From positions 434,001-498,000 of the forward strand of contig MU270050.1 of the NCBI GenBank assembly GCA_021432635.1: DNA of 64,000 bases, given 5' to 3'. A program made the translations under genes and the position numbers. Each line of letters begins with the position of its first letter. The first letter of the stretch is position 1. Under the pieces are notes generated by a model. It made no database searches and was not told where the DNA came from. It saw only the letters and a list, made by a program, of their open reading frames with translations. The DNA is from Thozetella sp. PMI_491. Lineage: Eukaryota > Ascomycota > Sordariomycetes > Chaetosphaeriales > Chaetosphaeriaceae. Below are positions 1-64,000 of this stretch, one piece after another.

Positions 1-1514
1 GTTGCGCTTGAGGGAAGCTGCAGTCGGGCGATGTCACCCCCAGGATGTGGGAGCGGGCGTCACTAGGTAAGAGCTTCGGTGGTGAAGCTGACGATTGCTT
101 CGTGACCCTAGGCCATTGTACTAGATCAGCCTCATTCGCTCTCTCTTCCCCGCTGCCAGATGACGAGAGGATAACAGGCGAGACGAGTCTTCTCATTGGG
201 GTGAAACAGGTTACCAATCGTGTTAATGCGCGAATCCAATTTAGTAAATCAATCAACGGGCAAGACGAGCAATAGGATCCTCGCGGAACACTGATTTTCA
301 CGCCCAGAAAAGTCGATGAGCATGCGTGCCGGTTGATCTGAATGCCAAACAAGACCAAGTTATAGTTTGCCGCGCATTTCCCGGTCTGAGTGTGAAAGAA
401 CTTGGAGTACAAGCTGTATGCCATAACGCTCTTGGTATTGATGACATTGTCGAGGTTCTGCAGTAACTCCAAGACATCGCCGAACAGAATCGTGTCAATC
501 GCGTTCTGTGCCGTCTGAACCGCCTGAATGGTGCCCTGGTAGCGGAACCAGGAATCTTGACTAAGTACCACATATTTGGCTATCGGCTTTTCCGGCCACT
601 ACTAGCAAATCGCCCAGAACTCGGACATAAAGTACAGGGTAGTCTTGCGGCGAACCTCGCGGGTTTGGCCATCTTCGCCGCACTCAGCGAGTCAACCCGA
701 GGCACGCATCGAACGTTAGTACTTTAGACAGGGCAGCTGCGCCCCCCGCCGACGAGCCGCCACAGGCTTTGACGGGTATCTCACCGTCTAGCAGATACTC
801 TGTCTTTGGTAACTTCGGTGTCCACATCGGCCTGTCGGGTCTACCCCGGTGTGCCCTAAGCGAACGGCCCTATAGGGTTATGGGAATACTAGCGCGATCA
901 CAAGACGTTGCTTGGCAAAAGGGCCGACGTTACGGGGCAAGGAGCACTGATGCACAAGCCATAGAGATAGCGACACGATAGCAAAATGCAATACAGATAG
1001 CGTATTTATTCATGTATTCGTGAATGTTCCCGCTCCTGGATAACAAGAAAGACGCTCAACTGAGCCACCATCTTCGTACTCCATCATGGGTGTGTAATGG
1101 CCTGTAGGTGTAGCACAGACGGGATCATCATCCTGTAGGGGCCTTTGTAAGCCTGGATATTATTGGCTACCAGTCACGAGGCGGCGGGGTCTCTGTTTAC
1201 CCAGGACTTATGCTGCGGACTGCAATCCTGTTTGGGAAGGTTAACCGAACGAGCAAACGCGCCAGTGGACCTGTAGAACACGAGGCAATTACGGGAGTGC
1301 TCAGTGAGCTAACCAGTTAAAGGGGTTGGATGGACCGCTAAAATGCTTACGTCAGAGGCTAGGAGAAGCGCCTGTAACTTATAATAACGGCAACCTGAAA
1401 TCTCTCCCAGTCGGCGTAGTTTGCCCTTAACAACACCACAGGCTGCTGTAACGCCACCTCAGGTACCCGGGATAGCAAACTGTCCCAGAGTCTTTCCACC
1501 AACGCTACGGCGCC
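1..1514. other. 5' gene-poor stretch with one possible exon relic
   Basis: No convincing complete gene was found. On the minus strand about 255-575 reads as one amino-acid-like frame containing YVVLSQDSWFRYQGT and later AYSLYSKFFHTQTGK. Two consecutive TAG codons sit just upstream and I found no recognisable partner exon. This may be a relic exon or chance. The rest carries only short, composition-driven ORFs. Confidence 0.3.
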
Positions 1515-3412
1515 ATGGCGCCCTCGCTCAGCACATTGGCCGTGTCGGCGTCGGTGGTGCTTTTCTTAACACAATGGCTCTGGCCTCTGTTCAAGAACTA
1601 CCAGAAGGCACGGGCCTCGGGAGTGCCTATGGTCATCTCCCCTGTCAACCCCGACAACGTGAGTGCCCCTCCAGTAGCGTCAAGCTCGAGCCCCGTCACT
1701 GGCTGTGGCATCTTAAAAAGAAAACACAATCGTTTGCTGACATTTTGTGTTACTGCACGATAGATGCTCTGGAGAATTTCCCAGAGACTAATCCGGCCGC
1801 AACTAAGAAAGATCTCCGTCACGGATGGCCAGAAGCTATCGATGCACGGCTGGGCCTTCTTCCCCGAGAACAACGGCTTGATCCGGCGACACGGGAATAT
1901 GGTGATGAATGTAACTGCGGGGCGAAACACACTCTGGATCGCTGACCCGGCTGTGAGCCTCGATATACTTGCACGACGAAAAGCCTTTATCCAATCCCGC
2001 CTCAACAGCTTTATTGTCGGTTTCATGGGCCGCAACGTATTCACTGTGAGTTAGACACTGTAGCGCTCTTGGCTGCCCAAGTATCCCATACTCGATGAGG
2101 TGTCGTGCTGACAGCCGTCGCAGTCTAATCACGAGGATTGGGCTCGCCAGCGCCGCCTCGTTGTCCCGAACTTCAACGAACGCATAATGGAGACGGTGTG
2201 GACAGAGAGCATCAGACAGGCCTTGGCTATGGTGGACTGCATGCTTGAGGAACCCGATGCCATCTCCAACCGGGTCGTCACCAGCATGCACAGCGTGTCG
2301 ATGAACGTGCTAGCCAAAGCTGCTTATGGCCATTCTAAGACCTTCAAGCCCGTGGAGACATTTAATGACCCAACCGCAAAATTCACATACGCAGACGCCG
2401 TCTGGCTCTGCACTACTATGATCTTCTACGCGGCCCTCTTTCCTAGCTGGCTTCTGCGCCACCGTTTTGCGACAATCCCAATGCAGACGGTTGGGGCCGC
2501 GAGGGACATGCTGCCCGGTCTGACGAGAGACATGCTCACGGCAGAGCGGAAAGCAGAGGCCGCCGGCGGTAACGAGCCTAAGAACAACTTGATGAGCATG
2601 CTCGTACGGTTGTCTGACTCGGAGAAAACGGGTGACAGCAAGACCGGCTTGCTCGACGAGGAGATTTCTGGGAATCTATTCGCCTTCACGGCTGCCGGCT
2701 TCGACACCACCGCAAATACGCTGGTATACTCTCTTATTCTTCTAGCTGTGTACCCAGAATGGCAGGACTGGGTGCAAGAAGAGGTGGACTTTGTGTGGAA
2801 GAGCCTGAAGGAGGAAGGGAAGGAAGAGCCGAGCTATGCGGATGCATATCCGAGACTGACAAGAGTCCAGGCTCTGATGGTGGGTTGCCCTTGCCATGCA
2901 CTCTGGCCGACAGACTAACCGCCGAGTAGTACGAGACACTACGGCTCTTCCCTGCCTCGCTCACGGTGAGCCGTGACTTGGAGAGTCCGCAGACCATCAA
3001 GCGAGGCGACAAGATCTACCAGCTGAGCGCAACGGATCGCATCTTCATTTCGATTGTCGAATTGCACAACGACCCGGCCGTGTGGGGCCCCGACAGCCTC
3101 GAGTTTCGTCCTACACGCTGGCTTCAGTCTGATGGCTACTCGGCTGAGATGATCACACCACCTCGAGGATCCTTCATCCCCTGGGGCGTTGGGCCGCGCT
3201 TGTGCCCTGGCATCAAGACATCCCAAGTCGAATTCACCACCGTCATGACGACCCTCATGCGCAAATGCCAGGTCTCTGCTGTTCCACGAGCAGGACAGAC
3301 GATGGAACAGGCCCGTAAGCACCTTTACGGGGTGGCTATGAACAGTAACCAGTCTCTAGCGCTGCAGTTGCTAAAGCCCGACGACGTATATCTAAAGTGG
3401 GAACGCCGTTAG
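1515..3412 (+). CDS. cytochrome P450 monooxygenase
   Basis: Haem-thiolate monooxygenase, expected in the ER membrane with an NADPH-P450 reductase; the substrate cannot be read from the sequence. My model has four exons: 1515-1658, 1764-2045, 2124-2879 and 2930-3412, giving 554 aa, a normal fungal P450 length. The introns are 105, 78 and 50 nt, all GT-AG and in phase 0, and a CTGAC branch site is visible in the first. The N-terminus has a hydrophobic anchor (residues about 5-25). The C-helix region reads EDWARQRR, the I-helix oxygen-binding motif is AGFDTT (about 333-338), and the K-helix ExxR is ETLR (about 396-399). The haem loop is PWGVGPRLCPG with the axial Cys near residue 486; Trp replaces the usual Phe at the start of that signature. 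The gene looks intact and stands alone, with no adjacent biosynthetic core enzyme. The P450 family is not assigned. Confidence 0.9.
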
Positions 3413-3734
3413 ACCCAATTAGGATAGGCTAGACAGGCTAGCACAAGCTCTAGTAAACTCCTAGCGACAATAGTGAAGGCGGTTGGAGGGGTACGCAAAG
3501 ATGGCGAGTGGTCGCACGAGGCAAGGAAGTATTATATCTTATATGCATGTTAGACACACTGTATTGTAGCCACTTGCTGAGTCGCGCCCTTTATGTATCG
3601 ATGCCATGGTAAATTGCGACTGATCGACGCTATCTGCTAGCCTAATCGCCCAGCATGGTCTGGGCGAAAGGCTGGGTATATCCGCACCACTGATTACCAC
3701 CCTACCTGCAAAGTCCCATACCTTTACATTTGAT
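3413..3734. other. convergent intergenic spacer
   Basis: Space between the stop codons of the P450 (+) and the carboxypeptidase-like gene (-). Nothing beyond presumed 3' UTR sequence is recognisable. Confidence 0.5.
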
Positions 3735-5552
3735 TCATTGCTGTGCCACCATCTTCCTCATGTTCTTACTAGTTATGCCCGCCAAGGGATGCAGCATATC
3801 TGTCTCCGTATCTATAACCTTCCCACTCGTAGTGGCCAGTCCTGCTGGTATTTCAGGCAGGTGGGTGTCTGGGTTATAGATCGCCCCCGCGGGCACCGCC
3901 TTCGTTTGAACAGTCCCAGATCCCTCCCGGAATGTGCTCGTTTGGCTTCCCTTCGTTGTGATGTTCTTGCCGAGAGCCATTGGCATCGTCCCTGTAGCGA
4001 TGTCCATTCCCGTCATTGCTCTCTCGAAGACACGAAGGGCGGCCTCCGGTGCGTGAAACGCCGAAAAGTGGCCGGCAAAGTACAGCCGAGTGAAAGAGAA
4101 ACCATCAGCCTGCCTTGTCTCGCCAGGAATTTGACCGTTGGTCAGCGCGGTCATGTTCACGATCCCTGCCTGCGGCCACCCCGGAGCTCCGACGTTGTCG
4201 GCTACGATTTGCGCCCCAATCAAATTGCTATCGTAGTCCGCATCGCCCCCAAACATGGCGACAGTGACGCCCTCCTGGAGTAAAGAGGTCATGGCTTTCG
4301 TTATGAGCTCTCCCGTGCGGCTGTCATCGCCCGTCGAGTTGAAGGCGATGAATGTCTGTACCGACGCTTGGGTGAAATTGGTCGTCGCCCCGATAGCCTT
4401 TTGGACATCGGCCCTGTTGAGGTAGGAGACAAAGAAGGAGGAAGGGAATGGGTCTGGCGAGAGCTCGCGGATATCTGTCTCTGATCGAAGAGCATTAATG
4501 TCGAAGAATTCTTCTACATTTGAGACGCAAAAATTGTCCGCTGCTCCACAGACGCTGTCGATATTAGCGGGTGGTGGGTTGGCGTTGCACACGGCCTGCT
4601 GCTCTTGGCACCCACCAGGGCCCCAGACATTGTTGAAGAGTTGTTGCTGCTGGGCTGGGGTATATGGCTTTAAATCATAGGGGTTGCCTGGCTGGACGGT
4701 ATAATTATAGTAGGCGGCGAACTGGACGCGCGTATCGTAGAAGCCATCTTCTATCGTCAGGGACTTCAACGGAATGGGAACCGTCCCTGGTGTGTTGAGC
4801 TTGTTCTGCTTGACTATATAGTCGGCAAAGATGGGGCCGTAATGCCCACCATATGACTGAGTGTTGATATGAACGCCATTGGCAGAGTACTGCGGGAACG
4901 CGCCCATGAAGCCCTGCATAGTACTGTAGAAAATCGGTGCGGCGGCAGCTGTGCCGTTCGGCGTCAGGGAGACATCTGGGGAAGAGAATGTCCCACAGCC
5001 AGGATCAGCGGTAGTGCAGCTCTGGGTCGGTGTGATCAGAGCAGTCTGGGGAGACTGGGACGCATTGGTGGCGATTGTGAAGGAAAATCCAACAGTTGCA
5101 GGCTGGTCCACAAAAAGCATGTTGCTGATACTTGAGAACGAGTTCGGGTTGTTGACTACTTTGCCGGCGCTATCGATCGAACAAGGCCCAATCTCGGAAA
5201 AGAGACCGTTCATCGAACTTGCGCCGGGGCCGCCGTCCAGCCGGACTGTTAGAGGGGCCTGTGTGGGATTTCCATTGCGAGCTTCAAAAAACATGAAGTA
5301 CATGTGCTGCGTGGGGGTGACATCCACATAACCAGCGAAGCTCTTGACATTAGGATTGGTCTCGCATATTCCGTTGGGGACCTGCTTGAAGCGCACAGTG
5401 AATCCGTTGCCTTGCACAGTTTGGAGATCGGTGGGCGGAGGGACGAATTGCGCAATAGCAGAGGAGATGAATAGCAAAAGAGCGTGGCACACGGAGAACC
5501 CCATCGTGAAGGCCGGGAGACGACGCTGTCGTGCTCTCGAAAGGAGGTTCAA
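3735..5552 (-). CDS. secreted serine carboxypeptidase-like protein (peptidase S10)
   Basis: Predicted extracellular or vacuolar alpha/beta-hydrolase peptidase of family S10, which removes C-terminal residues. It is one uninterrupted ORF of 605 aa. A second Met at residue 17 (start 5504) directly precedes a strong signal peptide (MGFSVCHALLLFISSAIAQ), so the shorter 589-aa form may be the true product. Family blocks in order are DGGPGASSMNGLFSEIGPC (about 106-124), QSYGGHYGP with the nucleophile Ser near 233, FGGDADYD carrying the acid near 437-439, and FAGHFSAFH with the His near 495. The triad is therefore present. The usual GESYGG is TQSYGG here and the usual GGPGCS is GGPGAS, so one cysteine and the glutamate before the nucleophile differ. 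Many Asn-X-Ser/Thr sites suit a glycoprotein. Activity is plausible but specificity may have shifted. Confidence 0.85.
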   Translation of the reverse strand: MNLLSRARQRRLPAFTMGFSVCHALLLFISSAIAQFVPPPTDLQTVQGNGFTVRFKQVPNGICETNPNVKSFAGYVDVTPTQHMYFMFFEARNGNPTQAPLTVRLDGGPGASSMNGLFSEIGPCSIDSAGKVVNNPNSFSSISNMLFVDQPATVGFSFTIATNASQSPQTALITPTQSCTTADPGCGTFSSPDVSLTPNGTAAAAPIFYSTMQGFMGAFPQYSANGVHINTQSYGGHYGPIFADYIVKQNKLNTPGTVPIPLKSLTIEDGFYDTRVQFAAYYNYTVQPGNPYDLKPYTPAQQQQLFNNVWGPGGCQEQQAVCNANPPPANIDSVCGAADNFCVSNVEEFFDINALRSETDIRELSPDPFPSSFFVSYLNRADVQKAIGATTNFTQASVQTFIAFNSTGDDSRTGELITKAMTSLLQEGVTVAMFGGDADYDSNLIGAQIVADNVGAPGWPQAGIVNMTALTNGQIPGETRQADGFSFTRLYFAGHFSAFHAPEAALRVFERAMTGMDIATGTMPMALGKNITTKGSQTSTFREGSGTVQTKAVPAGAIYNPDTHLPEIPAGLATTSGKVIDTETDMLHPLAGITSKNMRKMVAQQ

Positions 5553-8241
5553 AAACGCTGCCCGCCTGCTTGCAGCAAAGATCGACTAGAAAGAATGAAG
5601 AAACGAATGCCAAGACCTCCTCCTTCACCTTCGATGCGGTGCGACTATCGCAGTTATCACGTTTTATTGACTCCATAGTCAGGTACAGCGTGCGAGTGCT
5701 TTTGGGTTCGGCTCGGGTGGAGATCTGGAGATCAAGCCCCTGTTTGAAAAGTATGGGACGAAACGCCGCTGTATTCCGAGGCACGGGCCAAACTCCATGC
5801 CCATAAGGCCACGGCATTCCCGAAGCGCTTAGCGCTGAGGGCATACCAGTCGGACGAAACCGGCGTGAAACTAGGTTTCCTCTTCAGGGCTATAGCCGCC
5901 AGCAAAGATTTCACGGTGGATCACCAGAAGGAAATAATTCGAATTAGATAGGAGACATTACTACGGTAGAGTTGTTCTTGGTTAGTATTATGGTCATCCA
6001 TGCAGGCAATATAGGAACCGGCAAGAGCTCCGTATTGTGGCTCTCACATAAGATGGGTAGCCGGTGGACGTTGAAGGCTAAAGAAAAGCGACAAACGAAA
6101 AGTCTGATGGTAAATAGAGAACTAGTAATAATTCGGACTCAGTGTTTGGCCTTTTTTACTAGACTACGTAAATTAAACTCATATGCTGCCTGTCACGGGG
6201 CATAAAAAATGAGACGAGACTGCTGTTCTAAGCCCGTGGCCCCTTCTGATGGGAACTATCTGTGGGGACAAGTTTGTGGAATTGGGCGGAACCAGCAAGG
6301 CTAGGCAGGCGGTGGTTCACGGGTCGGAGCTACTATCGCCATTCTCAGCAAGGACCAGGTGTCGACCGATCGACCTACACCCTTTAACACGTGCCGACTT
6401 TCACTGCCACATTTCGGTGCAACAGCATGTCGTCTGTCATCCTAAACGAATATCGTGAACCAACGAACCCCAGGTCTCATTCGCTCTTTAGCTTCGAAGC
6501 GGGGGCTAAGCAAGAGTGGCTTGAGCACCAAGAGGCTCATAGATAACATGAGGCCACTCAGAAATAGAACCGACTCGCATCTTCGCCCATTTGACGACTT
6601 TGTGCTAGCCTGTTTACTCCTCGTCCTTGATTGAGCTGAAGGACCTGCTCCGCGTGAAGCTCTCTTTTTCTCTGAATTGAAGAAATCATAGGGCATTACT
6701 ACATATGTGCTGAATACAGAGTGGGGATGTCAATTTGAAGGGCCTGGGAGTAGTCTTAATAGTTGATTAAGTGTGAAAATCCACAAGCTAGGTATTCAGG
6801 ATTCAGGGATCTATAGCACTCGCACTTCGGAAATTTGGTACAAGCGGGAGAAATCTAGCATAACGATTGAGATGATGGTAGAGGATCCTCATTTAAAGAA
6901 GACGTCAAAATGGAAGAAAGAAAAGAGATGACGGAAGTCCTGGCTCGTAAACTAAAGTAGGAAGGCAGGACCCTCTGTTTGCACCACCGCAAGACCGAAT
7001 CACACCCTCAAGTGAAGGAATGTCTCTTTCTATCTATTGATGCTAGCGTATTGTACTATACTACGAATTACTTCGAAAACGGTTGAAGTGAAGCTTAGGC
7101 CACGCTTTTTCTTGGGGTACAAATTCCGGTGAAAAATATACAGCTAAATAAACTCATCTCAAAATAGATAATAATTAATTCGTAGGGAGTGAGGAGAAAT
7201 TATATCAGGTATATTCAACCAGTTATTTGTTAGATATCTCTTATATTAAGAAGGCCGTAACGGAAAAGTATAAATACAAGAGTATAAATACAAGAAGTGG
7301 AGGAGGAGCGAGAAAACCCGTGCATCTGGTTATTTTGGGGTCACCTTCCTTTCGATAGGACAGCTGTATAGCAGAGCCACTACATTGTTCGCGGCGAGGT
7401 GGAACAGGAATTAGAAGAACAGACTGGCGGAGGGGAGGTCGGCATACAGGACTGGATAGATCTGTTTTGGATTGTTTGGATCAAGATGCATTAGCTGTCA
7501 GCATCTACAGTAGGAGACGAGGATATGTGGTTGGCATATCTTAATGATCCTGCTCTCCAATAAGTGAATCATCCAAGCACGCTGAAACATTCAATATAGC
7601 TTATCACGTCTTGTTGAATTAGCTACAGTGCTAGCTTGCGAGCTTGAGAAATGGTGCTGGCATATAGAGTGTTATAATCCGGAGTAGTTCAGTTATTGGA
7701 TGTAGTTGAACAATAGACTAATTACCCAAGGCATATTAGTGTTCTAAGCTCTATTTCATTTGCCCCTCCCCCTTCCCCGATTGCTCACCCTTGCTATACC
7801 TCCGTAGAGACCATGCTAGGACCAGAGCGCGGTGCTTCAGGCTTCGACCCTCTCCGCACAGCACATGCCTTTATGTTACCACGCATTGGCTGAGCTGTTT
7901 CAGCAGGCCCAGCCCCGAAGTCTTGTGGGTCTGTGATCGTCAGGCAAATGTGGGGCGCCCGGCAAATATGGCCTCGTTGGGGCTTTGGCATTGACGCCCA
8001 TTGGGTGGGAGTGGTTGAAATTCGAAACCCGAAGAGGATCAGAGCCCCCTAGCGCCGATGCTGCCTCCCCCCTGGCCGCGCTAGAAGACCTTCGTAAATG
8101 ATGCGAGCGATCCTCGCTAAACATTCCACTTCCATCTTGCCTCCTTCGTGAACCAAGGTGCTGGAGAATAGGGATTCTTCCTCGAGACACAAAGACCCGG
8201 GAATTATCGACGCTGGCTTTTCTTTTTATGCATTTCTCGTC
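5553..8241. other. long gene-poor, partly AT-rich region
   Basis: No gene could be supported. From about 6.7 to 7.75 kb the sequence is visibly A/T-rich with frequent stops in all frames, as in old repeat-induced-mutation-type decay. A 14-bp unit (AGTATAAATACAAG) is present twice in tandem at 7267-7294. About 7.75-8.24 kb is the presumed promoter of the DOMON/b561 gene. Confidence 0.45.
7267..7294 (+). repeat. two tandem copies of a 14-bp unit
   Basis: AGTATAAATACAAG occurs twice head to tail inside the AT-rich stretch. No function is assigned. Confidence 0.8.
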
Positions 8242-9747
8242 ATGTCGCGCTTCGCAATCCTCCTTTTCGGGGCGCTTTCTTTGATTCTGGGCCGCCATGG
8301 CTCTCTAGCGGCGTACTCGGCGCAGTACTACCATCCCGGGAGCGAGGATGCAGGGCCTACCTTCTCCGTAGCCATGAACACGTGGAAGAACGAGTCGACC
8401 CATGCGACAGATCTCGTTTTCACATTCGGATATGAGCGGAAGTACGACAGAGGATGGGCGGCTATCGGCTTGGGCGAGAGCATGTTCCCGTCGCTGATAT
8501 TCATGACCTACGGCCTACAAACGCCTAGCGAAGGTATGCATCCATCAAGAAATCCTTTCGTGGTGCGACTGGCGGGCACTAAAACACCGCGCAATTGATA
8601 CAGACCTCGTCATCAGTGTGCGGGAAGGCCGGTAAGCTTGGTGGCACCCAAAACCAATTGCCGCTCTCTGTCCTGACCTGTAATCACTAGGGAATACAGC
8701 GAGCCGCGGCCTGCTGCGGGTTTACCGCAAGTGGAGATGCGAGCCCTGTCTTTCAGCAACTCGAGTCGCTGGCTAGAGACGAGCTTTATTTGCTTCGGCT
8801 GCGGAGACTGGGCGGCCAAAAGGCGCGCTGGTAAGGTGCAATCCTTCATCTGGGCTTTCAATCCACAGGACGATGTTGCAAATGCAACTGTCCAGTCCGA
8901 AGTTTGGTTTCACGCGTATACCGGCACCTTCACATTGGACATGTCGGACATTGAGGCTATCGGCTTTTTAGGAGTGCCAGTCATGCCCCCAATCAACCCA
9001 GCCCGCCCAAACCAGCCCGACATGGCCGACGAAGTAAGCATCTACTCTGCTCTGGTCCCGGCCCACGGCGCCCTCTTTGGGCTCGCCATGCTGGTTCTTT
9101 ATCCATGCGGGATACTTTCTATCCGACACATGCCCAATCGGATTCCGCTGTACCTATTTTTCCAGGTCTTCGCCACAGTTAGTTGTGTGATGGGGGCGGC
9201 GGCTATCTTTTATGCTGTCATGGCCACCGGCTGGGTAAGCGACGACCAAAAACCGTTCAGAACGGCTTATTATAGATCGGCAGCTCACTTTGGAATGTTA
9301 GGTGGATATGCTCAAGGAGCCGCACGCGATACTTGGAATGATAGTCTTGCTGCTTATCCTACCCCAGCTCTTCTTCGGGTACGTCCTCCGAAAAAAGTCG
9401 ACAAGTCTGAGTAAATCGGAGAGATATCAGCACATCCACCTTTGGCTTGGGCGTGCCATCCTATTCGGTGGCTGCATCAACACGATAGTGTAAGTCTGAT
9501 TTTTATTTTCAATAAATATCACCCAAGATGCGTGACCAATTGCTGAAACCCAAATTATAGTGGTTTGGAGTCAGCGGGCTTTTCCACAGGAGCCGTTGTG
9601 GGTGTCTCTCTTGTCGCCATATTTGACTTTGTCGTCATCATGTTCCCCCCTTATCTCCTAAGGAGGAGAGCAAATGACTTTGGAAGCCAGCGGAGCGGCT
9701 ATGAAGCTGTTGTGCCCCTCTTGGATAATGGCGAAGAGCTCAAGTGA
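8242..9747 (+). CDS. DOMON / cytochrome b561-type membrane ferric reductase-like protein
   Basis: Likely a membrane electron-transfer protein joining an extracellular DOMON haem-like domain to a cytochrome b561 core. Five exons give 412 aa: 8242-8533, 8604-8631, 8691-9234, 9302-9489 and 9561-9747. Introns are 70, 59, 67 and 71 nt, and the second exon is only 28 nt. The start is the ATG before a signal peptide (SRFAILLFGALSLILG). The DOMON part runs to about residue 190 (WAAIGLGESMF, then ICFGCGDWAA and VQSFIWAFNPQ). It is followed by hydrophobic helices with candidate haem-b histidines in VPAHGALFG, SIRHMPN, EPHAILGM and HIHLWLGR, which fits the b561 pattern. The C-terminus is a last helix plus a short Arg-rich cytosolic tail. 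Similar DOMON-b561 proteins relate to the cytochrome domain of cellobiose dehydrogenase. The third intron must end at 9301 because an in-frame TAG lies just before it. The gene converges on the membrane-protein gene at 10081. Confidence 0.8.
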
Positions 9748-10080
9748 GGAGCGATCGGGGTTGACAATGAGTGTCTCGACGAAAATCCAAAACGGCATGG
9801 GGAGTTTGGCGTGGAATTCACTCCGGAGGCTGGGCGTTACAGGCCTCCTATACCAACTGTTTCTTAAGTATGGCCACGAATAAGTTGCCAAATCATACTA
9901 GATCGACCTAGAAAGGGTTGCCTCTCGGGATAGATGCAATAAATAGTCTTAGGAAGGCGAGGCTTCACTCCTCGCAAATATCTTAAAAGTATCTCACTTT
10001 TTCTCGCCCTAGAGATCTTGTACCTCCATCGCATGCAGTAAAGATCCTCGTCGATAGTATCCATTATGCTATTGCCTCGA
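9748..10080. other. convergent intergenic spacer
   Basis: The 333 bp between two stop codons hold only unremarkable presumed 3' UTR sequence. Confidence 0.5.
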
Positions 10081-12173
10081 CTAGCTCTCTACTCGTTTTT
10101 TGTCATTGAAGCCGGTCTCTATCTTCGAAACCATAGTTGCCTCCGGTTGCGGCCGTCCGACTTTGAAACGGACTCTTTGGCGCACAATTCTGTCCCTCAC
10201 ACTCCCTCCAGTAATCCAATCTGTAAATTTGCCCCATAGACCACTCTTTTCCTCCTGAGTTGGCAGGTAGTTCTGATCCTCTTGAGGTGGCAGCTGGCCC
10301 AGGTAGGCTATGTCTCGAGCCCCTTCTGATATCACGCTTTCCGCCCCACGCTTCTTCCCATAATACCTTGTAATGAGATCCACCTCGGGGAATCTGGTAG
10401 ATTTCGGCGTCGTCCTTGCAAGAAAGTATGCGGCAAAAAGAAACACTATGCACCAGCTGGTCAAGAACAGCGCGACGGCAGCATAGAGATAGAGCACCCA
10501 TGGCTCGGCAATGGCACGGTAATACACTGTCGCAACGGTTGCATTCGTGCGCAAGTCCGCGGGCAGATGATCGTCACCAAACCCGTAGTGAATCGCCGTT
10601 GTGGCAAACTGGAACGGAACAGCCAGGAAATTATGCAAGATCTGCAACGGTGGACTCTGGTCGTTTGGGTACAAGTTCTTGTACAAGCGCAGGCCCCATC
10701 CTAGACCGTACATGATGCCGTATGACGACGCGACATTGATCCAGTCAGGGTTGGTTGCGTTGACAGACTCTGATATGGGCCCCAGGACCTTGGAAATGGC
10801 AGCACTTAGGTTTTGCGCAGGGACGAAAGTGACGGAGGAATCGGAAGCCGGAGACAGGTACTCCATCGACAGAATGCTGAAGTTGGTCCCGCTGTATGCC
10901 AATGTAGCGTAACGCTTGCGAATTGTGAGCATGGTGACTTGGTCCAGCCGGTTTTGCCAACTAGTGTTGTTGAAGCAAGCCCCTTGGCTCCAGATCTCTT
11001 GGGGACAAATGCTCCATCCTAGATGTATGGAAGTGTCATTGGCTAGGCTGCACTGTGACAAACTCAAGACCACCCAACAAGCATGCTTACCAGCAACAAG
11101 GTCCGTGCCACTATTCGCCACGCACATATATAGCCCTTCACGCTCCGTCTGTCCAAATGCTGCACAATCAGCCGTCAAGTCGAACTCCCATCCTGGCGGC
11201 GCCGGATAGAATTCTAGCTGATATCCCGGAGCATTGTTCACCAGCACGGCAACTTGATTGTCCCACCCCTCGCCTCCAAACAGGAAATTGGCATCATCCT
11301 GGTCTTTGATGATGGCAGCACCGCCGGGGAGAAAGAAGGACGAGCAGTTTTGCCCGCTGCAGGATATGGACGGCACGGTAAGGGAGAAGCGATTGTCGGA
11401 GAGTAGACTGTAGCAGAAGGTCATGTAGTAGAAGTTGATGATGCTAGTTGGTATGAAGCTGCCTAGAAGTGCCGTAAGGGCTAATTCTTCGGTCACCGGA
11501 GCGAGCCCGGCGAAGACTTGCATTTGCGGTTGGTTCGGCGTAGCGGTAAAGATGTACTTGTAATCAACGTTGCCTATCGACCTTGGTCAATTTCTCTGCC
11601 AGCCATTTCTGACGCGATACGAGGAGCTCAGACATACTTGTCAGAATAATGCCTAGTAGCCATGCTAAGCCCATGAACCATAGTCTGACATGAGGTCAAT
11701 ATATACATTCTTGAATTACTTCCTGAACAAGTCTGAGCTCACCTTTTCACGCCCCATAACAAGTGCCATCCCCACGTCGGAAGTATCAGCAGATTTGCCA
11801 CCCCCGAAGGTGGCGTTGCCCGACTAAGGGCCAAAAAGGAAGCCAGAGAAATACCCTGACGCTGGTCCGCGCTCTCGCCGCGCGAAGCCAACGCCCAGCG
11901 CATTGTCTCCATGGTGCTGCCTACTTGACGCCAGATCAGAAATGCGACGATATGTGCGAAGATGTTAACCGTCAGGACAGTTCGGCCGGGGGAGAAGAGC
12001 AGCCCAGGAGGCGGCGGGGACTCGGAGATGAGCACTGTGTTAACATAAACACAAGAGCCGACCACGACACCGGTGGTGAGCAAGGTGGAGACCCAGGTAG
12101 TCCATTTCGACTTGAAATTCCTCCCGAATGTCCTAAAGGCACTGATACTGTCTTGAGAGCTAGTCTCATCCAT
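10081..12173 (-). CDS. uncharacterised fungal multi-pass membrane protein
   Basis: I do not recognise a named family. Transcribed leftward, exons are 12173-11743, 11684-11638 and 11573-10081, with introns of 58 and 64 nt; the 47-nt middle exon encodes a membrane-helix segment (LWFMGLAWLLGIILT). Total about 656 aa. The architecture is two or three N-terminal helices, a short conserved-looking linker (YKYIFTATPNQPQMQVF), then a long Cys- and Asn-rich, probably extracellular region of roughly 250 aa with many N-glycosylation sites. One strong helix follows (VLYLYAAVALFLTSWCIVFLF), then a basic cytosolic tail of about 110 aa. A 48-nt stretch at plus 11046-11093 has GTAAGC and CCTAG ends and keeps the frame, so it may be a third intron that removes 16 residues. 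The arrangement could suit a cell-surface sensor or wall-associated protein, but that is speculation. Confidence 0.7.
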
Positions 12174-14584
12174 TGATACTAGGCTTTAGTGGTAACTGGC
12201 GTCCAATACAGCTGTGAGGATTAGGTACGTAGAGACTCTTTGGGGCGACGATACTTTAGTCTCTTGGCGCATTACTTGAGTTTTATATAGCCCAAAGAAT
12301 AGCACAGCAAAGTCTTGGCAGGTACATTAGCTAGGAGAGAAGGTGGGTGTGCACTCGGCTAGTATAACCGGAAAACCAGGCCCCGAGAATGGCAACTTAT
12401 CCCGGGTGAGGGCGACAAAAACGACACGCTCGTTGGCCGGCCCAGCCCGACTCAATAATACCTAGCACCCATGCAAGCTGGACACCTACGTATCCTGCCC
12501 CAAAGCCCAGGCCCCGGTTCGGTCCTGAAAGGCAAGGGAACGGGGGGCTGGTCTGGTACAGCGAACTCCGATTATCGGGCACCACCACACACCCTTTCCT
12601 AACCTCTACGTATTGTCGTAAAGTTGATCTACTCTCTACTGAGATATCGAGGCCTTGCAACTTCTGATATTACCAACGCTCGTATAAACTGTCATTTTGA
12701 GTCCGTGTGAGCAGACAACTCCGCTCAGCTGCCTGCTTCTCGTTTCGCCAAGCTCGCAGACGACAACATGGTGCTCAGAATTCTGCTCTAGGAGTACAGG
12801 GCTATGCGGCTGCGGCACGAACCGTCAGCTCGGGATTGACCGTACCCACTGATCCGGTAGCATCTTTATTGCGAGCCTAATGCAACTGCCGAGATACCCA
12901 ACCAGGGAGAATACTGCAAGCTCCATTGGATAGACTGCGGACAGCGCGAGAGCCGCCGACAGGCGTGCTGTAGATGATGGTTGCCTCCTACAGCCATCTT
13001 TTTCAGCTATTACTCTGGGGGGTGACCTGTCATTTTGATAGGCCACGCGACCCCGGTCGTTTGGTTCTGGATCTGCACCTGCTTGGTGCGCCGCGCAGGG
13101 TAGCAATGTGGATCGAGCAAGCCAAACCACATCTGGCCCAATGAAAACCAAGTCATTCAGCACCCTGGGGTCCTCAACTTTTGGCTGGAGTCGACAGGGC
13201 CGTGGTTATCCGACCACCACCCCTACCATCAGTCCGAGATGCTCGGAGGCGTTGCTGAGGGGGTTCATGCAGTGTAGCCCAGCCAAGTCAGACCACAACT
13301 CCAGAGGTTAAAGCTGGGCGACTTGATGACCGGAGTGGGGATTGGCGCTTGAGGGGAAAAGCCCCAGACGTGACGCCACCATCAACACGTAGTCCTAGGA
13401 TTAACAAGCATTGGACAAGGCCACCCCATGATTTGACTTACCCGAGTTGTAGGCTGGAGAAGGAAGTGACGGTGCGCCAAGGGCCTGGCGAGCCATTTGG
13501 GCTAGGAAATCGGACTTTGCCGGTACAGAAGAACCATTTGTGTACCCTCGAGCACTGGTGCTGAATAGATATGACTCTGAACCTATACTGCAGGGTACTT
13601 TCGTCCGGGATGCATGCAACCTGTGCGGAAGTCCGGATAGGATCAGTCCGATAATATCTTCGATGAGAACGGATTAACTTCTTCCACATAGAGACACGCT
13701 CTAGTAGACCAAGGAAGCGATCGTTAAATATAGATGCTAGAGAGAGCCTATATAGCAGGGACTGTAGCATTCTTGTTATGCATACCGACGATGGCAGGAG
13801 GGACTCCGTTGGCTGCGTGTTTTGTGTCGGTATCAGGCCTTGAGTCGAATATTAGTACCGATTTTGACTACGAGGCTGGGACCCTTATAACGACTGCTTT
13901 GACAGCACTGTGTCTTACTCGTCACATTCGGTCAACGTTGGCTGACTGTCGATCATTAAATGAAGGTCCGAAGGCATGCCTGCAGGGCGATACCGGCTCA
14001 ACCAGCGCTAAAAGCTGGGGTACCACACTTCTAGGTCCTGTTTCAGCGGCATGGGACGGAATTAGCGGCTATCCTTCCGCATTTGTTATTGGGAACAGCT
14101 AGAATAACATGGGTTGGGATGGAGGGGCGGCTGAAGAGGTGGCGTACTTACGGTTAGCCAAAATGGGGATAGGGCTTTCAATATTTATTGCGACATGGGT
14201 GAACATGTCTCACGCAGCAATCCATTGGTACTGCTGCTAGATGATTAACAGAAAGGGCGTTCTCCTAACTGGTGTATGTTTCCTAGAGAGGGGAGATTGA
14301 GGCGTCCGGCAGCTGACATGGCGCTTCACCTGGAGGCCCGTTCGGGATACCCCGCCAGAGCCTTGCGGCTCTCACCCTGGGAATGGGACGCCTCTCAAAC
14401 CCGTCTCTTTGGTCCCATAGTTAGCTTTGTTGACCCAAAGTTTATCTTTAGTGTCAAGATTCAACATGCGATAGGAATCATCCCGAGAAAAGGCATCGAG
14501 AACAACGCGAAAGATCTGCCATCCGCTCACGCCAACCGATAGTACACTTCTAATCAACTCACTTTTGCCAATATTCAGTCCGGG
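12174..14584. other. gene-poor spacer of 2.4 kb
   Basis: Short ORFs occur on both strands but none shows a domain, a plausible exon chain or a signal peptide. One minus-strand frame around 13450-13620 ends in a good donor (GTAAGT, plus position about 13437-13442), but no downstream exon was found. This may be a decayed gene. The 5' part is the promoter of the membrane-protein gene at 12173. Confidence 0.4.
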
Positions 14585-16320
14585 ATGGTCTGCCACGCAA
14601 CAAACTGCGACCTTGACAACCCAGGCGACCCTGATGTCGCGGGTATAGGTGTAAGTGATGTATACTCTGGTTCCTGGAACGGCGATGCATAATTCCCCCT
14701 TTTCACATTATCAATATCGGGAGCTCACAAGCGCGGGCGCGAATTAGGTCGTTGTATCCTTTGGGGTCACCGCTCTGCTCAACCTAGGCGTCATAATCTA
14801 TCTCTACTTCTCCGGCCATCTGCGGGGAAATCGATATCGCCCCGTGGATCTAAGCCTCCTCAACGCCTTGGGAGCGAATCCCCTCAAAGATACGGATGAT
14901 ACCAGTGACGCCGAAAAGTTCGAACAGAAGCAGCTCAGGATCGAGATGTACGAAAGATTCATAATATCCATGAGTGACCAACAACTGGTCACCGGTATTG
15001 CCATCCTCGTGGCTCTATATATCAAGAGCTGCAGCGTGTCGGTCTTCTCGTTCGAGATTGCCGTCTCGGTTGCTTACTTCTCGTGCTCGATCCACATTTC
15101 GACTCTGACAGTACTGAGACAGTACCTCAAGCGGTACAAGAAGCTCGCTATCCTCCGATCAATAATGATGGTGATACTCGCGATCATGCTCCTCGCTGGG
15201 CTACTCATGATCGAGTCGGGAACTTTTTACCAAGTACCTTCCATGAAGCTTGGCTGCGCGCTAGCCGACTTCAATTCATACATTTCGCACAACCTCACCT
15301 GGGTGCAAGTTGGGAACACGGCCATGATTTGCTGGTTCATCATCTCAGCATATGGGTGTTTTCTGTATGAGCTCTTCGACGATCGATTCATCGAGGTTCT
15401 AGGAAACTGGTACTTCTGGCTTGCTCTCTCAGTGGGCATGTCGAACGATGACAAGGATAAGCAATGCAAGAAAATTTTTGAGTTCCGGGAAACAAAGATC
15501 ATCGAGAGGATTGGCCTTCCAGGAGTCTCCAAAGTCCGCATGGTCATCATCGTCATCCCGTACCTTTTGGAGGAATTTTCACGGTCCTTTCTCTATAAGA
15601 TCTTGTGGATGCTATTTTACTTCACCTTCGGAGTTGCCACATTCTGTGAGCTCTGGGTTCAGCACGGATACTACAAGCAAGTGCTTGACGTTTGGGGGTT
15701 CGGACAGCTGGTCCCTATGTTTCTTCTAGCGCTACCACTGCTCAGTGCCTACGAGGTATACGAAGAGGCAGCCGAGCGAAGGAAGCCAAAGGACCTCCAC
15801 CAGACATGCAGCGTGGCGACATCTGGGCCGACCGCGACGATGCACGGTAATGACGAGATCAAACCGACTGTCTCGGTTGAGGCGACTAACCATGGGTGTA
15901 CTGGACCACAAGGACCAGAAGTGAGTATCCGGTGCTCTCCCCCATACCTTTTTCCGAAATACTGAGGGTTACTCCTAGCTGCCCAATCATGAGACTCGTG
16001 CCATGAACGTTTACCTCTGTGCTGAGGCCATGCCAGGCCGATACAAACAGGCAATACTCTGGCTCATCGTTTTTATGACGATCTTATCATTTTTAGCCCT
16101 TCAGTTCTATGCAATATTGTTAGGGGGAATCTTCAATATCGCTCGCACATCTAAGCCACATTATTATCTCGAGAAGGCTGCTCTCATTGTTGGATATATC
16201 TTTGCCGGTACACATCCGCTTTTTCACATCTTTCGGGGGGTGATATTGCGGGTATGGGATTGTCACATCTATCCACCTCGCTGGCTTTTAGGGGAGCGTA
16301 AAGGGATTGCCACTCGCTGA
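14585..16320 (+). CDS. uncharacterised fungal multi-pass membrane protein
   Basis: Three exons: 14585-14650, 14748-15920 and 15979-16320, with introns of 97 and 58 nt, giving 526 aa. The short first exon begins MVCHATNCDLDNPGDPDVAG and joins in phase to VVVSFGVTALLNLGVIIYLY, the first membrane helix. Next come a cytosolic loop and the block RFIISMSDQQLVTGIAILVA, then four or five further helices including SVFSFEIAVSVAYFSCSIHI and SIMMVILAIMLLAGLLMI. A hydrophilic stretch of about 60 aa rich in Thr/Pro/Glu follows. The third exon adds two last helices (YKQAILWLIVFMTILSFLAL and AALIVGYIFAGTHPLF). The DQQLVTGIAIL block is familiar from a large unnamed family of ascomycete membrane proteins; I know no function. 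The two N-terminal cysteines spaced by four residues may form a disulphide. Frame continuity across both splices supports the model. Confidence 0.75.
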
Positions 16321-16616
16321 AGGGGTAGCACCGGGGAAAATCATGCTGGTTGCGCACTCATTTCTCGTCTCAGTCGCTGAAAAAAGCTGACTGAGTATGT
16401 AAGGTAGGTTACTATGGAATTTGGGTACGCTAAATGTGGGGCAACTACTTGTACGGAATTGGGAGTCTGCTTGGCGAGCGGCGTCGGATTAACGGCGAAT
16501 TTGAGGTCATTATCTCCGATCTATCCTCTAAGTTGCTCTGCGCCGTCCACCTTTCGTTCGCATGATGGTGCAACCCACATTCTCAAGAGTATCGCCTGAC
16601 CGGCCATATCACGGCA

Positions 16617-18196
16617 ATGGACAAAGGTTTCCAGTTTGTAAATGGCCCCCGAGCCGACAAAACTGCCAGACGACTGATCCGCAGCCACGTAATGAGGGGC
16701 AAGAACACCGGGAAAACGATCCATCGGCAGTCAAGACTTGAGCTAGCTGGTCAACTACCAGGCTGGTCTAACTCACAGAAGCGTGCCTCTGAGTTGGCTA
16801 ACTTGGACGAGGCTGGCGCAGACTGGAGATACTTTTGCCCCGCTACCATCGCTAGGAACATTGGCGACCTATTCCTCACCCTAGCATTCCCATTGGAACC
16901 CACCCCTTATTCGTTGCGAGTCATCAACCAGTGTATGCACAGCAAAGGGACGACTTTAATATTTCAGTATGCTAATGTCTGCATTTTAGTTTTCGAATAT
17001 GTGGCAGAGAAAGTGTACCCGGTGAAGTTAGGCTTTCCCGCCTGTGATGCTAAGTCTATGTGGCTTCAGGTGTTTCTTAGCGACGAGGCCGGTGAGCTGC
17101 GCCCCCCTCCTTTCGTTTATTGCCTCGCTTACCCTCGATGAAGCATGTCATTGCGCCATAGCGTCCATGGAAGCATGCAATAACTTCTTCCTCCACGGAG
17201 GCGATGCCTCAACCGAAGCGCTGTACCACCTTTCCCAGACCCTCGCTCTCCTGAACGAGAGATTACAGAGCAACGAGGCGTTGTCGGACTCTACACTTGC
17301 AATCATTGTCATGCTTCTCATACAAGAACAAATCAGAAAGGGCCGAATGGAAGCCGAGATTCATTATACCGGCCTCCAGAAGCTTGTTGAGCTCCGCGGC
17401 GGCCTCTGCACCCTTGAGGAGAACCCTACGCTGCTCTTGAAAATCTGCAAGTCAGTGAACATCGCCTCTCTTATGAATTATAGGGCAAACTAACAGGGAT
17501 ACCTTTTTAAGAATGGGTGTGGCATATTCTCTTGAGTATGGCCGGCCACTGCTATTCTTCCGAGACCGGATGGCGGAGGTTCGAAATGTTCTAGTATCGA
17601 GAGGATTCAACTTTCACCGAACACCAGGCTATCACCCTACTCAGCTCAATGAACTAGATCCCCGACTTCGTGGCGTTTTGACGGATGTCATGAGCTTTTC
17701 CAATCTGATAAACAGTATCTCACTGGACAAACCACTCGATATCATTTCGTACCACGAGATGATCGTCTCAATATGCTGCCGGCTGGTGGAGTTTCACCCG
17801 CTTCAGAGCCTTGAGAGGCTGTCTAACACAGATTCTGCTTATCACATCGGCATGACTGTGTTCATGATGACCATATATTTGCAATTTGACAATCGCCGGA
17901 TTGCGAACTATGAGTTGGTTTCTCTACACCTCAGAAAGGCACTCGAGCACAGGACGGATGGTCTAGACGCCAATTTTCTGCTGTGGCTCACGTTCGTCTC
18001 TTCTGTCTGGATTATGAACGGTCCTGATCGATCCTGGGTCATCAAAAGGCTCAGAGAACTGGCGGCGCAATGCAGCTTCAATAATTGGAATGAAGTTCGC
18101 TGTTCCTTCACTCTATTTCCGTGGATCGATGCTTTGCATACTGAACCAAGCTGTACTGTATGGAACTCTGTGCATAACCAACCCATACTCAAATGA
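16617..18196 (+). CDS. fungal transcription-factor-like protein (DUF3468 type) lacking a zinc cluster
   Basis: Four exons: 16617-16932, 16990-17091, 17144-17450 and 17512-18196 (introns 57, 52 and 61 nt), 469 aa. The N-terminus is KGFQFVNGPRADKTARRLIR followed by SHVMRGKN, a motif common at the start of fungal regulator-like proteins that lack a DNA-binding zinc cluster. The second and third exons give SMWLQVFLSDEA and HCAIASMEACNNFF. The C-terminal part has LIQEQIRKGRMEAEIHYTGL and LVELRGGLCTLEENP, typical of the DUF3468 (Fungal_trans_2) regulatory domain. No CX2CX6C pattern was seen, so this is either a co-regulator or a protein that lost DNA binding. Its stop codon lies 24 bp from that of the convergent SDR gene, so the two transcripts should overlap. 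Confidence 0.8.
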
Positions 18197-18220
18197 TGAA
18201 GATGCATGATAGTCCCAAGT

Positions 18221-19358
18221 CTACCAGGAGAACTGTTGATGGACCCACTCCTCAGATTGCTTCCACAGCCTCTCAGCCGCCTCACTCGACACAGCCAAAG
18301 GGTGGGCCTGGTCGCTAATTTGACAGTGCACCATGTATGCGCCATAGTTCTCCTTGCCATCTTTGGTCTCAAACGACCCCAACTTCGGATCCAATGCGGC
18401 AACCAGAGCGGGCGCTGCTCCGGCACCTACGGTTTGGTAAATGACGACCCCTTTGGCGATGAAATCGGCGATTGCGGCGTGAGTTTCTTCCGTCATGTGC
18501 CTGGTTAGCTCCGTCTGGATTATACCCGGATGTACCGTAATCGCCAAAATCCCAAACTTCTCGTATAGTCGCTTGGTCGCGCCAATACTGAAGAGCAAAT
18601 TGGCAACCTTAGAGTGGTTGTAACCTTCGACCGGGATGTAGGCCTGGTCTTCCGGATCCACTACTCCAAACATTCGAAGACTATCAAAGTTCGGTTGTTC
18701 CGTCGCCGGTAGGTCTTTGTTCTTGGTCTCAAACATTAAGTCGCTCCATCTCATGCTAGAATAGGTGGGAGACAGAGACGCAACGTTAATGATCCTGGTA
18801 GCTCCCTTAGGATTGCCCTGTGCCGCTGAGATAAGCTTCGGCATGAGCAGGCAGGTGAGCAGGAAGTGGCCGACGTGATTGGTTGCCATGTTCATCTCTA
18901 CGCCATCCTCAGTGATGGTTCGCTCTGGGAAGCCCCCAACCGCAGCATTGTTCACGAGGATGTCCACGGTTGGTATATCCGACCAAGAGAGCAGCTCGGC
19001 GGCGGCAGCGCGGACCGATTTCTGGCTGGACAGGTCGACTTCTACGGCGCGGTAGTCTATATCGGGAAACTTGGTACGGAGAGCTTGGATGCTCTCTTGG
19101 ACCTTTGTAGGGTTGCGGCCAGCGATGATGAGATGGGCGGGACCCTCGGAAGCCTCCAGACTCGTTAGTCCCTTGCCCCTGAATGTGTCTATGCGGCAAG
19201 ATACTTACGAATGCCTCGGCCGTTGTGAATCCAATCCCTCCGCGATTTACGCCTGTGATCAGCACCGTCTTGCCGCGGATCTCTTTGGAGAATGCCTTGG
19301 CTACTTCTAGGCCTTCGGTCTGCCCATTGAACTCTTGGTGGGAAGTTGCGGATGCCAT
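18221..19358 (-). CDS. short-chain dehydrogenase/reductase
   Basis: NAD(P)-dependent oxidoreductase of the classical SDR fold, probably cytosolic; substrate unknown. Two exons read leftward, 19358-19209 and 19153-18221, with a 55-nt intron (plus 19154-19208), giving 360 aa. The nucleotide-binding motif is TGVNRGGIG (about 35-43), the intron falling just after AEAF. The NNAA-type motif is LVNNAAVGGFP, the catalytic Ser lies near INVASLSP, and the Tyr and Lys are in EGYNHSKVANLLF. The size and C-terminal extension resemble the retinol-dehydrogenase/WW-domain-oxidoreductase-like SDRs common in fungal secondary metabolism. It converges on the regulator-like gene ending at 18196. Confidence 0.85.
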
Positions 19359-20224
19359 CCTCTTTGCTGCTGTTTTTTTTTATGTACTCAGAAGGAACCA
19401 GATGAAACCAGGATTATATCATGTATGGCGGCTGGTTCAATAAACTCAGGAAGGGGGGGGACTTGGAGAACTATATATGGAGTTTCGATGTCATTTCCTC
19501 TAAACCTAGTCTTGTCCTCTTACTGTGGAGTTGGCGAGACGGCTCGGAGTGCAATGATTACCGGTCCGTCAATATTTAGACATCTATGATGGACATAGCG
19601 GACTTACAATTCATATTGCCGCTCTATCGGCAGATATTTGCGCGTAGTTCTCGTAATGAACACCTCCGTCGTTCCCTCCGCGGTGCTTCAAGTTCTCTCA
19701 TCCCTGCGCCGATAGAAGCCAGCCCCGCTTTGCGAGAACAGAGCCCCAAATCCAGCCAGTAAGAGATTAACGACCGCATCTAGTTTAGCGCATATCAGGT
19801 GGAGAGCCTTCGATTCGTTGGGGTCAAGCCAGGTCAGCAATGGGGACCAGCAAGGACAACCTCCCATTAAGATTGACTCCACCTACCGAAGACTTGGGAT
19901 CAAGCGACGATATGCATAATGATATTCTTCTGAATTTATCGGAGATGATATATAGCTTAGTAACTTATGCCGGCACTCTTGATATGGATAAAAGGGGAAA
20001 GTTTTCGAGGATGAGTATGATGCTGAGATGGCTTGCTGGAGAAGGAGTTGGCACTATTATCGAGTCCAAAAAACCAATTTCGATATGGCCGCACACAACC
20101 AATTTTTAGAATGAAACAAAGAGGAGATACAAGCCATTCAGGCTCGGCAGAGCGTTCACTGGAAAGAGATGCAACAAACCGAGGCAAATTTATAGGCTCG
20201 CTGAGACAGAACGAGAGGCGGATA
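19359..20224. other. SDR promoter and decayed sequence
   Basis: The SDR promoter contains a T-run near 19371-19383 and a G-run near 19451-19460. Between about 19.8 and 20.1 kb an open plus frame (from 19840) gives a hydrophilic peptide containing NDILLNLSEMIYSLVTYAG. It runs into stops and may be the upstream part of the broken ORF described next. Confidence 0.35.
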
Positions 20225-20543
20225 AGACATCCATCGACAACTTCGAGGCTATGCTGAGAAGACACGTGCTAACGTGTCGCCGTGTCTAAACCTCAAAGTT
20301 AGGGCACATGAAGCGCCAGTCAATGCGAATTGGAAGGTGCTGGTGAAGGAAATGGACATGCGGTAGCTGGACCTGGCAGATGCACTGAACGGTGCTTACA
20401 TGTTAGCCAGCAACATCGAAACCACCAAAGTATTGACCAATTTCGAGGCGATGAAAGTAAAAATTAAAGTGATGGCGGATGACTCGCCGGACGGAAGGGT
20501 GGTAGAGAAGCTGCTTGAAGTCAGGAGAGAGTGCGAATACTGA
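20225..20543 (+). pseudogene. broken ORF fragment with one in-frame TAG
   Basis: A coherent plus-strand frame gives YAEKTRANVS, then KVLVKEMDMR, a single TAG, then LDLADALNGAYMLASNIETT and ADDSPDGRVVEKLLEVRREC before the stop at 20541. The alternating charged/hydrophobic pattern looks helical or coiled-coil and protein-like on both sides of the TAG, which suggests one nonsense change (CAG to TAG is the simplest). The family is not recognised; it could be part of an N-terminal domain of a fungal STAND-type protein, but I cannot show that. Upstream decay hides any start. Confidence 0.4.
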
Positions 20544-21011
20544 TACACTGCCACTACTTGCTAAATAGGGTGAATAGTTATGTATTATAAATGTATTCAT
20601 GCTAGTGTGTCTGGCACCAAACTCGTCCTATCAGCCCATAGATGACGCCTCAGGAACTCCGACTATGACAGTTGAGTATTCTTTGAGACACAATCGGGTA
20701 GCAACGACAGGGTCTACCAAATCGATACGAATAAATCGATATAACTGGCTAGAATAGATGCATCACTCCACCTGATTTGACCAGAGCGTGTAAAGCACCC
20801 GGAACGGAAGCCAAGCCAATTGTTGATGTCATGTCAGGATAAACCCCTCATCTGCAATAAGACATCTCAGTGACGATCATGATTCGAAATGTAATAAGCA
20901 AACTGTAGCAATCTACCATTACTTCGACTGCTCCTTCGTGTAGTTGTACATATTCCAGCACGTCTTTCGACTACCAAAGCTTCGGCATGACATTGGACTC
21001 GTCAATCAACA
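20544..21011. promoter_or_regulatory. presumed promoter of the GMC oxidoreductase gene
   Basis: The 468 bp between the broken ORF and the GMC start codon contain no ORF of note. No specific regulator site was identified. Confidence 0.35.
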
Positions 21012-23251
21012 ATGAGCTACTGGTTCAAGATGAAGGCTGCTCTAGCGGCCGTATTGCTGATGTCGAGTTGTCTAGGATCGCACACAAACGCTGCGAATAA
21101 TATCACCGAGTTCGACATTATTATAGCGGGTGGTACGTGGAGAAAGTTTTGGACGACCCCAGTTCACGGCTTATTCAAGTCACAGGTGGTACGGTGGGCT
21201 GTATTGTTGCATCTCGACTTGCTGTGGCAGACCCTACCCTCTCCATCTTGGTCATTGAACAGGGCATGAATAATTTCAACATGCAGAGCGTCATCTATCC
21301 TGCTCTCTTTGAGCGCAATACGATGCCCGACTCAAATACAGCACTCTTCTGGAAGATAAATCCATCGCCGCAACTTGCTAATCGTGAGCCAATCATAGAA
21401 ACTGGCGGCGTGTTAGGCGGCGGTTCCTCAATCAATTGGATGGTATACACTCGTCCACAATGGGACGACTTTGACGCGTGGAACGTTTCCGGGTGGATGG
21501 CAAACGACCTCCTGCCGTATCTCAGAACGGTAAGCTTCTTGGACTGTGGATGCCAAGTACGCGATGAGGGAATCGCAAGTGCTGTCCCTAGCCTCCAGCA
21601 AATATCTAACGTATGTTGCAGTTTGAAACTTACCATGGCGAGACCACCAATGTATCAACACATGGATATAAAGGACCGATCAACGTGTCGAAGGGGACTC
21701 ACCAAGGCCCCGAGGCTCAGAATGCTTTTATTGAGGGTGCGAAAGGAATTGGATACCCTAACGTATCGGACCTTCAGAGTTTGCACTCGAACAATGGTGC
21801 TGGTCCTTGGTATCGCTACGTGTCACCTTTCGACGGACGTCGCCAAGATGTCGCCCACAGGTACTTACATCCTTTGTTGCAGAGTGGTAAATTCCCCAAC
21901 CTGCATGTTGCGACTGGGACTCAGATCCTTCGTATATTGTTTGACGAAGGAAAGGGAAAGAAAAGGAACAAACGAGCCATCGGTGTCGAGTATCGGCCGA
22001 ACCCGAAATTCTTAGAGGAGAACTCTCGGGACCAAAAGAGCGTTGCCTTGGCCAAAAAGGTTGTCATTGCATCTCTAGGTGCTCTTGGTACGCCGCTGCT
22101 ACTTGAACGCTCGGGACTTGGCGACCCGGAAGTGCTACAGAGTGCAGGCGTGCCTCTTGTCGAAAGCCTTCCTGGCGTGGGTAATAATCTCCAAGGTGAG
22201 TCTCACGCCCTGCACCCGTGGTACAGATCATTACCCAATTTCTTTTATATTCTGATGCCTACATGCTCCTCAGATCATCACTTTGTGGGCTATGTCTATC
22301 GCACGAGTCTCCAAGCCAACGAAACAATCAATGGCATAGCCAAGAACGAACGCGGGAGAGACGTAGACGCCATGATAGCGAGGAATGATCCGCAGCTCGG
22401 ATGGAATGGCCACGACGCATCCAGCAAACTTAGGCCGAAGCCTGAAGAGATTACAGCCCTAGGCCCGGCGTTCCAGGCTGCCTGGGACCGAGACTTCGAA
22501 CCGGCTCCAAACCGACCTCACATGGTGATGGGGCTTTTCAACGCTTTTTTCGGAGATTCTGCTACCCTTCCGGATGAAGCTGAATACGTCACCACCGCGC
22601 CTTGGTGTACCTACCCTTATGCGCGCGGACATATCCATATAACCGGACCAGAAATTGACGATCCGTACGACCTTGATCCACAGTGGCTGCTAGATGAGAA
22701 TGATATAGATCTGAAGAGTCACATTTGGGGGTACAAGACGCAGCGGGCGATTGCGCGAAGAATGGCCATCTTCAGAGGTGAGCTCGCCTCAGGACATCCG
22801 TCTTTCCCGAACGGATCAAAGGCTGCCGTGGTCGAGACAGCTGGAGGTCCAATTCTCGAGCCTCTAGAATATTCACCAGAAGACGATCTCGCTATTGTTA
22901 AGTACATACGGGAGAATATCGGGACCTCAAGGCACCCACTAGGTACCTGCAAGATGGCCCCAAGAGAGGAGGATGGTGTTGGTAAGTTGAGCCTCTACAT
23001 CTTCCTCTTCCAGGAAAATAGCGTGAAGTCTCGAAAGCGAGATTGGTTTATCGAGGACTTGGCTAATAGAGAGTACCGTAGTTGACTCGGAGCTGAATGT
23101 GTATGGCATATCTGCCTTAAAGATTGCAGATCTGAGTGTTCCGCCACTCCAAGTTGCTGCCAACCTTTACAGCACCGCGCTGATGGTTGGAGAGAAGGCC
23201 GCAGATATTGTGCTCCAAGATCTAGGACTAGATCATCTAGCTATCCTTTAA
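21012..23251 (+). CDS. secreted GMC oxidoreductase, alcohol oxidase-like
   Basis: FAD-dependent glucose-methanol-choline oxidoreductase, expected to oxidise an alcohol with release of H2O2. Five exons: 21012-21132, 21186-21529, 21622-22195, 22274-22981 and 23082-23251, with introns of 53, 92, 78 and 100 nt, giving 638 aa. A signal peptide starts the protein (core AALAAVLLMSSCLGSHTNA; a second Met at residue 7 is possible). The FAD Rossmann motif GGGTVGCIVASRL spans the first splice, and the GMC block is GGVLGGGSSINW. The C-terminal catalytic His lies in SRHPLGTCKM (about 564), and the paired Asn in VAANLYSTALMVGEKAAD (about 608). The C-terminal blocks MAPREED, DSELNVYGI and LKIADLSV match the methanol/alcohol oxidase branch more than glucose oxidase. 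The secretion signal and lack of an obvious peroxisomal tail argue against a peroxisomal methanol oxidase. All splice joins keep frame. Confidence 0.87.
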
Positions 23252-23937
23252 GTGAATATACTTATCGTAGTCTACGAGGAAATGAAGCCTATAGGATGTA
23301 GCATATGCCGTTTTGTAGGGTGCGACGGTTGCTAGAGTTTCTAGCTCTATCAAAAAAGTAGGCCATATTATGTGATGATAAAGACGAATTAATGCTCTTT
23401 TCACCGATGGCGAGGAGATTTCTCAGCCAGTGAGCGTTATCTTCCCAGTTTGCTCTCGAAAAGTCCCTTTGAAACTGGAGTGTCAGCAGCGAGTCAACCT
23501 TCGGATGCCTAGAACTCTCGTCCGCAGTGGCCCAGCTGCGATGAGGCACATTGTAACGTGGCTTGCACCAATTGGTCTGTATATCGATGATTGCTTCGCT
23601 AAGTCCACAAACTCGTCTTGGTATATAGCTAGTTAGGTAGGTAGCTAATACTGAGTCTTCCGGGTTGGGCAAGGACGCTGCATTCGGAGCCTCGATATTC
23701 CCCAACGGTTAGTCATTCCGTTCCAGGTGCTCACGACGGTGACATTGGATCGACTGACATATTCATTTTAAACCAGATGTATGGTATTGCCCCGGGCGGT
23801 GGTCCTAGTGCTGGGTCACAGAAAACAATATGTTTTGGAAGGAGCATCAAGTTGAAGGCCGCTTCTTAATGCTTATGATGATAGCTAATGCAGTTCTTCC
23901 ACTACCCAGCCTGCTCGATGGGCAGGCAAGGCATGCA
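23252..23937. other. convergent spacer
   Basis: Between the GMC gene and the minus-strand cysteine-rich gene. A 138-codon open minus frame (23705-23289) has no domain, no signal peptide and poor start context, so I do not call it a gene. Confidence 0.4.
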
Positions 23938-25658
23938 TTAAAATATTATAAGCGCCGTGGCAGCGGAAATAAGAAGCACCGAAACCCATGATATCTCTAG
24001 TTGGACACTTCCCGACGAACCGCTAATATCTGTCGGTGCTACGTTGCTGGGCTCGCTAGAAGAACTTCCTCCGGCCCTGCTCTGACTTGTTGACCGATAG
24101 TGGTTTGGATCCCCAACGTAGTACGAGGAGCTAAAGTACTCGCTACAGCTCTCAAAGCAGGTATACGTCTCGTGGAACACGGTGTATGACACCTGCATGG
24201 CTTGTGCAAATATGGCACCGTGATCAAAATCCCAGCTCCGCGTTGTTGTTTGATAGTCGGCGCGCTTGTCGTGCGCCCGCCCGTCGCTCGTCATAGTTAG
24301 GACTACCTCTTTACCCGAAAGCGCCGAAATATTCTGCGCCATACAGAAGGGGCTGAGGAATAGGCCTACCACGACGGGCTTCCCGTCGTGCACAGTAGTG
24401 GTCTGCGCAGGGATCTCTTGGTACGTAAAGCCGAACTCATTGGATGGACAGCAGGTGATCATTGTAGCCACCGCGTCGAAGGTTAGGGTAGGCGTCTTCC
24501 CGGAGGCGAGGTATGGTGGCTGGTCGAATGGCCCTGTCGTTCTCACCAGAGCAGGCGAGTAGCCCTGTGCGCATTCGGAATAGTAGGTAGCTGTTCCTTC
24601 TCCGTCCACTGTTGAGAGACCCCACCCTGGCGCCCAGCACGCCGTGTCTTCCGGCCCGGGAGAACCGAATTCGGTCAGTGCGCACTCCAGCCATGCCGGT
24701 GTAGACTGGTAGCCAGAGGCGCCGGAGACAGAGCATAGGTCGGAGGATACGAGCCAAAAGTGGGACGAGTCCAGACAGGACACTGGTGGCGTATACCGTG
24801 TGACGGGATGGGATGGGGGATGGGGATGGGCATTCTCCGACGTGGGTGTGGGGGTCGGCGTGGGACTCGCTAGTCGATTATACGGAGGACAGTTCCCTCC
24901 GTAGCAGGTCGATGTGGTGCCCGCGGCCGCGTCCTCATAGAGGCTTTTGTAAATATTTGCGGGTTCGGCAAGGATAGCGTCCCGATTATACACCCACGTC
25001 GCCTCAGTGGTGATGAGAGGCGAAGTTGAGACAGTGAGCGTAACCACCTGGTCCGACAGCGCCGTCACTTCGGTAGCTTGACAAAAGGGCGCAGAATTGA
25101 GTGACACTTCATATGTTACGCCGTAGTAGACATTAAGGATGGGATTCGCGGTGGGGACAAATGAGTATGCACTGGGACAACATACGGTTCTAACGACCGT
25201 AACGCTAGAGTACGTCCCGAGTGTTGCGACTTCTGCAGCTGTCTATCCACACCTAAGTGTTAGTAATTTCATGGAGTGTATCTTGATGTATATACTCGGA
25301 CCATGCCTCAAGAGCAGCAGCTGTAATGCTCCTAGTATTCGACGAAAATGGCAATAATGGACACGGGAAGACGGACCATGCTCTCGGGGCAATCGCTCCA
25401 AGCGGTGCCACCGCTCGTGTATGCATTATATGGGTAACACGAATAGTCGTCTAGCTTCACCTTTGGCGGCGGGCCGAGTACCGTGTAGGAGCACGTGAGA
25501 CTTGAGTATTCGAGGGTTGGGTGTGACGAGAATAGCCCCTGGGTAATTTTGCAACCCTGGGACGTGAGCCATAGGTTGGACGGCGCGAAACATGTCGGCT
25601 CTGGGGTAAAGACCGTCGTTACTGTGTCCGGCAATCCGTAATTGTTCACGTTCGCCAT
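23938..25658 (-). CDS. cysteine-rich, Ser/Thr/Pro-linked surface-type protein with tandem modules
   Basis: Two exons read leftward: 25658-25377 and 25242-23938. The intron at plus 25243-25376 is 134 nt with a weak GTCCGT donor; the product is 528 aa. An earlier in-frame Met at 25748 would add 30 residues but no signal peptide. Two copies of a module of about 190 aa can be traced. Module 1 runs from CFAPSNLWLTSQGC through DCPESM/TAAEVATLGTY to VVRTVCCPSAY and ends at STCYGGNCPP. Module 2 runs from CLDSSHFWLVSSDLC through YYSECAQGYSPA to TMITCCPSNEFGF and ends at TCFESCSEYF. A Pro/Thr/His-rich linker with a PTPTPTPT run separates them. The C-terminus is Ser-rich and then hydrophobic (WVSVLLISAATALIIF), like a GPI-anchor signal or tail helix. 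The missing signal peptide suggests that an upstream exon is absent from my model. Function unknown; wall or surface role inferred. Confidence 0.65.
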
Positions 25659-26374
25659 CGCGTAGTCAATAGTGATGGACTTTTTACCCAGCCCGTAATG
25701 GGCGAACAAGAGGGGTAGCTCGCTGTTTTGTTTGGGCGGGCTGGGCATACATCATCCCACGGCTACGTCTTGCAGAAGTGCGAGTGACAGCGCATTGGTC
25801 ACGCCCGTATTTGCATCTTGGCAGGCTTATTCATGGGCGTGAGGTGAGACGATTGGCTCGAACCTGTTCGTTGTAATCGGCTCTGCTGTAGTGCTACGGC
25901 ACAGCGATAGGATGTCATGTCTGACTAGCCCCAGAAGGGCCTGGTCGGAAGATGCTGGGTTGACTTTCTTGAATGGTGCACCTGCTGCCTGGGGCGATAT
26001 GATAGCATGCGCAGCGTGGTGCGCAAGCTAAGATCCTGGAGCTGCTGAGCCCTTCCTTACCAGGTATGCATTTTCTATAAACGCTCTACATACACGATCT
26101 TCAAACTTAGCCGTGTTTGTGCGACACAATACTCGAGTTGCCTAATACCCCGCTCACGCAGCAACCATTAGGAAGCCTTCGTCGCGATGGGTAACAAAGC
26201 CCACGTGCTAAATGGGATTTACAGTAAATTAAGTGATTTACCCTGCTACCGGTATATAAAGCCGCGTTGCCCACGCAGCCGACTAACGTCTTCGCTGCGC
26301 GGAAACACGAGGTGCTTAGATCGAGCAACAGCACCCAACAACAGGGGTAACAAGTCCCCGTTTACCTAGCAGAA
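25659..26374. promoter_or_regulatory. shared divergent promoter region
   Basis: This 716-bp region separates two divergently transcribed genes of related architecture. It contains TATATAAAG-like sequence near 26252-26261 upstream of the plus gene. Shared regulation is plausible but not shown. Confidence 0.4.
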
Positions 26375-27330
26375 ATGCCGACCGCGACAGTAGCTGAAAG
26401 CTTTTCTCTTACGAATTTGGGACCATTAACAACCACCTACAGCGCACCTGCGAGTTGCTTGACCGGCACCGAACATGTTATAATTGGTCCAACCTACATG
26501 CCGAACTTACCTAGTTGGCTTCCCACCTGCAGTCCCTGGACGTACGGCAACTGCCTACCAAGCGGCAGCGCGCTGGACGCCCTAGTGACGAGCGTCTTGG
26601 CCACCCCGAGTTTAAGTATCCTTCATTATCACTCACCTGGGTTGGTGTGTCCTGCCAACTGGGTCACCGCCGGCGTCGCGGTCAAGGCTTCTAACGGCAC
26701 CGTCAGCTCCAGCGGTGCCTTCAGCCCACCGCTTGCGACGTTGACGGGAACAGCCATTCATCACGTCGTGGAGCCGATCCTCAACGTGCTGATGAATGCG
26801 ATCGACCCTGGAGAGACTGCGGTGGTCTGCTGTCCGAGGTCAGGGCGCAAGCGCGATTCCTGAATATCCAATCGCTAACTCACGGCCACAGCAACTGGAC
26901 GGCCGACCCACTACATGGGTGTTACTCAACGCTACCGAGCTCCGTATATTCGCCCACAGGCGGTTGTGAGCGCATCGTGGACCCACATGATCTGGCCAGA
27001 CCAACGCGAACCTTCGACTTTTATGGGCAGACTATTACTGCTATAGTTCCCGCTATCACGGGCACGATTATTTCGACAATATTCACGACTTTTGAGCATT
27101 TAGAGGTATCCGAATACGTAGGAGTATCGACACTCCCCATGGTCACCATGGTGCACCAGGCTAGCGACAAGGAGGGCAATTCTGCTAGCACCAGTAGCTC
27201 GCCTAGCACTAGCAACCCTGCCAACATGTTACGGCCGGTGGGCGAGGGTTTCTCAAGCTTGTGGCTTACTCTCTGCGTGATGGTCGTGCTCATGATGGGG
27301 CTTGGCGTGATAGCACCGTTGGCGCGGTAG
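26375..27330 (+). CDS. cysteine-containing membrane-anchored protein, single CCPS-type module
   Basis: Two exons, 26375-26838 and 26892-27330, with a 53-nt intron, giving 300 aa. The splice joins AVVCCPS to NWTADPLHGCYSTLP, preserving a CCPS motif like those in the divergent neighbour. Other shared-type elements are the early CLTGTEH cysteine, SPGLVCPANWVTAGV, and a later GGCER. The C-terminal part has a Ser/Thr-rich stretch (ASTSSSPSTSNPA) then a strong hydrophobic helix (LWLTLCVMVVLMMGLGVI) and a short tail, so a tail-anchored or GPI-like surface protein is likely. As in the neighbour, no N-terminal signal peptide follows the chosen ATG. Function unknown. The pair may derive from one ancestral gene. 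Confidence 0.65.
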
Positions 27331-29282
27331 AGCCGCTAGATTCGGGAAAACACATGTATTCGTAGGAGTATAGATATTGGAAGTCGCGCGAAAGATTATT
27401 TACGAGGAGGCACTGGCAGGAAGAACATTCCAACTTGGTACTTAATGACTCTTAGGGAAACTAGAGTGTCGTTATTCTTGGTATAGTATTTTGCTGCCTA
27501 GGGTAGGCTAGCATGGGTAGAGCAAAGGGAAGCATCGATGACACTACAATATACCGCTGGGTGAACAGACGAAATCGGATTCTTGAAACCCCTAGGCCAT
27601 AAATGTACTAAGTGAGAATGTCTACGGGCACGGAGACATACACATTAACCTCGAGCGCTTGGCTCAATTACCACTTCGTCTTCCCATTTTCCTTCACCAG
27701 GAAGAAGATTATGAAAGCAGTAGTGTGAATCTGCAAGATCGTGTTCGATACGACTGTGTGCAGCGCTGATATAACGCCAAATGTTAGTACAGCACTGGGG
27801 TGGTGGTTAACGCGGTATTCCTTCACGTGGGCAGTACGAGATAAGTTTCATCGAATGTTGTGGCGTAGCGTTCTCTGTACGAAACGCATATCTATGGAAT
27901 GCCACAGTCCCCAAATAGGTTCCCGTGACGCAAAGATAGAGCCCTTTATCCCAGGGCACCCCCTGCTTAGGCGTCCGGAATCCTCGGAAGCCGGAAGAGT
28001 CCGAACGTTAAGGCCAGCATGAAAAGGCCAACAGCGATTCTCTTGCCACAAAATGGTTCCCTCCTGCTCACCCAACTTCTGCATTCGGCATTGTCAAAGA
28101 ATGCAAGTTTCGACTTCCCCAGGCGTTCTGGCCGGTAACCGATATCCTGCGTCTTATCACCGATGCCACGTGGCTGAGCGAAGAACCCGTCTGCGTCGTA
28201 CGCCGTAGATCGCGAGTCGTTAGTAGAGTTCGCATAATATTTCGGGACACTGGTCTTAGAACCAGTTCCCTATGCTTCTCGGTTTCGCTCCTGCTGGCTA
28301 TTGACGGGCAGCTGCACCATCGATCGAGGTAGTGCAATGATGCTGTCACCTGTCATTCGGAGATCTGCCGCGAGAGCGAGAGGGGTAGCAGGCGAAACTC
28401 CATCAACTTCTTGGCAGCAATGCAGGATTTATGCAGTGTTTTATGTCTGTGTCTTACTTTACGACATCGTCCATTCTGCCCACTTCAGCACCAGGGTCTC
28501 TAGTCCGCTCGAGTGTGTAATGGCCTTCTTCACCACGGTGAGATTTACACACACCGGACTTGCCCTCAGTCAATCCGAGTATTACTTGTGCTGGAGCTAG
28601 CTCGTCCTACTGCCTCTTCAGCCTGCTATTGCTGGCCTTCCTTGCTCGGTATCAGGCGGTCCGCTATCGAAAAAAAAAATCTGCGTAGATCGACCGAGGG
28701 TGTTTAGGGTAGACAATACCGGGGTCTGGCGGCTGCAGCATCTGATAGCGAAGTCTGATATTGCCAAATCATTCTTTTTTCTCATCCTCAGTTTTCTTTT
28801 CTCGGTTTGTACGGAGAGACGTAGCACAATGATCAGCCTATGGATCTGCACCCACGCGGTAGATGTGCTATGGTACGATCTGCTTTGCATCCGCTTGACA
28901 ACGAACAGTGGGCCGTATTGGGCGAATCGGCCAATGTCCACACCGCATTTGGCATATGTTTCGTGGTTCTCAAACATCCCTGGCCAGCGTGTTAATGCGA
29001 CCCCAGGACAATTATGCGCCCTTGGCGTGGCTATTGGCCGCCTGGTTCCGATCTGGCGCCCCCACAACACCGTAGCCTTCATCTCAACTACGACAGCGAG
29101 CCCGATTCGGGAAGTGTGCGGTCGCAGAATTGTTCCATGCTTCGACTGGACTCCATTCACAAGCATGCACAAGACGTGGCGACCACGAGTCGTTTAAGCA
29201 CCAGGTAAGTAGACCTAGTCGGCGACCCCCCCCTCCCCCATCTCTGGCTCGACAATCCCCCCAAAAAACATCCTCGCTGCTT
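27331..29282. other. long intergenic region
   Basis: No supportable gene was found. ORFs on both strands (for example a minus frame across 28618-29172) show no domain and overlap each other. The last few hundred bases are the presumed promoter and 5' UTR of the SPLRRNP-repeat gene, and contain C-runs (29226-29237) and A-rich tracts (29283-29305). Confidence 0.4.
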
Positions 29283-32200
29283 ATGAAAACAAACAAAAAA
29301 GAAAATAATGAGAGCTGTCCAAGCGACGGACAGACTTCCTCATCCAAAATATGTTTAATGGCTAACCACGCGCCTATGGAAGACCCGGCGAAGGACAGCC
29401 TCTCCCGACTGAGAGGCCTCGCCGAAACCCTGAAAGATTTGTTATTTTCTAATCACAATTTTGCCCAGGACTCTGTGCCGCTTCCCTCACGGCCTCAGTC
29501 TACCGCGTCAAGCGTAACCCTAGCTCAGAACGCACTCATCACTGCTCCCCCCAGTTTTCTCGAGCTCCGCCAAAACAGCCCTCAGGACTGTCAAAATCTC
29601 ATCATTGCTTCCGTCGACAGGGCGACTGTAGAGATATCCAGGACAATCATTCGACTTAATGCGACATTCTCCCAGCAGCTCCAGCAAGCATCAATATCGG
29701 CCTCCAATGGCATCAAGTCAGCGCAGGACTCGGCTTCATCGTCGATTGGCGTCATTAGCTCGAGTGCAAGTGTTGCGACATCGTCTGCATTTTCTAGCGT
29801 CACCGTCGCCCGCCTGGCCTTGTCGACCGCAAATTTTGCCTTCACGAGTGTCTCGTCGGCATCTATCAGCGATGTGGCGAAGTTGAGCTCCAGTTTGAGC
29901 TTGTTGCAAGCCAACTTGGACTTTGCACAGGTAGAGAGCACAGGTCCTCGGTGACAGAGTTCAGGTTCCTAACAGCAGCCTACAGGCTTCAGCCGCCTCG
30001 GCTCTCTCTTTGGCGAGCTCCTCCGCTATATCCGCCATTGCCTCCGTGTCGGCTTCAGCAGTGTCTTCGGCAGTGGCTTCGGCAGTGGCTTCTGCGACCG
30101 CACAAGAGCAGACCACGGTAGTTGTCCAGGGAGGGGGGATTCGCATCAGTCCACTTCAAGCCGCTGCGATCTTAGTCGGTGTTGCACTAGCGTCTATGCT
30201 CCTGAGCTTTTTGATTTTCTTCTTGATTATGAGGATGAGGAAAAGAACTCGAGATAGTTATCTGAGTGACAACGGCGACGTAAGCACTGCGAGAAATCTC
30301 GCTTCGCGCCAGAGCTCGGCCTTCCGCACTGGAAATGGAATCACGATCCGGGTCAATCGCCGGAAATCGCCCAATATACCATCGGTCCCCGACTTATCTG
30401 TGTTCGACAAGCCAGAGTACTCTCCAACCTCTCAGTTTTCGGAGAAGGAACTGTCGTCCCCGGCCAGCACTCAGCAATCTAGTGGCAACCCAGCACCCAT
30501 GATAGCCGCAGCGCTGGCTCCTACCTTTATGGAAACAGAGAAAATAGGCACAGCCATCTCTTTAGAAGACTCCGTGGCTCCGGCGACTGAAAGTTGGTCC
30601 CTCAAACGGGAAAACCAACCGGCTGGTACGAATCTGCCCCTCTGATTGCCAGGTTTGACTCCAGGCGACGGCTAACAATTGACTTCCGCCTAGACTTCTC
30701 TCAAACGTTCCGGCTTCCGGCACTCAGTCCTTTGTTTCCGCTCGACCCGGCCTACCAAGCCGCGCGAGCCAACATATCGGTTGCCCACCCACCCAAAGAT
30801 TCGCTTTACAAACGGGATAATTATGTTGGCCAGAAACCCGTGGTGCCTGTACCCCGATACTTCACAGAATCAAAGCCCAGCGTTGAGATTGAGGCTGCTC
30901 CTACGACAGTAGTCGAGAAGATCGTCAAAGAGCCGCCCAGGTTTATTTTTGAGGAACCGGTTCCAAAAATGATTCTGGAACCTGTCGCGGAAGTCATTAT
31001 CAGACCAGCCGAAATTATCGATGAACCGATTGCGCAGATCATCGAAGTGTCGAATGAAAATATTACTAAGAATCCGATCAAATACATTATGAAAGAGCCG
31101 GTTGAGGCGATCATAGATGAGTTGCCTGATAAGGAAGTCCCGGAGCCAGCTGAGGAGACACTGCTGGAGCAAGTCGAAGAGACAGTCGCGGAGCCAGCAG
31201 AAGAGATGCTCCTAGACCCAGTTGAGGAGGCCATTGAAGATCCAACGCTTCCCGATGAACCGGCTGAGGAGATAATTGAAGAGCCGGCTGAAGAGGTAAT
31301 CGAAGAGAGTTTCGCCGAGGAACCGGTTGTCGAAGAGCCAGTTGTCGAACATGCAACCGTCGAAGAACCAACCGTCGAAGAACCAATTCTCGAGGAGTCG
31401 GTTGAGGATATCATGCAAGACCCTGTCAGCACTATTGAAGAGCCAGTTCAAACGTCTTTCGAGCAAGAAGTCGAGGAGACACCCGAAGAACAAGTTTTTG
31501 AAGAGCCAGCTGAACGTCCCAAGGAAGATCTGGCTCCACCCACAGAAGTACAAACGGCTAGTCCGGACCCCATATTTGACGAAGAAGACGATATTTTAGA
31601 AGACAGCATAATCCCGGAGATCGATACATTGATACAAGTTATTTCTCAGCACAGCAGCTTCATCGAGGATGATCGCCTGTCCTCACTCCACTCCGACAGC
31701 AGCTCGCGGGCATCATCCCCGGGAAGCGACATTTCGCAGCCGAAGGAGGATACAAATGCCCGAGCGCTCGCTGAGCTCAGGGAGCGCACAATATCACCCT
31801 TGCGCCGCAATCCAGTTATTGTTGCTTCTCAGGATGAACAGCCTGTGCCAGCACTGCCCATTCCAGTCGTAGAACGAAACGGAATCTCGCCATTGCGGCG
31901 CAATCCACCCGATGAACGGCCAGCCACACCTCTTGTTGAGAGGGAGAGCAGCTTTGAAGAACCAGCAGACGTGCCAGAGGACGAAGAGCCAGAACCGAGA
32001 GGCCGGTCCATGGTGAGGACGTCAGACATCATCGAGGCGAGACTCTCGGCGATGATGGAAGCTGCGAAGGCAGAGCCCGTGCCCAAGACCGAGGTGCAAA
32101 TAGAAGATCGAAGTGAATCGCTGCTACGGAATCCTCTGTTGAACATGGCGACCTCGGAGGACTTGCTAAATGATAGAACATTGTCGCCACTGCGGCGTAA

Positions 32201-32810
32201 TCCCAGCAACCCTCCCGCCAGAAACCAAACGGCCCTCCCAGCAATGAGCGCAGCAGCTTCGGCAGACTTGATGGATAGAACATTGTCGCCACTACGACGC
32301 AACCCGAGCAACCCGAGGCTTCCGGCAAGCTCGCTCAGCACGATAGCCACGGCAGATGCAATGGATCGTCACTTGTCGCCCTTACGACGCAACCCTAGCA
32401 ATCCTCCTGCTGAGCATCAAGTTCCGCCTTTAGCTCCCTCATTAAACTCGCTAGCTCGTCCTATTCCACCCGGTGTTGCTGGGGCGCTCTCCGGCACCGA
32501 CTCCCCGCACCGCGCCCTTCCAGCGCCAGTCCTAGAGCCGGCGCGCCTCCAGCGTCCAGCCGAGCCTACTCTGAAGCCCAGAAGCAGCACGCAATTCTCC
32601 CAGGCGCTTTCTAAGTTTCAGAACCTGGCTGCTCGGAATCGCCAAGATACGATCAAGGCTGCGAGCGAGGTCACCTCACGTGCCATCGCGGGTATTTATA
32701 TCCCTGGTAGTCTGAGAGAACAAGCTGTGAGAGGTGTGAGCAAAAGTCGAGAGCGGGGGAAAAGTAGAACAAGAGGTGCCTCTGGTGTAAAAGAAGAACC
32801 AGAGGAGTAA
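29283..32810 (+). CDS. acidic single-pass membrane protein with SPLRRNP repeats
   Basis: Not recognised as a named protein. Exons are 29283-29930, 29986-30625 and 30694-32810 (introns 55 and 68 nt), giving about 1134 aa. A start at 29358 (MANHAPMEDPAKDS) is equally possible and gives 1109 aa. Residue numbers use the 29358 start. Residues 1-240 are Ser/Ala/Leu-rich and probably helical. One helix follows at about 245-272 (AAAILVGVALASMLLSFLIF) with a stop-transfer KRTRDSY. A very acidic Pro-Glu region at about 450-690 repeats EEP(V/A)xE units, including EEPVVEEPVVEH. Five copies of (T/G/H)(I/L)SPLRRNP follow near residues 771, 802, 901, 935 and 965, the last three extended to RNPSNP. The tail is basic, with SRAIAGIYIPGSLREQAVRG and KSRERGKSRTRG. 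There is no signal peptide. The SPLRRNP units, rich in SP and Arg, look like repeated short linear motifs for docking or phosphorylation. A septal, eisosomal or wall-linked scaffold is one guess. Confidence 0.75.
31794..32400 (+). repeat. five SPLRRNP-coding repeats
   Basis: Units begin near 31794, 31886, 32184, 32285 and 32374 inside the large acidic membrane protein. The codons differ among copies (for example TTGCGCCGC, CTGCGGCGT, CTACGACGC), so the peptide is kept while the DNA has drifted. That implies selection on the motif. Confidence 0.85.
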
Positions 32811-33985
32811 TGTTTGTTCGCACTTGGACGTCCATGATCTTCTCAAATATGAGCATGTGTATAACTATCATTTAAGAGCTATTTAGTCTTATACCAATAG
32901 TTGAATTGAACTATAATGATCCCCATGGCGAAGGAGAACATTCTCTCGGGAGAGGCTAATGCTCCTCTTGCCAGATATACGCGCTGAAGAACAGTGATAA
33001 GCAAGTGTATCTAGGCGATGTGTCTAGTAGTTTTGTGAACGGCGGCCGCTCTGATATAATGATGACAGAGGCTGCCAGAAATGGCGTTCCTCGCGATTTC
33101 ATTTTTATGGCGGAGGGGAAACTTCCCGGCGTGGGTAAAGCTGTACCTAACTCGGGATCCCAGCCGGCAACCAGCTCTCAAGAAAGTCACGAGATCGGCG
33201 GCCTATCGGTAGGTCGGGCCACTTGAGCTGCGAGAAACCGGCGCGGCGAATCGGACTAATGTTTGTTCCCGAGGATGCACACCCTCCCGAAAACTGTATA
33301 ATCTGAACAGCTAGTTCGGCCCCTGCCGTAGTCCTGCGCAGCGTCTTCTGTTGGCAAGGTACCGTAACGTGGCTCCGTTACGAAGCTCAGGGCTTGTGTG
33401 AGAATTAAAGCCCCCCCCCCGCCCCCCCGGCCTCAGTTTGAGGGCTTGCCCGCAGCATAGGGCGTATGCCCACAACAAGGCTTGTTGGATTTCTAAGGGC
33501 TTTCGGGGCTCTGGGAGCTTTTATTCCTATTACTTTTACACGTATTATAAAGATGCGATTCACGGTGAGAATTAAAAATACGATCTTGCGAATAGCGATT
33601 TATCATCTATCTGCTATCTCACTGAGCTATTTACAAACTTCAGGCGCGAGTATTGGATCTTTGCTACATAACCTCGTGGTTCTTTCCTCATCCTTAGGGA
33701 CATGGGAACCACGGTGGCCAATTAGATCACGGGGATTTTTCACAAGCCTGCAGCTGACAAGCCTTGTGCAGCCAGCAAAGCCTTTGTGTAGCTAACAAGC
33801 ATTGTTGCCTTAATAAGGCCTACAGGCCTTAGGCGCAGCCACATTCTCCCCTACGGTAGGTAATATATACCGCAGAATTCCTCCTCCTCGGCTCTTCATC
33901 CTAACCACACTCTCCCACGTCCCTACATGGGGTTCGAGCCCAATTATTTCGCAGTCCCTCGGCAACAACCGTCGTCAGCGCTAAG
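32811..33985. other. intergenic region with C-run and inverted repeat
   Basis: There is a long C-run interrupted by one G at about 33410-33428. ACAAGGCTTGT near 33476 and ACAAGCCTTGT near 33759 are inverted copies about 270 bp apart, possibly a small foldback or MITE-like element. A 55-73-codon plus frame at about 33005-33226 has no ATG near its start and is not called. Bases after 33800 are the promoter of the SDR gene. Confidence 0.4.
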
Positions 33986-34972
33986 ATGCTGAACATAGCC
34001 ATTGCAGCATTGGCATGCCTTGGTGTTATTCACGCCTTGAGATTTGCCCGATCTGTTTTCCGGTTCCTAGCACTTCACCTGGTTCCGTCTTCCCACCCAC
34101 TCCGATCCTATAAACGTGCCAGCGGCGATGCCTATGCGCTTGTTACTGGTAGCAGTGCCGGTATCGGCCTCGGGATTGCGCAGGAACTTGTTCGGCAAGG
34201 GTTCTGTGTAACACTCCTTGGCCATTTACCGGACGAGCTCGCCGAGTCAGCCGAGAGGCTGCGGGGTCTTCGCCCTGGAGCGAAGGTGAAAACTTTGGTA
34301 TTGAATGCACAGACGGCATCACGCGAGGCTATAGAGGAGGCGGTGAAATCAATCGCGGATTTAGAAGTAACAATTCTGGTCAACAATGTCGGCGGCAACC
34401 CGATTAGCCCGCCCATGATCCGCCAGCTGTCGACCTATTCGCCCGAGGATGTCGATGCCGTTCTCGACTTGAACGTGCGATTCATGTCCCAGCTCACAGC
34501 TCTCATGATCCCAATCATGTCACGCCGGGAACGTGCTGCGCCGGGCGAGCGATCGCTCATCATCGTCGTCTCCTCGGGGGCTAGGTACGGACTCCCGTGG
34601 CTTGTGATGTACGCCGCTTCTAAGGCATTCGGATTAATTTTCGGTGTATCACTTGCAAGAGAGCTCCGGGCCGACCCGGAGACCGCGCACATTGATTCCC
34701 TCGTCGTCGTACCGGGTGATGTGCGCAGCCACAGCAACGTCGAGGGCGTGGCAGCACACGAGCCCGGCTGGGAGGAATTCGGACGGAGCGTTGTTAGCAA
34801 AACCGACAGAGCGCTGCGGCAGGGCCGGATGGAGGTACGGCCGCACTGGAGGCATGATATCAGGATATCAGGGCTAGAGGCGTTGTCGGAAGGAATGAGA
34901 ACGAAAGCGTTCTTGGATGTTATGACGCCGAAGAGAGATACCTGGAGGAAGTTTCATGAAAAGACCCAATAA
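33986..34972 (+). CDS. membrane-anchored short-chain dehydrogenase, 3-ketoacyl-CoA reductase / 17-beta-HSD type
   Basis: Single-exon gene of 328 aa. The N-terminal hydrophobic segment (MLNIAIAALACLGVIHALRF) and following region resemble the membrane anchor of very-long-chain 3-ketoacyl-CoA reductases and 17-beta-hydroxysteroid dehydrogenases such as yeast Ifa38. The cofactor motif is VTGSSAGIGLGIA (about 53-65), the structural motif is LVNNVGGNP (about 131), the catalytic Ser is in IIVVSSGARYG, and the active-site Tyr/Lys are in YAASKAFGL (about 210). After the core come VVPGDVRS and an 80-aa tail. No ER-retrieval dilysine is seen at the end (HEKTQ). An ER-located NADPH reductase acting on a lipid or steroid-like ketone is inferred. 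The stop codon lies only 20 bp from the end of the convergent DUF1254/DUF1214 gene. Confidence 0.85.
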   Translation: MLNIAIAALACLGVIHALRFARSVFRFLALHLVPSSHPLRSYKRASGDAYALVTGSSAGIGLGIAQELVRQGFCVTLLGHLPDELAESAERLRGLRPGAKVKTLVLNAQTASREAIEEAVKSIADLEVTILVNNVGGNPISPPMIRQLSTYSPEDVDAVLDLNVRFMSQLTALMIPIMSRRERAAPGERSLIIVVSSGARYGLPWLVMYAASKAFGLIFGVSLARELRADPETAHIDSLVVVPGDVRSHSNVEGVAAHEPGWEEFGRSVVSKTDRALRQGRMEVRPHWRHDIRISGLEALSEGMRTKAFLDVMTPKRDTWRKFHEKTQ

Positions 34973-34992
34973 TATTACTAACTATACTCATC

Positions 34993-36643
34993 TCATGTCC
35001 GAATGGCATCGATGATGGTTACTTTAGGGTAAATATATGATCCGTTCGTCATGGAGGTCTCGGCACCATACCACCGCACTATGTTTCATTAGTAGCTGTA
35101 ATAATCTTCTACGGGCAGACAGAAGGGCGCGTGCAGAGTATGATACTTACAGTTGACCGTTAGGGTGCCACCTCCAGCGGATGAAGGGAGCCAACTAAAT
35201 AAGTAAACAGTGTTAACCAGCCTCTCTTCAGTTATAATGGACATCTCACCCTTTCACCTACTTGTTTGTCCAGTTCTTTGGAGGTGGAATGTCGCTGCCC
35301 TGCATCAAGATTTGGAACGGACCGTCATTCTCACTAGCAAGCGGCTGGCCATTGGAGAGAGTCATATTGCTCCGGTCGCCAATTGAATAGCGGCTTAGAT
35401 CATTCGGTATCAAATATTGGTCCTCACCGTACACAGTCAGGCTCCAGAATCCCCTTGATGTGATCTTTGGCTTGACGTTGAAAGAAAATAACGCCGCCTG
35501 GCTGGCGTTAAGGACGATGTTTGGGTATGAAGGGTACGTGGTCTGCTCATTGGTAAGGGCGAGGTAGCCTCGAAAAGCAATGTAGTAACGCATTTGGTAG
35601 TACGAGTCATATTTTCCAATGACCGTGTTGCTTGTCCAGTTGTTTCCATGGTTGTTGACCGTCCCTGGCTGAGACCGGAACGCAGTAATAGAGGCATTGA
35701 CGGCAGCCACGGCAGCCGTGAGGTTGGTTCCTTCTGGCTGGATCCAATGGCCATCGGACATACCAGCTTGGGAAAGCTTCTCGGCTATCCAAGAGCGATC
35801 GCCCACAATGTATGGAGGGTTATATGGGGCCAGCCTCGCCGCCAGTTTCATGCACGCCTGGTCGAGAGTGGTGTTCGGGCCGGGCATGTACGCGGTGTCC
35901 GTGAAGAGAGATAGATTCAGCGGTGGGGCAATGGGGCTGCCGGTATCGAATCTAAGACGTTCCGTCAAGTTCATTTTGTTTTGGATATTTCGGACCTCCA
36001 CAATATCTCCTATGGTCTCCCGGACGAGAATCCTGGTCATACTTATGGCATACGGCCCGGCGAGGTTGACATAGCCCTGGTAGCCGCCTTTCACGTTTTC
36101 CGTCTGTAGCCCCACATTATCTGGATCATATCGAATGAGGTACTCTCCAGGTGTACTGTTAGAGATACTCCCAAGATTGACCAGGTTATCTCCATAACTT
36201 CACTATGTTAGCAGCATTTAGGATAAGCGTCTAGGTAGAGTACTCACGGATCGTAGAATGGGAATACCCAATATCGGTCCTCGATCTTAGGAATGCTAAG
36301 AACTAGATCGGACGAAGAGACGTCATAAAATGCCACAGTGTATACGGTGTCAGCATTGGGCCGCACGACGTTCACAGACCCCGGCTTGGCGAGATCGCGT
36401 TGATGATACAGGGTGTTGGCTGTAGGGTTTTCCATGTTTCTTGTGAAAAGACCATATGGATAAAATCCATACCCGTACTAATGCGAGCGAATTAGTGATT
36501 TGCTCCCATGCCAAGTGGCTCTATCACAATCTCGATCTTACTGAGTAGGCAAAAGCTAGTGCGTTCTGAGCACAAGTGTGTGAACAGGCTGCCTCTGACC
36601 GGGAAACAACTGCTAGTGCAGCCCAGAGCTGAGTAACCTTCAT
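34993..36643 (-). CDS. secreted DUF1254/DUF1214 protein, paralog A
   Basis: Five exons read leftward: 36643-36542, 36477-36248, 36197-35262, 35194-35151 and 35078-34993, giving 465 aa. Introns are 64, 50, 67 and 72 nt. The start follows from a short signal peptide (MKVTQLWAALAVVSRSEA). The N-terminal DUF1254 part includes VRPNADTVYTVAFYDVS and ends FPFYDP/YGDNLVNLGS across a splice. The C-terminal DUF1214 part has SRGFWSLTVYGEDQYLIPND and LSRYSIGDRSNM. The two small last exons give WLPSSAGGGTLTV and LRWYGAETSMTNGSYIYPK, so stopping at the apparent TAG at 35258 would lose a conserved tail. Bacterial relatives are periplasmic proteins of unknown activity; fungal ones are secreted. Exon 3 is exactly as long (936 nt) as its counterpart in the divergent paralog. 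Unlike that paralog, it has no C-terminal membrane or GPI segment. Confidence 0.82.
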
Positions 36644-37459
36644 TTTATTAGGAAAGACAAAGCTTGCTTGTCAAATAATACGAAATTGTCGAATTGGCTT
36701 GAAGTTATCCCTTCTGTGCAGTCAGTGATGACTTGGTTCAAGCCCTGGCGCAAGCAACCAACGTGATCTAGTACTTGCCATCATATGCAGCTACCTATAA
36801 ACCACTCTTTTATACTTTTACACGTCTCTTGGGCATCAAGGATCGATGTATCTCATCACTCTTTCCCTTGACTGGCCTTCGCGCTACTCATGGTGCTAGC
36901 CACTGGACTCGAGCTAACATGCGGGGAAGCAAAGCAAGTAGGTGTCTTCTCCGTGCTTCCGAACAAGTGGCTCTTGGCGCACGCCATGTGTGTTCCATAA
37001 CGAGGAGTATTTTCGGCTATCATAGCTGCCAGATGCCGGTGGCTCCAGTGTCCCGGTGGGTTTGTTTGCTCGACATGGATCATTTCCGCATTTATGCTAG
37101 TCTCTTATGCTGGTCTCCAATGCTAGTTAGTGCTAAGATCAAGATATCTGCCACTGGTAGTCTGGCGACCCGTTGTTGGTGACCAAACAGTCATCAGATC
37201 CTTGATCGATGCGCTATTACAACGGATTCAATATTCCAAGATAGCGTGTTGTGAGCAGGAGAGGAAATATTTAGTGGACCACGAAGTCCTCCATTGGCCT
37301 TTTTTATGTCTGGCAGCGAGCACTGACGCTCAAACTTAGTTGAACCCTCCACTCCTTGATCTCTCTTCCGTCCCTCTACTTTATTTCAAGATTGAGCCTT
37401 CCAGCAATATCGCCTGGAATTGTTCGATAGTGATTCTTTTCAAAAATACACACCCCATT
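36644..37459. promoter_or_regulatory. shared divergent promoter between the DUF1254/DUF1214 paralogs
   Basis: The 816 bp between two divergent start codons are without a supportable gene. A bidirectional promoter is likely by position; no individual site can be named. Confidence 0.45.
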
Positions 37460-39217
37460 ATGAAGATGCACGTCCCGAGTTTTCTCGGCACAGCTGCTCT
37501 TATGCAAGCGGCCGCATCTCTTCAGTCGGAAACATCCTGCCCTGAGCAAGGCGCTACAGAATTTGCCCTGACCGTAAGCCTACCGGAGCAGAAAGAAATT
37601 AGGACTAGGGTATCTGATATAATACAGTATGGAGATCCACTTCTGTCGTACAGGAAAACTTTTATAGGCCGTCTAGACAAAATAGGACTCAACCAGTTGC
37701 TCACGACCACTCAGCTTTCGACCCCGAGCGAGACGGCCACAGTAAAGCCCAACGTTGATACGCTTTACATGAGCCAGTGTTACGAAGTCTCAGAGAAAGA
37801 CATTGTTGTGAACATAGGAGAGGTTGAGCCCGGCCGGTATTATAGCGTTGCGTTTTACACTGCGTAAGAGAATCTCCATCTTATCACCATTGCAGTATAG
37901 TAACCGGGACAGATATGGAGACAACTACCTCTCTCTCGGAGCTCTCACCTCAGCTAAATCCGGAAAATACTTGCTTACTCTCACTACCTCTTCGATTAAA
38001 AGTGGCACGATCGAGATAAGCAACTCCTCGGACTACCAGGGAACTATATATTCTCCAGGGACTATCGGGTTCTTTTTAGTCCGAATCGCTGTCAGGGATC
38101 GAGTTGCTGATCTTTTGGCGGTGCAAAAGATTCAGCGCGGCTTCTCAACCACACTTGTAACTCGTGGTTCAGCTTCTGTCGGACCACCGCTCTCAGCTGA
38201 GCTGTTTCGCAATACCTCCGGTACCCAGGAGGCTTATCTACTGTCTTTAACGGGTCGATTCCTCAATACCGTGCCTCAAGCAACCGATGGTGAATATATA
38301 CCGTCCTTGGCCATATCAAACTTAACACTGGCCGGAGTCATGCCCGAAAACTATACACAGCCTTTGTGTGCTAATCTATCAGCCGCGTACTCCGCGTCCG
38401 TCACTTCCCAGTATGCTTACTCAACTTCTGGTTCTTTCTTGGAGAAACTGAGCAATGGATGGACTGTTCCACGATCTAATAAAATCGGCCTGTATGGCAC
38501 TGACTATACAGCAAGAGCTTACGTTGCGCGTTGGGGTTACCTAGCTATGACTGACGAGGAAGCGCTCTACCCTTCATACATGTCTGGGTTCTCGCTCCAG
38601 TCAAATGAGTCATATGTGCTGACATTTTCCGGCCGACCCCCAGTCAAGGATGTTGGCTTTTGGAGCCTCACAATGTACAACTCTGCGGGTTACCTGGTGG
38701 CAAACGATCTGAACCGATACTCTCTGGGAGATAAAGACAATCTTACGCTCCCGGACGCAACGCCTATTTACTCGCAAGCCGGCAAGCGCGACGAACCCTT
38801 TGATATCCTAGTTCAAGCTGCACGACCGCCGGCAAATTGGACAACTAAGTGAGTATAGAACACTTCCTGATCTTTGAGCTTGTTGCTGATCTCGCTTTGT
38901 GAAGTTGGCTTCCCTCCCCAGCAACCCCCGGAAGTTTCGACATGCTATGTAAGACAAATCCTGTGATAAAGCTGTTGTTAGAACCACCACGCCTGTAAAT
39001 TGCTAACTTTGTACTACCAGTGCGATTTTATGCGCCTCTGGATGGACTTCGGAATGGGTCGTACGTATATCCTTCGGTACGAAAAGGTGTCGTGATCGGG
39101 AACAGTACGGGTCCAACTGTTCCGGTAATATTAAGTGTGGCTTCAAACAATCGAAATTTGGGTTATTTATGGAGTGTTGTCATGGTGGTCTTTGTGTTCC
39201 TATCATTACCTCTATAA
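37460..39217 (+). CDS. GPI-anchor-type DUF1254/DUF1214 protein, paralog B
   Basis: Four exons: 37460-37863, 37913-38848, 38905-38948 and 39021-39217, giving 526 aa. Introns are 49, 56 and 72 nt. The signal peptide is MKMHVPSFLGTAALMQAAA. The DUF1254 part has TVKPNVDTLYMSQCYEVS and joins AFYTA/YGDNYLSLGA at the first splice. An alternative acceptor at 37900 would give an implausibly short 37-nt intron and insert four residues. The DUF1214 part contains KDVGFWSLTMYNSAGYLVAN and LNRYSLGDKDNL. The tail is NWLPSPATPGSFDML/LRFYAPLDG followed by SYVYPS, then a Ser/Asn stretch and a hydrophobic end (YLWSVVMVVFVFLSLPL), as in GPI-anchored proteins. Introns 2-4 of paralog A correspond exactly to introns 1-3 here. 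Confidence 0.85.
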
Positions 39218-39393
39218 TGGCCGGTGTAGTTATAGATTTACTATGAACTACTGAAATGGGAATATTACTGCCATCCTGTCTTGATAAGAATGGACGGGTT
39301 TAATTCGATTGTACTAATTCATACGAATCTTTCTAGGTTGAAACGTGTGTGCTCAATTACCGTGATTCTTATATTTAGGAGTGCCCTAGAGAT

Positions 39394-41719
39394 TCATGAC
39401 AACGGAAACTCATTCCATAGCCACGAGTCTCCCAATCCATCAGGAATCCCCCCGACCCAGTCTTGCCACCGACCCAGATATGACGGCATGGCCACGGGGC
39501 TATGAGGGGTCAGAGTTTCCTGGAAGCCACCTGGAATGTTTCGCAGTTGCGATGTATCTCTCAGTTGCTCATGGCCTAGGAATTCCTCTTGAAGCATCTC
39601 GGGCGGAGGAGCTGGGCCGCCCGCTCCCTGCATATCATCCTCACGACGTGCGCCAGCTCCATAGGCGGATAAGCGGAGCAAGTCTCTACCGTCAGCCTCC
39701 GCAGAGGGCGGGTATGTATCTTTGGGCATTCCAAATTCCGGTACTCGGATCGCCTCCTCCCCATTCGGGAAGTTTGTAGCGTCGACGCCACCTGTAAGCA
39801 GCGCCTTGGTCTCCTCCGCGGCAATGAGGTGGATTAGATCCGTGAAAACCTCAGCGCTTTGGGACCATACCGGTGCTTGCAAAGTGGCCGTCCTAGCTAT
39901 CCGCACGAGGCGAGATATACCGAGTTTACACTCGTGGCCCCGTTGTGAGGCGGGTTTCGCGAGCGCCATAAGGCCGAGCATGACGCCTGCAGCGAATGAG
40001 TGCACACCCATATGTACGCACGCCGGGGAGCTCCGCATCAGTTGCAATATCTGTAGGTGCTGGCCAATCATAGAGGTTCTGGACGCCGAAATCCAGCACT
40101 GCTCGCGGGCAGCAGCAATGATGCTAGCGGTACAGTTTCCAGTGCCACCGTTAAGCCTTTCATAGGTGTCCGGCAAGGAATGATAGGGTCTCTGCAGGGC
40201 CAGGAAAGGCCGAAACAGAAAGAGTTGAACGTTATCGTAGGACACCTGCAAGGTCATTGCCTGTATGGTAAATATCTTCAGAATGGGACTGCTCTGATCG
40301 TCCACCGTCAGGCCCGAATATGACGGAAGCTTCAGCTCCGGGGGTATCGACTTTTCCCATTCGAGGAGTTTCTGGTATATCTTCTTGATATGATCTGTGA
40401 TGACCTCCAAGCTACGAGTGCTGCATCTTATATGGATCTGTCGCGTGATTGTGGCTGCTATCCGATATAACTGGGTTTTGTACCGATGATACGAATGTAT
40501 CGTAACCGGGTGGTACTCGCCATCCTCTCGCTTCTCCACAGAGTTGAATCCAGGACAGGTCGCTGAAGTATCGTCCAAATCGAGCGGCTGGTGGACATTG
40601 CAGTCTTGATCGACCAGCATGGATGGTCGACCGTACGACAATGCAGAGAATCTAACCAGTCAGCCCTGAAAAGTCTTACTATCTCAAGGCGGCGGGCAGA
40701 AGGATAATCGTACCCATCTCCTATGAATACTGTCCACCACACTTGTCGCCGGACCTGCCTCTCGATATGGTCAATCTGACCCCAGCTCGACTCGTTGTGT
40801 AAACTGAGCGATTGTGCCGCTCTGACAGCCGCTCCTATAGTGATGAATGCTAGTTTGGTCTGGCGATCAAATAAATAGTTGCAGGCCAAAAGAAATGCGA
40901 AGGAAACTGCCTCTACTGCAGCCTCTGCCATGCATGACAGAAAGCCCTTTTCGAGAGCCTCTAACAGCTGTGTTTGTAAACTGACCAAGTCAACCTGTGG
41001 ACAGCGACGTTTCAATTCCTCAGAGTCTCCAAATTTAGCACCAATCACGAGCACTATGCATACAAGCATGAGAAACGGCTTCCTGCTAGGGTGAGTGCGC
41101 CCAGTGTCGAGAACCTGCTTAAGCTGGGTTCTTAAAGTTGACTCGTGGAATAGTAGAAGGTACCAGTGAAAAGAGGACACATACGCGTCGAGTAAGGCGA
41201 GGGCGACGTGTGAAGGGGGAAGGTCTACGCCAATCAAGTCTATCACCGGCACAGGAGTTACCGAAGACCACGAAGGAATGGTTTCGGGTGAGCATCCATC
41301 CGGAATGGCATCAGCCTGAGTCTCTCGTCTGGAGACGCTGCGGTGATTTCGAAAAATCTTTCACCCATGTTATGGAGGTGTTAGTCTGAATCTGAATGTA
41401 AATTGGCAGCGAAGTCCGCTGATCGGCTTCGTTGGAACTCGATCTGAGAATAGAATACCGAGGGTAGCATACCTTGCCTACGAGATGAAAAGCAGATTCC
41501 TGCTCATGCTGTCCAACAACAGCATTTTGGAGTACCGGCTGGGAAGATGTCTCGAATATGGGTTCTAGTGAGCCTGGAGTAGTGACTCTAGGGCTATCCT
41601 CCGGATAAGCAACCTCAATTGTTTCGAGAGAATGAGAATCGGGATAGGCCGCGGTGTCGCCGTGGCCTAGCGGCCGATTCGGAGCTGACGAGTGTGCTAG
41701 CTTCACTCTATTGGACCTC
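39394..41719 (-). CDS. fungal-specific transcription factor (Fungal_trans domain), 5' end unresolved
   Basis: Nuclear regulator of the Fungal_trans superfamily. Visible exons read leftward: 41719-41473, 41357-40714 and 40653-39394, with introns of about 115 nt (41358-41472) and 60 nt (40654-40713). The frame enters at 41719 through an acceptor (TTTAG), so at least one upstream exon should carry the Zn2Cys6 cluster. I searched the minus strand up to 42.6 kb by eye and saw no CX2CX6C. The middle domain begins VDLPPSHVALALLDAYVSSF and HWYLLLFHEST, contains IGAAVRAAQSLSLHNE and RRQVWWTVFIGDG, then FSALSYGRPSML across the last splice. These are hallmark blocks of the domain. The C-terminal 150 residues are Pro/Gly/Glu-rich, suiting an activation region. 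It may regulate the neighbouring CoA ligase or DUF1254 genes, by position only. Confidence 0.75.
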
Positions 41720-42609
41720 CTAAACCATCACCGAGGAGCTGATCAGCAAGGTTTCAATCTTCCTCGAGATAACCTATCAAATGACAAGCTGCTTTCAGGG
41801 TGCTAGTGTCCCTACCGAGTTCGCTCCGTCGCATTGTGACACTCGGCGTTGGCACGTATGCACAGCTGGCATGGGCGCTCATTATCGCACTGCCGAGCCC
41901 CCAAGAGATTCTATCAGCATTGTTCAAACCAGCCGCTCAGGACATATCGCGTACCCTCAATTTTTGCCTTCTACATCGTGCGCACGCGTGGCGGACTCGC
42001 TTCGGCTCCATACCAGTGTAGCCGATCCACGTCCCGGCGGCCGAGCCTCTGGATATTGCAGATCCGATTTAGCCTTGCAGGATTCACTCGGCTCGCTGGG
42101 GAGCTGGGAAACAAAATCTGGGGGTGGGTATTCGGCTGGCGGCACCCCGCCGATGTAGGTCTATGGCAGAGATAAAATCCGGGGATGTAGGAGACCGGCT
42201 CGTCACCCATCTTCATTGTGGGTCGAACGATGAGATTGAGCCACCGGCTCCCCCGCACCGCGCCTACTCTTAGCCTCGGCTCGCTTTGCCCAAAGTCTCG
42301 TAGCTAGTGCATACCACCTAGCGCTAAGCCGACCAGGAGCCGGCGGCTCCCGGAGGAGGATCTAGAGCCGGGGGCCGTGCACAACATCGACATCCCGAGA
42401 CGCAAACAACTGAGGAAGGACAGGAGATGAATGAAAAGATGGCTAATATTCTCAAAAATGTTGCCTAGCGCTGCTGGGTCGAGGATATACACTACCCAAT
42501 CGTTATTCTACCAAGTCGGTCTTGTCGAAGAAGCCTTTTGTTTTCGCGATTTCTCGGCACCATCAGTACCAACCTCGAGAAGTAGTTGTTAGGGGAGCAG
42601 TGGATCATC
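41720..42609. other. intergenic region with a degraded membrane-protein-like fragment
   Basis: On the plus strand about 41800-42020 reads VSLPSSLRRIVTLGVG, YAQLAWALIIALP and LSALFKP, a membrane-protein-like frame that stops at 42019-42021. A different frame continues with KIWGWVFGWRHPADV to about 42175. This looks like a frameshifted remnant of an integral membrane enzyme, possibly of the fungal wax-synthase-like type, but confidence is low. The remaining bases form the promoter of the CoA-ligase gene. Confidence 0.35.
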
Positions 42610-44490
42610 ATGGCCCCAAAGACAGTTTACAATGCAGCAGTGGACTATGAAATAGATGACATCGACCTACTTTCGTTGATTTTCGGTACGTCTGAGGCCC
42701 GCTTACATCGCGAATGTTACGGCCCTAATCCTACACAGACTCTCCGAAATGCCAATCCGACGAAGATACTATCCTTCATGTTGAAGCTGCGTTGCCGTCA
42801 AATTTTGTGACTAAGTCTGATACACGCCGATACACAAAAAACATTGCTCACATACTCCGAGCTCGCTATGGGGTTGGTGCGAGCGGCGCGGGGAAAGATG
42901 TCGTGGTATGTATATCGACTGGGCAGGTCCTGCTTCCCAGTATGTTCTATGGCACAATAGCCGCAGGTGGGATCTATAGTTCAGCAAGCAGCTCCTTTAC
43001 GGTAATGGAGCTCGCAAGTCAACTGCGGCAAGGCTCGGCAATGCTTCTCATCACTTCTCCCGATTGTGAGAGCGTGGCAAGACAGGCAGCTAAGCTTGTA
43101 TGCCTCCAGCCCGACAGGATTATTGTGCTGGGAAGCAGCGGAGGGATTAGGTCCTTGAAGAACCACAAGAACGAAGATCTCCTTACTTGCAGTCTCGGAT
43201 ATCAGCAAGATTGGGAAGTAGTGCGCGATAAGGAAACTCTTAAATCTCAACCTATCTGCTTGCTTTACAGCAGCGGCACGACAGGGCCACCTAAAGGTGA
43301 GTGCTGCGTTCATGACGCTTACTATCTTAGAGTATCTTCCTAAAATTAATGGTTGCTACGTAGGCGTGATCTTATCTCACCAAAACCTCGTTGCGAACGG
43401 CATGGCATTCCTGTTTTCCTATAGGGCGTACGAGGCACGCTGCAAGCAGAGAGAACCGAGTTACAAATTTGAGTATCGAACGGTGGCCCATCTGCCTACT
43501 GCTCATATCGCTGGTGTCCAGGGATATTTCGTGCACCCGGCTGTGGTTGCCGGTCCGGTCTTCTGGATGGCCAAGTTCGACTTCCCAAAGTTCCTCGAAT
43601 ACAACAAGATGCACCGCGCCACCACCTTCTTCTCCGTCCCTCCGATTTATCTTCAAATTGCCCAGAGCCCGCTCGTCACAGACCAGTTTGCCGGCCTTCA
43701 GCATGCCGTGTCCGGAGCCGCGCCGATGGGTCCGGAGCTTACTGCACGTGCTGAAAAGAAGCTCGGCTGTGCGATCTCCCAGACCTGGGGACTGAGCGAG
43801 GCCGCCGGAGCCGTGACGGTCCGCATGTGGGATGAAGTAGATCACACCGGGAGCATTTCGCCGCTGCTCGCGAACCTGAGAATGAGGCTGCTAGATAATG
43901 AGGAAAACGACGTCGATAGCGGACAAGTAGGAGAATTCGTCATCCAGGGTCCGACAATCACCCCTGGCTACTGGAACAACCCCGAGGCAACCACCAGTGC
44001 CTTCACGCGCTGCGGAGAGTGGTTTAAGACGGGCGACTTAGGATGCAGAAGAGATGGAAAATTTTTCATCGTCGATAGAAAGAAGGTAGGTCATGAGCAC
44101 CGCAGCCAACCTGTTACGTCCTCTGACATAAGGGTGTCCCTACAATAGGAAATGATCAAATACAAGGGCCTCCAGGTCGCTCCAGCCGAGCTCGAGGCCC
44201 TTCTACTTTCTCACCCCAACATTAAAGATGCCGCTGTGATCGGCGTGCCTGATCCCAACATCCCCGATAACGAGGTTCCGAGAGCGTATGTGGTGGCAGA
44301 TCCCAAGGTGGTAAGTGAGGATAATATCAAGGTCTTCGTCAAACGACAGCTTGCGCAGCACAAACAACTCCGAGGTGGGGTCCTGTTTCTTGATGCAATC
44401 CCCAAAAGCGCGAATGGTAAGATATTGCGCAGGCAGCTCAAGGATCTGGCCAGGAATGGGGTCATGAAACCAGTTCTAGCAAAATTATAA
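42610..44490 (+). CDS. 4-coumarate-CoA-ligase-like acyl-CoA synthetase, peroxisomal
   Basis: ATP-dependent adenylate-forming enzyme expected to convert an aryl or acyl acid to its CoA thioester. Four exons: 42610-42685, 42739-43296, 43364-44085 and 44149-44490 (introns 53, 67 and 63 nt), 565 aa. The first splice joins LSLIF to DSPKCQSDEDTILHVEA in phase. Motifs in order: STGQVLLPSMFYGTIAAGG, the P-loop-like YSSGTTGPPKG (interrupted by the second intron at its last Gly), the substrate-side QTWGLSEAAG, WFKTGDLG, VDRKK/EMIKYKGLQVAP across the last splice, and the C-terminal lysine motif SANGKILRRQLKD. The protein ends AKL, a PTS1-type peroxisomal signal. Fungal 4CL-like enzymes of this group act on phenylpropanoid, medium-chain or pathway-specific acids; which one cannot be told. 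The regulator gene upstream and the acyl-CoA dehydrogenase 3.5 kb downstream are plausible partners. Confidence 0.9.
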
Positions 44491-45212
44491 TTAGACGACC
44501 AAGAGAGCCAAAACGTCTGTACAAACTAATTAGAGCATAACATTCACGCCCAATGCTGTATAGAATATTCCAATATTAGTTTTTAGGTGTTTTAGAAATG
44601 CAGCAGTTCCTTGTTCTCATCTTCTTCCCGGTACAAATAACTCGTGCGTCTACTTAATGAAAGACGAGTGTACTGACGAGCCAAGTTAGCAATACCAACG
44701 TCAGAAGAAATGCTTAGAACCAAGTATTGGCGTACTACATTTCCTCCGTCACGAAAGGGTTATTTCGAATAGATTCATTTTATATCATTCCAGAATCAGC
44801 CACCATGCCTCCCCAAATTTAACCGGCAGTGATAGCGCGGCGCACACGTGAGCCACGCTGCCTCGAGTTCAAGCGAGCCTCGTCGCGTCCGACAACCGCA
44901 TCCAACTTCTGCTTAGGGCTCCTTAAATTGGCTGGCTGGGGGCCGTCGTTTTGGTCATTCGAAACACCGACAGCGTCGTTTCGGCGACCTTACTCGCCCC
45001 AATTCCTGGCCTTCGGCTTTTGGCTATGACGACTGGCGCCTAATATCGTCAGCTTTTGACCCAAGTATCTTCGCGCATAGGGCCGAGGCTTTGCCGCCAA
45101 AGCCCACCGAGCACCATGTTTGGTTTAAATACAATCCAGGCTACTTCCCCTCCACCTCAGCCCTTTTCAAGTTATCAACACTCGTTTACTGGCAACGCTT
45201 CGGAATCTCACG
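44491..45212. promoter_or_regulatory. intergenic region and HET-gene promoter
   Basis: A short plus ORF (44829-45029) has no support. TTTAAATA at about 45124-45131, roughly 85 bp before the HET-gene start, could serve as a TATA-like element. Confidence 0.35.
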
Positions 45213-47430
45213 ATGAGGCGCATAAGAGATAGGATCTTCAATCGCAGACGTTCTCGTCTGCCTCAAGAAGCAGAAGGAATAGCAGCGGAAGAAGCTCTTC
45301 TGGCCCGGGCTAACGATCCGCCGTCTGACGAGCTACCACCTCTAAGGACTCCAGGGAGTGGGGATGCCGCCCTAGAGCTTTCCTCTGCCATAGCCGAGCA
45401 GCAAATCGAAGATCCTATCCTGGTGGTCGATCCAGCGTTTCAATACAGTCCGCTGGAGCCCGGTCACTTCAGGCTTCTCCAGGTCATGCGGGAAGAAGAC
45501 GAAGAAGCTGCGAGTTACACGGACATCACTCTAAAAGGATGGTTATATGACGTTCCATATGATACTACGCAGGAATATTTCGCGCTGTCATATGTTTGGG
45601 GTGACTCGACTCCTTGCGAGGAGATAACCGTTGACGGCAAAAAGCTCAAGATCACGGCCAGCTGTGCGGCAGTTCTGCGACGTATGATGAAAGGCAAGAT
45701 GTCCAGAGTTCTGTGGGTTGACTCAATTTGCATTGACCAATCCAATACCCCGCAAGGATTGGCCGAGCGAAGCATCCAGGTTGCCATGATGGATAAGATA
45801 TATAAAGGTGCCTTCCGGGTTTTGATCTACCTCGGCGAGGGCGATGACGACAGTGATGTTGCCTGCTCCTCGGTGAAGGCGCTATTTGACGCCATGAATG
45901 GTGCCTTAACTCCTGGTCCAGAGCAGGATGCGCACAGGAAGGCTTACGAAAAGCTGGCTGACGACGTGCTAGGTAAGGATAGCGGCGAAAGGAATGAGCC
46001 GAGGGCTGATAGGTTTTGCTAGAAACTACCACAAAATATGAACATGGAAAGCTGCATGGACTCTTCCGCAATCCATGGTTCAAGCGGATGTGGGTAAGTC
46101 GGGGCTATTTTTATTTTTGGTTGTAATTTTATACTAATGTCAAATGGCGTAGGTTATCCAGGAACTTGCCATGGCGAAACGTGCTGCATTCTACTGTGGC
46201 TACCACATTATGGATACGATGCATATCGTCGTCGGCGCCGACTTTTCGCTCCTCCCATACTCCAGGCTCGATTCATCTGTCAGCGCACGACACTGGAGGT
46301 CATATCTAGGCTATCACTACCTCTTGAGGGGAAGCCTCCAGGATAGGGAGAAGGGCGAGCCGCTATCTAGTCTAAACCTCTCTCTTTCGGAGATTCTGCT
46401 AGGATGTGGAATGAGGTTCGAAGCTACTCGGCCAGAGGACAAAATATATGGTCTGTATAGTTTGATTAAGCGACTTGGTTTCGACATGGTAGCACCGGAC
46501 TACAACAAACCCATTACTGTCGTGTATACAGAGGCAGCAGAGGCCATTATTCTTGCTGACGGGAATCCCGCTTACTTAAACCGGATTGGAGATTCATCCA
46601 TACGACCCGCGGGAGTGCCATCTTGGGTGCCGGACTTCTCTGATTTTATAGGGAAGTGGTCTAAGACAAACCCACCGTCCTTTCAGGGGGGTTTTCGGAC
46701 GAGCCCGCTGGTGTCAGGCTCAAGCGATTGGGATTTCAAGTTAGATTCCGCCAATCGAACGCTTGCCATCAAGGGGCGCAGACTGGACACGTTGCGTGCT
46801 GTCGGTCAGCCCTGGGAACTTGATAGCACCGTCTCTATGCTTTCTTCAGCGACAGACACTAAATTTGACCATGGAGCAAGGTTCACCAGCTTGATCAACT
46901 GCATTGGGAGCTGGGCCGACGTGGCGCGGGAAAGGGGGACCGGGCGGACCGACAAATCCACCATCGAGTCACTAGCTAAGGTGTTCTCTAACAATCTAGC
47001 CACTCCTATCCCGCCGGCATCATTTGAAAAATTGGTTCGCTGCCTCACCGTGCTACTGGGTACCACTCTGTCAACAGATCAAGTAATTCGCACGAGGCTG
47101 ATGGGACCATACGATAACCAATTTTTTGGAGTCACCGCGGGTGAATATTCCGTCAGCCACGAGATGAATCAAATGATCTCCAACTACATGTACCAGTTGG
47201 GATGGATGACGATATGCCGCACTACTGACGGTAATTTGGGGATCACAGGTCACAGTGCGAAGCCAGGAGACACCCTGGTCGTCTTTCACGGGAGTTCGTT
47301 TGTAAGTGTTCTCCGACCGAACGAGGGTGGATATCGATATATCGCTGCGGCCTCTATCGAGGGGCTCATGGATGGCGAAGGATGGAATGCCCAGTCGACA
47401 GGGGATGATCAATGGTTTACCCTGGTGTAA
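45213..47430 (+). CDS. HET-domain (heterokaryon incompatibility) protein
   Basis: Probable non-self-recognition protein of the HET family, in which the domain can trigger cell death after fusion of unlike hyphae. Three exons: 45213-45972, 46023-46093 and 46153-47430 (introns 50 and 59 nt), 702 aa. The first 90 residues are Arg- then acidic-rich. HET blocks follow in order: YFALSYVWGD (about 118-127), LWVDSICIDQSNTPQ (about 168-182), MMDKIYKGAFRVLIYLGE, then FRNPWFKRMW/VIQELAMAKRA across the second splice. The region after about residue 300 contains RFEATRPEDKIYGLYSL, another usual element, and PAGVPSWVPDFSDF. The C-terminal 250 residues have no recognisable effector domain such as ankyrin, NACHT or WD repeats. 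Intact by inspection. Confidence 0.9.
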
Positions 47431-47996
47431 CAAATCAGACCCGTGATGTGTTTCTTCTCCGGCAGTTTCTCCACAAACTCCTAGGTCTGGATCACGAGAA
47501 ATTGTGTTTGATATATCAATACTTGTATTTGAGGCTGTCTTGATCCGGGTGCTTGGAGTCAGCCGCGACCAATACTGACGATGCTGATAATACAACTAGT
47601 CCGGTGACTGTGACCCGTGTAGCTAGTGTTATGTAGTAAGTGTCGTCCGGTACGTAGTCAACAATAAGACTTAGCCATGACCGTGCATAAGTCGAATTGA
47701 ACAATTGTGATCCCGTGCCAAGATGTGGGTCCCGATGCGTGGAACCCGCCTCGACTTGGAGCCGGTGGCTCGGAGACGATGGTAGGAGTGTGCGCTTCCA
47801 CCTGTGATGCCGAGGTTGGCCCATTATACCTAAGCATAGAGGCGCTGTGGTCGTTGAAAACGGACGTTTTATAAGAGAACTGGAATAATCTACACGCCTG
47901 AAGCAACAGGGCCAGCTCGTACCAGTCTATAGTTGCCGGTTATTGGCGACTCCAATCACAGGGAATTGTTCTATTGTGCGAACCCCAGCTCCAAGG
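47431..47996. other. intergenic region before the acyl-CoA dehydrogenase
   Basis: A 566-bp gap after the HET gene. No convincing gene; presumed 3' UTR plus promoter. Confidence 0.4.
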
Positions 47997-49964
47997 ATGG
48001 CCAGCGCAAACCGAATACCATCCTCATCTACGTCTGGGTTCTTCCAATCCCTCCCATCGCTTCCGCCGCAATACACCGCACCGGCGGCAACAAAGCTAGG
48101 AGGCAATGGCGGATCGACTGGGTCGGATGATGCAGTGATGGACCGTGTGTTCGGTCTCTATCTGCCGACTAACTTGCCAGAAGAAGTGTCAAATGGTGTG
48201 CACAAGTTCTCTCGCCGCATTCTAGAGCCCAAGACACTGGCGTACGCCGTGGATGCAGAGGTTAATCACCCGGTGCTGCGGCCATTGACCACTTTCGGAG
48301 AAGAGAACCGCGACGATCCCCTCTGGACGACGGCAGGATGGAAGGCACTGAAGGAGATTGGAATCGAAGAAGGGGTGGTTAGCCGTGCGTACGATACAAG
48401 GATATCCCACTGGAATCGACGAATCCAGCAGTTCGGTTTAGTCCATGTCTGGACCAGCACGTCTACCCTAACAATGTGCCCAATGTCCATGACCGACGGC
48501 GCAGCAACGCTCCTTCGGCGCCATCTAGACGACGCCGATGGCGACCAGCCCGGACGCGGGGCGGTGATCCGGGAGGCATACCGCCGACTGACGTCCATGG
48601 ACCCGAAGGAGGCATGGACGAGCGGACAGTGGATGACCGAGCGCACAGGAGGGAGCGACGTCAGCGGAACCGAGACTGTCGCGACCCGCCTTACTCCTGG
48701 CGAGCTGTCTGCGGAGGCCCGCGATGGCCGCATGAGCGATTCGGTCGGTATGCCTCTTGGCCCGTGGCGCATCGACGGATTCAAGTGGTTCAGTAGTGCG
48801 ACCGACTCCGAGATGGCTGTACTGTTGGCCCAAACACCCAAGGGCCTCAGCGCATTCTACGCACCCATGCGGCGACGGTACCCTGAGCGGAGCGAGTCCG
48901 CCAGCGAGCTCAACGGGTTACGCATCCAGCGCTTGAAGGACAAGATGGGCACCAGGGGCTTGCCCACAGCCGAGCTAGAGCTTCGAGGAATGCGAGCGTG
49001 GCTCTTAGGTGAAGAGGGCCGCGGAATCAAAGAAATCGCCGCCATCCTCAACATCACGCGCATTCATACTGCGGCCGGCAGTGTTGGCTACTGGGCACGC
49101 GGCCTGGCTGTCTGTAGGGCCTACTCGCTAGTCCGCAGAGTGAGAGGCTCGTTGCTGATTGACAACGCACCCCATGTGCGATGGATGGCCGGGGAGACTT
49201 TAAAATACTGGGCATCCACAGAGCTAAGCTTCTTCGGTATAGCTCTGCTCGGAGCTTCCGAGCAGGGCTTCGAAGCTGCGGTGGGTGGTACGAGAGCTGA
49301 GAAGCTGATCCCACGTGACGCCGCAGCGAGAGACACTCTTTTACGTCTTCTAACGCCTGTTATGAAAGCCCAGTGCAGCATGAAAGGCGTCGAGGGCCTG
49401 CGCTCAGCAATGGAGTGCCTCGGTGGTGTCGGCTATTGCGAGAATAATCACGATGGCGGCATCATGAATATGGCCAAGCTTTTTAGAGATTCGGTCGTAC
49501 AGACGATATGGGAGGGCACGGTGAACGTCATGGCCGAGGACGTAGTGCGGGTGGTGACAGATGCGCGGCACGGCGCTGGCAACGCAATGGAGAACGTGTT
49601 CGGCAAGTGGGTGCGCGGCGTACTTGATACTTGTCGATCAGCGTTTCAAAAGGAGTGCGATATCGTCGAAGAGCGACTACAAGAGCTCCTAGCAACTGCC
49701 AACGCCAAGGATAAAGGCGAGCTGGCTTGGAAGGGGCGAGAGATCTTGAATCATATTGAGGCGATTACCTGTGCATGCCTTCTCTTCTACGATGCTACGA
49801 CGGATCAAGATGAGGTCGCATCGTGCATAGCCTTGAGGTGGGTTCGATCTATGGTATCGGCGAGGGAGACTTCCAGTGGCGGCTCGTACGACTGGAAAGA
49901 GGAGGCTAGAATTGACCGGCTTGTTTTCTTGGGTTCCAGGGAGACTTCCTTGTCCCGAATCTGA
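47997..49964 (+). CDS. acyl-CoA dehydrogenase family protein, AidB-like
   Basis: FAD-dependent dehydrogenase or oxidase of the acyl-CoA dehydrogenase superfamily. It is a single exon of 655 aa from the first in-frame ATG; the frame is open 54 nt further upstream but lacks an ATG there. This exceeds the roughly 390 aa of classical enzymes and matches the longer AidB/isovaleryl-CoA-dehydrogenase-like group. Motifs include TSTLTMCPMSMTDGAAT, WMTERTGGSDVSGTETVA (the FAD/substrate loop), WRIDGFKWFSSATDSEMAVL, KDKMGTRGLPTAELEL and SMECLG-type text reading AMECLGGVGYCENNHD. The FAD-binding C-terminal block is DSVVQTIWEGTVNVMAEDV. The C-terminus, LSRI, is not a canonical PTS1. Bacterial AidB is linked to protection from alkylating agents, while fungal homologues often have uncertain substrates. 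Proximity to the peroxisomal CoA ligase suggests that it could oxidise the ligase product. Confidence 0.88.
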   Translation: MASANRIPSSSTSGFFQSLPSLPPQYTAPAATKLGGNGGSTGSDDAVMDRVFGLYLPTNLPEEVSNGVHKFSRRILEPKTLAYAVDAEVNHPVLRPLTTFGEENRDDPLWTTAGWKALKEIGIEEGVVSRAYDTRISHWNRRIQQFGLVHVWTSTSTLTMCPMSMTDGAATLLRRHLDDADGDQPGRGAVIREAYRRLTSMDPKEAWTSGQWMTERTGGSDVSGTETVATRLTPGELSAEARDGRMSDSVGMPLGPWRIDGFKWFSSATDSEMAVLLAQTPKGLSAFYAPMRRRYPERSESASELNGLRIQRLKDKMGTRGLPTAELELRGMRAWLLGEEGRGIKEIAAILNITRIHTAAGSVGYWARGLAVCRAYSLVRRVRGSLLIDNAPHVRWMAGETLKYWASTELSFFGIALLGASEQGFEAAVGGTRAEKLIPRDAAARDTLLRLLTPVMKAQCSMKGVEGLRSAMECLGGVGYCENNHDGGIMNMAKLFRDSVVQTIWEGTVNVMAEDVVRVVTDARHGAGNAMENVFGKWVRGVLDTCRSAFQKECDIVEERLQELLATANAKDKGELAWKGREILNHIEAITCACLLFYDATTDQDEVASCIALRWVRSMVSARETSSGGSYDWKEEARIDRLVFLGSRETSLSRI

Positions 49965-50863
49965 TATGGCCGGGTCTTTCAGGTGTATTCGACTGGGTGG
50001 TAATTTCCATAGTACTTGTATTAGTGAGAAACTTGTCAACAGTGAACTTCCAGAGCACAATGATTGTCCGTATGGAAGACACAAATTGCATTCATCTCCT
50101 ACCGAGGTACTACTCCAGTACACCTATTCATGATGTGCCGCCTGCGAAACCTTCCCGCTCAGTTGTCATTTCGAGTCCACATTGATCCATCCAGCCAAGC
50201 AAAGCCAGCCTACTGTTCATCCAGTGGCTATGATCAATAATAAGAAACGAGAATATTGCTGTAGATTACCTAACCTAATCGTTTGATCCTATCTAAACCT
50301 AATAGATGTAGAGCAGCTTACTCTTTCCAATGTCAACGGTAGGCTGCCCACAGTAACGGGATTTGATACAGCATGAATCAAAGGCGGCTCAACACTAGGA
50401 GATGCTAGAAGGCCAACGTTGGCCATACAATCCCGGCACCAGCGGGGAGTATGATAGCAAGCAAGGTTGACCTATGCAACCAGACTTCAACCCAATTTAG
50501 CGGCAAGAAAGCGCGGGGAAATGTTGGGGAACTGCATGGGGCCAAAATGCCGGCGGGACACCTGCAAGATGCCACCGGCTCGCTCCAGCTCTAGCATGTA
50601 AGTGGCGTAGCAATCACCAGGCCTCCGCACATCACTAGCTCTAGTTGTGCCATGTTGTTGGTGTGATTGACCCACGCTCTCGGGTCAAAGGTCTTGGCAA
50701 CACTCAGGAGTAGGTCAGGTGCCGTGTACATATATCACCAGCACGTAAGGGTTCTCTTTACAGCCGGTGTAGTTGCAAGTCGTGTCGTTGACTTTTGCTC
50801 AGAATTCAAAGGCCTGTATCCTTGAGATCCAGAACTCCGTCCATTTCTACACCTCTCACTATC
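49965..50863. other. intergenic region and MFS promoter
   Basis: About 0.9 kb without a supportable gene. TATATCA near 50731 lies upstream of the transporter start. Confidence 0.4.
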
Positions 50864-52699
50864 ATGGCCTCAGACGAGGACATGTCGGGCGAGTTCAAGG
50901 CCGCTACACTTAACAATGTGAACCACATGGAATTTGGTCCCGGCCTAGGTCACGGGGCCTCCGAGGATGTGTATTCGCCCGCTGAGGAGCGTCAGATTAT
51001 GCGCCGTATTGATACCCGGCTCGTATTCACTTGCGGGCTGCTATATTGCATCAGCCTGATTGACCGTACAAAGTAAGCTCGTCCTAAAGCTTTCTGGGCA
51101 ACAGCTATAGCCAAGAGCAGGAATGAGTTCTTGCATAACAACTTACTCACTCTTTGTTATCTAGTCTTTCTGCTGCTGCTATTGCCGGCATGAATTCGGA
51201 TCTAAACCTGATAGAATACCGATATGTCAGTACATGTCGCACGAAGCCGGTATAAGAGTTGTTACTAATTAGCAATCTTAGTCCATTATTGTCTTGGTGT
51301 TTTTCATTACATACACACTCTTCCAACCGCCGGCAACTATCCTATGCCGAAAGATTGGCCCGCGCCCGTTTCTCTCGGCAATTTGCTTCCTTTGGGGCAT
51401 CATTATGGTAGGCCTTGGACACAAGGCTCCACATACCGTAACGCAGAGCTGACGGTGGCTTAGATGTGCCACGGCTTCGTCAGGTCATGGGAGCCTATGA
51501 TTGCTATGCGCCTCATCCTTGGTGCTTTAGAGGCTGGCTGCTTTCCGGGGTGTCTATACCTAATCTCCACGTGGTACTCGCGCTATGAAACTCACAAGCG
51601 ATTCTCATGGTTCTACCTAATCGGCTGCGTCGCCACCGGGTTTAGTGGCATTCTCGCATTCGGCCTGACGCAAATGGTATGCGGCGTTGACTTCAAGACC
51701 GTGGCATGCGTATAGTTCCAGGCTAACAGAGTCCTAGGCCGGTCTCGCCGATTTCAATGGGTGGCGCTGGATATTCATCATCGAAGGAATCATCACGTGC
51801 CTTATTGGCGTCGTCGGGTATTTCACCTTGGTGGACTTCCCCGACAAAGTGGCGAGCAAGACATCGGGCTTCTTGTCGGAACGCGAGGTGAACTGGGTTC
51901 TGCTGCAAATCGCGCGGGACCGTGAAGATGCGGTACCAGAGCCCTTCAAGCTCTCTCAATGGGCGGCCAACGGACTAGACCTCAAGGTGTGGGGGTTCGC
52001 CCTCATCTTCCTCTGCGTCACCACAACCAGCTATGCCATTAGCTACTTCCTCCCCACCATTCTCAAAGGTATGGGATTCTCGACGACGGCAGCACAATGT
52101 CTAGTTGCACCGCCGTACGTTGCCGCAGCGGTCGTGATGATTGGTGCCTCGTGGCTTGGGGATAAATATCGAACCAAGGCGCCGATATTGGCCTTTAATG
52201 CGGTTGTTACAATCATAGGGTTGTGTATCATGGTATGATTTTCGTCATAATGAAACTGGCCGTCTGCTTACAGTTAGGATCAGGGCTATGCAGAAGGCAC
52301 TGGCATCCGCTACTTCGGAGTGTTTCTGGCCACCATGTCAGCCAATGCCAATCTTCCTACGATTATGGCTTACCAGGTATGTTTGGCTTCCATAGGGACT
52401 TGGGGGTGGTATCTTACCTAGTCTCGCAGGCCAATAATATCCGTGGGCAGTGGAAGCGGGCATTTTGTTCGGCGAGCCTTGTCGGTTTCGGTGGCATTGG
52501 GGGTATTGCCGGCTCCCTTGTCTTCCGCTCCCAGGACGCTCCCCTGTATAGGCCTGGCATATATGCGACAGTCACGGCCAATTGTATCGTACTTCTAGTG
52601 GTAGGAGTCATGTCAATACACTTCAGGATCAGCAACAAGAAGGCCGACAAGGGGCACATGATCATCGAAGGCTTGGAGGGTTTTAGATATACTATCTAA
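50864..52699 (+). CDS. MFS transporter, allantoate-permease (Dal5/ACS) type
   Basis: Plasma-membrane proton symporter of the anion:cation symporter branch of the major facilitator superfamily, which carries carboxylates, vitamins or ureides. Seven exons: 50864-51072, 51165-51225, 51282-51407, 51464-51676, 51738-52232, 52284-52376 and 52430-52699, giving 488 aa; six introns of 51-92 nt. The N-terminal cytosolic part ends ERQIMRRIDTRLVFTCGLL, and helix 1 runs into LIDRTN/LSAAAIAGMNSDL, the typical family block across the first splice. SIIVLVFFITYTLFQPPATI and the signature RLILGALEAGCFPG-type loop follow, then ISTWYSRYETHKRFSWFYL. The central loop carries FPDKVASKTSGFLSEREV. The second half has FLPTILKGMGFSTTAAQCL and AYQ/ANNIRGQWKRAFCSAS across the last splice. 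All joins keep frame. It is a candidate importer for a substrate of the adjacent catabolic-type enzymes. Confidence 0.88.
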
Positions 52700-53055
52700 G
52701 TTTGTGGAAAGCTATATATCACATCTTTGGGATACACATAAACATTTTAACGGCTTTTTATTTTTTAGCAACTCTTGATGCAGAAAGACCTAGTTAGTCG
52801 AGTCTGCTGAGGCTAGGACGAATGCAGTGCAAGCTGCTTTGGGAGCGGACGAACCTCAAGTAAAGCGCTTCTTGATTCCAGGTATTATGGCTCTATGAAA
52901 TCCTTGTGACTAAGGAAACACCGTCTAAAATGATTGGTACATATGCGTGGTATATCCGTCTAAATCCGCCCATCCATCTAACATTTCCTCGCTCATTAGA
53001 AACCGGCACTACTAGAGCCGCGATCTTCGGATCCTCCGTATTCGGCAGGTGTACT
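52700..53055. other. convergent spacer
   Basis: Presumed 3' UTR sequence between the MFS gene and the hydrolase gene; nothing else seen. Confidence 0.45.
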
Positions 53056-53871
53056 TCAAGCACCCTTGTTGAAGTCTATTCTCTCGGCGAACTTAAGAAC
53101 TCCTGGAGTAACAAGCTCAGGCTTCTCGAACATCGGCGCATGACCGGCACCGGGCACCTCAATCGTCTCGGAACCCTCGAAGTTCGATGCGACCCACTTG
53201 GCCTCCGCCAGAGGATCGGACCAGTCAGGGTCGGCATCGCCAATCACCACCAGGACCGGTGCGCGGACGCGCTCGATCCAGGGCGCCACAACGCTGTGGT
53301 CGGCGCCGGCAACCGTGGCACGGAAGGCGGACCACCGCCCGGGTCGGGTCAGTGACTTGACGGTGCTGGCCGCGCGCTCCGACGCCTTGTCGCCGAGACC
53401 CGGCCAAAGGCTGGCGGCATACGATCGCCATAGAGTGGGGCCCCACGGGTTCAGTAGGGCAAATTTAAAGATCGAGACCATGAGCTTGTTTCCGGGGTTT
53501 CGGAGGAAAGGTCCGATAAGAACAAGACCGGCGACCAGGTCGGGCTGGCGACCGGCAGCGATAACGCTAGCGGCAGCCGACAGGGAGGCGCCCATCAGGA
53601 TGGCGGGGCCACCCCCAATCGCCTTGATCACGGTCAGATAGTCGTCTGCAGTCGCCTCGTCGCCGTAGCGCGTGAAAGTCGCCGTGCTATCGCCGTGGCC
53701 GCGGAGATCCATGCACGCCACGCGGTAGCCAGATGCAACAAGCTGGGAAGCGAGAGGGCCATAGGCATCACGGGTGTCACCCATGCCTGGTGAGCACACG
53801 ACAAGAGGACCTTCGCCCTGGACCTCGACGGCAAGCTTGCCCTGGTCTACTTCCAAGTAGGTGACCGTCAT
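53056..53871 (-). CDS. alpha/beta-fold hydrolase, bacterial-like
   Basis: Single exon, 271 aa, a compact alpha/beta hydrolase. The oxyanion-hole area is VVCSPGMGDTRDAYGPLASQ. MDLRGHGDSTATF is a strong family block, and the nucleophile elbow reads GASLSAAAS (Ser near 94). The acid is in VLVVIGDADPDWSDPLAEAKW (about 211-219) and the His in EVPGAGHAPMFEKPELV (near 243). Such enzymes are esterases, lactonases, C-C hydrolases or epoxide-hydrolase relatives. No signal peptide or membrane segment, so it is probably cytosolic. The gene is intronless, visibly G/C-rich at codon third positions and similar in length and motif style to actinobacterial or proteobacterial hydrolases, unlike its intron-bearing neighbours. 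Horizontal acquisition is a reasonable inference but needs a tree. Confidence 0.88.
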   Translation of the reverse strand: MTVTYLEVDQGKLAVEVQGEGPLVVCSPGMGDTRDAYGPLASQLVASGYRVACMDLRGHGDSTATFTRYGDEATADDYLTVIKAIGGGPAILMGASLSAAASVIAAGRQPDLVAGLVLIGPFLRNPGNKLMVSIFKFALLNPWGPTLWRSYAASLWPGLGDKASERAASTVKSLTRPGRWSAFRATVAGADHSVVAPWIERVRAPVLVVIGDADPDWSDPLAEAKWVASNFEGSETIEVPGAGHAPMFEKPELVTPGVLKFAERIDFNKGA

Positions 53872-55211
53872 GTTGGAGTGCTGGAGTATTGTAGCTTTTT
53901 GAATTGATGAGAAATTTGGGTGTTGGTGATAGTGGGGACTGAAGTCGGCGTTCGTCGCTAACAGAGGTTGAGCTTCCGAATTGGGCGAGTGGCAGGTACT
54001 CAGGTAAAGGCTTATGCGGGAAGTAGTGCGTAATCAGGCTGGTATGTAGGTTGATGATGATAATAGTTTGTTTGGTGATGTGAGTGAGCTGATGATGATA
54101 TCTTGGGAGTATCGGACTAAGGTGGTGGTAGAGAGGCTCCTATATACTACGGAGTGAAACCAACGACGCGAATGAGGCATCTCAAACCGGCGCGAATTCG
54201 CTAGCGACGAAGCGAGACCCTCGCGATAGCGCTGTGTCACGCTCGCTTTTCGTCCGTTACGTTGCCCCATGACTCAGCTTTGCCGGACTTTACGCGTGTT
54301 GGCCCAAAAAGTAGAGCCAATCAGATTCTCGCGTGGCGTCCGAGCAAGATCCGGCGCCCAAAGCGGCACTAGTCCCATCGGGCACGCGCGTGCTGCACCG
54401 AGCCGGACGCGAAAAAAAGCCGAGTCCTCCAGTCAGCCGTATGGCCGAAGCTTGCTGTGACGTTGGTTCCCACAACACTCACAAGTCGCCGCGAGGCTAC
54501 AGCTAGAATAACGTAAAACTGCCCCTGCCCGCCTGTTATATGTTATTCTGCATTTTTCCTCCTTTTGCAAAACCTTTATCGCTTGCCTATCTAGCAGTTG
54601 ACTACCTATCTACCCTACCTATGCTAGGCTCGTGCAGCCGTTGGCCGAATATGGCTGAGAAGATACAAGGTAGACGCCCGAGCCTGGTGAGGTTATATTT
54701 TGGACTCTGGAGACTCTGTCGCATAGGATTCGCCTGTCTCTCTATGGAGGTCTAGGTACGTCTAACTTCCAGCACGAGTAGCAGTACTGCCTGCGCCCCT
54801 TTTCGTTCGCCACCGCTTTCTTTTAGAAAGGGCTTTGCTGTGGAGAACATAGTCGATCAGATCGTGCTAGTTTTACGCTCCCTGGTTCTCCCGTACTTCA
54901 AAGTTGTCCAGGTCCGCCCTGGATTTATGTTTTTGGTAAGCGATCTCTGATTGGTCTACTAAAGTTGTATGGTACGTTCGGACCTAGCGGGTTTACATCA
55001 AAGCAAACTCCACATTAATGTGCTATTTACTTGACAATCCTCGGAATTGCTCTTACTTGTCGGGGAGATATCATACTGCGAAGACCGGAAATCATCGGTG
55101 TTGGATGGGGATATAAAGGCTCCTTATTCGCTATCTTGATGGTAGTAGACTGAGAAGTTCCAAAACATCCACCATTGTCTTGTATCCTCGATTCGCAAAA
55201 GCGTAATCCAA
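53872..55211. promoter_or_regulatory. divergent intergenic region
   Basis: The 1.34 kb between the hydrolase (-) and the NmrA-like gene (+). Short ORFs only. The sequence near the hydrolase contains repeated GATGATGA-type motifs on both strands (54050-54110), a simple low-complexity patch. Confidence 0.4.
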
Positions 55212-56162
55212 ATGGCGCCTCCAACTACCATCGTGTTTGGCGTGTCCGGCAATGTCGGTTCGCGCACCGCTTGCACTGCAGAATCTCTCGGTGCGAAGGT
55301 GATTCTTGCCTCGCGAGACCTTCGAAAACCAGTCAGAGACCTCAAGCCTGAAGAGGAGGCTTCCCGCAACTTCCAGCGCATTCAAGCCGACCTAACTCGG
55401 CCTGAAAGCATTGAGGCAGCTGTGCGCAGCACTGAAGCCAAGCATGCATTTTTCTATCTCATTCACGAATCTCCCGACCACATGAGATCCGTGGTGAAGG
55501 CACTCAAGGTTTCTGGTATCGAGTTTGTTGTCTTTCTTAGCAGTATCGGGGCACAAGGAGACATCAAAAGTATTCCGTCTTCGTCGGGGCTTCCTTACCT
55601 TCACGCACAGGTTGAGCTTGTCCTAGACGAAATCTTTGGCGCAAAGGGTTACGTGGCCATACGACCGGGCTATTTTAACACCAACGCCGTCGGATTTTGG
55701 TCTAAAATGCTGCGCGAAGGCGAGGTCAAGATGGCGTATCCAGAGGCGACGTGGGACTGGATCGCACCAGAAGATATTGGAAAGGTGTGTGGAGCAGTGC
55801 TTGCTCAAGGCAGGCAGGTCATTGAAGCCAACGCAGGCAAGAATGCCATATATCTCTGCGGGCCGAAGTTTGTGTCGCAGAGAGATGCAGCAATCATCTT
55901 CGGTCGAGGACTGGGAAAGGAAATAAAGGTCACAACGGTGGATGAAGATACGGAGATTGACGAAATGGCATCTCGTATACCCCGCCCGGCGGCTGAGATG
56001 ATCATTAAGGCTATCGGGCGAAGCTACAGGGTCGACAATCCTTCTGACGATGTCTATTCGAGCACGTACGAAGAAGGGGCCGCCAACTTGCGGAAATATG
56101 TTGACCCACCTACGAGCCTGGAGGAATGGGCGGAAAAGAACATGGGACTATTCAGTTCTTAG
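55212..56162 (+). CDS. NmrA-like / atypical SDR NAD(P)-binding protein
   Basis: Single exon, 316 aa. The N-terminal Rossmann motif is TIVFGVSGNVGSRTA (GxxGxxG type). LASRDLRKPVRDL provides a charged loop that could favour NADP, and IQADLTRPESIEAAV is the usual Asp-containing strand of this group. FVVFLSSIGAQGD and the YLHAQVELVLDEI region replace the classical YxxxK, with the Tyr displaced, as in NmrA-type atypical SDRs. VAIRPGYFNTNAVGFW and WDWIAPEDIGKV match the C-terminal substrate or effector region. Members act as redox-sensing regulators (NmrA) or as small-molecule reductases; the motifs do not decide between these. Intact. Confidence 0.85.
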   Translation: MAPPTTIVFGVSGNVGSRTACTAESLGAKVILASRDLRKPVRDLKPEEEASRNFQRIQADLTRPESIEAAVRSTEAKHAFFYLIHESPDHMRSVVKALKVSGIEFVVFLSSIGAQGDIKSIPSSSGLPYLHAQVELVLDEIFGAKGYVAIRPGYFNTNAVGFWSKMLREGEVKMAYPEATWDWIAPEDIGKVCGAVLAQGRQVIEANAGKNAIYLCGPKFVSQRDAAIIFGRGLGKEIKVTTVDEDTEIDEMASRIPRPAAEMIIKAIGRSYRVDNPSDDVYSSTYEEGAANLRKYVDPPTSLEEWAEKNMGLFSS

Positions 56163-56329
56163 ATCAAGTAAAGGCTCAATAGAACCTTTATGCGCTGAGG
56201 ACATGGCTGCCGAAACGATAGAACTCTACTCATTGGTAGGTAGCCCTGCTTCGTAGTCGGACCTGCTTTGCCGGCACACAATAACTCTTCACATTAGAGA
56301 CCTGGGTGTTGAGCATCTGCGAGTCGCGT

Positions 56330-57470
56330 GACACAGCTTCTCCGGTCTGCTTGGATGTTGGTTGGATGGCTTGAGCGTGGGAGTGGATTCTTATATCGGC
56401 TCTTGGCTCCTAGTTGGTATAGGAAAGCGGCCAGGCCGATTTTCCCTGTCTATATTTGGACGAGTACTGAGGAGAGGAGTCTTAAAAGTCCTGACTAGAT
56501 CTTCTTATCCTTCTTCCTTATGGCGCCTGGGTGGATGATCTGTAGCTTGTGGCTGTAGGGGTCCTCCCTCCAGCCGTTGTCCTATGCGATTGCCGTCTCC
56601 CTCTCTGTCCTTACCACTGATCTGGAGTAGATTCACTGGACCTAAGTTGTTGGATAGCCTCTGAACCGTAGGCCCCTGCAGCCTACGGCTCTTTTAACTT
56701 CTTCGTTTGCAAGGTTGTTTCCTAGCACTCTTGTATGTGAGGGAATCTAGGTGATTGTAACAGGGTTGGCGAAAGGCAGTTCGGCCAGTTTCTGGTGGAA
56801 TAGGTTTAAGAATTGCTGTCTACCTTTTGCTATTGGGTTCCCTACTGCCTATTCCAGGCCTTTGTTATCTGTAAAGATGTGGACTGGGAGTGTTGAGTCA
56901 GCCTGTTGGATGAGTTCGGTTGTTAAGTTGAGGGCGTGTGCCTTACTGCGGTAGACTGTAAACCTCCTGAAGGAACCGACGTTTGCATACAGCAGTTTCA
57001 AGGCACACTGATCCTGCTCCTACTCTTATCTCCCCTTCTTTGCCATTGGGAAGGTGTTCAGTAATTCCGGATCTGTTGGTGTAAATGTAGAGTGCCTCCC
57101 TCTTACAGTTTCTGATCGTGGTCTTGGAGTACCTGCTCCGCGTCTGCGGCTATGCAGATTGTCGGGAAGTATCCCCACGGTAGGACGATAAAAGCTGTAT
57201 GAGTCTCGAGGCTTCCTAAGTACTCGCATAGGGCCTCAGCGTAGGCTTTGTCTGCCATGAGGGGGCTTCGTGGGAGCGCGTGTTGGCAGTTGGCCAGCAT
57301 TGTTCTTCCCGACTCCGTTGTAGCCATACGGAGTGTGCGTTCGACGGTTTTCTGTGCTAGGTGCCTCCTCGCCGGTGGTGTCTGAGACATGATGTCCCTA
57401 AGCGGGCTGCCCTCTATATTACATAGCACAGTGCTCTTTGGCATCTACTCTGTGTTCCAGAGGAACAAGC
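56330..57470 (-). pseudogene. decayed non-LTR retrotransposon (LINE) fragment with RNase H domain
   Basis: Minus-strand translation gives the end of a LINE polyprotein. The linker carries SPLRDIMSQTPPARRHLAQK and FIVLPWGYFPTICIAADAEQ (57444-57103). The first RNase H strand, LYIYTNRSGITEHLPN, has NRSG where active elements have DGSG. Then SKAHALNLTTELIQQAD, VHIFTDNKGLE, a TAG, AVGNPIAKGRQQFLNLF, VTIT, a TAG, and IPSHTRVLGNNLANEEVKRA. The second TAG occupies the Trp of the usual WIPGHxGxxGN motif and the first occupies a Gln position, consistent with G-to-A and C-to-T change of the RIP kind. A frameshift lies near 56950. The upstream reverse transcriptase is absent, so this is a 3' fragment. 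The 56.33-56.65 kb part is probably the element's 3' tail. Confidence 0.75.
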
Positions 57471-57486
57471 ATAGTTAAGGTAGGAA

Positions 57487-57512
57487 TAAAAGTGGCTAGG
57501 AACAAAAGTGGC
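57487..57512 (+). repeat. short direct repeat next to the LINE fragment
   Basis: AAAAGTGGCT occurs twice, separated by six bases, between the LINE remnant and the tRNA-like repeat. It could be a duplicated insertion-site scar. Confidence 0.4.
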
Positions 57513-57588
57513 TGCCCGATCACTAGCACAGTTTTTTGGGGCCCAGATAATCCCTAATCTGGGTCAGTTGTCACATGCGAACTCAATA

Positions 57589-57708
57589 GCCCGGTTAGCT
57601 CAATGTATGTTCGATTGATCCGCTCGGCGTTTACAATAATACTAACTCCACAACAGCGGTAGAGCGTGAGACTCTTAATCTCAAGGTTGCGGGTACCCCG
57701 CATCGGGC
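57589..57708 (+). tRNA. tRNA-Lys(CTT)-like sequence, interrupted in the D-loop, probably non-functional
   Basis: The 5' end GCCCGGT pairs with ATCGGGC at 57702-57708 as an acceptor stem. After GCTCAAT a 52-nt insert (57605-57656) splits the D-loop; then the sequence resumes as CGGTAGAGCGTGAGACTCTT, with anticodon CTT at 57674-57676 flanked by a five-pair stem. The T-arm is GCGGGT joined directly to ACCCCGC, so about four bases including the GGTTCGA core of the B box are missing. The A box is also split by the insert. Pol III transcription and normal folding are therefore unlikely, and I treat this as a tRNA-derived relic inside a repeat. The insert begins GTATGT, carries TACTAAC at 57640-57646 and ends ACAG. 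Confidence 0.6.
57605..57656 (+). other. spliceosomal-intron-like insert inside the tRNA-like sequence
   Basis: 52 nt with donor GTATGT, branch-site consensus TACTAAC ending 10 nt before the 3' end, and acceptor ACAG. Exact removal restores a continuous tRNA-Lys D-arm (GCTCAAT joined to CGGTAGAGC). Known nuclear tRNA introns lie next to the anticodon and are cut by an endonuclease, so position and signals are both unlike a tRNA intron. Confidence 0.65.
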
Positions 57709-58209
57709 TCAATTCCTGATGCACCTGCTCAGCAGGTATTTCGAACTAAATTTTTTTAAATATTAAATTTTTTTTTAGTTTTATCCTCCTTATTATAGAC
57801 TCGGCCCGAATCCCGGTTTTTTTTAATCATAACGATAAAACTTAGGGGGAATACATAATAGAGTGGATAGGAATGTTGATAATTAGGTATGCAGTTAGAT
57901 TATAATACATAAATTATGCTATATATTTAATAGACTGGGTGTCGTGGCGATTGATCTAATATATATCATAGCCTGGGGCTATGCCTGCCAGCGCTGGTCC
58001 GCTGGCCACCGCTAGATTGTTGCACAGCTGGTTGCACAAGCCACTGCCAGCCAGCTGCTGTATATCTATCCAGCTGGATCTGTAGCTTCCGTTTGCCTTC
58101 TTTCACTCCTTAGCTTACTATTTTGTGCGTTCAATATGCACGGATACAGATCCTGACCCTCGCTGCGCCGTCGCTGTGACAATATACACGATGCTCGGTA
58201 GTCTTTCGA

Positions 58210-59820
58210 TAAGGCTACTCAAGTAGTAGTAGAATGTCAGAATATATAAGTTAAGTTTTCTAAGCTATCATTATAAAAGGAGTGGATGGAAGGGGGCATA
58301 AGCCCTTTAATAAGTTCTCACATGTATTTGACGGGTGTCAGAGAGCGAAAAAGAGCGAAGGCCTATGAACTTGGATCCCAAAGGAAGCGTGCCTCAGAGA
58401 GCCTACTAACAGTGACGAAACAGCACCCCTCAGCAAACACCCTTGATCTTAAGAATACAAATCGAGTTTTTAACCAAAATAATAAGGTGGATCAAGGCCC
58501 GAATAGTTGTAAAAACACACAGTTGGCCAATCCCCTGTGGCTAGAGACTGTGGCTAGAGACTGCGGCTAGAGACTGCAGCAAGGAAGATGCGGCAAACAT
58601 ATCGTTGCAACATCATATGAGCCACGAAGCATTGGTCAACCATGCAGACCATCAATCACGACGATGACTCCTCGTCAGGCCTCGCTGGCTAGATGCGGGT
58701 CTTTAGGCTTTGGGATGCTGACTGTACGTAGATATCTAGTGCCAAGCCAAACCATCCTAGCTAGATTAGTTACTAATTCTTCCGGGCTTTTTTGAGCGTG
58801 CTTCTGGCGGCACAGTTCCTCTGATGGCCATCTGAAGACTTGACTGCAGCTTTTCCAAACCAGAGTGGCGTATGGTTTTGCTACCCTTTTCTCCTATGTC
58901 GAGATACGTGTCGACTTGACCAGCAACGCCGTCTATATAAACTCTGACACCACTCTGCAACGAGATGGAAGAGAGCGTATAGATCGCCACGTCGTTCATC
59001 TATTAAAGATAGAGAAACCCATTAATTTACATTGTTTAAGGGTGTGCTTGATAGGCTTGGGTTCCAAGATTTTTTGGGTTAGCACGCGACAAATCCCCCG
59101 TTTATACTAAAGGACTCGCCACGGCCTTTCGCTAAAGCTCCGGGGGGCTGTTATATTTTGGACGGCCCTCCGGGGCTTAAAAACAAATGTTGACCGAAGG
59201 CCGAGCGGAGGCGACTTTCACTGACCCTCCGCTACGCTCAGGGAGCTTCATATGCCTCCTAGTACTATTGCTAATCCGAGAGTAAGAACCGGGCGACGGC
59301 AGCCGACCCTCCGCAAGCTCCGGGGGCTACGGCTGGCCCTCCGCTACGCTCTTGGAGCCTCGTGCGCCAGATTAAAGGGGGGGAGGGGCTTCAGTCCTCG
59401 CCTACGGCTCGGTATTATCAGGCTGTGTAAACACAGCCTCTCTGGGGTATAGAGACCGTCGGGCGTGTGTTCTTAGCGTAGCTAGCGGGGGGGAGACCCC
59501 CCAGGACCCCCCTTTTTAAGAGGAATCACCACTACATAAGCTCATTACACTTGCCCACTGATACCACTGAAGGGCAAGTGGCTTTCCATAGACTGAATAT
59601 ACCCTCCTCTGTTTAGTATCAACTGCTGTATGCCGTGAAGCCGACTGCCTACCATCCAGCAAGATTACGTTAGCTGTTTTCCATCGCTTTCAGCTTTTGT
59701 TGTTATTGTCAGCAATTGACGGTAAAACGAGGTTTTATGCTCAATCGACTCAACTTGCTTCGTATGATATCGTGAGATCTCTTGTTGTTATTGTTGCTGT
59801 TGAGATTACTGTTGGCCAGT
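58210..59820. other. interior of the inverted-repeat structure
   Basis: No gene could be supported. From about 59.1 to 59.52 kb there is a conspicuous G/C-rich patch. CCCTCCGCTACGCTC occurs at about 59225 and 59337, with a related form, CCCTCCGCAAGCTCC, between them. AGGCTGTGT and ACACAGCCT form a 9-bp hairpin at 59420-59439, and G7 and C6 runs lie at 59488-59513. This resembles GC-cluster-type repeats more than coding DNA. Confidence 0.45.
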
Positions 59821-60066
59821 ATGAATCCAGTCGAAGATACGATCGTGGCCACCAGCCTTGCCTCCCAACTCGGGTATACCCTACTCACTATCAACCATCC
59901 TACTATTATCGATCTTTCCACTGAATGTGACGCCATTCGCGAGCCCTCTCCTCCCTCTTCCTCGACCGAAGCGATTGCGAATAAGGCCCTCTTTCGACGC
60001 TTTATAAGTTGTACGGCTATCACGGCGCTGGCAGCGGAGGGTCGGATCGGTAGCCGTGTGTATTGA
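59821..60066 (+). CDS. short ORF within the right repeat arm, function unknown
   Basis: 81 codons from an ATG at 59821: MNPVEDTIVATSLASQLG, later INHPTIIDLSTECDAIREPS and KALFRRFISCTAITALAAEG, ending RVY. The frame is also open upstream through a Leu-rich stretch. Its 3' end, with a TATTGAACGC context, has a diverged counterpart in the left arm (about 58130-58140, opposite strand), so the ORF belongs to the repeat and may be a captured gene fragment or the start of an element-encoded protein. No motif recognised. Coding status uncertain. Confidence 0.3.
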   Translation: MNPVEDTIVATSLASQLGYTLLTINHPTIIDLSTECDAIREPSPPSSSTEAIANKALFRRFISCTAITALAAEGRIGSRVY

Positions 60067-60725
60067 ACGCATAAGATGCTAAGCCAAAGAGTGGAAAGAA
60101 GGCAAACGGAAGCTACAGATCCAGCTGGATGGATATACGGCTCGTGGGCCAGCTGGCTGGCAGTTGGTTGTGCAACCAGCTGTATAACGATCCAGCCGTG
60201 GCCAGCGGACTAGCGCTCGCCGGCATGGCCTGGGGCCATGCCAACGGCCATCGTAGAGAAGCGCTCAACTGAGCTAGCACCAGCACCCACCCATTTTGCC
60301 AAGTTGGCAATGCCAACAGTGCTGAGGTGGTCAACTTTCCAATTCACTATACATAAAACACCATAAACCGTACCCAATCGAGATAATCTAGCCTCATATA
60401 GACGGTACAAGGCGGAGACAGGACTTGCCGCGTAAAAGTAGGCACTCTAGAGGATTAAATTAGGCATAGTCGCCTCGTCGGACCCCTGTTCGCCTATTTT
60501 TATTTTTAATTACAGAACTAAACCCCAAAATCTCGGAATCCAAACCTATTGAAACCAAAAAATAAAAAAAGACATGTTCGAAATACCTGCTGAGCAGGTG
60601 CATCAGGAATTGAGCCCCGCCCGCAACCTTGAGATTAAGAGTCTCACGCTCTACCGCTACAGTGGAGTTAGTAATTTTTCACGCCTAGCGGATCAGTCCA
60701 ACGTACATTGAGCTAACCCGGCGAA
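60000..60725 (-). repeat. right arm of the large inverted repeat
   Basis: The reverse complement repeats the left-arm order: the tRNA-Lys-like unit (60722-60614), TCAATTCCTGATGCACCTG with the AGCAGG hairpin, an A/T-rich unalignable stretch, then the block with CAGCTGGTTGCACAA, CTGCCAGCCAGCTG and CCAGCTGGATCTGTAGCTTC at about 60240-60087, continuing into GCGTTCAATAC. The two arms enclose roughly 1.8 kb. Confidence 0.65.
60614..60722 (-). tRNA. second tRNA-Lys(CTT)-like sequence with D-loop insert, non-functional
   Basis: Read on the minus strand: GCCGGGTTAGCTCAAT, a 50-nt insert (plus 60657-60706), then CGGTAGAGCGTGAGACTCTT with the same CTT anticodon arm. The 3' half is more damaged than in the left copy, because GCGGG runs straight into CGGGGC and the T-arm and 3' acceptor strand are largely lost. 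The insert starts GTACGT, contains TACTAAC (plus 60666-60672) and ends TGTAG. Its sequence differs from the left insert at many positions while donor, branch and acceptor signals are kept. Confidence 0.55.
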
Positions 60726-62273
60726 TTGTGTGGGATTGGGTTTCTTTCATAGTTTATAAACTGCTACCCATTATTCATGACTCAGCAGCCGCGGAAAGTC
60801 AGGTGACCACATCTACATCCCTTTATTCACTTAACCTCCCTTGGCCTCAAGGTCGGTCTAATTTTACTATTCGAACTTTTCACGCTCAAAAAAGATGTAG
60901 AAAAAAATCTCATGACACGCGGTGCTCCGAAAGATCACTTGCGCAAGGATGGTTAGTTGGTCAAACGCCTGCGGCATAAGACACACTGAAAAGAAGCAGA
61001 TGCGGCAAACAGATCGCTCCGATATAGAGGAAACCTATCATGAAATCCCATCTAAAGGGTAAGGATAATGCATTGGCAGAGCCCCTTCCACAGCTACGGT
61101 AAACTCTATAAACTCTATACAACGGGCTCCGGGCCAAATCCGATCAAGGAAGACACCCAGAGGCATAAAGATAATTACCCCTTCTCCCACCACCCAGCTC
61201 CTGACTCGAGTCACCCACCATCCATCGGTCTATTCAACATGCCACCTAGACTGAGAACTCCGGTTTAACCCCTGTATCAGTATAGAAGCCTAGGTAGGTA
61301 GGTATATAGCTTCTAATATATTACCTATTGCTATAGCTGGATCTAGACCAAGCCCACATATAGCACCAAGAAAATGTCACCTACCGAGGCAATAGTAGCT
61401 ATCCTCTAGGTATACAAACAGGAGGAGGAAGACCAGGCAGAGCTAGATTGACTAGGAAGCCTAAAGGACTGCCTCAAGAGGCATGATCTAGACCTAGGTC
61501 GGCACGGGCAGCGGGAAGCTATAGCAAAGCGCCTGTCACAATCCTGGGCCGTAGGTAATCATCTGGGCCAGTGCGGCTTTACTGCCAGGCCTGGCCGTCT
61601 TCCAGCCTTGCTGCTGCTCATAGTCGACCGCCCTGCACGCGCCGCCGGCGAATGTCCACAGCGACGCGCCTGGCATTGCTTCCTTCCTTCCTCTCTTTCT
61701 TTCTTTCCTTAGTTTAGTATTTACTGTTAAATACCGGATATCGGCGGTACAATTCATCCTACCGTAGTGCCGTAGGTTCTCACCGCAGCTAGATACCAAG
61801 CTAGAAGTAAGTAGATATTCAATAGAATATTAAGTAGGATTATCAGATAATGGCAGAGAAGCTTTATAGGCCACTAGGTTGGTTAGGCACTGGCATACAA
61901 TACACGGAGTTTAAGTTATTGGCCTGCTTGAAAAAAAAAACCCCCCCCAAAAAAACCACAAAGCGTAGTATGTGGTCCAAAAGAACGACAAAGTATTACT
62001 CCGTCATTGCCGACCAAACCAGCCCAGGATAATTACAAGCAGACAATTCTAGATCATAACAGACTACAGCCGAAGGATCACTCACCAAGAAAAAAATTGG
62101 GTTTCAAAGAGCCACCATACATCGGAGCTGGCAAACGTTTCTATCCAAACAGACGCACATAGGACTCCCTCTCCCCTCTTAGTAGCCGGGTAGAGCGTCT
62201 TAGGCTGACATACGTTTCAATTGACTAGGTGTTTTTGAATTAGCATAGAGTGAAAAAGAATGGATGAAAAGGC
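60726..62273. other. repeat-rich, degenerate region
   Basis: About 61375-61560 reads on the plus strand as a helical peptide interrupted by stops (MSPTEAIVAIL, stop, VYKQEEEDQAELD, stop, LGSLKDCLKRHDLDLG), probably a decayed transposable-element protein. A CT-rich microsatellite (CCTT/TCTT) lies at 61681-61712, and an A10-C8-A7 run at 61931-61957. No gene is supported. Confidence 0.4.
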
Positions 62274-64000
62274 TTACCCCTTGTATCGTAGATAGTTCAT
62301 TTTGTCGTTGATAACCTCGGCGACTGATTCCCCTCGGCCCAGCACATCAGCCGGGTCCTCACCCAGAAACTGGCGAGCCCAAAGCCAGAATGCTCTTTCG
62401 TAATCCTGCTCCCGTAAATTTCGGCATAGTGACTTTTCTTCGGACCTATACGCCGAAAGGAGACGCAAAGGCGCGCCATCAGGAATGCCTTTTGGGGTTT
62501 CATTGGCAATCCTTGCAAAGGACCGCCTGTCGTAGCTTCTGTTGACAAGCCAGAGGTAGAAGTTTGCAACGGAGTCCAAGATTATGCAAGAATCCCAGCA
62601 ATTTGACTTGTTGTAGAGTGGGTGGGCTGGGTGCGGAACATAGGCCACGATTTGAATTGAACCTCCAGGGCGGATTTGAAGAATCATGTCGAGCTCCACC
62701 AAAGGCGCGATACTGAATTGCAGGTGGCAATTTTCCCTTGCTATACCACGATGGAATTTCTGGGGACAGGATCCAAAGACAAGGAGAAGGTGGAACGGCA
62801 AAAGCTCTAGGAGGTCGGCTGTGAGGCTGTCATGGAGGAGTCGTACTGCCGGCGGCCACTTCCCCGCCGGGCAACCCCTATTCTGTCGTCCTGGGCGTGC
62901 CGCCCGCCAATGAAGGTCAAAGTAGAATACGAACTGCGGGGAGAACCCCTTTGCTTGTAGAGCGCAGATGGTCTGGTTGTTTTCATCCCAAAACTGTTCG
63001 ATTCGGCCATCCTTGGTCTGGCAGTGCATCAGTAAGCAAATCTCGGCATCAGGCGGGCCGGACGGTGCCGCAAGGCGACTTGGAGACTCTCTGTTTAAAC
63101 GGGGTTCTTCATCATAAAAGCGCCGGATTCGTTGGTCTGCCAACTGGCGAAGGTGTGTCTGGGCGTTGATAGTTCTGGGCGGTTGCCGAAGCCCCGACAC
63201 AAGTCCTTCAACCTCGAAAGCGGTTAGACTTTTGGAGGCGGCCTCTGAAAATAAGGCTAAAAAACGCTCTGGAGAAATTGCAGTAGAATCATCATGATTG
63301 TTGTCGCCAACACCGCCCATGTCTCCACCGCGGTTCTTACGATGGTGCCATAAGGCTTGTGCGATGGCCCTAGCCTGCGACTTCTTTGAAGAAACGGCTC
63401 GTGAGTGCAACAGATCATAAACGGCTGCGCCGCAAGTGTCTGGATTGGTTTCTTCGTGGCCTGCATTGCTCTCCTGGGCCCGCTGGGTTGCAGACCGTGC
63501 GAAAGGGCCCATGATGCTTTTGGTTTGTTTGCCAGCTTGCCTTTCCCGACCTATCTGGCCATGTAGGGTCTCGCCGTGCTGCAACAGAGACGCCTTCAGA
63601 GGGCCAGCTGGGATTGGTAGCCGGAGGGCTCTGTCGTTCGCACTGCAGACCGTCTGGTGGTGATCCCGTTCTGGCGGCGATTCAAACGTTCTCCAGCATT
63701 TCTGAGATCGAAATGGCTTACAAGATTTCTGGTGCTCATTCCTCTTGTATGGATTGGAGAAGGCTTGATGGCATCGAGAACAGGGGTGTTTATTCCTATC
63801 CGGCCACCGAACCCCACACGTCGACATGTGTATACCATCTCGGGCATATTTGGTAGGATAGGCCCTGCCGCATTTCTTGCACCGAAAGGCATTCTTGTCG
63901 CTTGGTGGATGCTGCAGCCTTTCGTGGCTTCGATATTCTGCCAAGGTCTCAAACGTTTCCCAGCATCGGTCGCAAACAACAGGGTCGAAGAAAAGGACGG
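62274..64000 (-). CDS. multi-zinc-finger fungal protein, partial (5' end outside window)
   Basis: The frame is open from the window edge (about 63998) to the stop at 62274-62276, so only the C-terminal 574 residues are visible. Zinc-finger-like units in order: VVCDRCWETFETLAEYRSHE with a following His; FRCKKCGRAYPTKYARDG ending HMSTC; HPCSRCHQAFSNPYKRNEH ending C; and RSQKCWRTFESPPERDHH ending C, where the first Cys is replaced by Ser. The last three end His-X3-Cys, so they are C2HC-like variants. A Gln/Arg/Lys-rich linker of about 150 aa follows, then a C-terminal domain of about 300 aa without a family name known to me, including FVFYFDLHWRAA, LLPFHLLLVFGSCPQKFHRG, VELDMILQIRPGG and VANFYLWLVNRSYDRRS. 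Nuclear nucleic-acid binding is likely for the fingers; the role of the C-terminal domain is unknown. It lies beside the repeat region and might belong to a dispersed accessory family. Confidence 0.7.
   Translation of the reverse strand, partial: VLFFDPVVCDRCWETFETLAEYRSHERLQHPPSDKNAFRCKKCGRAYPTKYARDGIHMSTCGVRWPDRNKHPCSRCHQAFSNPYKRNEHQKSCKPFRSQKCWRTFESPPERDHHQTVCSANDRALRLPIPAGPLKASLLQHGETLHGQIGRERQAGKQTKSIMGPFARSATQRAQESNAGHEETNPDTCGAAVYDLLHSRAVSSKKSQARAIAQALWHHRKNRGGDMGGVGDNNHDDSTAISPERFLALFSEAASKSLTAFEVEGLVSGLRQPPRTINAQTHLRQLADQRIRRFYDEEPRLNRESPSRLAAPSGPPDAEICLLMHCQTKDGRIEQFWDENNQTICALQAKGFSPQFVFYFDLHWRAARPGRQNRGCPAGKWPPAVRLLHDSLTADLLELLPFHLLLVFGSCPQKFHRGIARENCHLQFSIAPLVELDMILQIRPGGSIQIVAYVPHPAHPLYNKSNCWDSCIILDSVANFYLWLVNRSYDRRSFARIANETPKGIPDGAPLRLLSAYRSEEKSLCRNLREQDYERAFWLWARQFLGEDPADVLGRGESVAEVINDKMNYLRYKG

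Follow-up and report, generated by a model that had tools for sequence, protein, structure and literature searches.

Split tRNA-Lys(CTT) gene and its sister copy

The window, i.e. the whole 64,000-nt stretch of Thozetella sp. PMI_491 DNA analysed here (contig MU270050.1, positions 434,001 to 498,000), encodes a HET-domain protein, a kind generally indicative of filamentous ascomycetes, and carries, on the plus strand, a tRNA-Lys(CTT) gene that is split in its D-loop. Exon 1 (57589..57604, GCCCGGTTAGCTCAAT) runs from the 5' strand of the acceptor stem to D-loop position 16, and this exact 16-mer occurs at five more places in the genome. It is followed by a 52-nt GT-AG insert of spliceosomal type (57605..57656), with the donor GTATGT at 57605-57610, a branch-like TACTAAC at 57640-57646 and the acceptor ACAG ending at 57656. 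Exon 2 (57657..57709) starts with CGGTAGAGCGTGAGACTCTTAATCTCAAGG and keeps both strands of the T-stem (57689-57693 and 57697-57701). Beyond it, on the same strand, lie a trailer (57700..57737) with two predicted hairpins, one formed by GCATCGGG and CCTGATGC and overlapping the tRNA 3' end, the other variable in sequence, and a run of seven T residues (57751..57757), which is likely a Pol III terminator.

The first-pass annotation had described a tRNA-Lys whose D-loop is interrupted by this donor, branch and acceptor series, with flanks derived from a tRNA. Both points were borne out: the context is that of a true tRNA-Lys, and excision of 57605-57656 yields an ARAGORN call of tRNA-Lys(ctt). 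With the insert in place, ARAGORN reports no tRNA in the raw window and Rfam returns nothing at gathering scores. The proposed extent of the tRNA body, 57589..57708, holds at its start, and its end was corrected to about 57709. The junction of the insert is set by two paralogues, C67a and C67b, in which the D-loop is continuous. The window has one match to GTATGT..CTAAC..CAG, where shuffles predict 0.18, and a looser intron grammar gives four matches, the insert among them, against a shuffle mean of 2.55. Because the loose grammar stays near the shuffle level, the intron motif alone is weak evidence, and it is the exact restoration of a tRNA that counts.

The T-loop of the window copy consists of TAC only (57694-57696) and its B box is gone; this copy is thus probably non-functional, a dead and decayed member of the Lys-CTT family. 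A sister copy lies on the minus strand. It comprises exon 1 (60707..60722, GCCGGGTTAGCTCAAT), a 50-nt GT-AG insert of the form GTACGT..TACTAAC..GTAG (60657..60706), related to the first and identical to it at 40 of 50 aligned positions, and an exon 2 (60612..60656) that has lost more of its T-arm than the first copy and from which ARAGORN recovers no tRNA after excision. The two copies belong to an inverted duplication (57589-58166 on the plus strand, 60722-60031 on the minus strand), the homology of which begins precisely at the tRNA 5' end, ends past the T-run and restarts as a second block, 57977-58166 with 60230-60031, that is 83% identical.

Lysine tRNA genes across the genome

The genome assembly (72.3 Mb, 157 contigs) was examined with searches that score best candidates only. 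The Lys 5' half, with at most one mismatch, was found at eight places, seven of them Lys-CTT copies and one (C86) a false match that was rejected as not being a tRNA. A GT-AG insert is present in all seven Lys-CTT copies, in five of them at one D-loop position and in two (C67a and C67b) in the variable loop. Each group is unbroken at the site interrupted in the other, which sets the junctions independently of any sequence motif. Whether the donor, branch and acceptor would recur in other copies had been named as the deciding test by the first-pass annotation; the splice signals are indeed kept among the Lys copies, and the interior of the insert has diverged.

A search with the Lys 3' half, allowing up to three mismatches, gave ten places. 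Five belong to Lys genes whose T-arm is intact (C12, C16, C21, C67a and C67b), each with an insert; the others are three Arg genes, an unassigned tRNA-like sequence on C40 and a place on C70 that gave no tRNA. C21 is the sole Lys-TTT gene found. In C12, a pair in the anticodon stem has changed from G-C to A-T (TGAGA/TCTCA to TAAGA/TCTTA). Three loci are decayed, namely both window copies and C58. Of the Lys(CTT) genes, which the first-pass annotation proposed to compare with and without the insert, all seven copies have it; no insert-free Lys gene was obtained in these genome searches of best candidates, in an assembly that may be incomplete. A scan of viral contigs for the split Lys gene found nothing. 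As no Lys gene free of an insert was found, the Lys genes may depend on spliceosomal removal.

Trailer of the Lys-CTT genes

Across the tRNA end, six of the seven Lys-CTT copies have in common the sequence GGGCTCAATTCC-GATGC, in which one base varies. The trailer copies are those of the window (57700-57757) and of L001, L002, L005, L006 and L007. In five copies that were folded, the second predicted hairpin varies in sequence and keeps its pairing, and in six the T-run lies 37-50 nt past the tRNA. The trailer can also pair with the 3' strand of the acceptor stem. Energy folding of four intact genes with the insert removed gave the trailer hairpin 0.62-0.99 and the acceptor stem 0.01-0.27; with the insert present, the trailer hairpin wins in three of the four genes (0.84-0.99), C12 giving 0.13. 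As this predicted hairpin prevails both with and without the insert, a role as a check on splicing is just a guess.

Interrupted tRNA genes of other types

In total, the genome contains at least 22 such inserts in at least 21 tRNA loci of nine amino-acid types (Lys, Leu, Ser, Arg, Ile, Gln, Gly, Pro and Glu), a count obtained with searches that inserts in the T-arm would escape. The Rfam tRNA search of the genome gave 51 matches, including the split genes for Lys-TTT (C21), Ser-TGA (C9) and Leu-TAA (C33). Patterns that require both CTAAC and a B box, with each GT..AG segment of the matches then excised and ARAGORN run, led to Leu-AAG (C91), Arg-TCG (C119), Ile-AAT (C6), Gln-CTG (C23b, with two inserts), Gly-TCC (C74) and Arg-CCT (C103). 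These patterns were no commoner on both strands than in the reversed control (8 vs 13, 10 vs 23, 19 vs 27 and 15 vs 16 matches) and are thus not enriched in themselves; the fit to a tRNA alone separates the true ones. A pattern with the branch motif CTGAC gave 19 matches vs 15 in the reversed control, of which only Leu-TAG C4 and C40 were tRNA-like as judged from the letters.

A search that required only a T-run behind a B box gave 126 matches in the genome, both strands, vs 28 in the reversed control. Examination of 20 short regions from it added Pro-TGG (C2), two Glu-CTC genes (C36) and Gln-CTG (C23a), and Leu-TAG (C4) was added from this search together with a CTAAC-pattern search. The Lys-CTT genes, having their T-run further away, fall outside it. 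By hand count, the matches listed cover at least 57 distinct places, at least 49 of which are tRNA or tRNA-like; eight were put aside as non-tRNA, four after scanning and four as judged from the letters. When three tRNA-like places without a settled reading and one cut by a contig end are left out, 45 settled places remain among the matches listed, and 11 of these have an insert.

Genes are named here by the anticodon loop as read by hand, which differs from the ARAGORN label for Lys C12 (Leu-caa), Arg C119 (tct), Ile C6 (Thr-agt), Gln C23a (Pyl-cta) and Leu C4 (taa); L102 was read by hand as Leu-TAG after several weak readings. Three further places, L096 (C40:146660), L114 (C17:1011467) and L115 (C23:77677), resemble the 3' part of a tRNA, with B box and T-run present; a matching 5' half could not be located, and excision of one or two inserts, for L115 also on the minus strand, yielded no tRNA. 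The 3' end on C40 carries a CCCTAGTA-CA-TACTAGGG hairpin. L103 (C2:1116191) and L104 (C19:118163) form a similar pair with a B box and a T-run and no tRNA, and are perhaps copies of a repeat. Additionally, L039 (C28:627828) is an A/T-rich, Ser-ACT-like tRNA in an 816-kb contig that gives an organellar impression.

Anatomy of the inserts and integrity of the spliced genes

All 22 inserts start with GT, end with AG and have G at position +5, and their lengths range from 48 to 61 nt. For nine of them the junctions are set by paralogues (the seven Lys-CTT copies, Leu C91 and the D-loop insert of Gln C23b); for the other 13, excision was tried with GT..AG ends only. CTAAC or CTAAT stands at a branch-like distance in 17/22 inserts, and in 11/16 of those whose locus was found without using the motif; the two Glu inserts had initially come up by way of a filter for branch motifs, and the CTAAT of C67b and C36c was read from the sequence where the automatic pick took another site. 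The other five inserts have TTAAC, CTGAC, CTCAC, CTTAC and CTAGC. Identity that allows a junction to slide, the only measure of repeats taken, amounts to 0-3 extra bases. The insertion sites comprise the D-loop, the 3' side of the D-arm, the anticodon stem and loop and the variable loop, and are never at 37/38. In the Leu-TAA gene L046 (C33:54420-54563), the GT-AG insert separates position 34 of the anticodon from position 35.

Once the inserts are excised, ARAGORN recognises a tRNA in 19 of the 21 loci and misses the sister copy and C58. Full pairing of the acceptor stem (7/7) and the T-stem (5/5) is seen in 17/21 loci, or 18/21 when the start of Gln C23b is moved by one base, and the loci that fail are both window copies and C58. 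Read by hand, the anticodon stems of Gly C74 and Leu C33 contain a single mismatch each. A T-run of five or more lies within 60 nt past the tRNA end in 20/21 loci, C58 having none; in all 14 loci other than Lys-CTT it begins 0-19 nt after the tRNA. Furthermore, ARAGORN places a separate canonical intron at 37/38 in 13/21 loci, from which the inserts described here differ in position and in signals.

Several of these genes can be compared with close relatives. The exons of Leu-AAG C91 equal those of two insert-free paralogues on C31, the only difference being in the 37/38 intron. Gln C23b, with two inserts, shares its exons with the tandem neighbour C23a, which has a single insert and no break in its D-loop. 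In these paralogues with identical exons, the insertion was clean. Insert-free genes of the interrupted types were also found for Leu-AAG (L116, L117), Glu-CTC (L053), Arg-CCT (L121), Ile-AAT (L042) and Gly-TCC (L032) by ARAGORN, and for Gln-CTG (L112, L113) by hand. Also, none of the four U6 copies found in the genome is interrupted, hence not every Pol III gene is affected.

Discussion

The anatomy of the inserts, their recurrence among tRNA genes and the existence of paralogues with and without them are observed in the genome. Judged by their sequences, messenger-type introns in nuclear tRNA genes are a real and recurrent feature. Transcription, splicing and the route of gain we infer, and we hold it to be probable that nuclear tRNA genes of this fungus acquired U2-type spliceosomal introns which are removed from Pol III pre-tRNAs. 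In such a pathway, RNA polymerase III would make the pre-tRNA, the spliceosome would remove a GT-AG intron of 48-61 nt from the D-arm, the anticodon arm or the variable loop, and the ordinary tRNA endonuclease and ligase would remove the separate 37/38 intron where one is present.

A different view is that the inserts are real but dead, i.e. intron-like or introner-like elements silenced these tRNA genes, and functional tRNAs come from other genes. It would accommodate the decay of both window copies and of C58, and the inserts in the D-loop split the A box, so that Pol III transcription should be weakened. Several types also have insert-free genes, which means that the interrupted copies there could be dispensable or silent; Lys has no such escape in what was searched, every Lys gene found having an insert. 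The acceptor and T stems are, however, intact in 18/21 loci, with the one start corrected, the splice signals of the Lys copies persist although the interior has diverged, and the single insert that was searched is single-copy. We therefore regard silenced genes as an improbable account of the inserts.

We give very little credence to the possibility that the inserts are non-canonical tRNA introns of the kind that the tRNA splicing endonuclease removes in Cyanidioschyzon or archaea. Introns at 20/21, 25/26, 29/30 and other non-canonical positions are described there (PMC4090602), and the tRNA introns of the bulge-helix-bulge type in archaea and Cyanidioschyzon, as well as those of nucleomorphs, resemble the present inserts, by the accounts in PMC4090602 and PMC3978253, in lying outside 37/38, sometimes several per gene and beside a canonical intron. 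The 4-bp central helix of the bulge-helix-bulge, formed by exon 1 and the 3' end of the intron, is nevertheless absent here: 0/21 inserts have all four pairs at any sliding position (0.3 expected by chance; Leu C4 left out), and the inserts have the signals of lariat introns instead. To our knowledge, GT-G5-CTAAY-AG signals are not expected of tRNA introns cut by the endonuclease.

Scarcely any more plausible is an ordinary spliceosomal intron in a SINE-like, tRNA-derived repeat or in a Pol II RNA with a tRNA-like part, the latter suggested by the first-pass annotation: the trailer with predicted hairpins in six of the seven Lys-CTT copies found and the homology of the two window copies from exactly the tRNA 5' end would fit it, but there are 14 more tRNA loci with inserts of this kind, each followed at 0-19 nt by a T-run, and the T-run after the tRNA end in 20/21 loci goes against a Pol II transcript.

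Within our preferred reading, removal by the spliceosome, the introns would have been gained by clean insertion, an excised intron being reverse spliced into a tRNA, with subsequent reverse transcription and recombination. The first-pass annotation had considered an introner-like insertion. Introners, named in PMC12730881, are like the present inserts in that ready-made introns are inserted; as multi-copy elements they did not hold up here, since the 61-nt insert of C12, the sole one searched genome-wide, matched only itself (the search skips very common words). Clean insertion and the lack of copies elsewhere, for the one insert tested, lend weak support to reverse splicing as a better fit than a multi-copy introner.

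Ectopic spliceosomal introns in RNAs other than messengers are already known. The U6 snRNA genes of fission yeast have an mRNA-type intron, for which PMC10484740 gives reverse splicing as the supposed origin. This is likewise a spliceosomal intron in a Pol III transcript, but there the host is one snRNA, itself part of the spliceosome, whereas here many tRNA genes and positions are involved and the four U6 copies are insert-free. Among ascomycetes, the rDNA of lichen fungi has ectopic spliceosomal introns, which yeast removed from a Pol I transcript according to PMC8527467; the host RNA is rRNA there and tRNA here. Non-canonical tRNA introns of eukaryotes are presented as supposedly rare in PMC4090602, and eukaryotic tRNA genes as limited to one intron in PMC8450103. 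The first-pass annotation had called spliceosomal signals in a tRNA context new to its author, and we too found no report of spliceosomal introns in tRNA genes in one collection of open-licence papers, which excludes most subscription papers and leaves priority uncertain; within it, we met no precedent for this class of genes.

Should the inserts be spliced, an entire class of Pol III transcripts would be a substrate of the spliceosome, the supply of tRNAs would be coupled to the splicing of messengers, and genes of this kind would go unnoticed by tRNA finders. With the paralogue pairs that differ by one clean insert (Leu C91/C31 and Gln C23b/C23a), the gain of introns can be tested directly in an RNA that has no reading frame and whose structure gives a strict readout. 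On balance, we lean towards the spliceosome being an essential tRNA-processing enzyme here: the entire Lys-tRNA pool, and a share of several other tRNA pools, would pass through messenger-type splicing of Pol III transcripts, one Gln tRNA twice, in addition to endonuclease splicing, and introns would still be gained in tRNA genes by reverse splicing. The messenger-splicing machinery may thus be needed for making the tRNAs of Thozetella sp. PMI_491.
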